From positions 1,385,501-1,449,500 of the forward strand of contig NZ_CP030117.1 in the NCBI RefSeq assembly GCF_001039275.2: a DNA stretch of 64,000 nucleotides. Direction: 5' to 3'. The first letter of the stretch is position 1. Each line of letters begins with the position of its first letter. Positions 1-64,000 of this stretch are shown piece after piece. The translations under genes and the position numbers were made by a program. The notes beneath the pieces are model-generated. The model ran no database searches and was not told the origin of the DNA. It saw only the letters and a program-made list of their open reading frames with translations. The DNA is from Brevibacillus brevis. Its GTDB lineage: Bacteria > Bacillota > Bacilli > Brevibacillales > Brevibacillaceae.

Positions 1-620
1 GGGAAGTAATCAAGGCCGCATCGACCAAGCCTTTCGGGTTCATGCCGTTTTACCCGGGACCCGGAATCGGTGGGCATTGCATACCGCTCGATCCGATGTA
101 TTTGTCGTGGAAGGCCAAGGGCTTTCGTTTTCACAGCCAATTTATTGAGATCGCCCAATCGATTAATGACAACATGCCGGACTATGTGCGCAATAAGACA
201 GCACAGGTGCTCAACATTTACGCAAAAGCGATCAACAGCTCGCGCATCTTGATTCTCGGCATGGCCTACAAGCCGGAAGTTGATGACCTGCGTGAATCAC
301 CAGGTCTGGAAATTTACGAGCTGTTCACCAATAGCGGAGCAACTGTCGACTATTACGACCCGTATGCGCAGAGCTTTGTGAATAAAAAAGGCGAGATCGT
401 CCATTCCATCGCCAATGACTACGAGGCGTTCAAGACTTACGATTGCATGGTGCTCATTACGAATCACCAATGCTTTGCTTATCAGGAGCTGGCGGATTTG
501 GGAGTGGCCATTATCGATACGCGAAATGCGTTTGAGGGCATCACGAATCCGAATGTATATCGCATCGGAACCTCCGTCGCTATCAGGCAGGAGAAGGAAG
601 TCGTTAGCTTGCTCGCATAA
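1..620 (+). CDS. Nucleotide-sugar dehydrogenase, C-terminal part (UDP-GlcNAc/UDP-glucose 6-dehydrogenase family)
   Basis: The reading frame is open to the left edge (first codon at base 3), so only the C-terminal part is present. The motif GPGIGGHCIPLDP holds the catalytic Cys of UDP-sugar 6-dehydrogenases, which oxidise the C6 hydroxyl of a UDP-hexose to a uronate using NAD. The following region has the helical linker (IEIAQSINDNMPDYV) and the C-terminal Rossmann-like domain (ILGMAYKPEVDDLRESP). The sequence around the Cys resembles the WbpA/TviB subgroup (UDP-GlcNAc 6-dehydrogenase) more than plain UDP-glucose dehydrogenase, but the substrate cannot be fixed. It lies 44 bp before glmS, consistent with a surface-polysaccharide precursor operon. 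Confidence 0.88.
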   Translation, partial: EVIKAASTKPFGFMPFYPGPGIGGHCIPLDPMYLSWKAKGFRFHSQFIEIAQSINDNMPDYVRNKTAQVLNIYAKAINSSRILILGMAYKPEVDDLRESPGLEIYELFTNSGATVDYYDPYAQSFVNKKGEIVHSIANDYEAFKTYDCMVLITNHQCFAYQELADLGVAIIDTRNAFEGITNPNVYRIGTSVAIRQEKEVVSLLA

Positions 621-664
621 TACAAAGTCCGAACAGTATACGCAACAAGGGAGGAACCGATGAT

Positions 665-2497
665 ATGTGCGGAATTATGGGATATATCGGGAACAAGGAA
701 GCGCAGCCGATTCTAATCAATGGGCTGCGAAAGCTGGAATACAGAGGCTATGATTCGGCTGGCATTGCGATTTGTGACGGAGCAACCATCGGCATTCGCA
801 AAGCAAAAGGCAGAATTGACGTACTGGAGAGCCAAACCCAAAAGTCCGGCTTGCAGGGCTCCATCGGCATTGGTCATACGCGCTGGGCGACCCACGGACG
901 ACCGTCTGATGAAAACTCTCATCCTCATTTTGATCAATCCGGCAAGTTCTCGATCGTGCATAACGGCATTATCGAGAACTATCTGGATCTCAAGCAGGAG
1001 TTGATTGAAAAAGGCGTGACGTTTACTTCGGAGACGGATACGGAGGTCATCGTGCACCTTTTGGCGCAGGAATACGATGACAACCTGGTTGCGGCAGTGC
1101 AGAAGGTCGCTGGCAAAATTCGCGGAGCATTTGCTCTCGGTGTGATAACAGAGCATGAGCCTGACAAGCTGATTGCAGTTCGTATGGCAAGCCCGTTGAT
1201 TATCGGGGTAGGGGAGAATGAGAATTTTATCGGTTCTGATATCCCGGCGATCCTGGAGCATACGCGCGATGTGTACGTTCTCGAAGACGGAGACCTGGCG
1301 ATTCTGACCAAAGATTCAGTTCACCTCATGCGTCTGGATACGACTGAGCCAATCGAGCGAGAGCTGGTGCGTATTGAGTGGGACAAGGAGCAAGCGGAAA
1401 AAGACGGCTTTGCTCACTATATGCAAAAGGAAATTTACGAGCAGCCGCGAGCCCTGCGCAATACCATGACAGGTCGAATCGATGCTACCCAGCAAAAGGT
1501 TGTTTTCCCCAATCTTCAGCTATCGGAAGCGAGTGCCAAGAATGTGGAGAAAATCTACATTGTCGCATGCGGTACCGCTTATCATGCTGGCTTGATCGGC
1601 AAGCATGTGATCGAACGACTGGCACAGATTCCGGTAGAAGTAGATGTAGCGTCGGAGTTTCGTTACCGTCGCCCGCTCTTTCAGCCCAATACGCTTACGA
1701 TTGCCGTCAGTCAATCAGGGGAGACAGCAGATACATTGGCAGCCATGCGGGAAGCCAAACGAAACGGCTCAGCAGTACTCGCTATTACGAATGTAGTCGG
1801 TAGCTCGATTGCCCGTGATGCCGATGATGTGATTACGACAAATGCAGGTCCGGAAATCGCGGTTGCTTCGACGAAGGCATATACCTCGCAGCTGATTGCG
1901 TTTTACTTGTTCGGCATTTATTTGGCACAAGCGAAGGGGACGCTGGACGCTGACACCCGTGCTTCACTGCTTCACCAACTGACCAGTCTTCCGGATCAAG
2001 TCGAGCATATACTCGCGCATGCAGATGAGATACGTCATTTTGCTGAATCGATCAAGGACGAGCAGCATCTGTTTTTCATCGGACGAGGACTCGATCATGC
2101 GGTATCTATGGAAGGCTCGCTCAAGCTGAAGGAAATCTCGTATATTCACTCGGAGGCGTATGCGGCAGGAGAGCTAAAGCACGGCACGCTGGCGCTGATC
2201 GAAGAGGGAACGAGAGTCATCGCCCTGGCTACACAGGATGAGCTGCATGAAAAAATGATCAGTAATATTACAGAAGTGAAAGCCCGTGGAGCAAAAGTTC
2301 TCGGTATTACCTTGGAAGGACATGTAGAGCTGCATCGCTCGGTTGATGATGTTTGCCTGATTCCGCAGACAGATGCCTTGCTTACACCTGTTCTAGCCGT
2401 TATCCCCCTTCAGCTCATTTCCTATTACACTTCTGTTGCGCTCGGCAATGACGTAGATCGTCCACGAAATTTGGCCAAAAGTGTAACAGTTGAGTAA
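665..2497 (+). CDS. glmS: Glutamine-fructose-6-phosphate aminotransferase (isomerizing)
   Basis: GlmS makes glucosamine-6-phosphate from fructose-6-phosphate and glutamine, the first step to UDP-GlcNAc. The 610-residue protein begins Met-Cys-Gly, so removal of Met exposes the N-terminal nucleophile Cys. The N-terminal glutaminase domain (about 2-220, GHTRWATHG and HNGIIENY) is followed by two SIS isomerase domains (SQSGETADT, STKAYTSQ) and the conserved C-terminal tail NLAKSVTVE. The start is set by GGGAGG at about 650. The 44-bp gap to the upstream dehydrogenase is too short for a glmS ribozyme, so this copy is probably regulated with the polysaccharide cluster and may be a second glmS in the genome. 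Confidence 0.96.
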   Translation: MCGIMGYIGNKEAQPILINGLRKLEYRGYDSAGIAICDGATIGIRKAKGRIDVLESQTQKSGLQGSIGIGHTRWATHGRPSDENSHPHFDQSGKFSIVHNGIIENYLDLKQELIEKGVTFTSETDTEVIVHLLAQEYDDNLVAAVQKVAGKIRGAFALGVITEHEPDKLIAVRMASPLIIGVGENENFIGSDIPAILEHTRDVYVLEDGDLAILTKDSVHLMRLDTTEPIERELVRIEWDKEQAEKDGFAHYMQKEIYEQPRALRNTMTGRIDATQQKVVFPNLQLSEASAKNVEKIYIVACGTAYHAGLIGKHVIERLAQIPVEVDVASEFRYRRPLFQPNTLTIAVSQSGETADTLAAMREAKRNGSAVLAITNVVGSSIARDADDVITTNAGPEIAVASTKAYTSQLIAFYLFGIYLAQAKGTLDADTRASLLHQLTSLPDQVEHILAHADEIRHFAESIKDEQHLFFIGRGLDHAVSMEGSLKLKEISYIHSEAYAAGELKHGTLALIEEGTRVIALATQDELHEKMISNITEVKARGAKVLGITLEGHVELHRSVDDVCLIPQTDALLTPVLAVIPLQLISYYTSVALGNDVDRPRNLAKSVTVE

Positions 2498-2551
2498 ACA
2501 CAAACGTCAGTCGTAAAGAAAGGTAGAGCATTCAAGAAGGGGGAAAGATGA

Positions 2552-2758
2552 ATGAACACCTCGAATCGGACGTTGAATCAGGAGAAATTACTGGAGATTA
2601 TGCTTCAGGCCTATCAGCTGGGCGTGCAGAGGAAAGACATTAATTTGACCATGATGATTGACACACTGACCTACGAATTGAAACCATACTTCGATCAGCA
2701 AATCCAACAAGGTCAGCTTGCAAAAGGGGAGCTGACCAAGACGGAGGCGATAGGATGA
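2552..2758 (+). CDS. Small conserved-looking protein of unknown function (68 aa)
   Basis: I do not recognise this 68-residue protein. It is hydrophilic and predicted to be mostly helical (MNTSNRTLNQEKLLEIMLQAYQ...), with no signal peptide or membrane segment. A strong ribosome binding site (AAGGGGGAAAG) precedes the ATG, and the stop codon overlaps the next start (ATGA), which supports translation as part of the glmS/GlmU-like operon. Confidence 0.6.
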   Translation: MNTSNRTLNQEKLLEIMLQAYQLGVQRKDINLTMMIDTLTYELKPYFDQQIQQGQLAKGELTKTEAIG

Positions 2759-3777
2759 ACATACATGCAGTAGTACTCGCAGCAGGAAAAGGAACCAGAA
2801 TGAAATCTTCGCTCTACAAGGTCATGCATCCAATTTGCGGGAAGCCGATGATTGAACATGTCGTAGAGACATTGGAAGCATTGTCACTTCGCCACTTGGT
2901 CGTCGTTGTCGGCCACGGAGCCGAAGTGGTCAAAGAGCAGTTGAAAAACCGCGTTCAGTATGCGTATCAACCGGAACAACTCGGTACTGCTCATGCTGTT
3001 TGGATGAGCCAGGAAATTCTTGGAGCGCAGGATGGCGTGACGATTGTCATGAATGGCGATACCCCGCTCGTACAAGAACAGACGCTGCGTAGTTTGCTCG
3101 AATATCACCAGTTGAAACAGGCAGCAGCCACGGTTTTGACCGCCATTGTGGACGAGCCTACAGGCTATGGCAGGATCATTCGCGACGAGAACGGCGATGT
3201 CCGTAAAATTATCGAGGAAAAAGACGCGACCTTGGGCCAAAAAAAGGTGAACGAGATCAGCACCGGAATCTTTTGCTTCGACAATCAAAAGCTGTTTTCA
3301 ATGCTGCCGATGGTCTCCAACGAAAACGCGCAAGGGGAGTTTTACTTGCCGGACGTTCTGGGGCTTTTGCAAGAGCAAGGTCATTTGGTAACGGCGTTTG
3401 CAACGGATGATCCCGAAGAAGGCAATGGCGTCAATGATCGTGTGCAGCTCGCTGATTTGGAACAGCTGATGCGCAAGCGAATCAACGATTTCCATATGCG
3501 AAACGGAGTTACGATGATAGACCCGAACTCGACTTACATCGATGCGGGCGTAATGATCGGGCGTGATACGGTGCTCTATCCGGGAACCTGCCTTTTTGGC
3601 GACACACAGATCGGTGAAGGCTGCCAGATCGGGCCACACGCGCTGGTCAAAAACAAGAGTATCGAGGATTATACCAGAATTCAGCCGTTTTCAGCGGTTG
3701 ACGGCAGTACGTTTGGTGAGCGGGCTTTTGCTAGAGTGGGAGCGACGACACAACTGTACGGTATCGACCAGCGCTGA
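2755..3777 (+). CDS. GlmU-like UDP-GlcNAc pyrophosphorylase lacking most of the acetyltransferase half
   Basis: The N-terminal 230 residues are a nucleotidyltransferase domain with the GlmU signature LAAGKGTRMKS...K (residues about 7-25), the metal-binding NGDTP motif near 100, and GYGRIIRD and NEISTGIF. This domain joins UTP and GlcNAc-1-P to give UDP-GlcNAc. A short left-handed beta-helix follows (about 250-335), but the protein stops at 340 residues while bifunctional GlmU is about 455, so the acetyltransferase active site appears missing. It overlaps the preceding small gene by 4 bp (ATGA). It is probably a cluster-specific paralog; the product sugar could differ from GlcNAc. Confidence 0.85.
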   Translation: MNIHAVVLAAGKGTRMKSSLYKVMHPICGKPMIEHVVETLEALSLRHLVVVVGHGAEVVKEQLKNRVQYAYQPEQLGTAHAVWMSQEILGAQDGVTIVMNGDTPLVQEQTLRSLLEYHQLKQAAATVLTAIVDEPTGYGRIIRDENGDVRKIIEEKDATLGQKKVNEISTGIFCFDNQKLFSMLPMVSNENAQGEFYLPDVLGLLQEQGHLVTAFATDDPEEGNGVNDRVQLADLEQLMRKRINDFHMRNGVTMIDPNSTYIDAGVMIGRDTVLYPGTCLFGDTQIGEGCQIGPHALVKNKSIEDYTRIQPFSAVDGSTFGERAFARVGATTQLYGIDQR

Positions 3778-4691
3778 TGCAGGTAATTCGTCGATATAGC
3801 TGGCTTTGGATAGCGCTGCTCCTTGTGACAGTGGCTTCGATCATCATGCTGTCGTTGGCAAACACCCGCTCCGCCCTGACAAAAGCAACCTGGATATGGG
3901 ATGCCAAGCAAATAGAGACCCAAACCGAGGAAATGATCGCGTTTGCCGAGAAAAACGATATCAACCTGATCTATCTTCACGTTGAACCAGCAGCTGTTGC
4001 GCCTCAGACGTATCGTACCTTCATTGAAAAAGCCAACCAGGCAGGTATTAAGGTAGAGGCGCTTGGCGGTGACCCCAATTGGGCGTTAACAGCGAATCGC
4101 CAGAGCATCGACGATCTGATCTCCTGGGTGAAGGCGTTCAATCGCAGTGCCAAGTCAGATGAACAATTCTCGGGGATTCACGTCGATATCGAGCCGTATC
4201 TGTTGCCTGCATGGAAGGAAGACCAGGGAGAAATCGTCCGGCAATGGCTGGAAAACGTCAGCTATCTGGCGGCAGAGACGAAGAAGGATACGGATCTCGC
4301 TGTCGGTGCAGACTTGCCTTTTTGGATCGACTCCGTAAACGTTCCTGACAGTGATGAAAAAGTGAGCAACTGGATGGTGCAGCGACTCGACAGTATTACG
4401 TTAATGGCCTACCGCAATCAAGCCCTTGGGCAAAATGGGATCGTCGAAATCGTAGAAAAGATCGTCGATGATGCCAATGTACGCAAAAAAGGGTCGGTCA
4501 TCGTAGGCGTCAACATCATGGAAACGATGGAAGGCGCTCATGTGAGCTTTTATGAAGAAGGCACAAAAGAGATGAACAACCAGTTGGCCATTTTACAGGA
4601 GGAGCTGTCTAGCAATCCGGCGTTTGCAGGAAGTGCGATCCATGATTACGAGAGCTGGAAGCACGCAAGTCAACGAGAGGAGCAACTTTGA
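3777..4691 (+). CDS. Membrane-anchored TIM-barrel-like protein, single-domain member of a tandem family
   Basis: The 304-residue protein has an N-terminal hydrophobic segment (about 10-28), so it is likely exported and anchored or cleaved. The body starts KATWIWDAKQI and contains alternating strand/helix segments such as NLIYLHVEP, GIKVEALGGDP, GIHVDIEPYLLPAW and SITLMAYRNQ. The DIEP and LMAYR strands recall barrel glycosidases of the GH18 type, where such a Glu is the acid; this is inference only. The same domain occurs twice in the next gene. Start and upstream stop share one base (TGATG), giving tight coupling. A role in trimming or modifying the polysaccharide made by the cluster is plausible, not shown. 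Confidence 0.7.
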   Translation: MQVIRRYSWLWIALLLVTVASIIMLSLANTRSALTKATWIWDAKQIETQTEEMIAFAEKNDINLIYLHVEPAAVAPQTYRTFIEKANQAGIKVEALGGDPNWALTANRQSIDDLISWVKAFNRSAKSDEQFSGIHVDIEPYLLPAWKEDQGEIVRQWLENVSYLAAETKKDTDLAVGADLPFWIDSVNVPDSDEKVSNWMVQRLDSITLMAYRNQALGQNGIVEIVEKIVDDANVRKKGSVIVGVNIMETMEGAHVSFYEEGTKEMNNQLAILQEELSSNPAFAGSAIHDYESWKHASQREEQL

Positions 4692-4694
4692 CGA

Positions 4695-6374
4695 ATGAAA
4701 GCTGCGCGCATCTATTTGAGTGTTCTCTGCCTGACGGTCGGCTTTCTGTTCGGCTTTTCCCCCGCGGAGAAGAAGAGTAAAGCAACGTGGATCTGGCAGT
4801 CCGAAATGATCGGGAGAGAGAAACAAGAGATTCTCGATTTCTGCAAAAGTAACGATATTAATCTCGTCTACTTGCGAATCGAAATGAACAAGCCCTATGA
4901 TTACTACCGCGATTTTATCCGCGAAGCGACAGAGATGGGGATCGAAGTTCATGCGGTTGCTGGCCATCCGGCATGGGCACTCAAAAGCAATGAAAAGCGG
5001 ATGATGAATATCGTCCACTGGGTAAAAAGCTACAACCGTGAAGCGCAGAAGAATGAGCGAATTCGCGGGATTCAGTTAGACATCGAGCCGTATCTCCTGC
5101 CTTTTTGGGAGGCCGATCAGAAGCGGATTATCCGTGAATGGCAAGCCAATGTGCAGGCGTTCACAGCCGAGGTGTCAAAAGATGAGGATTTGGTTGCCAG
5201 TGCAGCCATTCCATTTTGGCTGGACGATATTCCCGTTCCGGGACAAGAAGAGATGTCCTTGTCCAAATGGATGATCAGCCAGTTTGATACGGTATGTATC
5301 ATGGCGTATCGTGACACACTTTCCGGTCAGAACGGCATTCTGAATTTGATTGATCAGGAAATGAAGGAAGCGGATGAATTAGAGTCGCGTGTCTTGGTTG
5401 CTGTGAATATGAAGCCGCTGGATGAAGACCACACTTCTTTTGCAGAGGAAGGTCCGGCTCTCATGAAACAGCAAGTAGAGCAATTGCCTGCACATTTGGC
5501 ACAGCATCCGTCCTTCTCTGGTGTCGCGATTCATGATTATCGCAACTGGAAGGAGGCGATTCCACTGCCCCCGGAAACGAAGCAACGCTACAAAGGCACC
5601 TACATATGGCGTGCAGAATTGCTTGGCACGGAAAAGGAGGAAATTCTCTCCTTTGCGGAACAAAACGGGGTGAATCTCCTCTATGTTCGTCTCGATTTGG
5701 AGCAGCCGATTTCCTATTACCGCGATTTTGTGAGAGAGGCCCGTGAAGCGGGGATCGAAGTTCATGCGATGGGCGGTCATCCGATTTGGGCGATGTCTGA
5801 AAGTCGGAGCAAGATCATAAAGCTCGTGAATTGGGTGAAAGCCTACAATGAGTCTGTCTCGACAAAAGAGCAATTTCACGGCATTCACTTAGATATTGAG
5901 CCGTACGTCCTTCCTGCCTGGCGTGAGGATAAAGAGGCAGTTTTACGCCAGTGGATGGGTAACATCGAAGTTTTTGTCGAAGAGACCAAGAACGGAACTT
6001 CCTTGGAAGCAAGCGTCGACCTCGCGGCGTGGCTGGACAAGACACCGACTCCAGGTCAGCCCGAGTTGCCGTTTTCGCATTGGATGATCAAACAGCTTGA
6101 TCATACGACCTTGATGGCTTTTCGTGATCGAGCTCCTGGCATCATCGGCTTGGTCGAAAATCAGATGAAGTACGCAGAGAGCCTCCAGAAAAAGCTGGTC
6201 GTCGCTGTGGAAACGAAAGAGAGCCACGAAGGGAACGGGATCACCTTTTATGAGGAAGGGATGGGCGAAATGGATCGACAGCTAGATCTGGTGACAAAAG
6301 TGCTGGATCGATACTCCTCTTATTGGGGGCTCGCCATTCATGCGTATGACTACTGGAAAAACGGGAAAGAGTAG
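4695..6374 (+). CDS. Exported two-domain TIM-barrel-like protein (internal duplication)
   Basis: The 559 residues comprise a signal-like N-terminus (about 5-22) and two copies of the domain found in the preceding gene: copy 1 at about 30-285 (KATWIWQSEMI, GIQLDIEPYLLPFW, VCIMAYRD) and copy 2 at about 295-555 (KGTYIWRAELL, GIHLDIEPYVLPAW, TTLMAFRD). The shared LDIEP strand and MA(Y/F)RD strand are retained in both, so both barrels may be functional. The start is 3 bp after the previous stop with GAGAGGAG upstream. The substrate is unknown; a polysaccharide is suggested only by the neighbours. Confidence 0.7.
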   Translation: MKAARIYLSVLCLTVGFLFGFSPAEKKSKATWIWQSEMIGREKQEILDFCKSNDINLVYLRIEMNKPYDYYRDFIREATEMGIEVHAVAGHPAWALKSNEKRMMNIVHWVKSYNREAQKNERIRGIQLDIEPYLLPFWEADQKRIIREWQANVQAFTAEVSKDEDLVASAAIPFWLDDIPVPGQEEMSLSKWMISQFDTVCIMAYRDTLSGQNGILNLIDQEMKEADELESRVLVAVNMKPLDEDHTSFAEEGPALMKQQVEQLPAHLAQHPSFSGVAIHDYRNWKEAIPLPPETKQRYKGTYIWRAELLGTEKEEILSFAEQNGVNLLYVRLDLEQPISYYRDFVREAREAGIEVHAMGGHPIWAMSESRSKIIKLVNWVKAYNESVSTKEQFHGIHLDIEPYVLPAWREDKEAVLRQWMGNIEVFVEETKNGTSLEASVDLAAWLDKTPTPGQPELPFSHWMIKQLDHTTLMAFRDRAPGIIGLVENQMKYAESLQKKLVVAVETKESHEGNGITFYEEGMGEMDRQLDLVTKVLDRYSSYWGLAIHAYDYWKNGKE

Positions 6375-6442
6375 GCTGCCTGCATCGTGCACCTTTGTTG
6401 TAAAATAGAAGAAAACGAGCGTCGGAAAGAGGAGAACAAGCC

Positions 6443-6949
6443 ATGCGAGATGTGCAAAACCGACATCGAAATCTTCCGCAGCGTACGCCAGAGATGTTGT
6501 ACAACGTGGTGCGCAAGTTTTACCGTGGAGCAGTCAGTCATTTTGACCTGATTCAGGAGAAAAAACAGGAAGCACGTGCAGCCTTGGAAGCTGGTGACCA
6601 CGACAAAATCCGTGCAGCCGTGCACACGTTATTTTTGGAGTTCCATTTTTATGTGACCTGCTGGCTCCAGATTGAGCTTGCCCTGTATCGGCTGGCGCGT
6701 CAGGATGAACGCCTTGCGCAAGTGATGGAAAGATATCGATCATCGATGGAAAAGCATGTAGCGGTACGGCAACTGCTGGAACAGACGGAGGCGTGTGTGG
6801 AGGCGCAGTTTCAACCAAACGGGGATGGATGGTCCTGCGTGCAGAAGGATGCCTACGTGTTTGGCAGCATCATTTTTACAGTGGATGAAGAGAGTCTGCA
6901 AGATTTGCATGCTGTGTATCAGGCGATTTGGGGAAATGTAGACTGCTAA
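6443..6949 (+). CDS. Hypothetical protein (168 aa)
   Basis: I do not recognise the family. The protein is soluble, helix-rich and contains several Trp/Cys residues (FYVTCWLQIELALY; GDGWSCVQKDAYVFGS). No signal peptide or membrane segment is seen. AGAGGAG lies about 9 bases before the ATG, and a strong terminator follows the stop, so it closes the operon-like run that starts with the UDP-sugar dehydrogenase. Confidence 0.6.
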   Translation: MRDVQNRHRNLPQRTPEMLYNVVRKFYRGAVSHFDLIQEKKQEARAALEAGDHDKIRAAVHTLFLEFHFYVTCWLQIELALYRLARQDERLAQVMERYRSSMEKHVAVRQLLEQTEACVEAQFQPNGDGWSCVQKDAYVFGSIIFTVDEESLQDLHAVYQAIWGNVDC

Positions 6950-6964
6950 ACGATCACTCATAAC

Positions 6965-7002
6965 AAAAAGCGTGACCGTCGCGATGGATGGTCACGCTTT
7001 TT
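6965..7002. terminator. Bidirectional intrinsic terminator
   Basis: AAAAAGCGTGACC pairs with GGTCACGCTTTTT around a 12-base loop. It sits between the convergent 168-aa gene and the SASP-like gene and carries A/T runs on both sides, so it can serve both strands. Confidence 0.9.
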
Positions 7003-7006
7003 GCAT

Positions 7007-7807
7007 TTAGAAAGTTCCTGGGAAGATTGACCCTGTGTGTGGAGCAGCCTGACCTGGAGCGTTCAATTGGCGCACCTCTTGCACATTCGTGCCAGCAAAA
7101 CCCGGATTGAAGACAGATTGTGCTCCCATGCCGAGTGTATTAGCATAAGCCTGCTGTTGCTGTAGAGGCTGCTGTTGCTGTAGAGGCTGCTGTGCTTGCA
7201 GACCGAAGCCCGTGTTGTTCAATTGGCGTACTTCTTGAACATTGGTTCCGGCAAAGCCTGGGGAAAAGATGCTGCCAGCATTTCCAGCTTGGTTTACAAA
7301 GCCCGTTTGTCCAGGGAAGCCAGTTTGACCTGCGAAGCCAGTTTGACCCGCAAAGTTGTTATAGCCAGCTTGATTTCGCGCCTGAACCTCTTGAACATTG
7401 GTTCCAGCAAAGCCGGGAGAAAAGACCGAGTTCGCTCCGCCACCAAATGCTGGTTGATACGATGGCTGCGCCTGGATGTACTGGGATGCCTGATTTTGCC
7501 CAAAACCAAATTGTTGTTGCTGCTGTTGTACTGGGTAGCCAGCATTTTGCTGTCTTACTTCTTGAGCATTGGTATTTGCAAAGCCTGGGGAAAAGATGGA
7601 TTGGGCACCACCGACTCCGCCACTGAAGGATGCAGCAGATGAAGGCGCTCCGATGGATGGTGCATGACCACCTTGGTTCCAATACTGTACTTCTTGTACG
7701 TTGGTTCCAGCGAAGCCTGGTTGGAACATAGAACCTGCAGGGCTTACTGCACCGAAAAATTGAGGTTGTTGCTGGGATTGCATCATATTGTTATTTGTGT
7801 AGGTCAT
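7007..7807 (-). CDS. Gamma-type small acid-soluble spore protein-like repeat protein
   Basis: The 266-residue protein is built from five copies of a motif close to FSPGFAGTNVQEVRQLN, separated by Gln/Gly/Ala/Asn-rich spacers. The motif parallels the SspE repeat FASETNAQQVRKQN of gamma-type SASPs, and one copy reads FANTNAQEVRQQN. Gamma SASPs are spore-core amino-acid reserves cut by the Gpr protease, normally about 80-100 residues with two or three repeats, so this one is much larger. The start was moved to 7807 because GGAGGTGG (7816-7823) lies 8 bases upstream. A GCATG-N19-CATGACA pair upstream recalls a sigma-G promoter but has a non-ideal spacer. Confidence 0.72.
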   Translation of the reverse strand: MTYTNNNMMQSQQQPQFFGAVSPAGSMFQPGFAGTNVQEVQYWNQGGHAPSIGAPSSAASFSGGVGGAQSIFSPGFANTNAQEVRQQNAGYPVQQQQQQFGFGQNQASQYIQAQPSYQPAFGGGANSVFSPGFAGTNVQEVQARNQAGYNNFAGQTGFAGQTGFPGQTGFVNQAGNAGSIFSPGFAGTNVQEVRQLNNTGFGLQAQQPLQQQQPLQQQQAYANTLGMGAQSVFNPGFAGTNVQEVRQLNAPGQAAPHTGSIFPGTF

Positions 7808-7868
7808 GGTTAAGACCACCTCCATGGAGTATTTTTTCCAAGCTTGGTTTTGTCATGCATCCGATAAC

Positions 7869-7900
7869 GAAAAAAACATGCCGGAGTCTAAACGGCATGT
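7869..7900 (-). terminator. Intrinsic terminator on the minus strand
   Basis: On the minus strand ACATGCCG pairs with CGGCATGT and is followed by seven T. It ends transcription coming from the YheC/YheD-type genes before the SASP-like gene. Confidence 0.8.
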
Positions 7901-8178
7901 TCCTTTAAAGCAAAACGTGAGACTTGCCTCATTGTTCAGTGCTACTCGCATGTACAACCAGCATACTCAATGCGGTAGCGTTTATCTACAACCAGGAAGG
8001 ATTGACCCCATTTCCAATAGGAAACGGCGAATGTTTTCTCGTTTCTGGACCTTATGAGCCAGCAGCCTGAGGGTCAATCGCGTCAGCCAGTCGTTCGTTG
8101 GGTGATGCGCAGTTCCCCTTCCTGACGGGCAAATCGCACCAAGGACGTCTGTGAATCAGCTAATGCTGCTTGACTCCC
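7901..8178. other. Intergenic region without a recognised gene
   Basis: No convincing coding region is seen between the terminator and the first ATP-grasp gene. On the minus strand the frame stays open for about 31 codons after the ATP-grasp stop codon, but no start or ribosome binding site supports a separate gene. Confidence 0.5.
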
Positions 8179-9486
8179 TTATCCTGCGGCACTCCCTCGC
8201 TTGCTCTGCAAGTGAGAGACATGCTGTGCGTAGTGGATCAAATTCGCTAACGATAATCGTCGAATCGATGGTTCATCGAATTTCTCCGGCTTTGCATTCG
8301 CTTCAAAGAGCCATAGCTTTCCTTCTTCTGTCAAGCCAAGGTCCATCGACATCTCAGCCAAATCTGTCCATTCTGCATTTAATGACCGTGCGATGGCGAG
8401 CGCCGTATCGTGAATGTGTCTTTCCATTTGCTCGTGATTATTATGAAACAAGGCTTGCATAACGGTAGATAACGAGTGGATCGAGCCACCGCGTGGCACA
8501 TGAGTGGTGATGCTTTGCGAGCCAGACCTTCTAATGCCAACTCCGGTTACGCTCCACTCGCCCTCGCCATCTTTCTGCACGAGGACGCGCACATCAAAAG
8601 GTTTGCCGTTGTAACGGGCACGACGAATACCTTGCTGCATGATGTACTTCTGCTGTTTGACATGAAGTCTAATATGCTTCCATACGTCATTCAAATTGGA
8701 AAAGCGGCGAGTAATGGCCTTTTGCTCCTTTAACCGTTGCAGGAACCACTTATCGTTTCTGAAATCAATGCGCATAATTCCCTGACCAGCCCTACCGCGC
8801 ACGGGTTTCAAGTAGACAAAGCGATGTTCTGTGCAAAAGCTTCGAAACCGAGCCAAGGTGTCCAATTGTTTTGTCTCCGGTAGAAAAGCTTGCACTTCCA
8901 AGTGGGACTCAAGCATCGTAAAGAGCTGTTGCTTGTCAAAAAAGCCGCGATTAAACAATGTGACATTTGGCATCTCATGTATGCGGTTCAATGCTCTGCG
9001 GACTTCAGGTCGCCGTTCTGCTTTTCTCGTCGGTATTCGGTTGTAAACCACATGGGGGAAAGGTAGAATCACCTCTTGCCACGAGTTTAGACGACTGTTG
9101 TACAAATAGCCGCGCACCTTTTTCTTCTCCCAATTGATTCCTTGTGGAGTGAACACAAATACGAGTGCACCCCATTGCTTCCCCGATTGAGTAATATCCT
9201 TGAAGTTCTCGCGATTTCCTAAAAATGTTGCCCCTTCACCAACGGTCAATATGCCAAATAATGGGCCAAGCTTCAGGGAGTCGCCCGCCATTTTCCAGTT
9301 AATGCGTGTACGAATACGGCTTGCTTGCACGCGGGGTAAACCAGCGTATATCCGTTTCGTATGAGAAAAGGGACCGAGACTGGCGACCAGTGGCTTTGGC
9401 GAGCGTTTAAGGACTAGCCGAGGTAACTGTACGAACCATCTACCGCTAGGGAGGATCGTCAGCCACCCGGAGCGCTGCTGAAGCAT
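8179..9486 (-). CDS. YheC/YheD-family ATP-grasp spore coat-associated protein
   Basis: The 435-residue protein has an N-terminal beta-rich part with LGPLFGILTVGEG, then an ATP-grasp fold: VYLKPVRGRAGQGIMRI (lysine plus glycine-rich loop), GKPFDVRVLVQKD, DLAEMSMDLGLTEEGKLWLFEANAKP (metal-binding acidic residues, Glu and Asn at the end). This is the pattern of B. subtilis YheC and YheD, described as endospore coat-associated proteins. ATP-grasp enzymes usually ligate a carboxylate to an amine; the substrate here is unknown. AAGGAGGA precedes the start. It is the last of four paralogs in one transcription unit. Confidence 0.88.
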   Translation of the reverse strand: MLQQRSGWLTILPSGRWFVQLPRLVLKRSPKPLVASLGPFSHTKRIYAGLPRVQASRIRTRINWKMAGDSLKLGPLFGILTVGEGATFLGNRENFKDITQSGKQWGALVFVFTPQGINWEKKKVRGYLYNSRLNSWQEVILPFPHVVYNRIPTRKAERRPEVRRALNRIHEMPNVTLFNRGFFDKQQLFTMLESHLEVQAFLPETKQLDTLARFRSFCTEHRFVYLKPVRGRAGQGIMRIDFRNDKWFLQRLKEQKAITRRFSNLNDVWKHIRLHVKQQKYIMQQGIRRARYNGKPFDVRVLVQKDGEGEWSVTGVGIRRSGSQSITTHVPRGGSIHSLSTVMQALFHNNHEQMERHIHDTALAIARSLNAEWTDLAEMSMDLGLTEEGKLWLFEANAKPEKFDEPSIRRLSLANLIHYAQHVSHLQSKRGSAAG

Positions 9487-9527
9487 GGTGTTCCTCCTTC
9501 CTGAAAAACGGTACAGATCGCGTGCGA

Positions 9528-10904
9528 CTAGAAATTGGCCAAATAACAGCTATAATCGACGAGCAGCTTGCGTGATTCTTGATCAGCCTGCCTGAGACGA
9601 GCGTGCTTGAATATAGAACGGCCAGGCTTGGAGTTCGCTTCGAACATCCAGACATGGCCTTGCGTATCAATTCCCATGTCCAGCCCTAATTCGCCTAAAT
9701 CAATCCCTTTGGCCAGTTCAATTGCGGTAGCCAGACGGATCGACGCTTCTGAAATGCGCTGGGTCATGAGGGCTTTTTGTCTGCCAAACAGGTGCTGCAA
9801 CAGGTCATCGCCGGGGATGACAGTTCCACCTGTACGCACGTGGGTAGTTACGCTGCCAGAACCGGCAACCTTGGCTGCCGTGCACGAGACAACCCACTCG
9901 TTTTGCTGATTTTTATGCAAGTGAACACGAAAATCAAACGGACGTCCATGGAATGTCATGAGCGGAATGCCCTGTTGTGCCAGATACGCACTGACTCGCC
10001 GACTGCGGAAGACATGCTGATAAAGGCTGGACAGCTTGGAAAATTGCCTTTTTACATTGCCGCTGCTTGTATGATAGGAGGCAGTAAAGCCACCCCCTGC
10101 CTGGCGAACAACTTTGACAATACCGTACCCGAGACTTCCATTTTTGGGCTTCAAATAAACGATAGGGTATTTACGCAGCAAGTTTCGAACAGTCGTAAGG
10201 GAAGGAGAGGTGTAAGTCTCCGGGATATGCTCATTCACTTCTGGATTCGGATACAGCAGTTGATGTACGCCCCATTTGTTAAAAAAGCCCTGATTGAACA
10301 TCGGTAAATTGGGGTAACTGGCGAGTCGATACTTGAATTCCTGAACGGCTTCATGCTTTTCTGCCGAACGAGAGGGAATACGATCATAGACGACATCGGG
10401 CATGGCGGTAACATGCTTTTTCCAAAAGTAGCCGCCTGACTTGTTTCTGCGCAAAAACCACGCTTTGACCGTATTGGATTCCCAGTCTACATCGGTTGGG
10501 GAAAATATATAGTAGAAAACACCCTTCCCTTCTTGAGCCTGTAACAGATTGTAAAAAAACGAGGTGCGAGAGCCAATTGGCTGCTTGGGATCTCGTCTTA
10601 TGCCAGTCGTAACGATCCCGATTGAAGGACCGATCCGGAGTGCGGAGCCCTCTAGCTTGAGCTGGATCAAGCCAGGGTGTGGAATGCCCAGCTCTGCTTG
10701 CAAGAGCGTCGTCACTTTCAGGACGTTCGTATCCGGATTGCGTTTATCTTGTAAGACAGTTGCGACTACTTCCTTTTTGCCCAGTAAGACTTTAATTTTT
10801 TGGCGTTGTCGTAGCTGTAGCTGTTGGAAGAGAGTAGCTGGCAGGATAATCCCACTGATACGGGGGTTGGAAAGGAAGCGAAGCCGCATTCTGAACGTTT
10901 CCAT
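9528..10904 (-). CDS. YheC/YheD-family ATP-grasp protein
   Basis: The 458-residue paralog has the full family layout: N-terminal beta domain (about 1-120, ending RIGPSIGIVTTG), a middle segment with MPDVVYDRIPSRSAE and FNQGFFNKWGVHQLL, and an ATP-grasp domain with VYLKPKNGSLGYGIVKV, GRPFDFRVHLHKN and DLGELGLDMGIDTQGHVWMFEANSKPGR. The EANSKP end holds the metal-binding Glu/Asn. GGAGG lies 8 bases before the ATG and overlaps the end of the upstream gene, so the two are translationally close. A role in spore coat or cortex maturation is inferred from the family. Confidence 0.88.
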   Translation of the reverse strand: METFRMRLRFLSNPRISGIILPATLFQQLQLRQRQKIKVLLGKKEVVATVLQDKRNPDTNVLKVTTLLQAELGIPHPGLIQLKLEGSALRIGPSIGIVTTGIRRDPKQPIGSRTSFFYNLLQAQEGKGVFYYIFSPTDVDWESNTVKAWFLRRNKSGGYFWKKHVTAMPDVVYDRIPSRSAEKHEAVQEFKYRLASYPNLPMFNQGFFNKWGVHQLLYPNPEVNEHIPETYTSPSLTTVRNLLRKYPIVYLKPKNGSLGYGIVKVVRQAGGGFTASYHTSSGNVKRQFSKLSSLYQHVFRSRRVSAYLAQQGIPLMTFHGRPFDFRVHLHKNQQNEWVVSCTAAKVAGSGSVTTHVRTGGTVIPGDDLLQHLFGRQKALMTQRISEASIRLATAIELAKGIDLGELGLDMGIDTQGHVWMFEANSKPGRSIFKHARLRQADQESRKLLVDYSCYLANF

Positions 10905-10907
10905 GCT

Positions 10908-11996
10908 TTAACCTCCTACACGCTCTTTCATAAGATAGTGGGCGTAGCGAACAGGCTGAGTAATCGAATGCAGTTGTGCAGTCGGGTCGTCAATCATGCG
11001 AAAAACGGTTCGCCCTGGTCTGCTGTTTACCTCGATGATCCAAACATTACCTGCGGTGTCGATGCCAATATCGATTCCCAGCTCAACGAGTCTGCCGTGT
11101 GACTCTTCCAAAAAACGGGGAAGTTCTTCTGCCACTCGGTTGATTGTTTGCTCGATGCGTGCCGCTTTTGTGGATGTGAAGTGAAGGGGCAGGAAAGAGG
11201 CCAGAGGTGTTGCTTTCCCTCCTCCGTGCAAATTGGAGGTGATACTGCGTTTGTCTCCCAGGCGCACAGCTTTGCCAGTTGTCCCCCATTTACCCAGCCC
11301 GTTTTTTTGAACCAGAACACGGACATCGAATGGGGTACCATCCGGGGTATGCAGCTCCAAATAGGGCTGTACCAGGAACTTACGGCCGGCAGTAAAGACA
11401 GACACAAAACTTTTTAACCCGGCAGTGTCACGAATTCGCCTGGTGAAAGGCGTATTGTCTCGGTTTCGTCCGGAAGCTTCATAGCCACTGCGCATTTCTT
11501 TGATTCTCACAACGCCAATACCGTGAGTTCCCGCCATCGGCTTGATAATGGCTGCCCCGTATTTTTGCAAGGTTGCATGGAGCACAGGATATGAGAATAT
11601 TTCAGTAGGCGGGAGCAGCGGGGCGAGGAGAGGGGACTTAACGAGCATCTGGTGCACCTGCCATTTTCCAGACAGACCATGCCCCAAAAACGTAATGTTG
11701 CGATCGTTTTGCAACTTTTCCACAAATGGTTTATAGTGGCGATAAGATGGGCCCACAAAGCAACGATCATAGATAAAGGCGGGAATTGGGAAGTCTTTCG
11801 CGTGCCAGGACCCATTGCGATATTCGAAGCCTTTTACCATACGGGTGGAAAAGTTAACCTGACGTGGTGAAAAAACGAAGACGCGAATACCGTGCTTGCG
11901 TCCATAGAGCGTAAGCTTTTTGTAGTACCCTTTGTCTACAAAGTGGGAGCCTTGGCACCGGGCCATGATGCCAAGACTTCTCTTGGATGCTGTCAT
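10908..11996 (-). CDS. YheC/YheD-family ATP-grasp protein (short form)
   Basis: At 362 residues this paralog lacks the N-terminal beta domain and begins directly at LGIMARCQGS. The ATP-grasp elements are present: AIIKPMAGTHGIGVVRI, GTPFDVRVLVQKN and VELGIDIGIDTAGNVWIIEVNSRPGR. I chose the ATG at 11996, 5 bases after AAGGTGA; a GTG at 12005 would overlap the upstream stop (GTGA) and is possible. It is in the same four-gene run and its stop codon is next to the ribosome binding site of the following paralog. Confidence 0.87.
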   Translation of the reverse strand: MTASKRSLGIMARCQGSHFVDKGYYKKLTLYGRKHGIRVFVFSPRQVNFSTRMVKGFEYRNGSWHAKDFPIPAFIYDRCFVGPSYRHYKPFVEKLQNDRNITFLGHGLSGKWQVHQMLVKSPLLAPLLPPTEIFSYPVLHATLQKYGAAIIKPMAGTHGIGVVRIKEMRSGYEASGRNRDNTPFTRRIRDTAGLKSFVSVFTAGRKFLVQPYLELHTPDGTPFDVRVLVQKNGLGKWGTTGKAVRLGDKRSITSNLHGGGKATPLASFLPLHFTSTKAARIEQTINRVAEELPRFLEESHGRLVELGIDIGIDTAGNVWIIEVNSRPGRTVFRMIDDPTAQLHSITQPVRYAHYLMKERVGG

Positions 11997-12001
11997 GTAG
12001 G

Positions 12002-13447
12002 TCACCTTCGCCTGTTTTTGTTGCGCTTCGGTTTTCTTTTTATCGTCTTTTGTGGTTGTATGGTCCGGGGAAAACCACTTAGAAAGGCGGAATAATCCAG
12101 CATGCGAATGACAGAAGGGCGAGCACGCCGAGGCAGCTCTTCGGCACCTTCAGGCAGCGGAACAGTTTTGGCTGACTTGGATGGCTTGCTGTTGACCTCC
12201 AATAGCCACACCCGTCCATGAACATCGACTCCCAGGTCAATTCCGAATTCTGCATACTGCCCAGGCAGGGATTCCTCTAAAAGGATCGCGAGCTTAAGTG
12301 CTACTGCGTGTAACGTTTGAGGAGATGGTCGAATCGCGCTCGCCCGTGGTCCACAAACTCGCAGCGCCTGAAGGGGAGTCATCATCTGCCCGCCTCTGGA
12401 TATATTGGAAACAATGTGGTTTAATCCCAGTCGAGCTACCATGGAAGTGATGGACCATTCGCCTTTTCGGTCTTTTTGAACCAATACACGAAAATCTGTC
12501 GGTCGTCCTTGGATGCCGATTAACGCTAACCCTTGTTGCAGCAAATAGGATGTGCCTTTTATCCTTTTTTGCAAATACTGATGTAAGCCCTGAATGCTAG
12601 CAAATGATTTGCGCAATCCTCCAGGGAACGCGAGCTGGTATCCCTCGGGCGAACTGCGAATTCGAATGATCCCGCGCCCCATGCTGCCGTTAGCTGGTTT
12701 TGCATAAACGGTGCGATACGTAGATAGCATTTTCTGCAGGTCTTCCTGTTTCAAATACCGAACCATACTGGGAAGATGCTCGGAGGCTGTCGGTTGATTC
12801 TCGAGAGCGGTGTGTACATGCCACTTATTCAAAAAACGCTCGTTAAAAAAGGGAATGGAAGCGTCCTTGCAGCGTTGGACCCAGTTGGCCATCTGTTCAC
12901 TTCGTTCGCGTTGGCGGGATATGAGCCGGTTGTAAATGCATTGTGGAAGCGGAAGTAAGGTTTGTCTCCAGACGCCTCCTCTTCTAACGAGGCCACGAAC
13001 GATTCCCGTATCCCAGTTGACATCCTGAAGCCGAAATGTGCAAAGGATACCTCCGCGTTTACGGGTGATATCGGACATCTCCTGGAAGAAAGAGTTTAGG
13101 TGTCCAAACGGTGCTTTCGGGAACGCTGCATTGTAGGTCGAAACAAGAACACCTACATACGGTCCGAAAACGATTGTTTTCTGACTCGCATCATAACGGA
13201 CTAAGAGTGGAACGCCCCTGGGTAGATATAGGGATTGAGCTAAAGATGGTCGTATGAAGGTTTTACCCGAGGTTTTGCCTCCCCGTTCCGAACCGCCTAC
13301 GCGTGCGGAAACGGTTTTGCTCCCAAATTGAACCGCAATGGTGGACGGTGTTGAAAGATTCCATTTGCGCAAGTGCGCCTGGGGCAGGTAAAGGTCTACT
13401 TCCGATATTATCTCGTTTTCGACAACGATTGTTGGAACGTAAGACAT
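12002..13447 (-). CDS. YheC/YheD-family ATP-grasp protein (first gene of the run)
   Basis: The open frame extends further upstream, but MSYVPTIVVENE at 13447 is the likely start because GGGAAGGGG lies just before it and the longer version would run through the divergent yheB. The 481-residue protein has the N-terminal beta domain (VDLYLPQAHLRKWNL, FGPYVGVLVST) and an ATP-grasp domain with VYAKPANGSMGRGIIRI, GRPTDFRVLVQKD and EFGIDLGVDVHGRVWLLEVNSKPS. Its promoter must lie in the 91-bp gap to yheB, where I cannot assign a sigma factor. Confidence 0.87.
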   Translation of the reverse strand: MSYVPTIVVENEIISEVDLYLPQAHLRKWNLSTPSTIAVQFGSKTVSARVGGSERGGKTSGKTFIRPSLAQSLYLPRGVPLLVRYDASQKTIVFGPYVGVLVSTYNAAFPKAPFGHLNSFFQEMSDITRKRGGILCTFRLQDVNWDTGIVRGLVRRGGVWRQTLLPLPQCIYNRLISRQRERSEQMANWVQRCKDASIPFFNERFLNKWHVHTALENQPTASEHLPSMVRYLKQEDLQKMLSTYRTVYAKPANGSMGRGIIRIRSSPEGYQLAFPGGLRKSFASIQGLHQYLQKRIKGTSYLLQQGLALIGIQGRPTDFRVLVQKDRKGEWSITSMVARLGLNHIVSNISRGGQMMTPLQALRVCGPRASAIRPSPQTLHAVALKLAILLEESLPGQYAEFGIDLGVDVHGRVWLLEVNSKPSKSAKTVPLPEGAEELPRRARPSVIRMLDYSAFLSGFPRTIQPQKTIKRKPKRNKNRRR

Positions 13448-13538
13448 GAGTATCCCCTTCCCATCAGGCAAAGTTAGTCTATGGTATGAGCATCCAAAAC
13501 GTTTGGTGCCATGTAGAGAAGAGAGGTTGTTAGTATTT

Positions 13539-14696
13539 ATGAACGCTTGGGTACTATTAGTGAACATTGCAGTAGGCTCTGTCATCGGTGGGGTGACGAA
13601 TGAGTTAGCCATCCGAATGCTGTTTAAACCAGTAAAACCGTGGTATATAGGCAGGTGGAAAGTGCCTTTTACCCCAGGATTGATCCCGAGGAGACGGGAC
13701 GATATCGCGATACAAATGGGCAGACTCGTCGAAGAACATTTGCTGACGACAGAGGGAATCAAGCGTGCGCTGAATCAGAGTGGTTTGGAGAGCACACTGA
13801 CAGGATGGATGAACACGATTGCTCGCGACTGGATGACAGATGAGCGTAGTCTACGTCAAGCATTGCTCACAGTGATGCCACAGTTATTTCAGGAAGACGG
13901 AACGTGGAGTGAGGGTGTCCGCGCGCCTATCGAGACGAAATGGGGTACTTTTGTCGAACAGGTTCTGGCACAATATGAAGAGAAAAAACTGCGAGAGTTG
14001 GTTACGGACAACGGACGCGAGCGTCTGGATGCTGCACTTGGCAGTGTGAGCGAACTGCTCTTGAAACGTTTCCGCGAATATTTACATTCCCCGGAAGGCC
14101 AGCAAACCTTGCAAAACATGGTGCGTGGATTGCTCGGTGGAGGCGGAGGCATGTTTGGCGGCTTGGTCGGGATGTTTCTGGGGGATGACAAGATTTTGGG
14201 CAAGATTCTCCCGTATCTTGATGAGCTTTTGCAAAGCAGAGAGCTTTCGGAGCGCGTGCACTACTTTTTGCATAAGGAAGCGGACAAGCTCTTGGACAAA
14301 AATGTGGGCGAAGTAGTTGCTTGGATTGGGCGAGATCAAGTGGACGATTGGGCGCGGAAGCTTTTTACCAAGTTGGAGGAGCAAAGCCTGCGCATCGTAG
14401 ACGAGCCTCTATCTCGTTTGACAGCGCCTATTTCCGAAACGGTGACAACGGAACTCGTTCCTCGTTTAGCAAAGTGGATGGTGGACACGCTGCAACAAAA
14501 CATAGAGAGAATATTTTCGCGTCTGGCCATCCGGGATATTGTTACCCGGCAAGTAGAGGGGTTCCCAATTGAAAGAATTGAAGAGATGGTAGTCGGGATC
14601 TCAGGGAAGGAATTCCGCATGATTACCGTGCTCGGATTCATCCTTGGCGGGATTATTGGGCTTGTCCAAGGGATATTGGCAAATTTGCTCAGTTAA
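13539..14696 (+). CDS. yheB: DUF445 membrane protein YheB
   Basis: The 385-residue protein has an N-terminal membrane segment (WVLLVNIAVGSVIGGVTNELAIRMLF) and a C-terminal one (ITVLGFILGGIIGLVQGILANLL), with a long soluble helical region between them, as in the UPF0754/DUF445 family. The start at 13539 gives a length close to B. subtilis YheB and a proper membrane anchor; GAGAGG lies 12 bases upstream. In B. subtilis yheB, yheC and yheD are neighbours, and the same partnership is kept here but divergently. Its biochemical role is not known to me. Confidence 0.88.
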   Translation: MNAWVLLVNIAVGSVIGGVTNELAIRMLFKPVKPWYIGRWKVPFTPGLIPRRRDDIAIQMGRLVEEHLLTTEGIKRALNQSGLESTLTGWMNTIARDWMTDERSLRQALLTVMPQLFQEDGTWSEGVRAPIETKWGTFVEQVLAQYEEKKLRELVTDNGRERLDAALGSVSELLLKRFREYLHSPEGQQTLQNMVRGLLGGGGGMFGGLVGMFLGDDKILGKILPYLDELLQSRELSERVHYFLHKEADKLLDKNVGEVVAWIGRDQVDDWARKLFTKLEEQSLRIVDEPLSRLTAPISETVTTELVPRLAKWMVDTLQQNIERIFSRLAIRDIVTRQVEGFPIERIEEMVVGISGKEFRMITVLGFILGGIIGLVQGILANLLS

Positions 14697-14800
14697 ACAA
14701 AACTGAAAAGAAACTGTAACTGTGTTGTAATAATCCTGTAATATTCCTTGGGTATGATAAAAGCACGATGAAAACCCCCTTAATGATATACTTTCTGGTC

Positions 14801-14832
14801 GGTAGCTTTCGAAAAAGCTACCCTTTTTTTTT
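14801..14832 (+). terminator. Intrinsic terminator after yheB
   Basis: GGTAGCTTT pairs with AAAGCTACC around a CGAA tetraloop and is followed by nine T. It lies 104 bp after the yheB stop and 78 bp before ytoI. Confidence 0.9.
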
Positions 14833-14910
14833 GCCCCGCCTTCGGGTATATTGTTCGAAGGAGCGCACGTACATGGAACGGGTGGGAGAAAAGGAAGGGG
14901 GAATAGCAAT

Positions 14911-16221
14911 ATGGCAACGAAACATGAACAAATCTTGCAACATATTGATCGCCTTCCGATCGGTTCGAAGATTTCCGTGCGGCAGATCGCAAAAGACCTG
15001 GATGTGAGTGAAGGGACTGCATACCGCGCGATCAAGGAAGCGGAAACGCAAGGATACGTCAGCACGATTGAGCGTGTCGGTACGGTGAGAATCGAGAAGA
15101 AGCAAAAGGAAAATATTGAACGATTGACCTTTGCGGAGGTTGTGAACATCGTTGATGGTCATGTGCAAGCCGGACGTGAAGGCTTACACAAGACCTTGAA
15201 TAAATTTGTAATAGGGGCCATGCAGCTCGAAGCCATGATGCGCTATATTGATGCGGGAAGTCTCTTGATTGTCGGTAACCGCTATCAGGCGCACAAAATC
15301 GCTTTGCAGCAAGGGGCTGCCGTATTAATTACCGGGGGATTCGATACAAGCGAGGAAATCAAGCAGCTGGCTGACCGCTTAGCGCTGCCAATCATCTCGT
15401 CTAGCTACGACTCCTTTACGGTAGCCTCGATGATTAACCGAGCCATTTACGATCGCCTGATCAAAAAAGAAATCGTAATGGTAGAGGATATTTTGAAGCC
15501 GCTTGCAGAAACGCCTGTATTACTGACATCAGATTCTGTTGCCAAGTGGCACCAGTATACGGAGCTGTATCAGGACACGAGATTTCCCGTCGTTGACGAG
15601 CAGATGCGCCTGATCGGGATTGTTACCTCCAAAGACATCATCGGTCATGAGGAAACGGCGACGATCGACAAGGTTATGACGAAGAACCCGATTACGACCT
15701 CGCCAAGAGTATCCGTAGCGTCATCTGCGCACACCATGGTGTGGGAAGGAATCGAGCTATTGCCTGTCGTAGACAACCATCGCAAGCTCGTAGGGGTCTT
15801 GAGCCGCAATGACGTGTTAAAAGCACTGCAATTTACAGCCAAGCAACCACAGATGAGTGAAACGTTCCCGAATCTGATCATGTCCCATTTCCGTGAGGAG
15901 CGACAATCAGATGAGATGGTCTATCTAGGTGATGTGAGCCCTCAGATGACGAATCATCTCGGAACGATTGCCAGCGGAATCATGACGACAGTCATGGTAG
16001 AGGCTGCTTGTAACCTGCTGCGCCACCATCGTCGAGGCGACATGGTACCGGAAAATATCACGGTCTATTTCCTAAAGCCAGTCCAGATGGAAAGTCATAT
16101 CGAAGTTAAACCGCGCCTATTGGACATTAGCCGCCGCTTCGGAAAAGTCGAAGTATCCGTATTCCATGGGGAACAGCTCGTGGGGCAGGCCATGATTACT
16201 GCGCAAATTATTGAGCGTTAA
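14911..16221 (+). CDS. ytoI: YtoI: HTH-DRTGG-CBS-hotdog domain protein
   Basis: The 436-residue protein has an N-terminal winged-helix segment (KISVRQIAKDLDVSEGTAYRAIKEAE), a DRTGG domain (about 75-185), two CBS domains (about 190-310, DTRFPVVDEQMRLIGIVTSKDI and LLPVVDNHRKLVGVLSRNDVL) and a C-terminal 4HBT hotdog domain (GTIASGIMTTVMVEAACNLL). This is the layout of B. subtilis YtoI. CBS domains commonly bind adenine nucleotides, so a nucleotide-sensing role is likely but unproven. GGAAGGGGG sets the ATG at 14911; the in-frame upstream Met has no such site. Confidence 0.9.
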   Translation: MATKHEQILQHIDRLPIGSKISVRQIAKDLDVSEGTAYRAIKEAETQGYVSTIERVGTVRIEKKQKENIERLTFAEVVNIVDGHVQAGREGLHKTLNKFVIGAMQLEAMMRYIDAGSLLIVGNRYQAHKIALQQGAAVLITGGFDTSEEIKQLADRLALPIISSSYDSFTVASMINRAIYDRLIKKEIVMVEDILKPLAETPVLLTSDSVAKWHQYTELYQDTRFPVVDEQMRLIGIVTSKDIIGHEETATIDKVMTKNPITTSPRVSVASSAHTMVWEGIELLPVVDNHRKLVGVLSRNDVLKALQFTAKQPQMSETFPNLIMSHFREERQSDEMVYLGDVSPQMTNHLGTIASGIMTTVMVEAACNLLRHHRRGDMVPENITVYFLKPVQMESHIEVKPRLLDISRRFGKVEVSVFHGEQLVGQAMITAQIIER

Positions 16222-16228
16222 ATGAAAG

Positions 16229-16257
16229 GAACAGTCTCTCATGGACTGTTCTTTTTT
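16229..16257 (+). terminator. Intrinsic terminator after ytoI
   Basis: GAACAGTC pairs with GACTGTTC and is followed by six T, directly after the ytoI stop. Confidence 0.92.
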
Positions 16258-16276
16258 ATTTCCGGCCGTGGTGAAA

Positions 16277-16481
16277 GGAAGAAGCGCATTTCCAGTCTAC
16301 GCTTCGGCCTCCGCCCCGCAAGGGATGAAGACTGTCCGCTCCGGGCTGAATAGCGGGAGCCGCTTCAAAAGTAGAAGTTTCGATGAGGGATTCGCAGAGT
16401 TGAAGCTAAAACCACTCCCTCCATTCAGTCCTCCACTTTGTCGGGCTCCAGAGGCGCTTGGACTGGAAATGCGCTTCTTCC
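16277..16481 (+). repeat. Intergenic inverted-repeat element type A, copy 1
   Basis: A perfect 21-bp inverted repeat bounds this 205-bp element (left arm core AAGCGCATTTCCAGTC, right arm core GACTGGAAATGCGCTT). The interior shares stretches such as GCTTCGGCCTCCGCCC and GGGCTCCAGAGGCGCTTG with copy 3. It starts 19 bp after the ytoI terminator and is followed by a type B element. Frames inside it are not conserved between copies, so it is not coding. Confidence 0.85.
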
Positions 16482-16584
16482 ACGCAGCTTTTGTAAAAAG
16501 CATCTTTTTAGTTCATTCATGAAGTTAAAAACTTCCTTGATTCACTGACAGTACAAATTCCAACAAAGACAATAGCCGCTTCAA

Positions 16585-16701
16585 GGAAAAAGGAGAAATA
16601 AGCGAGGCTCTTTGGGACGCGGTTTCCCTTTTTCCACGGAGACGTGCAGGAATGACCCCATGCAGGGGGCCCAAGAAGCTCGAGCGTTTTCTCCTTTTTC
16701 C
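16585..16701 (+). repeat. Intergenic inverted-repeat element type B, copy 1
   Basis: GGAAAAAGGAGAAA (16585-16598) pairs with TTTCTCCTTTTTCC (16688-16701). The pairing can be extended inward (GCTCTTTGGG with CCCAAGAAGC). The sequence matches copy 2 at 31952-32149 over most of its length, including CGCGGTTTC and the AACAGCAACG just outside the right arm. Confidence 0.82.
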
Positions 16702-16747
16702 GCTGCCGCCAACAGCAACGGCTAAGGGTATTTTAAACGCCCTAGAA

Positions 16748-16797
16748 TTGACAGGCAAAGCAATGCAACTTATCATCTAATTAGAACATCATCTAAT
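16748..16797 (+). promoter_or_regulatory. Sigma-A promoter with direct-repeat operator for the ArsR-type gene
   Basis: TTGACA (16748-16753), a 17-bp spacer and TATCAT (16771-16776) form a near-consensus promoter. ATCATCTAAT occurs twice (16772-16781 and 16788-16797), overlapping the -10 and the start region, a fitting place for autorepression by the downstream ArsR-family protein. Confidence 0.7.
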
Positions 16798-16831
16798 CGA
16801 AACGAATAAACTAGGAAAGGAGTGCCCCATT

Positions 16832-17461
16832 TTGCAATTAGACCAACTCGTCACCTTTTACAAAGCACTCGGAGACCCGACGCGCGTACGCATCCTCGCG
16901 ATTTTGGCAAATGGTCCCCTGCACGGACAGGCGTTGGCAGGCAAGCTCGGCGTAACACCTCCCACCATCACCCACCATATGGCAAAGCTTCGAGAAGCAG
17001 GTGTCGTTTACGAACGTCGTGATAAAAACACCATTTACTTTTACCTGCACGAAGCCAATGTAAAACGTCAATCGCAAGAAATCGTGAACGTCATGGAAAA
17101 AGCAAAGGATTCCACAGCAGAGGACATTTTTGCGCAAGACAACTCACATGTTCAGAGGAGGCACCAGATGGCAGCGGAAAAAATGCAGGTCATTCGCAGC
17201 TTTATTACGCCAGATGGCAGGTTGAAACAAATCCCGTCCCAGCGTAAGAAAAAGCTGATCGTCTTTGAATACATGGTCCGTGGATTAGAAAAAGGCCGCA
17301 AATACAAGGAACCGGAGATTAACGAATACATTCGCCAATTCCACGAGGATTATGCTACGATTCGCAGAGAATTTATCATGAATCATTATATGTATCGAGA
17401 AGAGGGCATCTATGAGCTGAACCCAGAGGAAATGTGGGCAAAAGCCGAAGACCTGCAATAG
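16832..17461 (+). CDS. ArsR-family winged-helix regulator with C-terminal DUF2087 domain
   Basis: Residues 1-90 are an ArsR-type winged helix (FYKALGDPTRVRILAIL, LAGKLGVTPPTITHHMAKLREAGVV). Residues about 115-205 (MQVIRSFITPDGRLKQIPSQRKKKLIVFEYM...YATIRREFIMNHYM) match the DUF2087 pattern. No ArsR/SmtB-type metal-binding Cys pair is seen, so metal sensing is doubtful. The start is TTG with AAAGGAG 9 bases upstream. It stands alone between repeats and ytpI, inside a block that is otherwise Bacillus-like, suggesting a local insertion. Its target is unknown. Confidence 0.83.
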   Translation: MQLDQLVTFYKALGDPTRVRILAILANGPLHGQALAGKLGVTPPTITHHMAKLREAGVVYERRDKNTIYFYLHEANVKRQSQEIVNVMEKAKDSTAEDIFAQDNSHVQRRHQMAAEKMQVIRSFITPDGRLKQIPSQRKKKLIVFEYMVRGLEKGRKYKEPEINEYIRQFHEDYATIRREFIMNHYMYREEGIYELNPEEMWAKAEDLQ

Positions 17462-17491
17462 CAGGAAATCGTTTCCTTCTGAATTGAACAG

Positions 17492-17529
17492 AAAAAAGGA
17501 CAACCTTCGGCGCTGCCGCTCAGGTTGTC
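17492..17529 (-). terminator. Minus-strand terminator-like hairpin
   Basis: GACAACCT pairs with AGGTTGTC, and on the minus strand it is followed by a T run (A run at 17492-17497). It may back up the ytpI terminator or lie over the end of transcripts from the convergent regulator gene. Confidence 0.55.
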
Positions 17530-17641
17530 GAAGCAATAGAATGTCACACAAACTCATTATAGCGAGAGCTCTATCAGGTTTGTATGATAAACAGCTGGGA
17601 ATAGAGGAAAAGTATTTCCAGTCATCGTTTTCCCAAAAATG

Positions 17642-17684
17642 AAAAAGGCATGTAGAACGTAATTTGTTCTCATGCCCTTTTTTT
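17642..17684. terminator. Bidirectional intrinsic terminator
   Basis: GGCATG-AGAAC pairs with GTTCT-CATGCC, with one bulged base on the left arm, between A and T runs. It ends right at the ytpI stop codon on the minus strand and can also stop the ArsR-type transcript. Confidence 0.88.
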
Positions 17685-17994
17685 ATACCCCTTTTTTCAA
17701 TTCTGCCTGCCAAGCTGTTCGATAACGGAAATAATTGCGAGTTCCCAAAAATAAATTCATAGCCCCTACTATCAGCATGATCAACGCAACGACAATGCGA
17801 ATCGTATCGAGAGAATCAAAAGTAAACTGATTGATGCCGAACAAAGAAACGAGTATCCCCAATGACACATTCATTTTCCCCAGCAACATACGCGATTCAA
17901 GCGGATGGATGCCTCGTCTGCGCGCATGGATACTATAGTAGACGCTGGCTACCAAGGAAGCGAGAACACCGGTCATGTAAAAGGCAGGCCACAT
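17683..17994 (-). CDS. ytpI: YtpI family membrane protein
   Basis: This is a protein of about 103 residues with three hydrophobic segments (PAFYMTGVLASLVASVYYSI, LGILVSLFGINQF, IRIVVALIMLIVGAMNLFLG) and a charged tail, matching YtpI, which is next to ytoI in B. subtilis. I prefer the ATG at 17994 because AGAAAGGA lies 11 bases before it; an ATG at 18006 sits on that site and would have no room for a ribosome. The function is not known. The gene separates ytoI from dnaE; nrnA and ytrHI, which lie here in B. subtilis, are absent. Confidence 0.82.
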   Translation of the reverse strand: MWPAFYMTGVLASLVASVYYSIHARRRGIHPLESRMLLGKMNVSLGILVSLFGINQFTFDSLDTIRIVVALIMLIVGAMNLFLGTRNYFRYRTAWQAELKKGV

Positions 17995-18071
17995 ATATGG
18001 ATTCATCCTTTCTAGCCATTCTGGTATTAATCATCCTACCAAAATCAGGGGATAACGGTCAAATACAAGCA

Positions 18072-18085
18072 GGAACGTTTGTTCT
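18072..18085 (+). promoter_or_regulatory. LexA (SOS) box upstream of dnaE
   Basis: GGAACGTTTGTTCT contains GAAC-N4-GTTC, the core of the Bacillus LexA/DinR box. A TATAAT at 18113-18118 is the likely -10 of dnaE, so the box lies around the -35. No other GAAC-N4-GTTC was noticed near gene starts in this window. Confidence 0.6.
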
Positions 18086-18163
18086 TAACGTCCGTATGCG
18101 CTATACTTCCGGTATAATGTAAGAGAGAAAGTTTCAATCGTGAAAAGTGAGAGGGGTAATATC

Positions 18164-21100
18164 ATGACCTCCTTTGTCCATTTGCATGTTCATACGGAGT
18201 ACAGTCTGCTGGATGGAGCAGCACGTATCGATGAGCTAGTGAAGCGAGCCAGCGAATTGGGCATGCATGCACTGGCTATGACAGACCATGCCAATCTGTA
18301 CGGGGCGATCCCGTTTTATAAAGCTTGTCTGGAGGCAGGCATCCAACCGATTATCGGAATGGAAATATACGTAATAGAAGGAAATCTGCAAGATCGCGTG
18401 CGAAATGCACCGCCGCCTAGTCATCTGATCGTTCTCGCTGAAAACGAAACGGGCTACCGGAATCTCCTGAAGCTGGCGACAATCGCGAATACAGACGGCA
18501 ACTACATACTTCCGCGTCTCAACAAAGAGGTGTTGGCAAAGCATACAGATGGCCTCGTTGCACTGAGCGGCTGCCAGCAAGGGGAAGTAGCCAAGCTGTT
18601 ACTGGCTGGAGAAGTGGACGCTGCGAAAGAAGCAGCCCGCAAGTATCAGCGAATGTTTGGTGAACAGCAGTTTTATTTGGAACTGGCTGATCATGGCCTG
18701 GAAGTGGAGCGCAGGCTGAATACTCGTCTCGTGAAACTGAGCCAGGAGACGGGGATTCCGCTGATTGCGACGAACAATGTTCACTACATCCACAGGGAGG
18801 ATCACCAGCAGCATGATATCTTGCTGGCGATCAAAGAAGGCAAGACGATTGGCGAAGAAAACCGTTTTCGCTACGAGACGGATCAATACTATCTGAAAAG
18901 TGCGGAGGAAATGGCGGCGCTTTTTGCCTTTGCTCCCCAAGCGTTAGCGAATACGGTAGCCATAGCAGATAGATGCAAGCTGGACCTTACCTTTGGCGAA
19001 CATATTTTACCGGAATTTCCCTTGGCAGAGGGACAAGCTTCAACAAAATATTTGCGTGAACTGTGTGAAAAGGGCTGTCTGGAGCGATACGGCGAGATGA
19101 CACCAGAGGTGCAAGCGCGTCTGGATCATGAGCTGGCGATTATTACAGGGACGGGCTTCACCGATTACTTCCTGATCGTATGGGATTTCATGCGGTACGC
19201 TCACGAAAACGGGATACCAACTGGACCTGGACGCGGGTCTGCGGCAGGTAGTCTGGTTGCGTACGTTTTGAAAATCACGAATGTTGATCCACTTCGCTTT
19301 CAGTTGCTCTTTGAACGCTTTCTCAACCCGGAGCGGGTGACGATGCCCGATATTGATATCGATTTTTCCGTAGAGCGCCGTGACGAAGTCATTCACTATG
19401 TAGCGAGCAAGTACGGTCATGATCGTGTTGCCCAAATCATTACCTTTGGAACGATGGCGGCTCGTGCAGCCGTGCGTGACGTTGGACGGGCGTTAGGCCT
19501 GTCTTTGGGGATCGTGGATCGCGTGGCTAAAATGATCCCGCAATCGCCAGGCATGACGATTGAACGAGCGATGCAGATCAACCCGGATATCGGCAAGCTG
19601 TGCGCGGAAAACAAACAGGCAGCGCAACTGATCGAAACGGCAAGGGGCGTAGAAGGCTTGCCTCGCCACGCCTCCACACATGCGGCGGGTGTCGTCATTT
19701 CGCGGGAACCGCTGACGAATTACGTTCCATTACAGACGGGCAATGAAGGCTTGGCGCTCACGCAGTATCCGATGGAAATTCTCGAAGAAGTCGGTCTGTT
19801 GAAGATGGACTTCCTCGGCTTGCGCAATTTGACAATCATTCAGGAGACGTTGCGTCATTTGCAGGAGCAGGGAATATCGCTTGATCTGGATAAGCTGCCG
19901 ACAGACGACGAGAAAACGTTTCGTATGCTCTCACGTGGGGAGACGACCGGCATTTTCCAACTGGAGTCTTCGGGGATGCGCAATGTGCTGCGAGATTTGA
20001 AGCCAAGCAACCTCGATGACATCATTGCGGTACTGGCATTGTATCGCCCAGGGCCGATGGAGATCATCCCGCAGTACATTGCCGCCAAACACGGACAGAG
20101 CAAAGTACAGTACGCCCATCCTGTTCTCGAGCCGATTTTGCGGGAGACACATGGTTTTATGATTTATCAGGAGCAAATCATGCAGATTTCCTCGACACTC
20201 GCAGGCTTCAGTCTTGGTGAGGCAGATATTTTGCGTCGAGCAGTCGGGAAAAAGAAACGGGAGCTTTTGGCGGAGCAGCGGGAGAAGTTCGTGGCTGGTT
20301 GTGTCCGGCAAGGGTACGGAGAAACGCTGGGCAATCAAGTCTACGATTTGATCGTGCGCTTTGCCGATTACGGCTTCAACAAAGCCCACTCGGTTGCTTA
20401 TGCGGTCATTGCCTACCAGATGGCTTATTTGAAAGCAACGTATCCGCTTGCGTTCATGGCAGCGCTACTCTCGTTGTCCATTGGCAGTCAAACGAGAATT
20501 GCCGAGTACACGGAAGAAGCGCGGCGATTGCAGCTTACCGTGCTCGGGCCTGACGTGAATAAGAGCCTGGCCTACTTTACAGTGGAGCAGGATGCGATTC
20601 GCTTCGGTCTGGCCGCAGTGAAAAATGTCGGCTACGGTGCCATTGAATCGATCGTGAAAGAACGCAAAGGCAGACCGTATCGTGACGTCTTTGATTTTTG
20701 TGCCCGTGTGGATGCGCGGTTAGTCAATCGCAGAGTAGTAGAGTCACTCACTTTATGCGGCGCGCTGGACTCGTTGCCGGGACATCGCAGTCAGCTTTTG
20801 CTATTGCTGGATGAAGCGGTGGGGAAAGCAAACAGCAAGAGAATCGAGCGAGACGCCAACCAGCTCAATCTATTTGCGGGAGAAGAAGATTCGGCACCTT
20901 TGCGCGAGCCGACAGAATATCCCGAGGTGCCGCCGCTCTCACATACGCAGCAATTAAAAGAGGAGCGGGACTTGATCGGGGTATACATCTCCGGTCATCC
21001 ACTGGATCAGTTTGCTCATGTCGCGAGCCGCCCGGAAGTATCAGTGATCTCTTCGTTGGGGGATGTGCCACGCGACAAGACGGTGAAAGTATTCGGAATG

Positions 21101-21592
21101 ATAACGGAAGCCAAACGCATCCAAACGAAAAAAGGGGACCCAATGGCGTTTATTACGCTAGAGGACAAAACGGCACCCGTAGAGCTGGTCGTCTTCCCGC
21201 AGGTGTATGCGAAGTATGCATCACTGCTCGAGCGCGAACAAATCGTCGTGGCAGAAGCCCGAGTCGACCACCAGGACGACATGGTCAAGCTCATGGCTTC
21301 TCGTTTCTGGGATGTACAAACGCTGCCGCAGCCGAAGTCCGAGACCGTATTATTTGTCAAAATATCGGCAGAGCAAGAGCACGATTCGACGCTGCAAAGA
21401 CTTTCACGCTTGTTTGTCGAAAAAAAAGGAACGATTCCTGTTATCCTCTTCTACGAAGGAAAAAGACAGACAATTCGCCTGCCAGAAGCAAATTGGGTAG
21501 ACGTAGATGAGTCATTTTTGGAGCAAGCGCGAGAAATTGTGGGGCCTGACAGCGTAATTCGGAAAGAAATGCCTATAAATTGGGGAGGATGA
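18164..21592 (+). CDS. dnaE: DNA polymerase III alpha subunit DnaE
   Basis: DnaE is a C-family replicative polymerase; in Bacillus it extends RNA primers on the lagging strand before PolC takes over. The 1142-residue protein starts with a PHP domain (HLHVHTEYSLLDGAARI), followed by the polymerase core with GPGRGSAAGSLVAY and the catalytic acidic motif MPDIDIDF, the thumb/fingers region with GFNKAHSVAYA, and a C-terminal OB-fold (KVFGMITEAKRIQTKKG). No DnaQ-type exonuclease insertion of the PolC kind is present. ATG 18164 follows GAGAGGGG; an in-frame GTG at 18140 is less likely. SOS control is suggested by the upstream LexA-type box. Confidence 0.96.
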   Translation: MTSFVHLHVHTEYSLLDGAARIDELVKRASELGMHALAMTDHANLYGAIPFYKACLEAGIQPIIGMEIYVIEGNLQDRVRNAPPPSHLIVLAENETGYRNLLKLATIANTDGNYILPRLNKEVLAKHTDGLVALSGCQQGEVAKLLLAGEVDAAKEAARKYQRMFGEQQFYLELADHGLEVERRLNTRLVKLSQETGIPLIATNNVHYIHREDHQQHDILLAIKEGKTIGEENRFRYETDQYYLKSAEEMAALFAFAPQALANTVAIADRCKLDLTFGEHILPEFPLAEGQASTKYLRELCEKGCLERYGEMTPEVQARLDHELAIITGTGFTDYFLIVWDFMRYAHENGIPTGPGRGSAAGSLVAYVLKITNVDPLRFQLLFERFLNPERVTMPDIDIDFSVERRDEVIHYVASKYGHDRVAQIITFGTMAARAAVRDVGRALGLSLGIVDRVAKMIPQSPGMTIERAMQINPDIGKLCAENKQAAQLIETARGVEGLPRHASTHAAGVVISREPLTNYVPLQTGNEGLALTQYPMEILEEVGLLKMDFLGLRNLTIIQETLRHLQEQGISLDLDKLPTDDEKTFRMLSRGETTGIFQLESSGMRNVLRDLKPSNLDDIIAVLALYRPGPMEIIPQYIAAKHGQSKVQYAHPVLEPILRETHGFMIYQEQIMQISSTLAGFSLGEADILRRAVGKKKRELLAEQREKFVAGCVRQGYGETLGNQVYDLIVRFADYGFNKAHSVAYAVIAYQMAYLKATYPLAFMAALLSLSIGSQTRIAEYTEEARRLQLTVLGPDVNKSLAYFTVEQDAIRFGLAAVKNVGYGAIESIVKERKGRPYRDVFDFCARVDARLVNRRVVESLTLCGALDSLPGHRSQLLLLLDEAVGKANSKRIERDANQLNLFAGEEDSAPLREPTEYPEVPPLSHTQQLKEERDLIGVYISGHPLDQFAHVASRPEVSVISSLGDVPRDKTVKVFGMITEAKRIQTKKGDPMAFITLEDKTAPVELVVFPQVYAKYASLLEREQIVVAEARVDHQDDMVKLMASRFWDVQTLPQPKSETVLFVKISAEQEHDSTLQRLSRLFVEKKGTIPVILFYEGKRQTIRLPEANWVDVDESFLEQAREIVGPDSVIRKEMPINWGG

Positions 21593-21610
21593 GGAATGTC
21601 CTCCCTTTTT
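21583..21610 (+). terminator. Intrinsic terminator overlapping the dnaE stop codon
   Basis: GGGAGGA pairs with TCCTCCC and is followed by five T. The left arm lies in the last codons of dnaE and the stop codon is the first base of the loop. Confidence 0.85.
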
Positions 21611-21626
21611 CGCCGTTTTCGGCAGG

Positions 21627-21688
21627 TTTACAGGAGAACAGTTTTTTATTATATTGAGATCATAACTCAATAAGTGGTCAGACCACTT
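21627..21688 (+). promoter_or_regulatory. ytsJ promoter with FadR/GntR-type operator
   Basis: TTTACA (21627-21632), 17 bp and TATATT (21650-21655) form a sigma-A promoter. AAGTGGTC-A-GACCACTT (21672-21688), a perfect palindrome of the TGGT-N-ACCA type bound by FadR-subfamily GntR regulators, lies about 10-25 bases after the expected start point. A second palindrome, ATTGAG-N7-CTCAAT (21653-21671), spans the start point itself. Confidence 0.72.
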
Positions 21689-21761
21689 GGAATAACCCAG
21701 GCATTTTTTACTGCCTACAAGCCATCATAGAAACTATTATCGTGAAATGGAGTGGGATCTC

Positions 21762-23006
21762 ATGTCCAACCTGAGAGAGGAAGCACTGGAGCTTCACAAA
21801 AAACATCAAGGAAAATTGGAGGCAGTGACCAAGGTACCCGTTCGCAATGCTTACGATCTGAGTCTTGCCTATTCTCCTGGGGTTGCTGAACCTTGCAAAG
21901 ATATTTTTGATGACAAGTCCAAAGTGTACGATTACACGATGAAAGGCAATCTGGTTGCAGTAGTCAGCGACGGTACTGCTGTACTGGGTCTCGGAAACAT
22001 CGGACCAGAAGCAGCAATGCCGGTTATGGAAGGGAAAGCAGTTTTGTTCAAATCCTTCGCAGGCGTAGATGCATTCCCGATCTGCTTGAATACAACAGAT
22101 GTAGATAAAATCGTAGAGACAGTTAAATTGCTCGAGCCTACTTTTGGCGGCGTAAACTTGGAAGATATCGCAGCTCCTGCATGCTTCGAAATCGAAGAGC
22201 GTCTGAAACGCGAAACAAATATCCCGATTTTCCACGATGACCAACACGGTACAGCAATCGTTACAGCAGCAGGTCTGATCAATGCTCTGCGTGTGGTTGA
22301 CAAAAAGCTGGAAGATATCCGCGTAGTAGCGAACGGTGCAGGTGCAGCCGGTATCGCGATCATGAAGCTTTTGATTTCCATGGGCGTAAAAGAAGTAATC
22401 ATGGTTGATACAAAAGGAATCGTGTACGAAGGCCGTCCATTCGGTATGAACCCAGTGAAGGAACAAATGGCGAAAATCACGAACCGCAGCATGCTGCAAG
22501 GTGACCTGGCTGATGCAATGAAAGGCGCTGATGTATTCATCGGTGTATCCGTAGCTGGCGCTGTTACACAAGACATGGTTCGTTCGATGAACCGCGATCC
22601 GATCATTTTCGCTATGGCAAACCCAGTACCAGAAATCATGCCACAAGAAGCAAAAGAAGCAGGTGCGGCAGTAATCGGTACAGGCCGTTCCGACTTCCCG
22701 AACCAAGTAAACAACGTTCTGGCATTCCCGGGAATCTTCCGTGGCGCTTTGGATGTACGTGCAACGGAGATCAACGAAGAAATGAAACTGGCTGCTGTAT
22801 ATGCAATCGCAGACCTGATCACGCCAGAAGAGCTTACTGCGGATAAAGTGATCCCTTCCGCATTCGATCCACGTGTAGCGCCAAACGTAGCTGCGGCAGT
22901 AGCAAAAGCAGCGATGGAAACGGGTGTTGCTCGCATCACAGTTGATCCGGAAGAAGTAAAACAAAAAACGACGAAATTGACAGCTATCTCTTACCAAGAG
23001 GCGTAA
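21762..23006 (+). CDS. ytsJ: NAD(P)-dependent malic enzyme
   Basis: Malic enzyme decarboxylates malate to pyruvate with reduction of NAD(P). The 414-residue protein is the short bacterial form: N-terminal malic domain with YSPGVAEPCKDI and FPICLNTTDVDK, the metal site FHDDQHGTAIV, and the C-terminal NAD-binding domain (VVANGAGAAGIAIMKLL, FAMANPVPEIMP, RSDFPNQVNNVLAFPG). It has the YtsJ length and location before accDA; YtsJ in B. subtilis prefers NADP. The start at 21762 follows GGAGTGGG by about 7 bases; the upstream in-frame ATG lies on that site. Regulation by the nearby FadR-type protein is likely. Confidence 0.95.
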   Translation: MSNLREEALELHKKHQGKLEAVTKVPVRNAYDLSLAYSPGVAEPCKDIFDDKSKVYDYTMKGNLVAVVSDGTAVLGLGNIGPEAAMPVMEGKAVLFKSFAGVDAFPICLNTTDVDKIVETVKLLEPTFGGVNLEDIAAPACFEIEERLKRETNIPIFHDDQHGTAIVTAAGLINALRVVDKKLEDIRVVANGAGAAGIAIMKLLISMGVKEVIMVDTKGIVYEGRPFGMNPVKEQMAKITNRSMLQGDLADAMKGADVFIGVSVAGAVTQDMVRSMNRDPIIFAMANPVPEIMPQEAKEAGAAVIGTGRSDFPNQVNNVLAFPGIFRGALDVRATEINEEMKLAAVYAIADLITPEELTADKVIPSAFDPRVAPNVAAAVAKAAMETGVARITVDPEEVKQKTTKLTAISYQEA

Positions 23007-23018
23007 AATACTCTTTAT

Positions 23019-23084
23019 CGAGGCACCGACGACACCCTCCGCGAAAAAACGTAGACTTTTTACAAACGTGGAGGGTGCTCCTCG
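23019..23084 (+). repeat. Large stem-loop between ytsJ and the GntR-type gene
   Basis: CACCCTCC (23033-23040) pairs with GGAGGGTG (23070-23077), and CGAGG (23019-23023) can pair with CCTCG (23080-23084) across an internal loop. No T run follows, so it is not a classic terminator. It ends 15 bases before the AAGGAGG of the next gene. Confidence 0.55.
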
Positions 23085-23111
23085 TTGAAGGTACGAGTAA
23101 GGAGGATAATC

Positions 23112-23783
23112 GTGCTCGACTCTTCTCAAGATCGAAAGGTTTACGAAGGAATTCTCCTGCAACTTCATGAAATCATTCAGGAGCAAAACTTGCGGCCCGG
23201 GGACAAGCTGCCGTCTGAGAGAGAGCTGTCCGAGCAACTGGGAGCAGGTCGTTCCTCTGTACGCGAGGCTCTTCGGGCTCTGGAGTTGCTCGGACTCATT
23301 GAGACGCGTCGCGGGGAGGGCACCTTTCTCAAGCATTACCGACACAATCGGCTGATCGATATTCTTGGCTTTTTTATCCTACGGGATACCAAAACCAAGA
23401 AGGACTTGATCGAAATGCGCCGAATGCTAGAGCTGGATGCTGTCCGCTTAGCCTGTAGACGGGCGACTGACAAGCATTTTGATGAAATGGAACGCATCCT
23501 GGCCATTGCAGAGGAAAGAGTAGCAAGAGGCGAGGTACCTGCGGAGGAAGACTATCAGTTTCATCGCGTCATATGTCGCTCCAGCCGCAACTCGATTCTG
23601 CATCGCATCTGGACGCCATTGGTTGAGTACAGCAACAGTATCCGTATTGAATCACTGTCGCGTGAAGGCAGAGCGAGTGCAGCACTCGTAGAGCATCGAC
23701 AGATTATGGAAGCCATTCGCGAAGGCGATGTGAACGTCGCACTAGAGAGAATGAAGAAGCATTTGGAAAACAGCAAGCTATAG
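23112..23783 (+). CDS. GntR-family transcriptional regulator, FadR subfamily
   Basis: The 223-residue protein has an N-terminal winged helix (LRPGDKLPSERELSEQLGAGRSSVREALRALELLGL) and a helical FCD effector domain from about residue 85 (DLIEMRRMLELDAVRLACRRA, YQFHRVICRSSRNSIL, HRQIMEAI), whose conserved His/Asp residues bind a metal in many members. It starts at GTG 23112, 6 bases after AAGGAGG; the open frame extends to a TTG at 23085 without support. Lying between malic enzyme and accDA, it probably senses a carboxylate and represses ytsJ via the palindrome at 21672-21688. Confidence 0.88.
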   Translation: MLDSSQDRKVYEGILLQLHEIIQEQNLRPGDKLPSERELSEQLGAGRSSVREALRALELLGLIETRRGEGTFLKHYRHNRLIDILGFFILRDTKTKKDLIEMRRMLELDAVRLACRRATDKHFDEMERILAIAEERVARGEVPAEEDYQFHRVICRSSRNSILHRIWTPLVEYSNSIRIESLSREGRASAALVEHRQIMEAIREGDVNVALERMKKHLENSKL

Positions 23784-23864
23784 ATTTCCCCCAATTTGCG
23801 AGGGGCGCTGGCGCTGTGATATGATGATGCAGACCTGTATTGGACGATTGAGGAGGAAGCCAGC

Positions 23865-24047
23865 ATGTGGACGGTCATCTACATCGCTCCTAGCGCTAGA
23901 ATTGCAGAACGGATACAGCAACGTTTGACAGATGAAGGGTTTTTGGTAAAGGTTCGCGAAGGTAAGGTCTCGAAACAGTACGAGATTCTTGTGCCGGAGA
24001 GCGAACTAAACGAAGTCCGGGATGTACTCGGCACGATCCTTCACTGA
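23865..24047 (+). CDS. Small conserved protein upstream of accD (60 aa)
   Basis: The 60-residue protein ([21 protein letters not shown]...[17 protein letters not shown]) has a beta-alpha-beta-beta-alpha pattern like DUF2007-type or ferredoxin-like small domains. GAGGAGG precedes the ATG. The gap to accD is 20 bp, so it is likely co-transcribed with accDA. I cannot assign a function. Confidence 0.68.
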
Positions 24048-24067
24048 AGAGAAAGGTGGGTTTACCT

Positions 24068-25012
24068 GTGCTTAAAGATCTTTTTGGGAAAAAGCGCAAA
24101 TTCGCTACAGTTCCTTCAGAGACACTAGCACGTGTCCCTGCTTCCACCGACACTAGCAAGGAAGCGGGTACGAAAGAAAAGGAAGTCCCTGAGGGATTGA
24201 TGAATAAATGCCCACATTGTGGGACGATTCACTACTCAAAGGATTTGGAGAAGAACTTGCGTGTCTGCAAAGGCTGCCAGTTCCACTACTCCATGTCCGC
24301 TCCGGAGCGTCTGCAAGCGCTTCTGGATGATGGGGTTCTGACAGAAGAATTTGATGCCAATTTGATTACAGCCAATCCACTCGGTTTTCCTGGCTATTTG
24401 GAAAAACTGGAGCAAGATATGGCCAAAACCAATTTGAACGAGGCGATCATTACAGGCGAAGGTGTTCTGGGTGGAAATCGCATCGTGATTGGGGTCATGG
24501 ATTCTCGTTTCCGTATGGCGAGTATGGGATCGGTCGTCGGGGAAAAAATCACGCGTGCAATTGAGCAAGCGATCGAACGGCGTTTGCCTTTCATTCTGTT
24601 CAGTGCATCTGGTGGAGCACGCATGCAAGAAGGTGTATTGAGCCTGATGCAAATGGCGAAAACCAGCGCAGCGCTGTCTCGCTTGGATCGCGAACGCTTA
24701 CTCTTTGTCTCGGTCATGACAAATCCTACATATGGTGGGGTATCAGCCAGCTTTTCTTCGTTGGGAGATTACAATATCGCAGAACCAGGAGCTATGATCG
24801 GTTTTGCTGGGCGTCGAGTCATTGAGCAAACGATCCGTCAGGAGTTGCCAAAAGACTTCCAAACAGCGGAATTCTTGTTAAAAAATGGGCAGCTCGATAT
24901 GGTGGTACACCGTAAGGACATGCGAAATACACTGTCCAAACTGGTAGAGATGCACACGTCTCGGGAAGGAGTAGAAACATGGCAGGCGAGCTCTCCTTTG
25001 AAAAGCCATTAG
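24068..25012 (+). CDS. accD: Acetyl-CoA carboxylase carboxyltransferase subunit beta
   Basis: AccD with AccA transfers carboxyl from biotin to acetyl-CoA, giving malonyl-CoA for fatty acid synthesis. The 314-residue protein has the N-terminal zinc ribbon (Cys48, Cys51, Cys67, Cys70) and a crotonase-fold domain with [12 protein letters not shown] and [13 protein letters not shown]. The start is GTG 24068, 8 bases after AAAGGTGGG; an earlier GTG at 24056 overlaps that site. The 3' end overlaps accA by 34 bp, typical of tightly coupled subunit genes. A stretch at about residues 20-42 is low-complexity compared with other AccD proteins. Confidence 0.95.
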
Positions 25013-25935
25013 TAGAATTACAAGATAAGATTAAGGAATTGCGCCGTTTTACTGAGGAAAAGGGAATTGATTTCTCTGACGAAGTACAGCGTCTCGAACA
25101 AAAATCAAAAGAGCTTGCTGAGCAAATTTACGGCAATTTGACTCCGTGGCAACGTGTACAGCTGGCCCGTCATCCTGAACGGCCAACAACTTTGGACTAT
25201 ATACAACTTCTTTTTACTGATTTTATCGAGGTTCATGGAGACCGTTTGTTTGGAGACGACCATTCCATCGTAGGTGGAATTGCCAAGCTGGATGGACGTC
25301 CGGTTACGGTCATCGGTCACCAAAAAGGGAAAGACACAAAAGACAACATCAAGCGCAATTTTGGGATGGCTCACCCAGAAGGCTACCGGAAGGCATTGCG
25401 CATTATGCAGCAGGCGGACAAGTTTGGTCGCCCGATTATTTGCTTTATAAATACATCAGGTGCTTATCCTGGAAAAGCGGCAGAAGAGCGCGGTCAGAGC
25501 GAAGCGATTGCCCGCAATCTGCGTGAAATGGCGACATTTGGCGTGCCGATTATTTGTATCGTCATCGGGGAAGGTGGAAGCGGTGGGGCCTTGGCGATCA
25601 GCGTAGGCAACCGCATCTATATGTTGGAGAATTCCTATTACTCCGTGATTGCACCGGAGAGTGCAGCTGCGATTCTCTGGAGAGATTCCAGCTTGGGTAT
25701 GCGTGCAGCGGAGACGATGAAAATCACGGCTCCTGATTTATTGGAATTAGGAGTCATTGACGGAATTATTGATGAACCATTCGGAGGAGCCCATCGTGAT
25801 TTGATCGCGCAGGCAGGGATGGTCAAGGCGGTCATCGCGGAACAACTAGAACAGCTGGGCCGTTTAACTCCAGATGAATTGATACAGGACCGTTACGAGA
25901 AGTTTAAACAGATCGGAGAATTCGCCACCCTGTAA
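24979..25935 (+). CDS. accA: Acetyl-CoA carboxylase carboxyltransferase subunit alpha
   Basis: The 318-residue subunit has an N-terminal helical arm ([32 protein letters not shown]) and the carboxyltransferase fold with [31 protein letters not shown] and [11 protein letters not shown]. It forms an alpha2-beta2 complex with AccD in the cytosol. The ATG lies inside the end of accD, with GGGAAGGAG upstream. A terminator overlaps its stop codon. Confidence 0.96.
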
Positions 25936-25955
25936 GAAACAGGGGGCGTTTTTTT
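25923..25955 (+). terminator. Intrinsic terminator overlapping the accA stop codon
   Basis: CGCC-A-CCCTG pairs with CAGGG-GGCG (one bulged A), followed by seven T. The stop codon is in the loop. Confidence 0.9.
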
Positions 25956-26022
25956 CTTTTTTCTCCGAGGGAAATCTGCTACAATCGAAGTCGAATGAAA
26001 GAGTTATCAGAGCTTTCAAAAA

Positions 26023-26104
26023 GTATGGCACATATCTTTCGAGTGTATAACAGATATGAGGAATTGAGTGATACAGCATGTTTCATACAAGGTATGGTAC
26101 ATAC
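26023..26104 (+). promoter_or_regulatory. Duplicated partial palindromes upstream of pfkA
   Basis: GTATGGCACATAT (26023-26035) and GTATGGTACATAC (26092-26104) are near-identical dyads 69 bp apart, the second a perfect GTATG-N3-CATAC. Both are followed by a similar CTTTC/TGTTTCCG stretch. They lie in the 221-bp gap before pfkA and could be operator sites; the regulator is unknown. Confidence 0.4.
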
Positions 26105-26120
26105 TGTTTCCGTTAAATGA

Positions 26121-27116
<996 letters not shown>

Positions 27117-27156
27117 AACTGACAGTTTCTACGAGTGTAGAGGAGGCTTACATCCT

Positions 27157-28911
27157 ATGTTAAGGAAAGCAAAAATCGTGTGTACCATTGGACCGGCGAG
27201 TGAATCGGTTGAAACACTGAAAAAATTGATTGAATCCGGAATGAACGTAGCCCGTTTGAATTTCTCGCACGGTTCCCATGAGGAGCATGCGGCGCGAATT
27301 GTAAACATTCGTCAGGCGTCAAAAGAAACCGGGAAACCTGTTGCAATCCTGCTGGATACAAAAGGTCCTGAAATCCGCACGGGTACGCTCGCAGTAGATG
27401 CAGTCGAGCTCGTAGAAGGAAATACGCTGATCCTCACCACTGAGGAAGTAGCAGGAACTGCGGAGCGCGTCTCCATTACGTATCCGGAATTGCCTCGTGA
27501 TGTAAATATCGGTGATACGATCTTGATCGACGACGGTTTGATCGGGTTGACTGTACAGGAAGTGAGTGACACCGAAATCGTCTGCTTGATCAAAAACGGT
27601 GGAACACTGAAGAGCAAAAAAGGCGTCAATGTTCCAGGCGTCAAAATCAACTTGCCTGGTATCACAGAAAAAGATGCACAGGATATCGAATTCGGTATTG
27701 AACAAGGAGTTGATTTCATTGCGGCTTCCTTCGTCCGAAAAGCATCGGATATCTTGGAGATTCGCCAAATCCTGGAGCGCCATAACGTGCGTATCGATAT
27801 TATCGCGAAAATCGAAAACCAGGAAGGTGTCGATAACGTAGACGAAATTCTGGTAGTAACAGATGGAATCATGGTTGCGCGTGGTGATTTGGGCGTAGAG
27901 ATTCCGGCAGAAGAAGTACCACTTGTCCAGAAGAAGCTGATCAAGAAGTGTAACGAACTCGCGAAGCCTGTCATTACGGCGACACAAATGCTCGATTCTA
28001 TGCAGCGCAACCCGCGCCCGACACGTGCGGAAGCGAGTGACGTTGCGAATGCCATTTTCGATGGTACAGACGCGATCATGCTCTCCGGAGAGACGGCTGC
28101 CGGTAAATACCCGGTTGAGTCTGTTGAAACCATGGTGCGCATTGCTGTACGTGCAGAGCAGGAGCTGAATTATCGCGAGATCTTGTACGCACAAGCACAG
28201 CTCAAACAAGTGACGATTACCGATGCCATCAGCCAAGCTGTATCCAATGCAGCACTGGATCTGGACGCAGCGGCAATCATTACGGCGACCGAAAGCGGAC
28301 ACACTGCTCGTATGGTATCAAAGTTCCGTCCAAAAGCACCTATCGTGGCTGTAACGCCACATGAAGCGATTATTCGCCGTCTTGCACTCGTAAATGGCGT
28401 GTATCCGGTGAAGGGCGAAATGGCGAATACAACCGACGAAATGCTGGAGATGTCTGTTCAGGAGGCGCTCGATGCAGGCTTCGTTCGTCATGGCGATCTC
28501 GTTGTGATCACAGCAGGCGTGCCTGTGCGTGAAGTTGGGACAACGAACCTGATGAAAATCCACGTCATTGGCGATGTGGTAGCAAAAGGACAGGGAATCG
28601 GCCGTAAAGTTGTCACAAACAAGGTAGTGATTGCCAGATCCGCCGAAGAGGCGCTGGCTAAGGTAGAAGAAGGGGCGATCCTGGTAACCATCGGTACCGA
28701 CTCCGATATGATTGAAGCGTTTGGCAAGGCTGGAGCGGTGATTTGCGAAGAGGGCGGGCTTACCTCTCACGCAGCCATCGTAGGCCTGAATCTCGGCGTT
28801 CCAGTCATCGTAGGGGTGCAATTTGCTACGGATGTATTGAAGGACGGGCAAATCGTAACAGTGGATTCTGAGCGTGGGCATATTTACTCAGGACATGCCC
28901 GGATTCTGTAG
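27157..28911 (+). CDS. pyk: Pyruvate kinase with C-terminal PEP-utilizer domain
   Basis: Pyruvate kinase makes ATP and pyruvate from PEP and ADP. At 584 residues it has the Bacillus-type architecture: barrel domain ([57 protein letters not shown]), B domain, C domain, and an extra C-terminal domain with [11 protein letters not shown], the His motif of PEP-utilizing enzymes. AGGAGG at 27141 sets the ATG at 27157. The open frame runs further upstream inside pfkA only by chance. Confidence 0.97.
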
Positions 28912-28946
28912 GTAATACTACTCATATTTAATGAAGAATGCCTCTG

Positions 28947-28973
28947 AAGGGTGACCAAGCGTCACCCTTTTTT
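28947..28973 (+). terminator. Intrinsic terminator after pyk
   Basis: AAGGGTGAC pairs with GTCACCCTT around CAAGC and runs into a T tract. Confidence 0.92.
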
Positions 28974-29240
28974 GGCTTGGTATAAAAAGGATTAGCCGAC
29001 GAACTGCCTGATAAGTTTTACCAGATAACGGTGATTATTAGGTGGTGCAAAGCAAGTGGGAATCTGTTAAAATCGGTCGGTGGCTTTGTGTCAGGACGGA
29101 TGAAATCCATACGTTCGGAGTTTCCAAATCATGACAGAATGGATGTTATAGCGCTCGTTGCCAGGAAAAGGCTGAACATAGAACTGCCCTTTTGTACATC
29201 CAATGTTCGGGATTTTGTGTCAAGTGTTTTTTTAGAGCGA
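28974..29240. other. Intergenic region without a recognised gene
   Basis: An 84-codon open frame at 29031-29285 lacks a ribosome binding site, runs through the nrdJ promoter and looks random. I looked for a cobalamin riboswitch because nrdJ is B12-dependent, but no canonical B12 box or matching fold was found. Confidence 0.5.
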
Positions 29241-29288
29241 ACACAACATCTAGTATTGTCGAAAATTATTTCGCACAATATATAGGTA
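29241..29288 (+). promoter_or_regulatory. nrdJ promoter covered by two NrdR-type boxes
   Basis: TTGTCG (29256-29261), 17 bp and TATATA (29279-29284) form the promoter. Two 16-mers related to ACACAATATATAGTGT, ACACAACATCTAGTAT (29241-29256) and GCACAATATATAGGTA (29273-29288), start 32 bp apart, three helical turns, and touch the -35 and cover the -10. This is the usual layout of NrdR repression sites. Confidence 0.75.
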
Positions 29289-29352
29289 AAACTATTGAGT
29301 TTTACAGATAAAGATAGTTAACTAGAGAGGAAAGATTCGAAGGAGGAACGAT

Positions 29353-31614
29353 ATGCTGGCGACCGAAACCGTATCCCGAACTCAATTTTTGCGGGATGAA
29401 TTCTTAGATCAATATCCTGATTTTCCGATCCATATGAGTCCTCTGGGACAATTTGTTTACTACCGTACTTATTCTCGTTTTGTACCGGAAAAAGGAAGAC
29501 GGGAAACGTGGAAAGAAACTTGCCGCCGCTCGGTGGATTACAATATTAAGCTGGCTTATCAGCATTTGAACAAAATCGGAATGTACGCCGATTCTCGCGC
29601 AATGGAAAAAGAGGCAGAAGGCTTGTTTGACAACATGTTCAACCTTCGCCAGTTTTTGTCTGGCCGTACCTTGTGGGTTGGCGGTGCAGACAACGGCGTA
29701 GCGGATTTGTATCCGTTGGCGAACTTCAACTGCTCTTTCCTGAACATCAAGTCTTGGGATGACTTGGGAGATTTGTTCTACCTTCTGTTGGTAGGAACTG
29801 GCGTAGGCTTTAAATGCACGAAGGAAATGGCTGCTGGACTGGGCCCGATTCGCACGAATGTTTCGCTGCTTTCTTCTGAATACAGACCGCTGCCAAAGCA
29901 TCAACGCCTGGAGCGTTCTGAGCTGAATGTACTGGATAACGGCTTTGCCAAGATTTATGTAGGAGACAGTAAAGAAGGCTGGGTAGAATCCCTCCGTCTC
30001 TACCTGCAAATTTTGACAGATTCCACTTACGAACACATTCACACTGTGAAAATCTCTTATAACAGCGTACGTCCAAAAGGCGAGCGACTGAAGCGTTTTG
30101 GCGGTACTGCTAGTGGTCATGAGCCGCTTCGTGAAATGTTTGAAGGAATCGATAAAGTGTTGAAAAACCAAATCGACCAGCACTTGGCAGCGATCGAGAG
30201 TGATGAAAAAGGATACGGTAAAATCCGTCCGATACATATTCTCGACATTGGAAATCTCATCGGAGCAAACGTCGTAGTAGGTGGCGTGCGCCGTACAGCG
30301 GAAATTTTCCTGTTCGATCACGATGATTACGAGTGCATGCTGGCGAAATACGGCATCAACGGCTTCTGGACAGAGGATCAGTTGAACCACCACCGTCGTG
30401 TGGGCGAGCTGTTGGGTGAGCACAAGCCTGTTTGGTTTGACAGCATTCAAAAAGTAGGAGACGGACGCTTCGGTCTGGATCACCGCCGCATGTCCAACAA
30501 CTCCATCGCTTTTACTAAACAACCGACCAAGCCATTCTTGAACCTCGTGTTCACTTTGATGCAATTGGAAGGCGAACCAGGCTTCATCAACCTGGAAGAA
30601 GCGAACCGTCGTCGTCCAAATGCAGAGGGCTTGAACCCTTGTGCAGAAATCCTGCTCGATTCTTATGGCGTCTGCAATCTGACGACAGTCAATCTGGTTG
30701 AATTCGTGAAGGATCGCGAGGATGGCTCCAAGTATCTGGATCTCGATGGCTTGCTGGAAGCACAACGCAAATCTGCTCGTGCCGGTCTTCGCATGACGCT
30801 GGTTACGCTGGAACTGCCGCATTGGGATACCGTTCAACAGCGTGACCGTTTGCTCGGAACTTCCCTTACTGGTGTGAAGGATGCGCTGGCATCCCTTGGC
30901 TATACAGAAGAGAAAGAGCTCGAACTGCTGCGCAAGCTGGGCGATGCTGCTCGTGACGAGGCGAACCGTTATGCATATGAGCTGCGTGTGAACTCTCCAC
31001 TCTTGGTAACGACAGTGAAGCCGGAAGGTACGCTGTCTCAGGTTGCTGGTGGTGTCTCCAGCGGTCTGCACTGGTCCCATTCGCCGTACTACATCCGCCG
31101 CATTCGCATCAATGCTGAGGATCCATTGGCAAAAGCGGTACAAACTCTCGGCTGGACAGTCAACCCAGAGGTAGGAACACCAGGCGAAACATATGAAGAG
31201 CGCATGGCAAATGCACGTACACTCGTGATCGATTTCCCTGTAGCATCGGGCGCAGAAGAAACGAAGAACGAAGTAAGTGCAAAACGCCAATTCGATACGT
31301 ACTTCCGTTTCCAAAAAGAATATACCGAGCACAACTCTTCTAACACCATTACGGTACGCAAGGAAGAGTGGGTAGAAGTAGAAGACATCGTTTACGATAA
31401 CTGGGATAATTTCGTAGGTGTATCTTTCTTGCAATTGGATGGCGGAAACTACCAATTGGCTCCATATGAAGAGTGCACCAAAGAACAGTACGAGGCATTG
31501 AAGCAGTCCATGAAGCCATTTGATCCTGCGATTTTGCAGCAGTATGAAACCGGCGGCGAGGCTGATCTGTCCACGGCTGAATCTTGCGAAGGCGGAGCTT
31601 GCCCGATTCGTTAA
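29353..31614 (+). CDS. nrdJ: Adenosylcobalamin-dependent (class II) ribonucleoside-triphosphate reductase
   Basis: This enzyme reduces ribonucleotides to deoxyribonucleotides using a radical from adenosylcobalamin. The 753-residue protein resembles the monomeric Lactobacillus-type reductase in length and motifs: [14 protein letters not shown] (first active-site Cys), [21 protein letters not shown] (radical Cys and partner Glu), [31 protein letters not shown], and a C-terminal Cys pair CEGGACPIR that is re-reduced by thioredoxin. GGAGG precedes the ATG. Because it is class II it works with or without oxygen but needs B12. It replaces nothing in the B. subtilis order, where nrdEF lie elsewhere. 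Confidence 0.95.
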
Positions 31615-31633
31615 GTGATCCAAATAAATAAAG

Positions 31634-31671
31634 ACAGGGGGAGACTGGAGGAAACAGTCTGCCCCTGTTTT
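31634..31671 (+). terminator. Intrinsic terminator after nrdJ
   Basis: ACAGGGG-AGACTG pairs with CAGTCT-CCCCTGT and runs into TTTT. Confidence 0.92.
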
Positions 31672-31691
31672 GTTGTATGCGGCTGTAGTGG

Positions 31692-31890
31692 AGAGAAGAA
31701 TATTTCCAGTCTAGCCTCCAGGCTCCGTCCTGCTGGGGGCTGGGACTGTCCGCTCCGAAGGGATTCGCGGGGAAACGCAAAAGTGGTAGCCGCTACGTCG
31801 CATGGGCACGGTTGCGTTTCTTTTGCCCGCGAATCCCTTCTCACACTCGGTAGGACTCACAAGTCGCTACGTCTGGAAATATTCTTCTCT
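31692..31890 (+). repeat. Intergenic inverted-repeat element type A, copy 2
   Basis: AGAGAAGAATATTTCCAG pairs exactly with CTGGAAATATTCTTCTCT at the right end. A second inner inverted repeat (GAAGGGATTCGCGGG at 31757-31771 with CCCGCGAATCCCTTC at 31826-31840) is present. CGCTACGT occurs at 31791-31798 and 31865-31872. The element begins 20 bp after the nrdJ terminator. Confidence 0.85.
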
Positions 31891-31951
31891 GTCGGAACTG
31901 ATTATGTTCTTCCATCTTTTAAAAAATCGGATCACACGGAAAGCTCGTAGA

Positions 31952-32149
31952 GGAAACAGGAGAAATAAGCGAAGATCTTAGGGACGCCGACCGAGACGGA
32001 GTGCAAAAAGCGAAACACGCTCTTAAGCGTCCACCTCTGAGACACATCCTGAATGGACTACTTTGGACGCGGTTTCGCTTTTTGCATGGAGTCGGGCAGT
32101 CAATCCCTCAGGGGGTGGCCCTAGAAGCTGAGCGTTTTCTCCTGTTTCC
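31952..32149 (+). repeat. Intergenic inverted-repeat element type B, copy 2
   Basis: GGAAACAGGAGAAA pairs with TTTCTCCTGTTTCC. Compared with copy 1 it contains an extra inner segment of about 80 bp flanked by GGACGC, with an inner inverted repeat TGCAAAAAGCGAAAC (32002-32016) and GTTTCGCTTTTTGCA (32072-32086). It follows type A copy 2, the same order as in copy 1. Confidence 0.82.
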
Positions 32150-32224
32150 TCCCCACCACAACAGCAACGTATTTTCTTGTCCTTGTATGGTACAATCATC
32201 CTATAGAGAAAGGAGCGATCCAAT

Positions 32225-32656
32225 ATGACTCCCATTATTCATTCCCATCGATTGCGTGTCCGCTATGGCGAAACCGATCAGATGGGTGTGGTCTACCATA
32301 CGAATTACTTGAACTGGTTTGAAGTAGGACGAACAGAATTGATTCGCCATGCGGGGATCACCTATCGTGAGCTGGAGGAAAAAGGCGTACTTCTGCCTGT
32401 CACAGATGCGAACATCTCTTACAAACAGCCCGCCCGCTATGACGATGAGGTAGAAATACGGACGAGAGTAAAAGAGCTCAGTCCTGTCCGTCTCACTTTT
32501 GCATACGAGATTGTTAGATTGCCTGACCAACAGCCGTTGGTCTCAGGAGAGACGATGCATGTATTTACCAACACAGCTTTGAGGCCGATTCGCTTGTCAC
32601 GAGCCGAGCCTGACATCTATGATTGGTTGGACTCCCAGCATAAAGGAGGGGAATAA
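32225..32656 (+). CDS. YbgC/FadM-family acyl-CoA thioesterase
   Basis: The 143-residue protein is a single hotdog domain with the 4-hydroxybenzoyl-CoA thioesterase signature VRYGETDQMGVVYHTNYLNW (catalytic Asp18) and FEVGRTE. Such enzymes hydrolyse acyl-CoA thioesters; the physiological acyl group is not predictable. GAAAGGAG precedes the ATG, and fxsA starts 2 bp after the stop, so both form an operon. Confidence 0.88.
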   Translation: MTPIIHSHRLRVRYGETDQMGVVYHTNYLNWFEVGRTELIRHAGITYRELEEKGVLLPVTDANISYKQPARYDDEVEIRTRVKELSPVRLTFAYEIVRLPDQQPLVSGETMHVFTNTALRPIRLSRAEPDIYDWLDSQHKGGE

Positions 32657-32658
32657 GC

Positions 32659-33054
32659 ATGTTCCGCTTTTTTGCCATTCTATTTGTCGTTGCGTTTGGA
32701 TTAGAGCTTTGGGGGCTTATTACCATTGGATCGTGGATCGGTGGTTGGAATACAGTCGTGCTCGTCATTCTCACGGGGATATTGGGGGCTTGGCTCGCAA
32801 GACAGCAGGGGATGCAAGTATTCCGGATGCTCCAACACCAGTTGTCGCGTGGGCAAATGCCTACGGATTCACTTATCGATGGTGTTTTGATTTTGATCGG
32901 TGGCATTTTGCTCTTGTTGCCTGGATTCGTCACGGATGTGATTGGACTGGTCTTCCTCATTCCGTACACACGGATGATTATTCGTCATCTGTTGAAGCGT
33001 TGGCTGTGGAATCTCATCTCGTCTGGTCGTGTTCAATTGTTTTTCCGCCGCTAA
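32659..33054 (+). CDS. fxsA: FxsA family membrane protein
   Basis: The 131-residue protein has the FxsA pattern: N-terminal membrane segments (FRFFAILFVVAFGLELWGLI, WNTVVLVILTGILGAWLA), the RQQGMQVF stretch, then ILIGGILLLLPGFVTDVIGLVFLIPYTR and a basic tail. FxsA in E. coli is linked to phage F exclusion; its role here is unknown. The ATG follows GGAGGGG at the end of the thioesterase gene. It is the ortholog of B. subtilis ytzA/fxsA between pyk and ytvI. Confidence 0.87.
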   Translation: MFRFFAILFVVAFGLELWGLITIGSWIGGWNTVVLVILTGILGAWLARQQGMQVFRMLQHQLSRGQMPTDSLIDGVLILIGGILLLLPGFVTDVIGLVFLIPYTRMIIRHLLKRWLWNLISSGRVQLFFRR

Positions 33055-33075
33055 TACAGTACAGATATTCCCTAT

Positions 33076-33129
33076 AAAAAAAGAATCGCTTCGAGCTGTG
33101 TGACAAGCTGCTCGCAAGCGGTTCTTTTT
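33076..33129. terminator. Bidirectional intrinsic terminator between fxsA and ytvI
   Basis: AAAAAGAATCGCTT-GAGC pairs with GCTC-AAGCG-TTCTTTTT, with A and T runs on both sides, between two convergent genes. Confidence 0.88.
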
Positions 33130-33137
33130 ACGTTGGG

Positions 33138-34268
33138 TCAGGTTTTCTTTCCACGGATGTAGCCCCATACATCGACGAAGACGTTAGCTTTTACCAAAGC
33201 ATTGATCATGACAAGTGAAACAGGTCCGATGATCAAGCCCAGGAATCCGAACAATTGGAGGCCAACAAACAGCGCGACTAGCGTGAGGAGAGGGTCGAGA
33301 CCGACGTTTTCCGCAACGACTTTTGGCTCGATAATTTGACGGAAAATCAATACGACCCCGTACAAAATGGATAAGCCGATGACCATCGTGTAATTGCCTT
33401 TGAAAAACATGTAGATGATCCAAGGAACAAAGACCGTCCCTGTCCCAAGATAAGGCAAGAGATCGACCAAGCCCGTGATCAAGCCAATCGTTATTGCGTA
33501 TTCGACACGCATGAACAACAGACCAATAATCACGATGGCGGCGGTTAAGGAGATGAGAGTCAACTGCGCCTTGACGAACCCGAACAAGGCATTGCGCAAA
33601 TCGATAAAAATCTGATCGAGACGACTGTTTACTCCTTTTGGCAAAAGACGACGAGCCCGCGCTTCCCAAAGAGCAAAATCTTTGGAGATAAAGAACGCAC
33701 CCATGATGGAAATGACGGAGACTGTTGCCATATTCGGGAGTGAGACAAGCAGATTTTTCAATCCATCCAGAAATTTGACGATCAAGTCCTGCCCGACATT
33801 CGTGATGGTCGAGATCGCACTGCCTACCGTACTGGTAAGCTTATCCTTATAACTTGGATCGAGCTGATCATAAAACCACTGAATCTGATTGTAAATGCCC
33901 ATCAAGAAGTCTTGAGAAATCGTATTTTGCAAATAATGGGCCAGCTCCTGTGCAACGACTGGCAAGCGTTTGGCCAGCTCTCCGATTTCCACGACCGTTT
34001 CCGTGATAATCAGTGTGACCACTCCACCAGCGAGCAGCATCAAAACCAAGAGCGCGATAATGACCGAAAGCCAGCGTGGAATCCTGAACTTTTTCGTCAT
34101 GAACGTAACTGGTTTATTGATGATGAGCGCAATGACTAAAGCGATTATAAATGGGTACAGTAAGGGTGTTGCGTGTTGGAATACCCAAATCCCTACATAG
34201 ACAAGCAGGCAAACCCATAACAAGCGAATGATTTGAAAGAGGCGCTCTACCCAGTTTTCCTGATTCAA
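33138..34268 (-). CDS. ytvI: YtvI-type AI-2E family membrane protein (sporulation)
   Basis: The 376-residue protein has about eight membrane segments in the AI-2E transporter family pattern: two near the N-terminus, a soluble region (about 80-150), then a C-terminal cluster ending with LFVGLQLFGFLGLIIGPVSLVMINAL. The motif DLLPYLGTGTVFVPW is typical of the family. B. subtilis YtvI, at the same locus, is annotated as a sporulation integral membrane protein. The transported substrate is unknown. Confidence 0.88.
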   Translation of the reverse strand: MNQENWVERLFQIIRLLWVCLLVYVGIWVFQHATPLLYPFIIALVIALIINKPVTFMTKKFRIPRWLSVIIALLVLMLLAGGVVTLIITETVVEIGELAKRLPVVAQELAHYLQNTISQDFLMGIYNQIQWFYDQLDPSYKDKLTSTVGSAISTITNVGQDLIVKFLDGLKNLLVSLPNMATVSVISIMGAFFISKDFALWEARARRLLPKGVNSRLDQIFIDLRNALFGFVKAQLTLISLTAAIVIIGLLFMRVEYAITIGLITGLVDLLPYLGTGTVFVPWIIYMFFKGNYTMVIGLSILYGVVLIFRQIIEPKVVAENVGLDPLLTLVALFVGLQLFGFLGLIIGPVSLVMINALVKANVFVDVWGYIRGKKT

Positions 34269-34406
34269 ACGATTTCTCCTTTCCGCCGCGAAGGTGCGAA
34301 CAAAATACTGATGTTTCTATTATGCAGCATGCCCGATAGGTGGAGCAAGAATCGCGAAAAAACAAAACTCCGTTTCACCCTTCGAAACATTTTTTCGCCA
34401 ACCTTA

Positions 34407-34435
34407 TTCACAAAATCGCAATAATCTTTTATAAT
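34407..34435 (+). promoter_or_regulatory. citZ promoter
   Basis: TTCACA, 17 bp and TATAAT form a clear sigma-A promoter about 260 bp before citZ, so the transcript would carry a leader of about 250 nt. No CcpC box (ATAA-N7-TTAT) or catabolite-responsive element could be confirmed. Confidence 0.65.
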
Positions 34436-34584
34436 TGGGTCGTCTTAGTGGATTCTTTTCTCTCGCCTCTCCCCTTACACGAGCGTCATTTTCATGTACG
34501 ACCTTGTGAGGATTTGCGTGGATACATTCCCTGTCAAGAGTGGTGGATGAAAGAAACCGCTGCTTACAATTTCATAGATAGGAT

Positions 34585-34609
34585 GTTCAAAAAATCGTCT
34601 TTTTTGAAC
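34585..34609 (+). repeat. Perfect inverted repeat in the citZ leader
   Basis: GTTCAAAAAA pairs with TTTTTTGAAC around TCGTC. The stem is AT-rich and lies about 150 nt into the expected leader, 85 bp before citZ. An open frame of 105 codons across this region is not supported by a ribosome binding site. Confidence 0.6.
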
Positions 34610-34693
34610 CTGATTAGGTCGTTTATCAGTCATGGCGGACAAGCGAAGACTGGATAAGCACTACTACTTGAGTGGAAAAGGAGAGGGAGTTCT

Positions 34694-35806
34694 ATGACAA
34701 CTACTCGTGGACTTGAAGGCGTTGTTGCCGCTCAATCATCCATCTGTTCGATCGTCGATGGGGTTCTTTGCTATGGCGGGATCAACATCGATGAGCTGGC
34801 AGAACATGCAACTTTTGAAGAGGTTGTATATTTGCTCTGGCATGGAGCGTTACCGAAGCGTGATCAGCTAGACGCTTTGAAAAAACAATTGGGTGAAAAT
34901 GCAGCAGTGGCCCAAGAAGTGCTGGAAAGCATTCGCCACTATCCTAAAGGCGTACATCCAATGGCGGCGTTGCGCACAGCTGTCTCTTCGCTAGCGCTCT
35001 ACGACACAGAAGCGCAAGATATGTCTCCTGAAGCCAACTATCGGAAATCTATCCGTCTGATGGCACAAACTCCTACCTTGATCGCTGCTTACGAGCGTAT
35101 GCGTAAAGGTCTGGAGCCAGTAGCTCCACGTGCAGATTTCACGATTGCACAAAACTTCCTCTACATGCTTACAGGCCAAGAGCCAACAGAAACAGCAGTA
35201 AAAGCGTTTGACGTTGCTCTGATCCTGCATGCTGACCATGAGTTTAATGCATCTACATTCTCTGCTCGCGTAACTGTTGCGACTCTGACTGACATTTATT
35301 CCGGTATCGTGTCTGCAATCGGTACACTCAAAGGCCCTCTGCATGGCGGCGCTAATGAAGCAGTAGCGAAAATGCTGAACGAAATCGGCGGCATGGCTAA
35401 TGTAGAGTCCTATATCCGCACCAAGCTGGATAACAAGGAAAAAATCATGGGCTTCGGACACCGTGTATACAAAGATGGTGACCCACGTGCGAAATGGCTG
35501 AAAGAAATGTCCAAAGCACTGACCGCGCAAATCGGTCGTCCTGAGCTGTTTGAGATGTCTGTGAAGATTGATGAAATGATTTCCGGCGAAAAAGGCTTGA
35601 AACCAAACGTTGACTTCTACTCCGCATCTGTTTACATTTCACTCGGTCTCGAAACAGACCTGTTCACACCGATCTTTGCCATCAGCCGTATGTCCGGTTG
35701 GACGGCTCACATCATGGAACAGTATGAAAATAATCGCCTGATCCGTCCTCGCGCGGATTACACCGGTCCGGTCAACCAACACTACGTTCCAATTGACCGC
35801 CGCTAA
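34694..35806 (+). CDS. citZ: Citrate synthase
   Basis: Citrate synthase condenses oxaloacetate and acetyl-CoA. The 370-residue protein has the family active-site His in GPLHGGANEAV, the second His in GFGHRVYKDGDPRAK, and the catalytic Asp in NVDFYSASVY. Length and position before icd and mdh match CitZ of B. subtilis, the main TCA enzyme. AGAGGGAG precedes the ATG. Confidence 0.96.
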   Translation: MTTTRGLEGVVAAQSSICSIVDGVLCYGGINIDELAEHATFEEVVYLLWHGALPKRDQLDALKKQLGENAAVAQEVLESIRHYPKGVHPMAALRTAVSSLALYDTEAQDMSPEANYRKSIRLMAQTPTLIAAYERMRKGLEPVAPRADFTIAQNFLYMLTGQEPTETAVKAFDVALILHADHEFNASTFSARVTVATLTDIYSGIVSAIGTLKGPLHGGANEAVAKMLNEIGGMANVESYIRTKLDNKEKIMGFGHRVYKDGDPRAKWLKEMSKALTAQIGRPELFEMSVKIDEMISGEKGLKPNVDFYSASVYISLGLETDLFTPIFAISRMSGWTAHIMEQYENNRLIRPRADYTGPVNQHYVPIDRR

Positions 35807-35873
35807 GAACTCGCTATTTTCGAGCGTGGAGGGCAGGTCGTCAGCCAGGCTGATCGCTCCTGAGCGCAAGCTT

Positions 35874-35921
35874 GAGAACTACCACAAGTGGGTGGTAGTT
35901 CTCCTACGTCTGGAAATATTC
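35874..35921 (+). repeat. citZ-icd intergenic hairpin plus type A end remnant
   Basis: GAGAACTACC (35874-35883) pairs with GGTAGTTCTC (35894-35903) with no T run after it, so it may be a processing or stability element. Immediately after it CTACGTCTGGAAATATTC (35904-35921) is identical to the right end of type A copy 2, as if only one end of such an element is left. Confidence 0.6.
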
Positions 35922-35959
35922 ATAATCACCAAATATATATAACACTGGAGGGATTTTTT

Positions 35960-37243
35960 GTGTTTAAAAACCTGACGCAACCAACTGTAGGCGAAAAAAT
36001 TACTGTGGATAACGGTAAACTGGTAGTTCCAAACAATCCGGTCATTCCTTTCATCGAGGGTGACGGTACTGGCCCTGATATCTGGAAAGCTTCTGTTCGC
36101 GTTCTGGATGCAGCTGTAGAAAAAGCTTACAAAGGCGAGAAGAAAATCGCTTGGTTCGAAGTATTCGCAGGTGAAAAATCCTTCAACCAATACAGCGAGT
36201 GGCTGCCAGAAGATACGCTGACTGCTGTTCGTGAATACCTGATCGCAATCAAAGGTCCTTTGACTACACCAGTAGGCGGCGGTATCCGTTCTATCAACGT
36301 AGCACTGCGTCAAGAGCTGGATCTGTATGCTTGCGTACGTCCTGTTCAATACTTCGATGGCGTTCCATCCCCAGTGAAACATCCTGAATTGACTGACATG
36401 GTAATCTTCCGCGAGAACACTGAAGACATCTACGCTGGCGTAGAGTGGGCTGAAGGTACTCCAGAAGTGAAAAAAGTAATCGACTTCCTGCAAAACGAAA
36501 TGGGCGTGAAGAAAATCCGCTTCCCAGAAACTTCTGGTATCGGTATCAAGCCTGTTTCCAAAGATGGTACAGAGCGTCTGGTTCGTGCAGCAATCGATTA
36601 TGCAATCGACAACAAGCGCAAATCCGTTACCCTCGTACACAAAGGTAACATCATGAAGTTCACGGAAGGTGCGTTCAAAAGCTGGGGTTATGCACTGGCT
36701 GAAGCAGAATACGGCGACAAAGTGTTCACTTGGGCACAATACGATCGTATCAAAGCTGAAGGCGGCGACGCTGACAAAGCACAAAAAGAAGCAGAAGCAG
36801 CTGGCAAAATCATCGTGAAAGATGTTATCGCTGACGCGTTCCTGCAACAAATCCTGACTCGTCCAGCTGAGTACGATGTAGTAGCAACACTCAACCTGAA
36901 CGGTGACTATGTATCTGACGCACTAGCTGCACAAGTAGGCGGTATCGGTATCGCTCCAGGTGCAAACATCAACTACCTGACTGGTCATGCGATCTTCGAA
37001 GCAACTCATGGTACAGCTCCGAAATACGCTGGTCTGGACAAAGTAAACCCATCCTCCGTGATCCTGTCCGGAGAAATGATGCTGCGTCACCTGGGCTGGA
37101 ACGAAGCTGCTGACCTGATCATCAACTCCATGGAAAAAACCATCTCCGCGAAAACAGTAACATACGATTTCGCTCGTCTGATGGAAGGCGCACAAGAACT
37201 GAAATGCTCCGAGTTTGCTGACGCTCTGATTCAAAACATGTAA
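35960..37243 (+). CDS. icd: Isocitrate dehydrogenase (NADP)
   Basis: The 427-residue enzyme oxidatively decarboxylates isocitrate to 2-oxoglutarate. Substrate-binding Ser/Arg residues lie in [23 protein letters not shown], and [15 protein letters not shown] and [23 protein letters not shown] are typical. HGTAPKYAG has the Lys-Tyr pair of NADP-specific enzymes. The start is GTG 35960 after GGAGGG; the open frame further upstream comes from the intergenic hairpin and repeat remnant. mdh follows 52 bp downstream. Confidence 0.96.
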
Positions 37244-37295
37244 GATAGATTTGGATACAAATTTTTACACTTACATTTTTGGAGGGGAATAGTTC

Positions 37296-38234
37296 ATGGC
37301 ATTCAACCGTAAAAAAATCGCTGTTATCGGTAGTGGCTTCACTGGTGCAACAACTGCATTCATTTTGGGGCAAAAAGAACTGGGCGACATCGTATTGGTT
37401 GACATTCCGCAACTGGAAAACCCAACAAAAGGTAAAGCGCTCGACATGATGGAATCCTCGCCAGTATTAGGCTTTGATGCATGCATCACAGGTACTGCCA
37501 ACTATGAAGACATCAAAGATGCTGATCTCGTCATCATCACAGCAGGTATTGCCCGAAAGCCTGGCATGTCCCGCGATGATTTGGTGAACACCAATGCTGG
37601 CATTATGAAATCTGTTGCAGAGCAAGTAAAAACATATGCACCTAACTCTATCGTGCTCGTACTGTCTAACCCAGTTGACGCGATGACGTACACCTTCTTC
37701 AAAACGTCCGGCTTCCCGAAAGAGCGCGTAATCGGTCAATCCGGTGTTCTGGATACGGCTCGTTTCCGTACCTTCGTGGCTATGGAGTTGAACGTATCGG
37801 TAGAAGACGTAACGGGCTTTGTTCTGGGTGGTCACGGTGATGACATGGTTCCATTGGTTCGCTACTCTTATGCTGGTGGTATCCCATTGGAAAAATTAAT
37901 CCCGAAAGACCGTCTGGATGCGATCGTAGAGCGTACCCGCAAGGGCGGAGGCGAGATCGTAAACCTTTTGGGGAACGGTTCCGCTTACTACGCACCTGCG
38001 GCTTCCTTGGTACAAATGGCTGAGGCCATCATCAAGGACAAAAAACGCATTCTGCCATCCATCGCTCTTCTGCAAGGAGAGTACGGCTACAACGATCTCT
38101 ACCTGGGAGTACCGACTCTGCTCGGCGCAAACGGGATCGAGAAAGTGATCGAATTGGATCTGACTGCCGAAGAGAAAGCAGCTCTCGACAAATCTGCTGA
38201 CTCCGTACGCAGCGTAATGGCTGTTTTGAAATAA
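37296..38234 (+). CDS. mdh: Malate dehydrogenase
   Basis: The 312-residue lactate/malate dehydrogenase-type enzyme interconverts malate and oxaloacetate. It has the Rossmann loop [11 protein letters not shown], the NAD-selecting Asp in [18 protein letters not shown], the Arg in [16 protein letters not shown] that gives malate rather than lactate specificity, and the catalytic His in [23 protein letters not shown] precedes the ATG. It closes the citZ-icd-mdh operon, with a terminator directly after it. Confidence 0.96.
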
Positions 38235-38247
38235 GATTAATGCATGT

Positions 38248-38279
38248 AAGACGCCTTTCTATGGGAAGGCGTCTTTTTT
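38248..38279 (+). terminator. Intrinsic terminator after mdh
   Basis: AAGACGCCTT pairs with AAGGCGTCTT and is followed by more T. Confidence 0.93.
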
Positions 38280-38299
38280 ATTAAAGTTGCTGTGGTGAT

Positions 38300-38499
38300 G
38301 GAAGAAGCGAATTTCCAGTCTGCGCTTCGGCCTCCGCCCTGCAAGGGGTATGACTGGCCGCTCCGGAATAAATAGCGGGAGCGCTTCAAACGTAGAAATT
38401 TCGAGGATGTCATTCATAAGTGAAGCTGAAATTCCCCGCCATTTTTTCCTACGCTGAGATGGGCTCCAGAGGCGCTTGGACTGGAAATTCGCTTCTTCT
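38300..38499 (+). repeat. Intergenic inverted-repeat element type A, copy 3
   Basis: The 20-bp arms (cores AAGCGAATTTCCAGTC and GACTGGAAATTCGCTT) are fully complementary. Relative to copy 1 the left arm has A for C and the right arm T for G at the matching place. It starts 21 bp after the mdh terminator and is followed by a B-like element. Confidence 0.85.
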
Positions 38500-38520
38500 A
38501 CGTAGCTTTTTTTAGGTGCT

Positions 38521-38650
38521 CAAGGAAAAAGCGTAAATCATCCTTAGCTGTACGGAAGCACTGTCACATGTTTGGAAGGAGACCGCCCGAACGTAGAGAG
38601 GATACAGGCGACTGGAAAACATGTGGCAGGGCTTCTCCCGACCACAACGG
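38521..38650 (+). repeat. Type B-like inverted repeat (diverged), copy 3
   Basis: It begins with CAAGGAAAAAG, as type B copy 1 does, and ends with ACCACAACGG, similar to the right flank of copy 2. Its inner stem is different: CTGTCACATGTTT (38561-38573) pairs with AAACATGTGGCAG with one G-T pair. The rest of the gap to phoP (38651-38868) shows no gene and no convincing PhoP box. Confidence 0.5.
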
Positions 38651-38868
38651 TTAGAAGACCTTTTTCATGTAGATACCTTTACCTAAAAGAGGAATACTAT
38701 TGCCAAGCAAGTAAGTTCTATGTACCCATCAGCATGTCTTTACAAAAAAATTACTTGTTTTCCGCAATGAGCATTGGCAGACTGAGTATTGTAGAGAGAA
38801 GCATTTTTCAGGGGACGTAGGTAAGAAAATCGAGCGCAAGCATTGCAACGCTAGGGGGAAACAGACAG

Positions 38869-39564
38869 ATGATCAAAGTGTTGGTAGTGGATGACGAAGC
38901 TTCTATTGTAAAGCTATTGCAATTTAATCTTGAAAAATCAGGTTTTCAGGTCGTAACTGCTTTTGACGGTAAACAGGCCTTGGAAATGGTTAAGAGCGAG
39001 CAGCCTGATTTTATCATTCTTGATTTGATGCTTCCCAAGATGGATGGAATGGATGTATGCAAAACCTTGCGCCAAGAACGCAATAATACACCGATCTTGA
39101 TGCTTACAGCGAAAGATGATGAGCTCGACAAGATTTTGGGACTTGAGCTTGGTGCCGATGATTATTTGACAAAGCCATTTAGCCCGAGAGAAGTTATTGC
39201 CCGCGTGAAAGCCATTCTGCGGCGGTTTCAGAACACGCCAGAAGCGACTACAGCGCCTCAAGAGGTGTTGCTCCAATTTGGGGATATTCGCATCTACCCG
39301 GAGAAGTACGAGGTGTTTTGTAAAGACGTGAAGGTTGAGCTGACGCCAAAGGAATTCGAGCTGCTTAACTATTTAGCGAGCCACCAAGGACGTGTACTGA
39401 CGCGCGATCAATTGTTGAATGCTGTTTGGAACTACGATTTCATCGGGGATTCTCGAATTGTGGACGTGCATGTCAGCCATTTGCGTGAAAAGCTTGAGGA
39501 TGACACCAAGAACCCGAAATACATCAAAACAGTTCGCGGTTTAGGATACAAACTGGAAGGATAA
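38869..39564 (+). CDS. phoP: Response regulator PhoP
   Basis: The 231-residue OmpR-family regulator has a receiver domain (about 1-120) with the acidic pair DDE, phosphoacceptor Asp in FIILDLMLPKMDG, and Lys in LTKPF, and a winged-helix DNA-binding domain (about 135-230, VELTPKEFELLNYLASHQGRVLTRDQL, HLREKLEDD). Position after mdh and before a PhoR-type kinase matches B. subtilis PhoP, regulator of phosphate starvation. AGGGGGAAA precedes the ATG. Confidence 0.93.
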   Translation: MIKVLVVDDEASIVKLLQFNLEKSGFQVVTAFDGKQALEMVKSEQPDFIILDLMLPKMDGMDVCKTLRQERNNTPILMLTAKDDELDKILGLELGADDYLTKPFSPREVIARVKAILRRFQNTPEATTAPQEVLLQFGDIRIYPEKYEVFCKDVKVELTPKEFELLNYLASHQGRVLTRDQLLNAVWNYDFIGDSRIVDVHVSHLREKLEDDTKNPKYIKTVRGLGYKLEG

Positions 39565-39577
39565 CGGAGGATTTACC

Positions 39578-41341
39578 TTGACTCGCTTTCGAATCAAACT
39601 CACTTTGACTATTTTGGGTTTAATCTCCCTCGTACTATTGGTGATGGGGATGTATTTTGCCAAAGTGCTGGAGAATTCCTACCTCCAATCACTGAATGAG
39701 CTATTGTCCCGCGAGTCGAAGCTCATCTCTCAGGCGGTCCGTTTCCCAAACGTCTTTACCGATAAGGCGACGTTAGCGGATCGGGTCACACAAGTAGCGC
39801 CAACGGATGAAGTACGGATTACCATTATCGACAAGGATGGTCAGGTGATGTACGACAACTCCTCCCACCCGGAAGAGATGGAAAACCACCATGACCGACC
39901 GGAGATGAAGGCAGCGTTACAAGGAGAAACAGGGATTTCCCGCCGTTTCAGTGAGACGCTCGGCTATGACATGATGTACGTTGCAGTTCCTGTTGAACTG
40001 AACAACGAAATATTCGGTGTTGTTCGTTCAGCGATGTCGATGAAAGATATTACCGATACGATTCACAAAATGTGGTACAGCTTGCTCACCGGTTTATTGG
40101 TTACTTTGGTAGTCGGATCGATTGTCGTTTCCCGCATTTCCTTTTCCATTATTCGTCCGATCGAGGAGATCACCCGGGTAGCCCGCAACATTACACAGCG
40201 CCAATACGAGAGCCGTGTGAGAATCAAAGCAAAGGATGAGATCGGCCAGCTTGCAGGAGCAATCAACTTCATGGCATCGAGCCTGGAGCAGCAGATGTAC
40301 GAAATCTCGGAGAATCAGCAGCGCTTAGCAGGTGTGCTGACCAATATGACGAGTGGCGTGATCTTCATTTCAGAGCAACGTCGGATCATGCTGGTCAATC
40401 CAGCCGTTGAAAAGCTGTTGGGTACCGCTGGACATGAGATCGTAGGGAAGCTGCATATCGAGGCAGGCAAGAGCTTTGGGCTCAGCCAATACATCGACAG
40501 ATGCCTCGACAGAAGCGAGAAGTTCCGTCAAGAGGTACACATCTATTACCCGCAGGAACGCATCCTCGACGTGAATTTTGCTCCCTATATTAACTTCAAG
40601 GGGGAGTCGAGGGGTGTAGTTGTGGTGCTGCATGACATCACAGACATTCGCCGCCTGGAGAAGATGCGTAGTGAGTTCGTGGCAAACGTATCGCATGAGC
40701 TACGCACGCCGATTACCTCGATCAAGGGCTTCACAGAAACCTTGCTTGAAGGTGCGATGCAAGATGAGGAAACATGTCGCAATTTCCTGCAAATCATCTC
40801 AGATGAGAGCGAGCGACTCTACCGGATGATCCGCGATATTTTGGACCTGTCCAAAATCGAGCAGAAGCGAATCCCGTTGCATCTGAGTCAGGTTCACTTG
40901 CAGGATTTGATCAGTTCGGCAGTTGCCATCATGCATGACCAGGCACAGCGTAAGGAATTGACGATCACACTCCCTTCACCGAAGCCAGATATTTGGCTGA
41001 TGACGGATAAGGATTGCTTGCAGCAGATCATCTTAAATCTGTTGACGAATGCGATTGCCTATACGCCAGAAGGTGGAAAAATCAACGTCAAGACAGAAGC
41101 AGACAGCGAAAACATCACTATTCAAGTGATGGATACCGGGATCGGCATTCCGGAAAAGGAACTCACGCGTATCTTTGAGCGGTTTTATCGCGTAGACAAG
41201 GCGCGTAGCCGCGATTCAGGTGGAACAGGTTTGGGCCTCGCAATTGTGAAGCATCTCGTGGAAAATTTGCACGGACATATCAGTGTGGAGAGCAAGGAAG
41301 GAAGAGGGACAACCTTCACAGTTACGCTTCCCCTTACCTAA
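39578..41341 (+). CDS. phoR: Sensor histidine kinase PhoR
   Basis: The 587-residue membrane kinase has an N-terminal segment (LTLTILGLISLVLLVMGMYF), an extracellular sensor domain (about 30-160), a second membrane segment (LLTGLLVTLVVGSIVV), HAMP, a PAS domain (about 250-345), the His site FVANVSHELRTPITSIKGF, and the ATPase boxes NLLTNAIAYTPEGG, DTGIGIPE and GGTGLGLAIVKHL. It should phosphorylate PhoP. It starts at TTG 39578, 5-7 bases after CGGAGG and 13 bp after the phoP stop. Confidence 0.93.
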   Translation: MTRFRIKLTLTILGLISLVLLVMGMYFAKVLENSYLQSLNELLSRESKLISQAVRFPNVFTDKATLADRVTQVAPTDEVRITIIDKDGQVMYDNSSHPEEMENHHDRPEMKAALQGETGISRRFSETLGYDMMYVAVPVELNNEIFGVVRSAMSMKDITDTIHKMWYSLLTGLLVTLVVGSIVVSRISFSIIRPIEEITRVARNITQRQYESRVRIKAKDEIGQLAGAINFMASSLEQQMYEISENQQRLAGVLTNMTSGVIFISEQRRIMLVNPAVEKLLGTAGHEIVGKLHIEAGKSFGLSQYIDRCLDRSEKFRQEVHIYYPQERILDVNFAPYINFKGESRGVVVVLHDITDIRRLEKMRSEFVANVSHELRTPITSIKGFTETLLEGAMQDEETCRNFLQIISDESERLYRMIRDILDLSKIEQKRIPLHLSQVHLQDLISSAVAIMHDQAQRKELTITLPSPKPDIWLMTDKDCLQQIILNLLTNAIAYTPEGGKINVKTEADSENITIQVMDTGIGIPEKELTRIFERFYRVDKARSRDSGGTGLGLAIVKHLVENLHGHISVESKEGRGTTFTVTLPLT

Positions 41342-41343
41342 AA

Positions 41344-41386
41344 AAGCTACTGAAAAAACATTTACACAAACAAAATAGTAGCTTTA
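41344..41386 (+). terminator. Hairpin between phoR and phoU, possible weak terminator
   Basis: AAAGCTACT pairs with AGTAGCTTT around a 25-base A-rich loop. The following T run is short, so readthrough into phoU is likely. Confidence 0.4.
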
Positions 41387-41449
41387 CTTCTACAATACAA
41401 TCGCCTTGTACCATTTGACATGTCAGACACTAGAAGGGGGAAGAGGGAA

Positions 41450-42106
41450 ATGTCACGGCACGCTTTTGAAGAACAGCAGGATGTACTGCACCGCAAGCTC
41501 ATGACGATGGGCACATTGGTGGAAGAAGCTATTCATAAATCCATTAAGAGTCTGGTTGAGCGGGATGCCCAACTGGCTGAACAAGTTATCGCAAGCGATC
41601 CTGTGATCAATGAGTTGGAGCAAGAAATACAGAGCGATTGCTTCCGTCTCATTGCATTGCAGCAGCCAGTCGGAGGTGACTTGCGACGCTTGGGAACAAT
41701 GTTGAAGCTGGTGACGGATTTGGAGCGAATGGGTGATCATGCCGTTTCCATTGCCAAGACGACACGACGCTTGATGGCGGACCCGTACGTGAAACCCCTC
41801 ATCGATATTCCGATGATGGCTGATCACGTCAAGGCTATGGTGCGCGATTGCTTAAATGCGTATATTGCACGCAATAAAGAAGCGGCAGAAGAGATTGCGG
41901 CACGCGACGACATTGTCGATAAACTGTACTCCACGATTTTCCATGATCTGATTGAATTGATGACGAAAAACAGTCAGGCCATTTCGCAAGGAACGCATTT
42001 ACTTTTGGTTGCGCAATATTTGGAACGGATTGCCGATCATGTTACGAACATCTGCGAATGGATTATCTATATGTCTACTGGTAAAATGACGGATTTGAAT
42101 AAATAA
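41450..42106 (+). CDS. phoU: Phosphate-specific transport regulator PhoU
   Basis: The 218-residue helical protein contains two PhoU repeats (MGTLVEEAIHKSIKSLVERDAQLAEQVIASD... and VRDCLNAYIARNKEAAEEIAARDD), each with the family metal-binding acidic residues (DLERMGDHA, YLERIADHV). PhoU links Pst phosphate transport to PhoR signalling. AAGGGGG sets ATG 41450; an earlier in-frame ATG lacks a site. It is next to phoPR rather than behind a pst operon, which is not seen in this window. Confidence 0.93.
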   Translation: MSRHAFEEQQDVLHRKLMTMGTLVEEAIHKSIKSLVERDAQLAEQVIASDPVINELEQEIQSDCFRLIALQQPVGGDLRRLGTMLKLVTDLERMGDHAVSIAKTTRRLMADPYVKPLIDIPMMADHVKAMVRDCLNAYIARNKEAAEEIAARDDIVDKLYSTIFHDLIELMTKNSQAISQGTHLLLVAQYLERIADHVTNICEWIIYMSTGKMTDLNK

Positions 42107-42118
42107 TACCCGAATGCC

Positions 42119-42162
42119 AAAAAGCCGCTGTGAGCTATGAAGAATAGCTTGCAGCGGCTTTT
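42119..42162 (+). terminator. Intrinsic terminator after phoU
   Basis: AAAAAGCCGCTG pairs with CAGCGGCTTTT, with a second inner stem AGCTAT/ATAGCT. Confidence 0.9.
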
Positions 42163-42361
42163 CCATAATATCGTAAAGTATAAACTTCTTCGGGTTTCTT
42201 CTCGATATTACGGAAAACATTCCGCTAAAACGCGGTCGCTCATCCTTGAGTAAACCACGATAGAGGTTTTCTTATGGTTGTAGACAGACGCCTATTCTCC
42301 CTTTTGTGCATACAATACATCGATTCAATGGCAGCTAGAAGAAGTACAGGAGGGAAAGGAA

Positions 42362-43450
42362 ATGACCACAAAAGTGCGCCACATATATGCCGCAGGGAAT
42401 ACTGCGCGAGGATACAAGACATTTTATGACTCCGTCTTGGAAGGCTTGGAGCGCGTTTATATTTTGACAGGGACAGTGGAAGGAATTACATCGCCACTGA
42501 TTGAGTCGATTGGAAATCAAATGGCACGAAAAACAGACGAAGTGGAGTGGATTCATTCCCCTTTTGTGAACGGACAGTTTGATGGTGTCATTTTTCCTCG
42601 CTATAAAGTAGCGATCATGGACGGAAGTTATCCCCGCATGTGGAGACCGGCTTCCCCTGGCGTTATTGAAATTCAGGTCAATTTGCAGGCGATGGTAGAC
42701 GTTGATCAGCTCGTGGATGACAAAGACCGGATTGCCGCCTGGTACGAAGAGATTTTTAACAAAAGTGAAGAGGCTTATCAAGCTTTTGGGGAAGCACTGC
42801 GCATCCATGATGAGTGGGAAGCCCCTTACATTGAAAACCTGGACAGAGAAGAAGCCAATCGCGTTACAGAAGAAGTCGTTGCGCTATTCTTCGGGGATGA
42901 GCAGCTAGAGAAGAGAGCAAAAGTTCGGCGCATGTACTTGGGGGCTGCCACTCCACAGGGACCAGTCGATCATATCATGAAGCTGACAGACCAATTGGAG
43001 AAGCGCTATTTCATCAAAGGCAGACCAGGCTCTGGCAAGTCAACCATGCTGAAAAAGCTGGTGAAGGAAGCCCAAACACGTGGCTTTGATGTGGAAGTGT
43101 ACCACTGTGGTTTGGACCCGCACAGTCTCGATATGGTGATTGTACCTGAGAGGAGCCTCGCCATTTTTGACAGCACGGCACCGCATGAGTATTTTCCTAG
43201 CAAAGATACGGATGAGGTTATTGATATGTACGAACGCGCGATTACCCCAGGAACCGATGAGAAATATGAAGAAGAATTATTGGATATTAAGGTAAGATAT
43301 ACCCAAAAAATTAAAGAGGCCACAGCCAATCTTGTTGCAGCCAAGGAGCTGCGTGATCAATTAAACACCACGTATCAGGAAGCCGTTGACCAGCAACGTT
43401 TAAAGGCTGTCTCGCAAGCTCTCGTAAGCAGACTAACAAAGATGGGCTAA
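42362..43450 (+). CDS. P-loop ATPase, PRK06851-like, unknown function
   Basis: The 362-residue cytosolic protein has a canonical Walker A, FIKGRPGSGKSTMLKKL, at about residues 216-232, in the middle of the chain rather than at the N-terminus. The first half (VYILTGTVEGITSPLIESIGNQM, VEWIHSP) looks like a diverged copy of the same nucleotide-binding fold without the Lys. The C-terminus is a long charged helix (about 300-360). This two-half layout fits the PRK06851 family of uncharacterised ATPases. AGGAGGGAAAGG precedes the ATG. The neighbours give no clear hint. Confidence 0.7.
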   Translation: MTTKVRHIYAAGNTARGYKTFYDSVLEGLERVYILTGTVEGITSPLIESIGNQMARKTDEVEWIHSPFVNGQFDGVIFPRYKVAIMDGSYPRMWRPASPGVIEIQVNLQAMVDVDQLVDDKDRIAAWYEEIFNKSEEAYQAFGEALRIHDEWEAPYIENLDREEANRVTEEVVALFFGDEQLEKRAKVRRMYLGAATPQGPVDHIMKLTDQLEKRYFIKGRPGSGKSTMLKKLVKEAQTRGFDVEVYHCGLDPHSLDMVIVPERSLAIFDSTAPHEYFPSKDTDEVIDMYERAITPGTDEKYEEELLDIKVRYTQKIKEATANLVAAKELRDQLNTTYQEAVDQQRLKAVSQALVSRLTKMG

Positions 43451-43542
43451 TGGTATTCAGATCGTAGAATGAAACCCGTTCGACTGCTCATACTACAATA
43501 ACGGAAGATGATCGTTGTTGGAGAATGGAGGTGAGCAGCCGG

Positions 43543-44487
43543 ATGGGTTTTGCTATGAAGTTAGCTCTGTTACTATTAATCAATCCCCTCGACCCAACGA
43601 ATTTTTTGCAGATAGAGATGGAGAACAAGACGGTAGCTATTCTCAATCGGGCTGATTATTCTCTTCCCTTTGATGGTGTTCCTTTGGTTGATGAAAGCAA
43701 GCTTGCGCGAATGGTGGAAGAGTTATCGAAAAAAGCGTACATTGAGCCCATCAATGCGACGATTAATAACGCCGGAGCCATCGTTCCAGAAACCAGGGGA
43801 AGAAGGTTGGATGACCTGACATTTCGCGCGCGTTTTTACGATTATTTTTACGGTGCGGGAGCCGCAAGCATGAATGTCAGCTACAAAGAGGTATTCCCAA
43901 AGGTAGACAAAGCGCTCATGAGTCAGGTTAGGAAAAAAAGGATCGGACAATATGCGACCTACTTCAATGCAGGTAACTGGAATCGAGTACACAACATCAA
44001 GCTTGCCTCACAGGCGATTAACAATTACGTGGTATTGCCAGGAGAAATTTTTTCTTTTAATAAGGTAGTGGGCCAGCGTACGAAAGAAAAAGGGTATTTG
44101 CAGGCGCCCATTATTGTCAGGGGAGAATTGTCGGAAGGCATTGGGGGAGGAATCTGCCAAGTATCATCTACTTTGTTCAATGCGGTAGATCAGGCAGGTT
44201 TGCATATTATGCAACGTTATTCTCACAGCCGAAACGTAGCGTACGTACCTCCAGGCCGGGATGCGACCGTGAGCTGGTACGGCCCCGATTTTGTATTTCA
44301 AAACAAATACGCTTATCCCGTCTTGATCCGGGCGATCGCGAGCAACGGAAGCATGTACGTGACGGTTCACTCTTTTCCAGAAATGGAGCATGAGCCACGA
44401 AATGTACCAAGCGTACGCCGCGCGACCCCTGAGGAAACACCGGATGCTCCATCTATTTTGAATGAGAATGGACCGACAATCCCTTAG
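43543..44487 (+). CDS. VanW family protein
   Basis: The 314-residue protein carries the VanW domain in its second half: RIGQYATYFNAGNWNRVHNIKLASQAIN, PGEIFSFNKVVGQRT, and the signature GGGICQVSSTLFNAVDQAGL. A weak hydrophobic N-terminus (MKLALLLLINPL) could be an export signal. VanW proteins are accessory to some vancomycin resistance clusters but are mostly chromosomal, of unknown function and often cell-envelope related; no van genes are nearby. GGAGGTGAG (43527-43535) sets ATG 43543. Confidence 0.87.
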   Translation: MGFAMKLALLLLINPLDPTNFLQIEMENKTVAILNRADYSLPFDGVPLVDESKLARMVEELSKKAYIEPINATINNAGAIVPETRGRRLDDLTFRARFYDYFYGAGAASMNVSYKEVFPKVDKALMSQVRKKRIGQYATYFNAGNWNRVHNIKLASQAINNYVVLPGEIFSFNKVVGQRTKEKGYLQAPIIVRGELSEGIGGGICQVSSTLFNAVDQAGLHIMQRYSHSRNVAYVPPGRDATVSWYGPDFVFQNKYAYPVLIRAIASNGSMYVTVHSFPEMEHEPRNVPSVRRATPEETPDAPSILNENGPTIP

Positions 44488-44514
44488 AGATGAGGAGGGG
44501 GTGTCGGTTTTTTT
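44472..44514 (+). terminator. Intrinsic terminator overlapping the VanW gene end
   Basis: ACCGACA (44472-44478) pairs with TGTCGGT (44502-44508), followed by seven T. The left arm is inside the last codons and the stop codon is in the loop. Confidence 0.82.
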
Positions 44515-44537
44515 CTTGGGTACGAGGCTGCGGTGGG

Positions 44538-44660
44538 GAGAAGAATATTTCCAGTCTAGGCTCCAGGCTCCGTCCCGCTGAGGGTTGAGACTGTCCGCTC
44601 CGAAGGGATTCGCGGGGAAACGCAAAAGTGGTAGCCGCTACGTATGGAAATATTCTTCTC
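44538..44660 (+). repeat. Intergenic inverted-repeat element type A, copy 4 (internally shortened)
   Basis: GAGAAGAATATTTCCA pairs with TGGAAATATTCTTCTC at the right end. The left 100 bp match copy 2 closely, but the segment between the two CGCTACGT repeats of copy 2 is missing and a single CGCTACGT (44636-44643) joins directly to the right arm. It starts 24 bp after the VanW terminator. Confidence 0.85.
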
Positions 44661-44751
44661 TTCGTGACGGAGTCTTGAAATAGAAAAATTTACAATATTT
44701 TCTATTTGTTGTATTATCTTGGAGTAGTCTATTAGATTGGAGGTCAATGTT

Positions 44752-45741
44752 ATGCTTTCATTCAAGAAAAAAGTTATCTCATTTGTCACGATTATTGCCC
44801 TAACATGTCTTTTACCGTTAAGTATTAGTGCGAACGAAAGTAATCTTAATTCTGATGAAATAGGTTTTAAGAGCATTAAGATTGAAAATCTTGAGGTAAC
44901 AGTTTTTGATGATGGACGGGTAAAAGGGATTGAATATTCGGAGGAATTATCCCGAAAAGATAGGAGAAGAATTCTAGAACTTATGCATTTTACCGAACAA
45001 GAAATTAACCGTATGCCCGAGGGACTACAAGAAGACGTTATTCGGCTGGGTGGTGTAAAAGTAGATACAACCATTGAGGATTTCGTTCATATATATACTG
45101 ATTTAGAAGGAAACGATCATATTGTAACTGATGAAAATAACGATGAAGTTGATAAAATTAGGCAAAAGGATGTAGAGATAATTGCACAACAATCAGGCAA
45201 GCAATTAACAATCACTCCCTCGGCTGTTAGAGATGGTAAGTTCTACGGATCAAGTATGGCTGTTTATATGGGGAAATCTAGAAATGGGAGAGAATTGGAA
45301 TACCACTATTTAACAGAATTCGAGTGGAGTGCACGTCCGTGGCTTTACTTCGTAGATACCATAGCAAATACATGGCAAAATCATACTACTGGAGTTTCAA
45401 GGGATGGCAGATATGTGGTAAGACCATTTAATGGAAATGGTGATCCAATGGGTGGTATATCTATTGGTTTAAGTAACTTTGATGATTCTAATCCTTTAGG
45501 TACAAAAGCTGACGTAGATCTAGCTCGACATGATGGAATCCATGAGGGGTGGTTAAATGATGTCGTCCGGATACCTGATTCCGAGAAGGGCCGAACTGGA
45601 CAATTTGCTTCTGCTTATGTTCATTCATATTCGTTGGATGGTATAAGCATAAATTTTAAGTATCTAGGTTATCAATTTAGTGGTACCGGGGATAAATGGT
45701 CATGGAAAACCTCATTTGAAATTGGTAAGGACAGTAAATAA
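44752..45741 (+). CDS. Secreted protein of unknown function in an AT-rich island
   Basis: I do not recognise the family. The 329-residue protein has a signal peptide (MLSFKKKVISFVTIIALTCLLPLSISA) with likely cleavage after about residue 27. An acidic, helical part (about 60-150) is followed by a beta-rich C-terminal half with many aromatic residues (EWSARPWLYFVDTIANTW, YVVRPFNGNGDPMGGIS, LARHDGIHEGWLNDVVRI). Codon use is clearly more AT-rich than in its neighbours, a sign of recent acquisition. ATG 44752 follows GGAGGTCA; TTG 44737 in frame lies on that site. It could be a toxin, adhesin or bacteriocin-like factor, but nothing shows this. Confidence 0.65.
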   Translation: MLSFKKKVISFVTIIALTCLLPLSISANESNLNSDEIGFKSIKIENLEVTVFDDGRVKGIEYSEELSRKDRRRILELMHFTEQEINRMPEGLQEDVIRLGGVKVDTTIEDFVHIYTDLEGNDHIVTDENNDEVDKIRQKDVEIIAQQSGKQLTITPSAVRDGKFYGSSMAVYMGKSRNGRELEYHYLTEFEWSARPWLYFVDTIANTWQNHTTGVSRDGRYVVRPFNGNGDPMGGISIGLSNFDDSNPLGTKADVDLARHDGIHEGWLNDVVRIPDSEKGRTGQFASAYVHSYSLDGISINFKYLGYQFSGTGDKWSWKTSFEIGKDSK

Positions 45742-45747
45742 TATTGT

Positions 45748-45782
45748 ACAGCCCTCTTGCATACTAGTTGTCAGAGGGCTGT
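45748..45782 (+). terminator. Terminator-like hairpin after the secreted protein gene
   Basis: ACAGCCCTCT pairs perfectly with AGAGGGCTGT around a 15-base loop; the following tract is only moderately T-rich. Confidence 0.7.
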
Positions 45783-45880
45783 TGTGTATATTTAAAACAC
45801 ACTCTATTCTTTTAAAAAATGACTAGAGGTATCGATTTTACTAATTGTTATAATAAAGTTAAAACGGTGAGGTGACAATT

Positions 45881-46060
45881 TTGGAAGAATATATTCGTGC
45901 TATAGCTTTTTGGTTTAATCCCATATTGGCAATTTGGTTTTTTATAAATTTCATTTCGATTATTAATAAAATCGTCAAAAATGAAGATTATAAACCTAAT
46001 CTCTGGATTGGCTCCATGCTCTTGTTTTGGTTCGTTTTTTCCACTTCTTTTACACCTTAA
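45881..46060 (+). CDS. Small two-segment membrane protein (59 aa), unknown
   Basis: The short protein has two hydrophobic segments (AIAFWFNPILAIWFFINFISII and NLWIGSMLLFWFVFSTSF) joined by a charged loop. GGTGAGGTG lies 6 bases before TTG 45881; an in-frame GTG at 45872 overlaps that site. It is in the same AT-rich island as the secreted protein and could be an immunity- or export-type partner, which is speculation. Small size and a non-ATG start keep the confidence low. Confidence 0.42.
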   Translation: MEEYIRAIAFWFNPILAIWFFINFISIINKIVKNEDYKPNLWIGSMLLFWFVFSTSFTP

Positions 46061-46252
46061 AATGTAAGACAAAAATGGTTCCCTAGACAATTCTTTAATA
46101 CCCTTTATACTAATAATCCATTTTAGAGCGATCGCTTCTCGGTTTTCCGCAGAGGATAGATCGCTTAACTATTTTATAAAAAGAACTGAATGAGGGTTAA
46201 TCTACATAAATTCGTTTTACTTACTTAGTTAAAGTTTAACCTAAAGAAATAG

Positions 46253-46310
46253 TTGCCACGGATAAAAAAACATCGTATAGTTTTCATGTGATAAATTTCG
46301 TACACGAAAT
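46253..46310 (+). promoter_or_regulatory. Promoter and MarR-type operator of the efflux operon
   Basis: TTGCCA (46253-46258), 17 bp and TATAGT (46276-46281) form the promoter. ATTTCGT-AC-ACGAAAT (46295-46310), a palindrome with 7-bp arms, lies just after the expected start point and 24 bp before marR, fitting autorepression. Confidence 0.72.
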
Positions 46311-46333
46311 ATTACTTAAGAAAGGAGTGCGCT

Positions 46334-46762
46334 ATGAATAAATCACTGCATATTCGGGACTTGTTAAAACGGTTGAACAAGACATTTGGAACAATGGCCA
46401 CAAAAGAACTGTCCCAATATGGTGTGACTGTCCCTCAGCTAATGGTCATTCGAGAAATACATCCTGATCCGAAAACGATCGGTCAGATAAGCAAAGCCGT
46501 GGATTTATCGTACAGCACCGTTTCTGGCATCATAGATCGTTTGGAACGAGAACAGCTCGTAGAACGTGTACGTGATGAGAATGACCGGCGTGTTGTCTGG
46601 ATTCGTAAAACACCGAAGATTTCCGAGCTGTTCGCAAAGGTTGATTTTTTCTCAGAGAACTTTTACAAGCGTATTTTCCATGGATTTTCCGATGAGGATT
46701 TAGACATCATTATTCAGTCGATGGAAACATTGATTGCGAAACTAGAAGAACGAGAAAGTTGA
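46334..46762 (+). CDS. MarR-family transcriptional regulator
   Basis: The 142-residue protein has the MarR winged-helix pattern: LMVIREIHPDPKTIGQISKAVDLSYSTVSGIIDRLEREQLVERVRDENDRRVVWIRKT, where DENDRR is the wing signature. It is the first gene of a four-gene efflux operon and presumably releases its operator upon binding a toxic compound. AAAGGAG precedes the ATG. Confidence 0.92.
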   Translation: MNKSLHIRDLLKRLNKTFGTMATKELSQYGVTVPQLMVIREIHPDPKTIGQISKAVDLSYSTVSGIIDRLEREQLVERVRDENDRRVVWIRKTPKISELFAKVDFFSENFYKRIFHGFSDEDLDIIIQSMETLIAKLEERES

Positions 46763-46771
46763 GGAGAAACC

Positions 46772-47431
46772 ATGAAGCGAAAACTGGTTTTGTATGTCAT
46801 TTTGCTCCTGTTCGTGGCAGGTGGTGGAGGAATCGGTTACTACTATTGGTATCAAGGTGCGCATTATGTGACCACACAAGATGCTCGGATAGCGGGAGAC
46901 ATTTATCGCGTCATGCCAAAAATGACAGGCAAACTGACCGGGCTCGCTGTCAAAGAAGGCGACACCGTTATAGCGGACCAAATCGTAGGGCAGCAAGATA
47001 CAACTAACGTAGCAACGACGATGCTGGAAAACAGCGTGTTGCGTTCTCCTATTACAGGTACCGTGATTAAAACGCAAGCAAAAGAGGGAGAGATTGTTTC
47101 GACAGGGCAATCGGTAGCTCTCGTGATTGACGAAAGCAAATTGTACATCTCCGCCAATTTGGAAGAGACTGAGATCGAACGGTTGAAACTCGGCCAAAAA
47201 GTCGATTTTACGATTGACGCTTACCCAGGTAAGAAATTGGGCGGTCATCTGATGGAGATCGGAAAGGCGACGAATTCTACATTTTCATTGATGCCAGCGG
47301 CCAATACGAGCGGGAACTTCACCAAGGTAACCCAGCGTATCCCGATCAAAATCGCCATAGATGACACAGCAGGTCTGGACCTTGTGGCCGGACTGAACGC
47401 CGAGATCAAAGTGCACGTGAAGGAGATGTAA
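46772..47431 (+). CDS. HlyD/EmrA-type membrane fusion protein (short)
   Basis: The 219-residue protein has one N-terminal membrane anchor (VLYVILLLFVAGGGGIGYYYW) and a biotinyl-lipoyl-like hairpin (IYRVMPKMTGKLTGLAVKEGDTV, LRSPITGTVIKTQAKEGEIV) with a following beta-barrel. The long coiled coil of EmrA is absent, so it is shorter than usual. The gene follows marR by 9 bp. It probably couples to the MFS transporter encoded downstream. Confidence 0.87.
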   Translation: MKRKLVLYVILLLFVAGGGGIGYYYWYQGAHYVTTQDARIAGDIYRVMPKMTGKLTGLAVKEGDTVIADQIVGQQDTTNVATTMLENSVLRSPITGTVIKTQAKEGEIVSTGQSVALVIDESKLYISANLEETEIERLKLGQKVDFTIDAYPGKKLGGHLMEIGKATNSTFSLMPAANTSGNFTKVTQRIPIKIAIDDTAGLDLVAGLNAEIKVHVKEM

Positions 47432-47437
47432 TCAAGC

Positions 47438-48667
47438 ATGAAAAAGACAGCACAATGGAAAACAATCGCTGCAGTCATGGCGGCCGTTTCGCTTATTGCG
47501 TCGGGCTGTAGCGAGACATCTTCTGCATCGCAAACGAGCGAGAATGTCCCTGTCGTGAAGACGTGGAAGGTGACCTCTGCCTCTACGGGCGTCATTGCCA
47601 ATGGTAAGGTGGCAGCATCTGAGGAGATCCAAGTCGTTTCTAAAGTATCTGGAAAAGCAGCGAGCGTGAAGGTAAAAGAAGGTGCAGTCGTCAAGCAAGG
47701 CGATGTTCTGGTCACGCTGGAGGCAGCCGATTATCAGCAACAGATCAATCAGGCACAGGCAGCCATTTCAGGCGCTCAGGCAAAGCTGAGAGATACGAAA
47801 GCAGGTGCACGCAATGAGCAGCTGACGCAGCTTGGAAGTATTGTCACGCAGGCAGAAGCCAGCCTGAAGGTAGTCGAGAGCAACTACAATCGGATGAAAG
47901 CACTGTTTGATGCAGGCGCATTGTCCCAAGCTGAGCTGGAGAAATCTTCGTTGGAATTGGAAAAGGCGCGCACAGGTCTTGAACAAGCGCAAGCCCAATA
48001 CGATCTGGCAAAAGCAGGCCCAACTGCGGACACGGTAGCGGCTCTGCAAGCAGAAGTAAGCCGTTTGGGCTCCAATCTGGAGCTGGCGAAAAGCAATTAT
48101 GACAATACCATTATTCGTGCGCCAATCACAGGTATCGTCGCCAAGCGTTCGGTTGATCCGGGAGAAATGGCAGCAGCCGGGACACCTCTCATGGTGCTAG
48201 TGAATATGGCAGATGTCAAAGTAGAAGCAAGCGTACCGGAAACCCAAATCAACCAAGTGAAGGTCGGTTCTACTGTTGATGTGAAGGTAGGCAGTCTCGG
48301 TGGGAAGGTGCTGAAAGGCACCGTTGAGTTTGTCTCTCCGATTTCGGATACCAACAGCAGTTCTTTCCCAGTCAAAGTGAAGGTAAATAATCAGGACGGC
48401 TTGCTGCGCGCAGGGATGGTAGCAGAGGTCATGCTCCAAGGCCAGGCAACACCAGGAACAAAATTGCCGACGTCAGCCGTGCTGGAAAAGGACAGCAAGC
48501 ATTACGTCTATACCGTAAACGACAACGTTGTACACCAGGTGGAAGTAGCGGTGGAGAACGCAAGCGGCGACTGGACAACTGTCACGAATGGCGTCAAAGA
48601 CAATGATCAAATTGTACTGAACCCGACAGACAAACTGTCCGAGGGCAGTAAGGTGATCGCAAACTAA
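47438..48667 (+). CDS. Lipoprotein efflux adaptor (HlyD/MacA-like periplasmic adaptor family)
   Basis: The 409-residue protein begins with a lipoprotein signal (MKKTAQWKTIAAVMAAVSLIASGC, lipobox Cys at about 24). The adaptor body follows: lipoyl half (GKAASVKVKEGAVVKQGDVLV), a long coiled coil (about 95-205, with QAQAAISGAQAKL and LELEKARTGLEQAQAQY), the second lipoyl half (IIRAPITGIVAKRSVDPGE), beta-barrel and membrane-proximal domains. Such adaptors usually serve ABC or RND pumps; here it lies 6 bp behind a second adaptor and 15 bp before an MFS gene. Confidence 0.9.
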   Translation: MKKTAQWKTIAAVMAAVSLIASGCSETSSASQTSENVPVVKTWKVTSASTGVIANGKVAASEEIQVVSKVSGKAASVKVKEGAVVKQGDVLVTLEAADYQQQINQAQAAISGAQAKLRDTKAGARNEQLTQLGSIVTQAEASLKVVESNYNRMKALFDAGALSQAELEKSSLELEKARTGLEQAQAQYDLAKAGPTADTVAALQAEVSRLGSNLELAKSNYDNTIIRAPITGIVAKRSVDPGEMAAAGTPLMVLVNMADVKVEASVPETQINQVKVGSTVDVKVGSLGGKVLKGTVEFVSPISDTNSSSFPVKVKVNNQDGLLRAGMVAEVMLQGQATPGTKLPTSAVLEKDSKHYVYTVNDNVVHQVEVAVENASGDWTTVTNGVKDNDQIVLNPTDKLSEGSKVIAN

Positions 48668-48682
48668 CGGGGGTGTTGACAC

Positions 48683-50257
48683 ATGGCGGAAGCGGTGGCA
48701 CACCGGGAGGAGAAAGGCGGGAACGGCGGCATGTGGCTGTCTCTTCTCGCCATCCTCTCAGGAACCTTCGTTGCGATTCTGAACAATAGCTTGATTAACG
48801 TTGCCTTGCCTGCCATGGTCAATATTTTTGGTTCGACTACTGAGACCATGCAGTGGGTATTGACCGGATATATGCTGGCAAACGCCGTCATGATTCCCAT
48901 GAGCGGCTCGTTGTCTGCCAAATTCGGGGCGAAAAAAATATTTGTACTCTCCTTATCTGCGTTTACTTTCTCGTCCATTCTGTGTGCCTTGGCGTGGAGT
49001 GACTCTTCGCTGATTGCCTTTCGTGTGGTGCAAGGTGTCAGCGGGGGGATGATCATGCCAATCGGGATGTCGATGATTTATATGATCGTTCCACGTGAAA
49101 AGATCGGAATGGCCTTGGGGATATTCGGGATTGCTTCCATGACTGCCCCGGCGTTGGGCCCGACATTGGGTGGATATCTCATCGAATTTTTAAGCTGGCA
49201 ATTTCTTTTTCTAGTCGGTGTACCCTTTGGTATTTTTGCGGTGATCATGAGTATCGTTCTGCTCAAGGAAACACCGAAAAAACCAGAGTTAAAGTTCGAC
49301 TTTTTGGGAGCATTTCTTGCCATCGTCGGTTTCGGGACGCTGTTGCTCGCTTTAAGTAAAGGGCAAGCAGAGGGCTGGACCTCCTTTTTCATCGTCAGTC
49401 TGTTTTTCATTGCCGTGATGAGCTTGATCCTGTTTGTTTGGGTGGAACTGGGGAAAGAAACTCCGCTGCTCGATCTGCGGCTTTTGAAGATTCCTACCTT
49501 CACTATCAGCATTTTGACTTCGGGCTTCGTCATGATGGGGATGATGGGCGGAATCTTCCTGATGCCGATTTTCCTCCAAAACATTCAGGGATTGACGGCT
49601 ATGGAGTCTGGAATCCTGCTGATGCCGCAATCGATTGCCATGGCGATCATGATGCCAATCAGCGGAAAGCTGATGGATAAATACGGGATTGGACCAATTG
49701 GATTGATCGGCTTGACCATTATGAGCGTCACGACGTTTGAACTGCACAATCTATCTGCTGACAGCATGCACTCGTGGATCGATATGATCTTGACCATTCG
49801 CGGGATTGGAATCGGATTGTGCATGATGACGCTGTCTACCGTAGGGATGAACGCCGTGCCGCGTACAAGTGTGGGGGATGCCTCTCCGCTGTCCAACGTA
49901 TTACGTCAGGTCATGAGCTCGTTTGCCATTGCGATTTTGACAGTGATCATGCAGGCGCGTCAAAATTTCCACATGGCTTCCATCTCTGACAACTTGAATA
50001 CGGATATGGCGACGCAGTTTATCAGTGGTATTTCAGGAATGTATGCACAAGTAGGGGTAGATGCCGCGAGTGCGACAGGGGGAGCCAGTGCGATTTTGTA
50101 CGGAATGATGGCAAAAGAATCGTTGGTCCAAGGCATCGGGGATACTTTCCTCGTCTCAGTGATCCCTATTGTCCTCTCGATTCCACTTCTGTACTTCCTG
50201 CATAAAAAGCCGAAAAAAACGCAACAGGTGCCAGCAACCGAAAAGGCAACAGCCTAA
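48683..50257 (+). CDS. MFS drug efflux transporter, DHA2 (EmrB/QacA) family
   Basis: The 524-residue protein has about 14 membrane segments. Motifs of the DHA2 family are present: LNNSLINVALPAM (helix 1), WVLTGYMLANAVMIPMSGSLSAKFGAKK, RVVQGVSGGMIMP and GPTLGGYLIEFLSWQFLFLVGVPFG. It should export drugs or other amphiphilic compounds using proton motive force. It is the last gene of the marR operon and is followed by a strong terminator. Confidence 0.93.
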   Translation: MAEAVAHREEKGGNGGMWLSLLAILSGTFVAILNNSLINVALPAMVNIFGSTTETMQWVLTGYMLANAVMIPMSGSLSAKFGAKKIFVLSLSAFTFSSILCALAWSDSSLIAFRVVQGVSGGMIMPIGMSMIYMIVPREKIGMALGIFGIASMTAPALGPTLGGYLIEFLSWQFLFLVGVPFGIFAVIMSIVLLKETPKKPELKFDFLGAFLAIVGFGTLLLALSKGQAEGWTSFFIVSLFFIAVMSLILFVWVELGKETPLLDLRLLKIPTFTISILTSGFVMMGMMGGIFLMPIFLQNIQGLTAMESGILLMPQSIAMAIMMPISGKLMDKYGIGPIGLIGLTIMSVTTFELHNLSADSMHSWIDMILTIRGIGIGLCMMTLSTVGMNAVPRTSVGDASPLSNVLRQVMSSFAIAILTVIMQARQNFHMASISDNLNTDMATQFISGISGMYAQVGVDAASATGGASAILYGMMAKESLVQGIGDTFLVSVIPIVLSIPLLYFLHKKPKKTQQVPATEKATA

Positions 50258-50263
50258 TAGCCA

Positions 50264-50314
50264 GGGGCAATTCCGCAAGTCTTAACGAAGACTTTCTAGG
50301 AATTGCCCCCTTTT
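50264..50314 (+). terminator. Intrinsic terminator of the efflux operon
   Basis: GGGGCAATTCC pairs with GGAATTGCCCC, with an inner stem AAGTCTT/AAGACTT, followed by TTTT. Confidence 0.92.
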
Positions 50315-50319
50315 GCCTG

Positions 50320-50460
50320 TTAGGACATCATTTTAAATAACCAGTACAAAATCCGTCCTACGATATAGCCAAGAAGAATTGTCCAGCCAACCTTCGCCCA
50401 AATACTCAGTCCCTTGACGAATTCACGCAAGCTTTTTCGGTTCTCCGGTTGCTTGTTCAA
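50320..50460 (-). CDS. Small single-membrane-segment protein (46 aa)
   Basis: The likely start is TTG 50460, 9 bases after AAAGGAG on the minus strand. The protein has a basic N-terminus (MNKQPENRKSLREFVKG) and one membrane segment (VGWTILLGYIVGRILYWLF). It overlaps the end of the EamA transporter gene by 38 bp in another frame, so it may be translated from the same mRNA. No function can be given. Confidence 0.5.
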   Translation of the reverse strand: MNKQPENRKSLREFVKGLSIWAKVGWTILLGYIVGRILYWLFKMMS

Positions 50461-51367
50461 TGGAGGACACTCCTTTAGCAGGTTGGTTAAAACGAATGAA
50501 CACATAAATGCCGGCGATAATGATCAAGCCACCGATCCATTGGGGAGGCGTTACCACTTCGCCCAAGATAAAGTAAGCGAGAATCGCAGTCCCGATCGGT
50601 TCACCCAAAATTCCCATAGATATCGTCGTCGTATTGAGCCATTTAATGATCCAGTTAAAAATAGAATGTCCAAGCAAGGTCGGGAACAGGGCGAGACAGA
50701 AGAACCATCCCCAATCCGCCGCAGGGTAACCGACGAGCGAATACCCGAGAGCCAGATCATAGGCAACCAGAATCACGCTGGTGGCTGTATAAACGACGAG
50801 TGTGTAGGCAAAGGAGGACAGATGCTGGCGAACGTACTGCCCGACCAGCCAGTAGCCCGTCACGGTGACAGCTCCCATCAATGCGAGGAAATCCCCCCAT
50901 AAAGCCATGCCGCCTACTTGAAAATCTCCCCAGCCAATCACGAAGCTTCCCACAATTGCCAGCAAGCCGCCGGATAGAGCCAGAAATCGAACTTTTTCTC
51001 CAAAAAAGAAATAGCCGCCAATGAATGCAAATAATGGCTGCAACGTAACGAGGACCGTAGAACTGGCTACTGACGTGTAGTTCAGCGATTCAAACCACAA
51101 CAGAAAGTGGCTTGCCAAAAAGGCCCCGGATAAAATACAGAGCAGCCACACTTTTTTGGACATTTTTCCAATCTCTGCGATGGCACCACGATTCCAGAAT
51201 AAAAAAGGAAGCGTTAAGAGAACGGAAAAAATCAGGCGATACGTAGCGATAATCGGAGCAGGTGCATCCGATAGCTTTACAAAGATTGCAGAAGAGGAAA
51301 TGGCGATCACCCCGATTAAGAGAGCCAAATACGGGGGAAATAACGGTTTTTCCAAAGATTGATTCAT
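50423..51367 (-). CDS. EamA (DMT superfamily) transporter
   Basis: The 314-residue protein has ten predicted membrane segments in two EamA repeats (about 15-145 and 160-295), with the typical APIIATYRLIFSVLLTLPF after the first helices and GILGEPIGTAILAYFILGE near the end of the second. These transporters export metabolites or amino acids; the substrate is unknown. AAGAAGGTG precedes the ATG. Confidence 0.9.
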   Translation of the reverse strand: MNQSLEKPLFPPYLALLIGVIAISSSAIFVKLSDAPAPIIATYRLIFSVLLTLPFLFWNRGAIAEIGKMSKKVWLLCILSGAFLASHFLLWFESLNYTSVASSTVLVTLQPLFAFIGGYFFFGEKVRFLALSGGLLAIVGSFVIGWGDFQVGGMALWGDFLALMGAVTVTGYWLVGQYVRQHLSSFAYTLVVYTATSVILVAYDLALGYSLVGYPAADWGWFFCLALFPTLLGHSIFNWIIKWLNTTTISMGILGEPIGTAILAYFILGEVVTPPQWIGGLIIIAGIYVFIRFNQPAKGVSSIEQATGEPKKLA

Positions 51368-51497
51368 TAGTACACCTTCTTATGCGGGTAAGGTCATGGT
51401 TCATTATTGTAATTGTACAGTTGGATTAAAAAATTCACAATGTTATGTGTACCTTGCCACCTGAAAGGTTTCTTTTCAATCCGGTTATCCTACAGGC

Positions 51498-52241
51498 ATG
51501 AGAAACTTACAGGCTATCTTCCGAATCGCTGCCTTCATACTTATCCTCATCTGTATCCCGACGCGAAGCGAGGCATTGCCGCTCACGCCATTTCACATTT
51601 TGATTGATGTTGGTCATGGGGGCGTAGATTCGGGAACTTCTTATGGGGATTTGTACGAAAAGAACATCAATCTGCAAATTGCCAAACAACTGTACCAAAA
51701 GTTGACAGAAGCTGGCTATACGGTGGCCTTGAATCGGAACAAAGATATCGCACTGAGCGATGAGAATCGGTGGTTGGACAACCGATCGAGGCATATTCGG
51801 GATTTGGCACAGAGAAAGAATTTGGCAAAGGAGATCGGTCCCCAAATGTTGCTTAGCCTGCATGTAAACTGGGCGTCTAATCCGCGGCGACGGGGTGCCA
51901 TTCTTTTGTACCAAGATACCGAACAAAGCTATATGCTGGCAGAACTGCTGCAAAACTCGCTGAACAAGCTGACAGGGACGAACAACCAGCCAGTCAGGGG
52001 GAAGACGTACTACATGCTGCGTCACAACTACTGTCCGTCTGTCATCGTGGAGATGGGTTTTATCAGCAATGCACATGACCGCGAAATGTTAACGAATCCC
52101 AAAGCACAAGAAAAAATCGCTCAGGCCATTACAGAAGCCGTGAGCGAGTACGTAAAGCTGTCGGGAAATCTGAAAACGGAGGCTCGTGTGAAGGAGAGCT
52201 GGTGGCGAAAATTAATGGGCAGTTTGCTGGATAAGCTTTGA
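51498..52241 (+). CDS. N-acetylmuramoyl-L-alanine amidase, CwlD-like
   Basis: The 247-residue protein has a signal peptide (LQAIFRIAAFILILICIPTRSEA) and one Amidase_3 domain. The zinc ligands are His in LIDVGHGGVDSG, Glu in YEKNINLQIA and His in LLSLHVNW; the catalytic Glu is in SVIVEMGFISN. It cleaves the stem peptide from muramic acid. Size and layout are close to CwlD, which makes muramic-delta-lactam in spore cortex, but vegetative paralogs look alike. The ribosome binding site is weak. Its 3' end overlaps the convergent deacetylase gene by 30 bp. Confidence 0.88.
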   Translation: MRNLQAIFRIAAFILILICIPTRSEALPLTPFHILIDVGHGGVDSGTSYGDLYEKNINLQIAKQLYQKLTEAGYTVALNRNKDIALSDENRWLDNRSRHIRDLAQRKNLAKEIGPQMLLSLHVNWASNPRRRGAILLYQDTEQSYMLAELLQNSLNKLTGTNNQPVRGKTYYMLRHNYCPSVIVEMGFISNAHDREMLTNPKAQEKIAQAITEAVSEYVKLSGNLKTEARVKESWWRKLMGSLLDKL

Positions 52242-52994
52242 AATGGTTACAAATTCGGCCTCCTTCTGAATTCGCGGGATGTACTGGCGCAGAACGGAGG
52301 CTGTTTTCTTGCCAGGAGGCCCAACATGGCCTATCGCGATACATATCGGATGATTGTGGATTCGCTTGCAGACGAGCTCCATTTGCTTTGTAATATGTGG
52401 GACTGAGTATACGTCATCGAGAAAAATTTGATTCACTGCATGGGGCACGCCCATTTCAGCCGCTATTTTCGCAGCTACGCTTTTATCAGTGGTTTTGCTA
52501 TCCAGGTAAATGAGCCCACGCTCCTTGACGACCTTCATGATGATGCGCATGATTCGCTCGTCAGCCGTTATTTTTGAGCCCATATGGTTGTTCATACCAA
52601 TCGCATGTGGCACATCGTCAATCGCTTTTTCCACACGACTGCGAATCTCATCGTCAGACAGATCAGCCGTAATGGCTCCCGGACCGAGCCAGGAGCGTTT
52701 TCCTTTCATCGGCTCCATCGGCATGTGAACGAGTACATCATGTCCTTTTTGATGGGCGAGCTCGGCATCCTGCTTCGTGCTTGGAAGAAACGGCATGACG
52801 GCAACGGTCAGAGGGACTGGCATCGATAATATTTCCTCCGTCCCTTGCATGTTGTTCCCGAAGTCATCAATGACAAATGCCATCAGCTTTTTGACAGCGG
52901 GTGCGGGGGCTGGATTGGGGTTAGCCGTCACTGGAATCGCCCCAAGGGAAAGAAAAAGCGTGAGCAGGATCGGAATCAATTTCCTCCCATACAT
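52212..52994 (-). CDS. Divergent polysaccharide deacetylase family protein (YibQ-like)
   Basis: The 260-residue protein has a signal peptide (LIPILLTLFLSLGAIPVTA) and a NodB-like fold of the divergent type: KLMAFVIDDFGNNMQG (metal-site Asp pair), LTVAVMPFLPSTK, DVLVHMPMEPM, GMNNHMGSKIT and IAIGHVGPPGK. It probably acts on an envelope polysaccharide. ATG 52994 follows AAGGAAGGTGATC, so the longer open frame is unlikely. The stop lies inside the convergent amidase gene. Confidence 0.87.
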   Translation of the reverse strand: MYGRKLIPILLTLFLSLGAIPVTANPNPAPAPAVKKLMAFVIDDFGNNMQGTEEILSMPVPLTVAVMPFLPSTKQDAELAHQKGHDVLVHMPMEPMKGKRSWLGPGAITADLSDDEIRSRVEKAIDDVPHAIGMNNHMGSKITADERIMRIIMKVVKERGLIYLDSKTTDKSVAAKIAAEMGVPHAVNQIFLDDVYSVPHITKQMELVCKRIHNHPICIAIGHVGPPGKKTASVLRQYIPRIQKEAEFVTISKLIQQTAH

Positions 52995-53135
52995 AAGATC
53001 ACCTTCCTTGTCCATTTTTTTCATAGTCTGTACAATCACCTTGTGCTTTACCCGCCATATCTACAGCTTGGCTTTGATGTTTGCCCTATGTTACGATTAA
53101 AGATAGTAGTTTTGTAACGAGAGGGGTCGAATTCC

Positions 53136-55784
53136 TTGAGTCATTTTGTGTTGATTGATGGAAACAGTGTTGCGAACCGGGCGTTTTATGCGCTCCCTTT
53201 ATTGTCCACATCGGCAGGACTGCATACGAACGCAGTGCTGGGCTTTACGACTATGCTGTTAAAAGTGTTGGAGGAAATGAAGCCAACGCATATCATGGTT
53301 GCTTTTGACGCGGGAAAAGTCGTGTTTCGCCATAGCGAGTATGCAGAGTACAAAGGGGGACGCAGCAAAACTCCGCCGGAGCTGTCTGAACAGTTTCCAC
53401 TGATTCGGGAGCTGTTGGATGCCTTCTCAATCAAACGCTTCGAGCTGGAAGGCTACGAGGCGGATGACATTATCGGTACGTTGACGAAGCAGGCTGATGA
53501 GCAGGCTTGGAAAACGACTGTCATTACCGGAGACAAAGATATGCTCCAGCTCGTGTCTGAGCATGTATCCGTCGCTTTGACGCGCAAGGGTGTCAGCGAA
53601 ATCGAGCTGTACACTCCGCAAGAAATTAACGAAAAGTACGGCCTTAAGCCGCTGCAAATAATTGATCTGAAAGGCTTGATGGGCGATTCGTCCGACAACA
53701 TTCCAGGTGTCCCAGGTGTCGGGGAAAAAACAGCGCTGAAGCTGCTGCACGAATACGGCTCTGTCGAGCAGGTACTGGAAAACATCGATAAAGTCTCGGG
53801 TAAAAAGCTGCAAGAGAACCTGCGTGAGAATGTAGACAAGGCAAACATGAGTAAAGCCTTGGCAACCATTTTGCGTGAAGCGCCTGTGGAGCTGGATGTG
53901 CAAGAGACTGGCTATGAAGGCTATGATGGTGTACCTCTCAGCGAATTCTTTAAAAAGATGGAGTTCAAATCGCTCTTGTCCAAGATCAAAGTGGCACAGC
54001 CAGCAGATGGAAGCGGACAAGCAGACGCCAAGCCGTTTTCATTTGAGATGATTTCAGAGGAAAACAAAGCGGCGTACGAGTCCAAGCTGACTTCTCCAAT
54101 GGCTCTTTACATCGAAATGGATGGGGAAAACTATCACCATGCGCCATTCCTCGGAATTGGACTGGCTGCGGAAGATACGGTGATGTTCGTTCCATGGGAT
54201 GTAGCCAAGGAGTGGAAGGTGCTCTGTGAGTGGCTGGCTGATCCGGCGAAGGAGAAGTGGGTATTTGACGGCAAGCGAGACACGGTAGGACTCGCTTGGC
54301 ATGATTTGGCGATAAAAGGCATCAGCTTTGATGTGTACCTCGCTTCTTACCTGCTGAATGCGGCTGAGAGCAACCCGACCCTGGACAGCATTGCGGCCCA
54401 ATACGCACAGACACGGGTACTGTCAGATGAAGAGGTGTACGGCAAGGGTGCCAAACGTCTTGTTCCTGAAATGGACGTGCTGAGCGAGCATGTGGCACAT
54501 AAAGCGGCGGCCATCTGGCAGAGCGTGCCTGTACTGCGCGAGCAGCTGGCGGAAAACGAAATGGAAAAGCTGCTCGGCGAATTGGAAGCCCCGCTGAGTA
54601 TGGTACTGGCTCTCATGGAAAAGCAAGGCGTGAAGGTAAACAGTGAACGCCTCGTACAAATGGGGGAAGACTTGGACCAAAAGCTCGCGGGTCTGACAGA
54701 TCAGATTTACGAGCTGGCGGGTGGGGCATTCAACATCAACTCGCCGAAGCAATTGGGTGAAATTTTGTTTGACCGCTTGTCTCTGCCTGTACTGAAAAAG
54801 ACCAAAACAGGACCTTCTACCAGTGCAGATGTATTGGAGAAGCTCGCCCCGTACCATCCGATCATCGATGCGATCCTGACCTTCCGTCAGCTCGGCAAGC
54901 TCCGCTCTACGTATATTGAGGGCTTGACCAAGGAAATCCATACGAAGACGAGCAAGGTGCATACGCTTTACAACCAAGCGACTACGGCGACAGGGCGCCT
55001 GTCCAGTACGGACCCGAATCTGCAAAATATCCCGATCCGCATGGAAGAAGGACGCAAGATTCGCGAGGCGTTTATCCCGTCAGAGGACGGCTGGTACATG
55101 CTGGCGGCCGACTATTCCCAGATTGAGCTGCGGATTTTGGCCCACATTTCGCAAGACGAAAATTTGATTGACGCCTTCCAAAAAGGAATGGATATTCATA
55201 CCCGCACCGCTATGGACGTATTTGGTGTGAGTGAGGAAGAAGTGACCTCGCTGATGCGCCGTCAGGCAAAAGCGGTCAACTTCGGGATCGTATATGGCAT
55301 CAGCGACTACGGTCTGTCGCAAAACCTCAATATTACCCGTAAAGAAGCCGGGGACTTCATTGAACGTTACTTTGATGTCTTCTCCGGTGTGAAGCGCTGG
55401 ATGGAGGAGATTGTCCAACAGGCGAAGGCGGATGGCTATGTGACGACCTTGTTGAACCGCCGTCGCTACCTGCCTGATATTCGCAGCAGCAACTTCAACC
55501 TGCGTTCGTTTGCCGAGCGTACTGCGATGAACACGCCGATCCAGGGGACTGCTGCCGATGTGATCAAGCTGGCGATGATTCGCATGCAGGAGGCAATCGA
55601 GGAGAAAGGTCTCGCTAGCCGCATGCTTTTGCAGGTGCACGATGAGCTTGTATTTGAAGTGCCAGAAAATGAGCTGGAAGTCATGCGCAAGCTGGTACCA
55701 GAAGTGATGGAGAGTGCGCTTTCCCTCAATGTGCCACTCAAGGTGGACGTCAGTGACGGACGTACCTGGTACGATGCGAAGTAG
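53136..55784 (+). CDS. polA: DNA polymerase I
   Basis: The 882-residue enzyme has an N-terminal 5' nuclease (about 1-290, FVLIDGNSVANRAFYALP, YKGGRSKTPPEL, LKGLMGDSSDNIPGVPGVGEKTA), a central 3'-5' exonuclease-like domain and the polymerase domain (TGRLSSTDPNLQNIPIR, AADYSQIELRILAHIS, RRQAKAVNFGIVYG, LQVHDELVFEVP). The exonuclease part lacks the DxE metal motif (YIEMDGENYHHAP), as in Geobacillus Pol I, so proofreading is probably absent. The start is TTG 53136 after GAGAGGGG. mutM follows 48 bp downstream, as in B. subtilis. Confidence 0.96.
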   Translation: MSHFVLIDGNSVANRAFYALPLLSTSAGLHTNAVLGFTTMLLKVLEEMKPTHIMVAFDAGKVVFRHSEYAEYKGGRSKTPPELSEQFPLIRELLDAFSIKRFELEGYEADDIIGTLTKQADEQAWKTTVITGDKDMLQLVSEHVSVALTRKGVSEIELYTPQEINEKYGLKPLQIIDLKGLMGDSSDNIPGVPGVGEKTALKLLHEYGSVEQVLENIDKVSGKKLQENLRENVDKANMSKALATILREAPVELDVQETGYEGYDGVPLSEFFKKMEFKSLLSKIKVAQPADGSGQADAKPFSFEMISEENKAAYESKLTSPMALYIEMDGENYHHAPFLGIGLAAEDTVMFVPWDVAKEWKVLCEWLADPAKEKWVFDGKRDTVGLAWHDLAIKGISFDVYLASYLLNAAESNPTLDSIAAQYAQTRVLSDEEVYGKGAKRLVPEMDVLSEHVAHKAAAIWQSVPVLREQLAENEMEKLLGELEAPLSMVLALMEKQGVKVNSERLVQMGEDLDQKLAGLTDQIYELAGGAFNINSPKQLGEILFDRLSLPVLKKTKTGPSTSADVLEKLAPYHPIIDAILTFRQLGKLRSTYIEGLTKEIHTKTSKVHTLYNQATTATGRLSSTDPNLQNIPIRMEEGRKIREAFIPSEDGWYMLAADYSQIELRILAHISQDENLIDAFQKGMDIHTRTAMDVFGVSEEEVTSLMRRQAKAVNFGIVYGISDYGLSQNLNITRKEAGDFIERYFDVFSGVKRWMEEIVQQAKADGYVTTLLNRRRYLPDIRSSNFNLRSFAERTAMNTPIQGTAADVIKLAMIRMQEAIEEKGLASRMLLQVHDELVFEVPENELEVMRKLVPEVMESALSLNVPLKVDVSDGRTWYDAK

Positions 55785-55832
55785 ACATGCCTAGAACATA
55801 AAGATGGATAGACAACAAGAGGAGGAGGGCAC

Positions 55833-56663
55833 ATGCCAGAATTGCCGGAGGTAGAAACCGTCGTACGGACTCTGCGTGGCTTGGTTATGGGAAAAACGAT
55901 TGAGAGAGTAAGTGTTCATTTGGCGCGTATTGTGCGTCAGCCAGATGACGTGGAAGCTTTCAAATCTCTCTTGGTGGGACAAACCATTCAGGATATCCAA
56001 CGGCGGGCAAAATTCATTCAGTTTTTCTTAAACGAGGATGTGCTCGTGTCCCATCTGCGTATGGAAGGGCGCTATGGCGTGTATCAAGCGGATGATCCCG
56101 TTGAGAAGCATACCCATGTCGTCTTCCATTTTACGGACGGAACGGAGCTGCGTTATCGGGATGTTCGCCAGTTCGGGACGATGGATTTGTTCCCCAAGGG
56201 GAAGGAAACAACCGTTGGACCTTTGGCAAAACTGGGGGTAGAACCGCTAGATAAAAGTTTCACTCCAGAAGTTTTGGGGAAATTGTTAAAAGGACGGTCA
56301 ACAAAAATTAAGCCGCTTCTCCTAAACCAGGAATGTATTGTAGGACTGGGGAATATTTATGTGGACGAGTCACTCTTTAAAGCAGGCATTCATCCGGAGA
56401 AACCAGCAGGAAAGCTGACAGATAAAGAAGTTGTCCGACTGCACGAAAGCATCGTCTCTACTTTGCAAGAAGCGGTAGAACAAGGTGGTAGCTCCATCAA
56501 GTCGTATGTGAACGGACAAGGCGAGATGGGTATGTTCCAGCAATCTCTATTAGTTTATGGACGAAAAGACGAGTCGTGTACCAAGTGCGGGGCCGAAATC
56601 ATTCGGTTTGTAGTCGGCGGCAGAGGGACGCATATTTGCCCGGACTGCCAAAAGTTATCGTAG
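55833..56663 (+). CDS. mutM: Formamidopyrimidine-DNA glycosylase
   Basis: MutM removes 8-oxoguanine and formamidopyrimidines and cleaves the abasic site. The 276-residue protein begins MPELPEVETV, with catalytic Pro2 and Glu3, has the conserved Lys in RRAKFIQFFL, the helix-two-turn-helix region (IVGLGNIYVDESLF) and a C-terminal zinc finger (CTKC and CPDC, 16 residues apart). GAGGAGG precedes the ATG. It is in the polA-mutM-coaE repair/CoA cluster. Confidence 0.96.
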   Translation: MPELPEVETVVRTLRGLVMGKTIERVSVHLARIVRQPDDVEAFKSLLVGQTIQDIQRRAKFIQFFLNEDVLVSHLRMEGRYGVYQADDPVEKHTHVVFHFTDGTELRYRDVRQFGTMDLFPKGKETTVGPLAKLGVEPLDKSFTPEVLGKLLKGRSTKIKPLLLNQECIVGLGNIYVDESLFKAGIHPEKPAGKLTDKEVVRLHESIVSTLQEAVEQGGSSIKSYVNGQGEMGMFQQSLLVYGRKDESCTKCGAEIIRFVVGGRGTHICPDCQKLS

Positions 56664-56687
56664 TTCGACCAAGGGAGGAGGATGGGC

Positions 56688-57290
56688 ATGATACTAGGGT
56701 TAACAGGCGGAATTGCCACTGGGAAAAGCACAGTGACAGGTATGCTTCGAGAGCGCGGAATTCCTGTCATTGACGCTGACCAAATCGCCAGAGAGGTCGT
56801 AGAACCAGGTAAACTGGCCTATGAAGCGATCGTGCGCCATTTTGGAAGAGAAATCCTATTGGAAGATGGTCAAATTGATCGGAAAAAACTAGGTGAAATC
56901 GTGTTTTCGGACGAGTCCGAGCGCCAAAAGCTGAACGCCATCGTCCATCCCGAGGTACGCCGCGTCATGCGGGAAGAGGCCGAAGCAGCAGAAGCGAATG
57001 GAGCCGAGATCGTCTTTATGGACATCCCTCTGCTGTATGAAAGCAAGCTTACACATATGGTAGAAAAAATCGTGGTCGTCTATGCGCCCTACGAGATGCA
57101 ATTGGCGAGAATGCTGGAGCGCGACGAATTGGAAGAAGAACAAGCACGAAAAAGACTGCGGGCGCAGTTTCCCATTGATCAGAAGAAGCAAGGCGCAGAC
57201 TTTTTGATCGATAATTCTGGTTCGCGTGAAGAAACCGAGCGTCAAGTGGAGGCCGTATTGGCCGCGATTCGATCGGAGCGTCAATCATGA
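56688..57290 (+). CDS. coaE: Dephospho-CoA kinase
   Basis: CoaE phosphorylates dephospho-CoA, the last step of CoA synthesis. The 200-residue protein has the P-loop LTGGIATGKSTV, the DADQIAREVV substrate motif and MDIPLLYESKL. GGGAGGAGG favours ATG 56688 over the in-frame ATG at 56682. The stop overlaps the next start by 4 bp (ATGA). ytaF, which lies between mutM and coaE in B. subtilis, is missing. Confidence 0.95.
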   Translation: MILGLTGGIATGKSTVTGMLRERGIPVIDADQIAREVVEPGKLAYEAIVRHFGREILLEDGQIDRKKLGEIVFSDESERQKLNAIVHPEVRRVMREEAEAAEANGAEIVFMDIPLLYESKLTHMVEKIVVVYAPYEMQLARMLERDELEEEQARKRLRAQFPIDQKKQGADFLIDNSGSREETERQVEAVLAAIRSERQS

Positions 57291-57850
57291 GTTTTGGCAA
57301 GCGTGCAGCATTGATCCTGCTCGTTTTGGCGAGTGTATTTCTGCTGCTAAACACGCCAGTGGTGTGGAAATGGATGTACCCGATCAAATATGAGCAACAG
57401 ATTGTGACTACTGCACTAAAATATGAGGTGGACCCTCATTTGGTATTGGCCGTCATTCGTTCCGAGAGTGGGTTTGCGACAGATCGCGTATCGAAAAAAG
57501 GTGCGGTCGGGCTCATGCAAATCATGCCGGATACAGCGCAGTGGATCGTCAAGGAGGCAGGCTTCCGTCCAAAGGACAGCGAATACTTGTACGACCCTAT
57601 CATGAACATCGAGATTGGGACATGGTATCTCGATTTTTTGCTGTCCCGCTATGATGGCGATATCGTCAAAGTCATTGCCGCCTACAATGCCGGTCCGGGC
57701 AAAGTAAACGGATGGCTCGCGAGTGAGCAATGGAACGGATCTCGAGACACAATTGAGGACATTCCATATGGGGAGACCCGTCAATATGTCCAGCGAGTGC
57801 TCTATTATCATGATCGTTATAAAAATATATACGACTTTCAATTACGTTAA
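57287..57850 (+). CDS. Lytic transglycosylase (SLT domain)
   Basis: The 187-residue protein has an N-terminal membrane segment (ALILLVLASVFLLL) and an SLT domain: catalytic Glu in VIRSESGFATDRVSKKGAVGLMQIMPDTAQ, and the conserved AYNAGPGKVNGWL. It cleaves the glycan strand of peptidoglycan, forming anhydromuramic ends, from the outer face of the membrane. It is coupled to coaE by an ATGA overlap and ends with a strong terminator. Confidence 0.93.
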   Translation: MSFGKRAALILLVLASVFLLLNTPVVWKWMYPIKYEQQIVTTALKYEVDPHLVLAVIRSESGFATDRVSKKGAVGLMQIMPDTAQWIVKEAGFRPKDSEYLYDPIMNIEIGTWYLDFLLSRYDGDIVKVIAAYNAGPGKVNGWLASEQWNGSRDTIEDIPYGETRQYVQRVLYYHDRYKNIYDFQLR

Positions 57851-57858
57851 AAATCATG

Positions 57859-57895
57859 AAAAGCCGCTTTCTTACTGATAAGAGAGCGGCTTTTT
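57859..57895 (+). terminator. Intrinsic terminator after the transglycosylase gene
   Basis: AAAAGCCGCT-TCTT pairs with AAGA-AGCGGCTTTTT, followed by a long T-rich stretch. Confidence 0.92.
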
Positions 57896-57950
57896 CTTCT
57901 TTTTTTGGGTAGGGTAAATCGTCCAAATATTTATTTTTCAGTAAAACACA

Positions 57951-57978
57951 TTGATAATTGTGTCATACTTATTATAAT
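57951..57978 (+). promoter_or_regulatory. gapB promoter with a CcpN-type operator
   Basis: TTGATA (57951-57956), a 16-bp spacer and TATAAT (57973-57978) form the promoter. The spacer holds TGTGTCATACT (57959-57969), an exact fit to the B. subtilis CcpN consensus TRTGHYATAYW, placed so that a bound repressor would contact both promoter elements. Confidence 0.75.
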
Positions 57979-58024
57979 AAAAGTATCAGATAAGCGTAAC
58001 TCAATTCGAAAGGGGTTTCTATAT

Positions 58025-59071
58025 ATGACAATTAAAATCGGTATTAATGGTTTCGGACGAATTGGCCGCATGGTATTCCGCCGCGCTATCCAGGACCCCA
58101 ACATTGAAATCGTTGCAATCAACGCCAGCTATCCAGCGGAGACGCTTGCACATTTGTTGAAATATGACACGATCCACGGACGCCTGCAAAATAAAGTAGA
58201 AGTCCAAGACAACAAGATTATCGTAGATGGAAAAGCAACAGTTGTCCTGTCTGACCGTGATCCGCTGAAGCTGCCTTGGGGTGACCTCGGAGTAGAGATC
58301 GTTGTGGAAGCTACAGGCAAGTTCAACAATCGCGAAGGCGCTGGCAAGCACCTGCAAAGCGGTGCGAAAAAAGTTGTGATTACAGCACCAGCGAAAGAAG
58401 AAGACGTGACAATCGTGATGGGTGTAAACGAAGGCACCTACGACCATGCGAATCACCACATTATCTCCAATGCTTCCTGCACGACCAACTGTCTCGCACC
58501 TGTGGCAAAAGTGCTCAACGATGCATTCGGTATCGAACAAGGTCTCATGACTACCATTCACTCGTTTACAAACGATCAGGTGAATCTCGACAATCCGCAT
58601 AAAGACCTGCGTCGTGCACGTGCAGCTAGCGAGTCCATCATTCCAACGACGACAGGAGCTGCTCGTGCAGTAGGAATCGTTCTGCCAGAATTGAATGGCA
58701 AGCTGAATGGATTTTCACTTCGCGTACCGACTCCAAACGTATCTGTAGTAGACTTGGTGATCAATACGAAGAAGCCTGTTACATTGGACGAAGTAAACCG
58801 TGTCCTGCGTGAAGCGAGCGAAGGCAGCATGAAAGGCTACCTCGAGTTCTGCGACGAGCCCCTCGTATCCAGCGATTTCAATGGCAACGACCACTCCTCG
58901 ATCATCGACGGTCTGTCTACGATGGTAATGGGAGACAATCAGGTGAAAGTGATTGCTTGGTACGATAACGAGTGGGGCTACTCCTGCCGAGTCGTAGACT
59001 TGGTTCGCCACGTGTCCGAGCAGCACAATCAAGCTGCAACAAAAGAAGCAGCCGCTGTTGGTGTAAAATAA
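58025..59071 (+). CDS. gapB: Glyceraldehyde-3-phosphate dehydrogenase, gluconeogenic GapB type
   Basis: The 348-residue protein has the Rossmann start KIGINGFGRIGRMVFRRA, the catalytic Cys in SNASCTTNCLAP, and PHKDLRRARAASESIIPTTTGAA. The NASYPAETLAHLLKYDTIHGR segment, which lacks the NAD-selecting Asp pattern of GapA, and the overall similarity to B. subtilis GapB indicate the NADP-preferring gluconeogenic enzyme. ATG 58025 follows GAAAGGGG; the longer frame starts inside the promoter. Repression on sugars through CcpN is likely. Confidence 0.94.
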   Translation: MTIKIGINGFGRIGRMVFRRAIQDPNIEIVAINASYPAETLAHLLKYDTIHGRLQNKVEVQDNKIIVDGKATVVLSDRDPLKLPWGDLGVEIVVEATGKFNNREGAGKHLQSGAKKVVITAPAKEEDVTIVMGVNEGTYDHANHHIISNASCTTNCLAPVAKVLNDAFGIEQGLMTTIHSFTNDQVNLDNPHKDLRRARAASESIIPTTTGAARAVGIVLPELNGKLNGFSLRVPTPNVSVVDLVINTKKPVTLDEVNRVLREASEGSMKGYLEFCDEPLVSSDFNGNDHSSIIDGLSTMVMGDNQVKVIAWYDNEWGYSCRVVDLVRHVSEQHNQAATKEAAAVGVK

Positions 59072-59082
59072 GTAACATAAAC

Positions 59083-59118
59083 AAAACCCCTTTGCCGAAT
59101 TTCGAGCAAAGGGGTTTT
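59083..59118. terminator. Bidirectional intrinsic terminator between gapB and the HD-GYP gene
   Basis: AAAACCCCTTTGC pairs with GCAAAGGGGTTTT around a 10-base loop, between convergent genes. Confidence 0.93.
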
Positions 59119-59132
59119 TGGTTGCTTCGTAT

Positions 59133-60266
59133 TTACGATGAAGTAGGAGATTCTTCTAATGAGTTCACGTTAAACAGATCATCATCTTCAAAGCCGACAA
59201 TAAACAGTCGGATGTTCGCCTTGAGATCGAGGTCATAAGGGCTAGGAACATCGTTTCCTCGGCCGTCCTTTAACACTCGTACAGTGGGACGATGCGAATA
59301 GTCTGGATCAACCCGACTCACTACCCCGACTTCTCCGGTATTCAAAACGACGCTGCTTCCAATCGGGAAGATAGCAATGTGCTTGATAAAGGCATTTACG
59401 AGATGATGCTCGAACAGCGTACCGCCAGAGCCTAGCAGGTACTCGACAGCATCCTGTGGCATGTACCGCTTACGCCATGGACGTGGGGAAGTTAATGAGT
59501 CATAAATATCACAGAGACCGACGATTTGTGCAAATTCGTGAATTTGTTTGCCGGATAATCCCTGTGGATAGCCGCTTCCATTTAGCCGTTCATGGTGCTG
59601 CAAGCAGACGTGTGCTGACAAAAGCGAGATGTCATGCTGCTTTCGCAACAAATTAAAGCCAAGCATCGTGTGCTGTTTGGCGATTTCCTTCTCTTCGTCC
59701 GTCCAACGCTCTGTTTTTAGCAACAGCTCTTCAGGCAGGCTCACTTTGCCAATATCGTGCAGCATGGCGCCTACCCCTAGGTTTATGAGCTGTGTGCGAT
59801 TGTAGCCCAGAGACATGCCCACAGCAGTCGCCAGCACGGCCACATTCACGGAGTGATGGTATAGGGATGGCGAATGAGAAGAGATCGTCGTCAAATGTCC
59901 AACCATTTGCTTGTTTTGCATCAGGTCGTCCAAAATAGAACTAAAGGCACGCTGAAAATGAAGGCCCATTTCTTTTAAAGAAATTTTCCGGGCCAGCTTG
60001 TTTGAGTTTGTAATTTGTTTGATCGTCTTCTCGATGGCTTCCACAGCTACTTGTCTGGTTTGCGGGCGAATTACTTCTTCCACAACGATGTCATTGGTGC
60101 GGGGATCATCGATATACACCGAATCAACACCAGCTCGCTCTAATCCGGAGATGAGTCGCTCCGTTAATTGCATACCGGTTCCAAGTAGCACCTTTCCATC
60201 ATCTGTGAAGACCGTACGTCCCAATTTCATTCCTGGCTGTAGGTGCTTTAAAGATACTAAACGCAT
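59133..60266 (-). CDS. HD-GYP domain protein, probable cyclic-di-GMP phosphodiesterase
   Basis: The 377-residue protein has an N-terminal beta domain (LQPGMKLGRTVFTDDGKVLLGTG), an HD-GYP domain (about 130-300) with YHHSVNVAVLATAVG, LHDIGKVSLPEELL, HHERLNGSGYPQGLSG and CDIYDSLTS, and a C-terminal beta segment. HD-GYP proteins hydrolyse cyclic di-GMP in the cytosol. The HD and GYP residues are intact, so activity is likely. ATG 60266 follows GGAGGGAT. In B. subtilis speD lies at this position. Confidence 0.91.
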   Translation of the reverse strand: MRLVSLKHLQPGMKLGRTVFTDDGKVLLGTGMQLTERLISGLERAGVDSVYIDDPRTNDIVVEEVIRPQTRQVAVEAIEKTIKQITNSNKLARKISLKEMGLHFQRAFSSILDDLMQNKQMVGHLTTISSHSPSLYHHSVNVAVLATAVGMSLGYNRTQLINLGVGAMLHDIGKVSLPEELLLKTERWTDEEKEIAKQHTMLGFNLLRKQHDISLLSAHVCLQHHERLNGSGYPQGLSGKQIHEFAQIVGLCDIYDSLTSPRPWRKRYMPQDAVEYLLGSGGTLFEHHLVNAFIKHIAIFPIGSSVVLNTGEVGVVSRVDPDYSHRPTVRVLKDGRGNDVPSPYDLDLKANIRLFIVGFEDDDLFNVNSLEESPTSS

Positions 60267-60403
60267 GACTATCCCTCCAACAGTACCATAATTGTACTCC
60301 ATTCGACTTATGCTTTAAATAGGTACAAGGATTGACTTGACTTCTGACAGGAATATGAGGGACACTGTAGACAAGTATTGTCAGTATTGGAGTTGATTCT
60401 GAT

Positions 60404-60883
60404 ATGCGTTGTCCATTTTGCGAATATAATGGGACCAGAGTCCTGGATTCACGTCCTTTCAATCATAATAAATCCATTCGTCGTCGCCGTGAGTGCGAAG
60501 CCTGCGAGCGCCGTTTTACTACCTTTGAAATGGTAGAAGAAACACCTTTGTTAATTGTGAAAAAGGACGGAACACGCGAGGAATTCAGTCGAGACAAGAT
60601 ATTGCGTGGGTTGGTGCGTGCTTGCGAAAAGCGTCCTGTACCGTTGGAAGTGCTTGAAAATGTAGTGAACGACATTGAAAAAGAACTGCGTAGCTGCGGG
60701 CAAGCAGAGATCCCGAGTAATGACGTTGGGGAGAAGGTCATGGAGCGTTTATACCATGTCGATGAGGTCGCCTATGTGCGATTCGCCTCTGTATACCGTC
60801 AATTCAAAGATATCAATGTATTTATGAAAGAGCTGGAAGAGCTATTGGCACAAGCGCGAAGCAGCTCGTTTCCAAAAGAATAG
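60404..60883 (+). CDS. nrdR: Transcriptional repressor NrdR
   Basis: NrdR senses ATP/dATP and represses ribonucleotide reductase genes. The 159-residue protein has the zinc ribbon (Cys3, Cys6, Cys31, Cys34, with RRRRECEAC) and an ATP-cone domain (about 49-139, [28 protein letters not shown]). The likely target, nrdJ, is in this window with two NrdR-type boxes. TTGGAG precedes the ATG. It comes before dnaB-dnaI, as in B. subtilis. Confidence 0.96.
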
Positions 60884-61034
60884 ATAAGCTTTTTCTACCA
60901 GACTCGCACCTTCTCTCTCGCTCTTGCGGCCAATCCGCCAGGGCTTCTTTGGCTTTCCAACTGATTTTTCCGCGAATGAATGGATAGTCGTGCTATAATA
61001 AAAAAATCGAATTTTGTCAGGAAGGAAAGATCTG

Positions 61035-62474
61035 ATGCGTCGTTTAGTTTGGAACGAGTTGTTGCCGAAGGATCGTTATCTGGTGCGGATGGCAAGACCG
61101 ATTGGCTTTGCCGAAATGGGCTTTGTTACGCAGCTATATTTGCCGATCATCGGTGTCGAATCGTACGCTCTCTACCAACTGCTCGTCCATGGCGTGCAGG
61201 AAGTGAGCGGAGCCTCCTCGGAGGGGACCCATCGCAGTTTGATGCTGACGACTTCGCTTTCTCTGGATCGGCTATTGGATGCGCGTGAACGTCTGGAGGC
61301 TATCGGGCTAGTCGAGGTGCGCCGCAGGGAAAATCAGCAGCGTGACTATTATTACGAGTATTTGATCAAACCGCCGCTTAGTCCGGCTGAATTTTTTGCA
61401 GACTATGTACTGTCGTTGATGTTGTTAAACAAAATCGAAAACGTTCGCTATTCGCAATTGCGCCAGCATTATGCAGATACGCTTGGCAGTCAGTTGGATC
61501 AAGAATACTCCATTGTGGAAAACGTCACGAAAGACTTCCATGATGTGTTCCAGTCGTTGAAACCATCGGAGCTGGAAGTGAAAAAAGGATCGGAGCGCGA
61601 TCAGTTTTTAACCGAGATGGACACCAGCTTCCCGCAAGCGCCGATGAAATCTGGCTACGAGGCACAGGTCAACCATTCGTTGAGTGTATCGTCACTGCGC
61701 TTGTACTTGCCGGATAATGCCGACTCGGTCAAAGTTTTAGAGGGCAAGAGCATGGAGCTGTTGTTCTCGCTTTGCCATTTCTATCAGTTGGACAGCTGGG
61801 GGATGGGGCAGGAGCTGCGTGATTGGACGCTATACAAATCGGATCGGAGTTTGGACGGAGAAGTTTTGCGCAAGCGTTTGGTACAACGCTACACAGAAGA
61901 CAAGCTGTACCGAACGGCGCCTGCAACGGACACGACAGAGGATGGCTTTGGACCTGGTCGCTTGCCAGAGCCAGGCAGTGAAGCCTTTATTCGTGCTTGT
62001 CGCCAGTTATCTCCGGTGACCCTGCTGGAAAAAGTCGTCGGTGGCAGAATCAGCAAGGTGTTTTTGGAACGGGCTGAAACGCTTGTATTTGCGGATGGGA
62101 TGCAGCCGGAAGTCGTCAATGCGCTTTTGCTCCATACGCTAGCCAGCATGCAAATGGAGCTGCCAAAAGCGTACATGGAGACGATTCGTGACAGTTGGAA
62201 AGCGAAGCGGATCGCGACAGTTGACGAGGCAGTCAAGCAGATCCTCGAACGTGCGGATCAACGGGCACAAACAGCCGAGAAGGCTAAAACGGGCAAGAAG
62301 GAATCGGCCCCTGTCAGACGCAACGGTAGAGCTATCTTGCAGGACAAGCTACCAGCTTCTGTCGAGTGGCAGTTGTCGCAGGAAAAAAACGCATCCGACG
62401 CTGAAAAGAAACAGTCCATTCAGGATTTTCCAGACTTGCAGAAAAGACTGGAAACCTTGCGAAAACGGAAATAA
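61035..62474 (+). CDS. dnaB: Replication initiation and membrane attachment protein DnaB
   Basis: The 479-residue protein is the Bacillus-type DnaB helicase-loader partner, not the helicase. It starts WNELLPKDRYLVRMARPI, has an N-terminal winged-helix dimerisation domain (about 1-120) and a DnaD-like C-terminal domain (about 320-410, ATVDEAVKQILERA). ATG 61035 follows GGAAGGAAAG. Together with DnaD and DnaI it loads the DnaC helicase at oriC or at restarted forks. dnaI follows 15 bp later. Confidence 0.92.
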   Translation: MRRLVWNELLPKDRYLVRMARPIGFAEMGFVTQLYLPIIGVESYALYQLLVHGVQEVSGASSEGTHRSLMLTTSLSLDRLLDARERLEAIGLVEVRRRENQQRDYYYEYLIKPPLSPAEFFADYVLSLMLLNKIENVRYSQLRQHYADTLGSQLDQEYSIVENVTKDFHDVFQSLKPSELEVKKGSERDQFLTEMDTSFPQAPMKSGYEAQVNHSLSVSSLRLYLPDNADSVKVLEGKSMELLFSLCHFYQLDSWGMGQELRDWTLYKSDRSLDGEVLRKRLVQRYTEDKLYRTAPATDTTEDGFGPGRLPEPGSEAFIRACRQLSPVTLLEKVVGGRISKVFLERAETLVFADGMQPEVVNALLLHTLASMQMELPKAYMETIRDSWKAKRIATVDEAVKQILERADQRAQTAEKAKTGKKESAPVRRNGRAILQDKLPASVEWQLSQEKNASDAEKKQSIQDFPDLQKRLETLRKRK

Positions 62475-62489
62475 GGAGTGTGAGGGAAC

Positions 62490-63422
62490 GTGGAATCTAT
62501 CAGTGAGTTCATGCAAGAGCTCGCCAAACGAACGCCGCGTCAGTTGCTGACACCGGATCAGCAGTTAGATAAAATGTTCCGTTCGTCAGCCTATTTAAAA
62601 GCATTTCAACAAGAGCATCCCGCATTGACCAGGGACGATTACCTTCGCTCGCTCTCCAACATCTATACGGCAGTAAAGGAGCAGTATTGGTGTGAGCGTT
62701 GTCCGGGTCTTGGCGAATGCCCGAATTTGGTCAAGGGACATAGCACGCAATTGGAACTGGCACACCAACATATTATCAGCTCGATGACGCCCTGCTCCAA
62801 GCAACTGTCGCACGAGGAAGAGATTCGCCGCCGCCGATTGATGCGAAGCTATTACGTATCCGAAGAGACCTTGAACGCGAGCTTTGAGGGCTTGGTCATT
62901 GACTCCGGGAATTTTGCTACTGTAGATGCCGCGATTCAGTTCTGTGAAAAAGTCGGAACAGGCGAGCGGGTAAAAGGACTTTATCTGCACGGTCCGTTTG
63001 GGGTTGGAAAAAGCTACATCATGGGTGCAATTGGTCGTGAGCTCTCGGAGCGCAACGTCGCTTCCTTGCTGGTTTATGTGCCTGACTTTATCCGGGAGAT
63101 GAAGGATTCCATCTCGGATCAATCGTACGCGGGCAAGCTGGAGCTGCTGAAAGAAGTACCGGTATTGATCCTCGATGATATCGGCGCGGAGAACTTGACT
63201 CCATGGGTTCGTGACGAGATTTTGGGGGTTATATTGAATCAGCGGGCAAACAACCATTTGCCTACGCTGTTTACTTCGAATTACTCACTGAGTGAACTGC
63301 AAGAGCATTTGTCTATCTCCAACGGAAATCGGATCGAACAAACAAAAGCGGCTCGCATCATGGAGCGAATCCGCCATTTTGTCGACGTGTATGAAATTTT
63401 ACGCGAGAACCACCGTTCCTAG
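62490..63422 (+). CDS. dnaI: Helicase loader DnaI
   Basis: The 310-residue protein has an N-terminal helicase-binding zinc domain (WCERCPGLGECPNLVKGH) and a C-terminal AAA+ domain with Walker A GPFGVGKSYIMGAIG and Walker B PVLILDDIGAENLT, then the sensor region FTSNYSL. It loads the replicative helicase with ATP. The start is GTG 62490, after AAGGAG. The 3' end overlaps the convergent YdcF-like gene by 24 bp. Confidence 0.94.
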   Translation: MESISEFMQELAKRTPRQLLTPDQQLDKMFRSSAYLKAFQQEHPALTRDDYLRSLSNIYTAVKEQYWCERCPGLGECPNLVKGHSTQLELAHQHIISSMTPCSKQLSHEEEIRRRRLMRSYYVSEETLNASFEGLVIDSGNFATVDAAIQFCEKVGTGERVKGLYLHGPFGVGKSYIMGAIGRELSERNVASLLVYVPDFIREMKDSISDQSYAGKLELLKEVPVLILDDIGAENLTPWVRDEILGVILNQRANNHLPTLFTSNYSLSELQEHLSISNGNRIEQTKAARIMERIRHFVDVYEILRENHRS

Positions 63423-64000
63423 TACTTGTGTAAAGAGGCGAGAGAGCTCCCAATACGTGAGTGCGAGTACTTCTCTCGCCTTATGATACGGTCCAAACAG
63501 GACGTGTGACGTCGTCCCTACAGGTGAGGCGACAATTCCCAGTGAATCAGCCATGACCATTGCACGGGCTAAATGATAGTCGTGGCTGATGATCAGGGCG
63601 TCTTGAATATGATGTTCCTCCAAGATCTGCTGGCCGTACAGCAGGTTTTCGTATGTGCTGGTAGACTTGCTTTCTAGCAAAATGTCCTCTTCGGGAATTC
63701 CTTTGGCCACTAAGTAATTTCTGCTTACAGCAGCTTCCGTGATCGTTTTGCCTTCACCCAGGCCGCCTGTGACCAACAGCTTCGATACATAGCCTTCTTC
63801 ATACAGGGTCACCGCCTGTTCGAGACGTTCGCGCAGACCAGGACTAGGTCCCTCACCCCAGACTGCTGCACCGAGGACAATGCCGACGCTTGCGTGTCGT
63901 GCGTTGGCTTTCTCAATCGTCTGTTCGATACGATACCAGTTGTAGCCCGACCATATCAGACCGAGCAGCATGACACTCCCAAAGACTATCCATATCCCGC
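63399..64000 (-). CDS. YdcF-like (DUF218) membrane protein, partial at the window edge
   Basis: The frame is open to the right edge of the window, so the N-terminus is incomplete; the last part before the edge is hydrophobic (WIVFGSVMLLGLIWSGYNW). The DUF218 domain shows ASVGIVLGAAVWGEGPSPGLRERLEQAV, VTGGLGEGKTITEA, SKSTSTYENL and ALIISHDYHLARAM. Family members include SanA and ElyC, linked to envelope integrity; the reaction is unknown. It is convergent with dnaI and overlaps its end. Confidence 0.85.
   Translation of the reverse strand, partial: GIWIVFGSVMLLGLIWSGYNWYRIEQTIEKANARHASVGIVLGAAVWGEGPSPGLRERLEQAVTLYEEGYVSKLLVTGGLGEGKTITEAAVSRNYLVAKGIPEEDILLESKSTSTYENLLYGQQILEEHHIQDALIISHDYHLARAMVMADSLGIVASPVGTTSHVLFGPYHKAREVLALTYWELSRLFTQVLGTVVLA

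Follow-up and report, generated by a model that had tools for sequence, protein, structure and literature searches.

Introduction

In the PNAG system, the extracytoplasmic barrel hydrolase PgaB (GH153) is encoded together with a PgaC-type synthase, as described in the available part of PMC5933820. The Pss system of Listeria (pssA-E and PssZ) combines a PgaC/IcaA-like synthase with a separate hydrolase and lacks the other ica genes (accessible portions of PMC4125290 and PMC11439720), and PssZ has been placed in GH126, an (alpha/alpha)6 barrel (PMC7479077 and PMC13363691, in excerpt). A further barrel protein, Cwp19 of Clostridioides difficile, is a cell-surface autolysin acting on peptidoglycan, according to the available text of PMC6016235.

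Here we analyse a 64,000-nucleotide stretch of the Brevibacillus brevis genome (‘the window’), in which two adjacent genes carry three copies of one domain, D1, D2 and D3 (Table 1). On balance, we favour the view that all three are members of a single, unnamed family of glycoside-hydrolase-like (beta/alpha)8 domains that are extracytoplasmic, are distantly related to GHL10 and serve a synthase-dependent exopolysaccharide system.

Gene organisation of the locus

The first-pass annotation of the window placed one copy of the domain in the first gene and two in the next, and this holds: the copies, each of about 264 residues, are 41-42% identical in pairwise BLASTP (D1 vs D2 42.0% over 264 aa, E 4e-81; D1 vs D3 41.4% over 268 aa, E 2e-76; D2 vs D3 41.7% over 264 aa, E 6e-85), a sequence likeness far above chance. 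The LDIEP- and MAYRD-like strands that it pointed out are present in all three, although single letters differ: the strand-4 motif reads VDIEP in D1 and LDIEP in both D2 and D3, and the second motif MAYRN, MAYRD and MAFRD, respectively. A whole-genome search with a three-domain profile located a fourth copy at contig position 2,204,067, in a 1026-aa frame. Residues ~10-28 of the gene 1 product are hydrophobic and, judged by hydropathy only, probably form a membrane anchor.

Table 1. Features of the locus, in window coordinates unless stated otherwise.
Feature	Position	Strand	Description
Nucleotide-sugar dehydrogenase, 3' part	1..620	+	full gene 453 aa, L002:14259-15620, starts before the window
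GlmS, glutamine-fructose-6-phosphate transaminase	665..2497	+	NF001484, E 1.2e-254
GlmU-like protein, 340 aa	2755..3777	+	matches positions 2-319 of the 447-position GlmU model
Gene 1, 304 aa	3777..4691	+	N-terminal hydrophobic segment and one barrel domain (D1)
D1	3876..4688	+	predicted (beta/alpha)8 barrel; AlphaFold2 pLDDT 97.0, pTM 0.93
D1 residues D137/E139 (domain numbering D104/E106)	4185-4187 and 4191-4193	+	
D1, further residues			H135, D179, R213, N246, H289 (protein numbering)
Gene 2, 559 aa	4695..6374	+	two barrel domains in tandem; signal-peptide-like hydrophobic N-terminus (hydropathy only)
D2 (T1 type)	4761..5567	+	barrel fold inferred by homology to D1
D3 (T2 type)	5568..6371	+	barrel fold inferred by homology to D1

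The stop of the GlmU-like gene and the start of the D1 gene overlap by one base, and the D1 gene is separated from the D2-D3 gene by 3 bases. Scans for promoters and terminators came out near shuffle level (5 vs 3.7 and 4 vs 4.6). The GlmU-like match stops at model position 319, and the protein thus lacks the last portion of the acetyltransferase part. Among solved relatives, the dehydrogenase is nearest in sequence to UDP-HexNAc dehydrogenases (UDP-ManNAc dehydrogenase 4e-71 and Cap5O 2e-68; the first UDP-glucose dehydrogenase follows at 1e-39). Upstream of the window, the gene run also contains a PgaC-like synthase (GT2, 480 aa; TIGR03937 at 134.5 bits, under its 422.3-bit cut-off), a HEAT protein, a receiver-domain protein and a clan GH-A-like barrel protein, predicted from a model made on a homologue to consist of a barrel with an N-terminal helix. 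One run thus holds a family-2 synthase, precursor genes and a hydrolase-like protein, the combination by which a synthase-dependent exopolysaccharide operon is recognised. The earlier label of an operon making activated amino sugars is correct in that GlmS and a GlmU-like protein are present, but it is too narrow, since the synthase, the HEAT and receiver-domain proteins, the sugar-nucleotide dehydrogenase and a second glycosidase-like protein belong to the same run.

The locus resembles the PNAG system, as far as the source cited above describes it, in the barrel fold and in encoding an extracytoplasmic barrel protein beside a PgaC-type synthase. It differs in that the probable catalytic acid of GH153 is Asp474, as opposed to an Asp-x-Glu pair here, and in that no deacetylase domain was found among the scanned proteins of the Brevibacillus gene run. 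With Listeria Pss it shares the PgaC/IcaA-like synthase, the absence of other ica genes and the separate hydrolase; Pss differs in its BcsB-like protein and its c-di-GMP receptor (PMC4125290, in excerpt). We considered PssZ as the counterpart of the D1/D2/D3 family and rejected it because of its assignment to GH126.

Predicted fold and relation to known families

The domain had been proposed to be TIM-barrel-like, and structure prediction bears this out: D1 was modelled by AlphaFold2 at pLDDT 97 with eight strands (residues 2-7, 31-35, 59-64, 100-103, 142-148, 173-177, 207-213 and 250-256 in domain numbering). By predicted fold, its nearest relative is Cwp19 (GHL10; 5oq2, Z 21.1, rmsd 3.4, 247 aligned), followed by GH18 (4mnl, Z 18.1, rmsd 3.4, 229 aligned) and PgaB-GH153 (4p7o, Z 17.6, rmsd 3.8, 240 aligned).

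No Pfam or NCBIfam family matched D1, D2 or D3 above its cut-off; hits to Sec6, MEDS and DNA_photolyase fell below theirs and were taken as chance. By profile, the family is nonetheless distant kin of GHL10 (PF02638), which was the sole match of the three families compared: the alignment is collinear over 218 columns with P 5.7e-6, at an HHalign probability of only 69%, as against P 0.38 for GH18 (hhalign, with a shallow GH18 alignment from 21 genomes) and P 0.51 for the GH-A-like family. The curated PF02638 cut-off was not reached, one of 71 members matching at E 0.0036 and the window proteins giving no match at E up to 1. The G-[IV]-H-L-D stretch at strand 4 is common to GHL10 and our family, but is followed by D-Y in GHL10 and by I-E-P here.

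The strand-4 motif of GH18 is DxxDxDxE, and in that family an Asp or Asn follows Met-x-Tyr. The fold of D1 is GH18-like in the model, with Z up to 18, its Asp-x-Glu is spaced as the end of the GH18 motif, and a Met-x-Tyr/Phe stretch lies at strand 6. However, the family, whose own pattern is GxHxDxE, lacks the first two of the three Asp in this motif, and Arg stands where GH18 has Asp/Asn. No PF00704 match was seen in the Pfam scan of the window proteins, nor among the 25 of 28 families listed for the 71 members. While the top Foldseek matches suggested membership of GH18, we did not adopt it, since profile comparison gave no sign of a relation and the family has only half of the motif. GH114 was not listed in the Pfam scans or among the best 50 fold matches, an absence that excludes nothing.

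A single sequence relative with a solved structure was found, PDB 10yv, ‘Putative GH97 from Cellulomonas fimi’ (profile E 8e-30), in which GH97 is the depositors’ label; GH97 enzymes are much larger. At 275 aa it is similar in length to our domains and carries LDVEP, but it lacks R180 and H256. Besides 10yv, the profile search of PDB sequences to E 10 returned three GTPases (E 0.39-1.1) and not PgaB, a miss that excludes no GH153 relation. No viral relatives were found in viral_contigs; in BFVD, a giant-virus protein matched with TM 0.85 and 14% identity.

Conserved residues

In the D1 model, D104 and E106 lie just past strand 4 and D146 near the end of strand 5. Across 71 rows, D104 is conserved in 70, E106 in 69, W150 in 71, R180 in 70 and H256 in 71, and the C-terminal strand ends are more conserved than the N-terminal ones (1.47 vs 1.94 bits; 5 of 270 circular shifts equal or better). 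Conservation and model together thus place the Glu singled out by the first-pass annotation on the predicted catalytic face, after strand 4. At position 213, D1 and D2 have Asn and only D3 has Glu, which led us to reject a retaining mechanism, common to all three, in which E106 would act with a Glu of strand 7. D3 has the full residue set (H398, D400, E402, D442, R477, E506, H549). D2 keeps D129/E131 and has N238 at strand 7, with Q127 and A171 replacing the His/Asp pair.

Among related domains, 203 of 205 rows of which carry type labels, the Glu is lost in 13 of 52 D2-type as compared to none of 53 D3-type domains (L006, a truncated duplicate of the window gene, and L138, a partial frame, are counted among the 53 tandem frames). 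Both D104 and E106 occur in all 53 D3-type domains and in all 38 single domains labelled synthase-linked; in the other single domains (n=59), D104 is present in 58 and E106 in 59, the labels ‘synthase-linked’ and ‘single’ being unreliable for loci of ~3.8 kb (L004-L044, L144-L146), in which the operon would not be visible because of their short length. These counts bear on the idea that the barrels have no catalytic role and bind polysaccharide so as to hold or guide the polymer, in the manner of inactive GH18-fold lectins and inhibitors. Fold matches to inhibitors and chitinase-like proteins with the GH18 fold (xylanase inhibitors 9k1m and 3mu7; BRP39, 5xep) and the retention of D2-type domains despite loss of the Glu are in its favour. 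A purely binding role is nevertheless unlikely, since binding alone does not need the near-complete retention of D104 and E106.

Origin of the three copies

The tree was built from 137 of 201 domain rows, after removal of near-copies (≥90% identity); 4 of the original 205 rows had been excluded for being short. T1 (100/98) and T2 (100/99) are sister clades (95/83), both with Brevibacillus and Paenibacillus members, and D1 lies in a clade separate from D2 (T1) and D3 (T2). The copies had been described as triplicated; as a local event this finds no support in the tree, because the sister clades of D2 and D3 are common to Paenibacillus and D1 belongs to another. By phylogeny, D2-D3 is an old tandem pair and D1 represents another lineage.

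That a local triplication yielded three active enzymes with related substrates is accordingly very improbable. The three copies are adjacent, each with Asp-x-Glu, and single and tandem copies adjoin in 21 of the 26 genomes of the genus (hand count), but tandem copies occur without a neighbouring single copy in the other 5, and the tree speaks against a recent origin. The notion of three working domains is weakened too: while all three have Asp-x-Glu, the lack of the coupled His/Asp pair in D2 and the repeated loss of the Glu in other D2-type domains make it doubtful that all are active.

Recurrence of the gene set

One scan found at least 543 relatives of the domain. In the 79 best-scoring loci, a selection biased towards near relatives, we counted a synthase in 31, the GH-A-like gene in 32, a HEAT gene in 31 and a dehydrogenase in 29; no synthase was seen within up to 9 kb on each side in 48. 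The set adjacent to D1 (synthase, HEAT, receiver and GH-A-like genes) recurs in many Bacillales. Among 398 genomes of the class, a sample that, like the phylum sample, includes the window genome and also contains 24 others of its genus, the GH-A-like gene is present in 87 of 96 domain carriers vs 20 of 302 others, or in 62 of 71 carriers vs the same 20 of 302 with the window’s genus excluded. Exceptions are therefore 9 carriers without the gene and 20 genomes with the gene but without the domain. By genus, the counts are 20 of 23 vs 13 of 122 (Fisher p 4e-13, a value that ignores kinship). The domain is fused to the GH-A-like barrel protein in five genomes: the window genome (1026 aa), one genome of another family (L151) and three more of the genus. 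Additional copies of the domain occur in many genomes and, together with the 48 loci without a synthase, indicate that the substrate may not be the synthase polymer for every copy.

The domains could instead be hydrolases that act on peptidoglycan or the cell wall, in the lytic transglycosylase-like way of Cwp19, and merely travel with polysaccharide genes. Cwp19 as the top structural match, GHL10 as the only profile match of the three families compared and the loci lacking a nearby synthase would fit. We nonetheless consider this quite unlikely: linkage and co-occurrence with the synthase set extend over many genera, the domain is fused to the GH-A-like protein of that set, and the strand-4 sequence is unlike that of GHL10. 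The context of our family is polysaccharide synthesis, that of Cwp19 a cell-surface autolysin.

Discussion

Given that the gene set recurs beside D1 in Bacillales and that the domain is fused to the GH-A-like protein, D1 probably acts as a hydrolase that is anchored in the membrane and processes the polymer of a synthase-dependent exopolysaccharide system. The computed part of this explanation consists of the predicted fold of D1, the position of D104-x-E106 on the catalytic face of the barrel, the recurring gene set and the fusion; we found no known activity for any family member. In the mechanism we propose, enzymes supplying HexNAc and uronate would feed the PgaC/IcaA-like synthase, which would extrude a polymer with HexNAc and probably HexNAc-uronic acid, and D1, membrane-bound next to the synthase, would cleave or trim the emerging chain. 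E106 would be the general acid, with D104 assisting, in a GH18-style substrate-assisted reaction, and the nearly invariant R180 may meet a carboxylate. D3 would be a second active copy in a probably secreted tandem protein, and D2, weakened or non-catalytic, may grip the polymer for D3.

A more specific picture is possible, though rather doubtful: an undescribed exopolysaccharide system of Bacillales, comprising the PgaC-like synthase, the HEAT and receiver-domain proteins, a membrane-anchored clan GH-A-like barrel, the GHL10-like barrel and its own supply of UDP-HexNAc and UDP-HexNAc-uronate, in which D2 would have turned from hydrolase to polymer-gripping domain, the His/Asp change coinciding with the gene’s place beside the synthase operon. 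‘Undescribed’ refers here to a search of openly accessible literature that returned nothing useful on the operon, the C. fimi structure or the polymer.

The analysis points to a large domain family, with at least 543 relatives and no matching Pfam or NCBIfam model, that is tied to a polysaccharide synthesis set of many Bacillales. If our reading is true, these domains would be candidates for enzymes that trim biofilms or capsules, and D2 and D3 together would be a natural experiment on the loss of catalysis in a retained enzyme domain.

Three copies of one domain in a probable polymer-synthesis gene run

The first-pass annotation had described three copies of one domain in two adjacent genes, and this was borne out: a domain of approximately 264 residues occurs once in the first gene (D1) and twice in the second (D2 and D3), with pairwise identities of 41–42% (E 2e-76 or better). 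The motifs it had pointed out are present as VDIEP, LDIEP and LDIEP and as MAYRN, MAYRD and MAFRD in D1, D2 and D3, respectively. A fourth copy lies elsewhere in the window genome (a single 6.44 Mb contig), and the domain is found in all 26 Brevibacillus genomes searched, the window genome included, in 3 to 5 copies each.

Genes of the run, 5' to 3', and neighbouring features of the window
Feature	Position	Strand	Description
740-aa protein	upstream of window
HEAT protein	upstream of window
Family-2 glycosyltransferase	upstream of window
Receiver-domain-ending protein	upstream of window
Dehydrogenase	starts upstream of window
GlmS	in window
GlmU-like protein	2755-3777
D1 gene	3777-4691		one domain
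D2-D3 gene	4695-6374		two domains in tandem
168-aa protein	6443-6949		downstream of tandem gene
Gln/Gly-rich protein	7007-7825	-	272 aa; five copies of an S-x-F-x-PGFAGTNVQEV-like motif; beside the next frames
Four adjacent long frames	8179-13762	-	435, 458, 365 and 586 aa

The glycosyltransferase (the synthase) is nearest to PgaC/IcaA, at a score below the model's cut-off, and the dehydrogenase is nearest, among solved chains, to UDP-HexNAc dehydrogenases. The 740-aa protein has no Pfam match; the model of its homologue from locus L086 (pLDDT 74.6) comprises an N-terminal helix and a clan GH-A-like barrel, then a strand-rich part, the barrel being nearest to GH157 (Z 27.8), with GH2 glucuronidases and galacturonidases at Z 23–25. 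A paralogous second run of the window genome encodes the domain and a 740-type protein as one fused frame of 1026 aa. This fusion recurs in one genome from a different family (L151) and, as adjacent matches in 1024–1026-aa frames, in three further genomes of the genus (G011, G022, G023). Four loci of other families (L147, L149, L150, L152) encode a GH-A-like protein with a different N-terminal part of ~370–390 aa, and a Pfam scan of these proteins at full length gave no match at E 0.01. The GlmU-like protein ends ~128 model positions early and, because these are absent, may perhaps have kept uridylyltransferase but not acetyltransferase activity; the version in the paralogous run is 458 aa long.

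Further downstream, the 168-aa protein is present in 9 of the 79 best-scoring loci, all named Brevibacillus, and has no convincing match in Pfam or NCBIfam. The four long frames look like paralogous ATP-grasp proteins, presumably of the YheC/YheD type of spore formers.

D1 is predicted to be a barrel with a conserved face

AlphaFold2 (71-row alignment) predicts D1 as an eight-strand barrel (pLDDT 97.0, pTM 0.93), in line with the earlier expectation of a barrel. The top solved structure is Cwp19 (5oq2; Z 21.1, rmsd 3.4, 247 aligned), followed by many matches at Z 17–18 that include GH18 chitinases, PgaB (GH153) and others (VIA-align 2); a common fold does not make a common function. Among the 25 positions best conserved across the 71 rows are W8, G65, W69, D104, E106, P107, W150, R180, H256 and W261 (D1 numbering), as well as structural ones, for example G100, D172 and G252. 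Mean column entropy is 1.47 bits for strand C-terminal ends, 1.94 for strand N-terminal ends and 2.06 for all other columns, a contrast equalled or bettered by 5 of 270 circular shifts. The D1 model thus withstands the two refuting outcomes named beforehand (no barrel; conserved Glu outside a pocket) as far as the fold and the face of the barrel go: E106 lies three residues past strand 4. The closest predicted viral fold is a protein of the giant virus Terrestrivirus (BFVD A0A3G4ZKF2; TM 0.85, 14% identity).

Neither domain protein of the window has an above-cut-off family in Pfam, NCBIfam or PHROGs. No convincing Pfam match was found among 71 family members scanned, one of which touches GHL10 at E 0.0036. 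The one relative that a profile search picked out among PDB sequences is 10yv (E 8e-30), deposited under the label "Putative GH97 from Cellulomonas fimi"; the other three entries listed are GTPases (E 0.39–1.1). Profile-profile comparison with GHL10 gave P 5.7e-6 across 218 columns, at a probability of 69%; with GH18, P 0.38 (the GHL10 and GH18 sets had 16 rows each, drawn from related genomes); and with the operon's GH-A-like family, P 0.51. On these sequence comparisons, we take the family to be a distant, unnamed relative of GHL10 and not a member of it.

The domain mostly co-occurs with the 740-type gene

One scan returned at least 543 relatives. Among the best-scoring 79 loci, which are biased to near relatives because the best-scoring were kept, a synthase is present in 31, a 740-type gene in 32, a HEAT gene in 31, a dehydrogenase in 29, and GlmS and GlmU in 20 each. 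The synthase-linked set includes loci named Pontibacillus, Salibacterium, Halobacillus, Gracilibacillus, Aquibacillus, Paenibacillus, Cohnella and Aneurinibacillus. In 48 of the 79 no synthase was seen within up to 9 kb on each side, some loci ending at contig ends. An even sample of the class (398 genomes) has the domain in 96, the 740-type gene in 107 and both in 87, nine domain carriers thus having no 740-type gene. Outside the window's genus (25 genomes of the sample), the 740-type gene occurs in 62 of 71 carriers versus 20 of 302 others; by genus, it accompanies 20 of 23 carrier genera versus 13 of 122 others (Fisher p 4e-13, kinship between genera ignored). An even phylum sample has the domain in 14 of 398 genomes, the window genome included. 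At one locus (L056, genome G188) a distantly related form of the synthase set and a family member stand beside CotH, VTC and DUF4956 genes, a hint of some connection with CotH-type loci.

D2 diverges, and D1 is not a recent copy of the tandem

The Glu is lost in 13 of 52 readable first tandem domains (D2-type; 11 Lys, 2 Gln) versus 0 of 53 second domains (D3-type; Fisher p 5e-5, kinship ignored), the 53 tandem frames including one truncated duplicate and one partial. By eye, the losses fall into about four lineages on the tree: L017, L082, L103 and one Paenibacillus clade; L017 itself is absent from the tree as a near-copy, and its kept Brevibacillus neighbours have the Glu. H102 and D146 vary as a pair: all 19 of the first domains that carry Gln at 102 also carry Ala at 146, and of 99 single domains 84 show His and Asp, 14 differ at both positions, one differs only at 146 and none only at 102. 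The 19 frames represent 18 genes (L006 repeats the window gene, itself among them), all from genomes or loci with a tandem adjoining D1. The window's D2 keeps the Asp and Glu without the His/Asp pair, and D1 and D3 have both. A two-glutamate retaining mechanism common to the three domains is ruled out, because at strand-7 position 213 only D3 has Glu, whereas D1 and D2 have Asn.

In a midpoint-rooted tree (137 rows, from 201 after near-copy removal), 30 of 32 first domains form one clade (support 100/98), and 29 of 30 second domains plus one single domain another (100/99); the two are sisters (95/83), each with Brevibacillus and Paenibacillus. D1 falls in a separate clade of mainly synthase-linked copies (27 of 35 rows so labelled; 99/93). 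This placement makes the tandem old and excludes D1 as its recent copy; the three domains were brought together. The L152 genome formed a tandem of its own (100/100). By hand count, single and tandem copies adjoin in 21 of 26 genus genomes, and the other five (G003, G004, G010, G021, G025) have a tandem with no single copy alongside.

A proposed role in polymer trimming

We think it rather probable that D1, putatively membrane-anchored, trims the polymer during its extrusion by the synthase, with E106 as acid and D104 as helper. Catalysis would be GH18-like and comparable to that of PgaB, for which such a mechanism has been suggested by comparison (PMC5765458). Earlier examples of a hydrolase inside a synthesis system are PgaB, BcsZ and PssZ (PMC5933820), and PelA (PMC12022489). 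Among the weak points of the proposal, many copies have no synthase nearby, and the nearest fold, Cwp19, belongs to a protein that acts on peptidoglycan (PMC6016235). Under the trimming proposal, R180 may read a uronate carboxylate, since the operon holds a dehydrogenase; D3, whose tandem protein is probably secreted, would perform the same cleavage further out, and D2 would hold the polymer chain.
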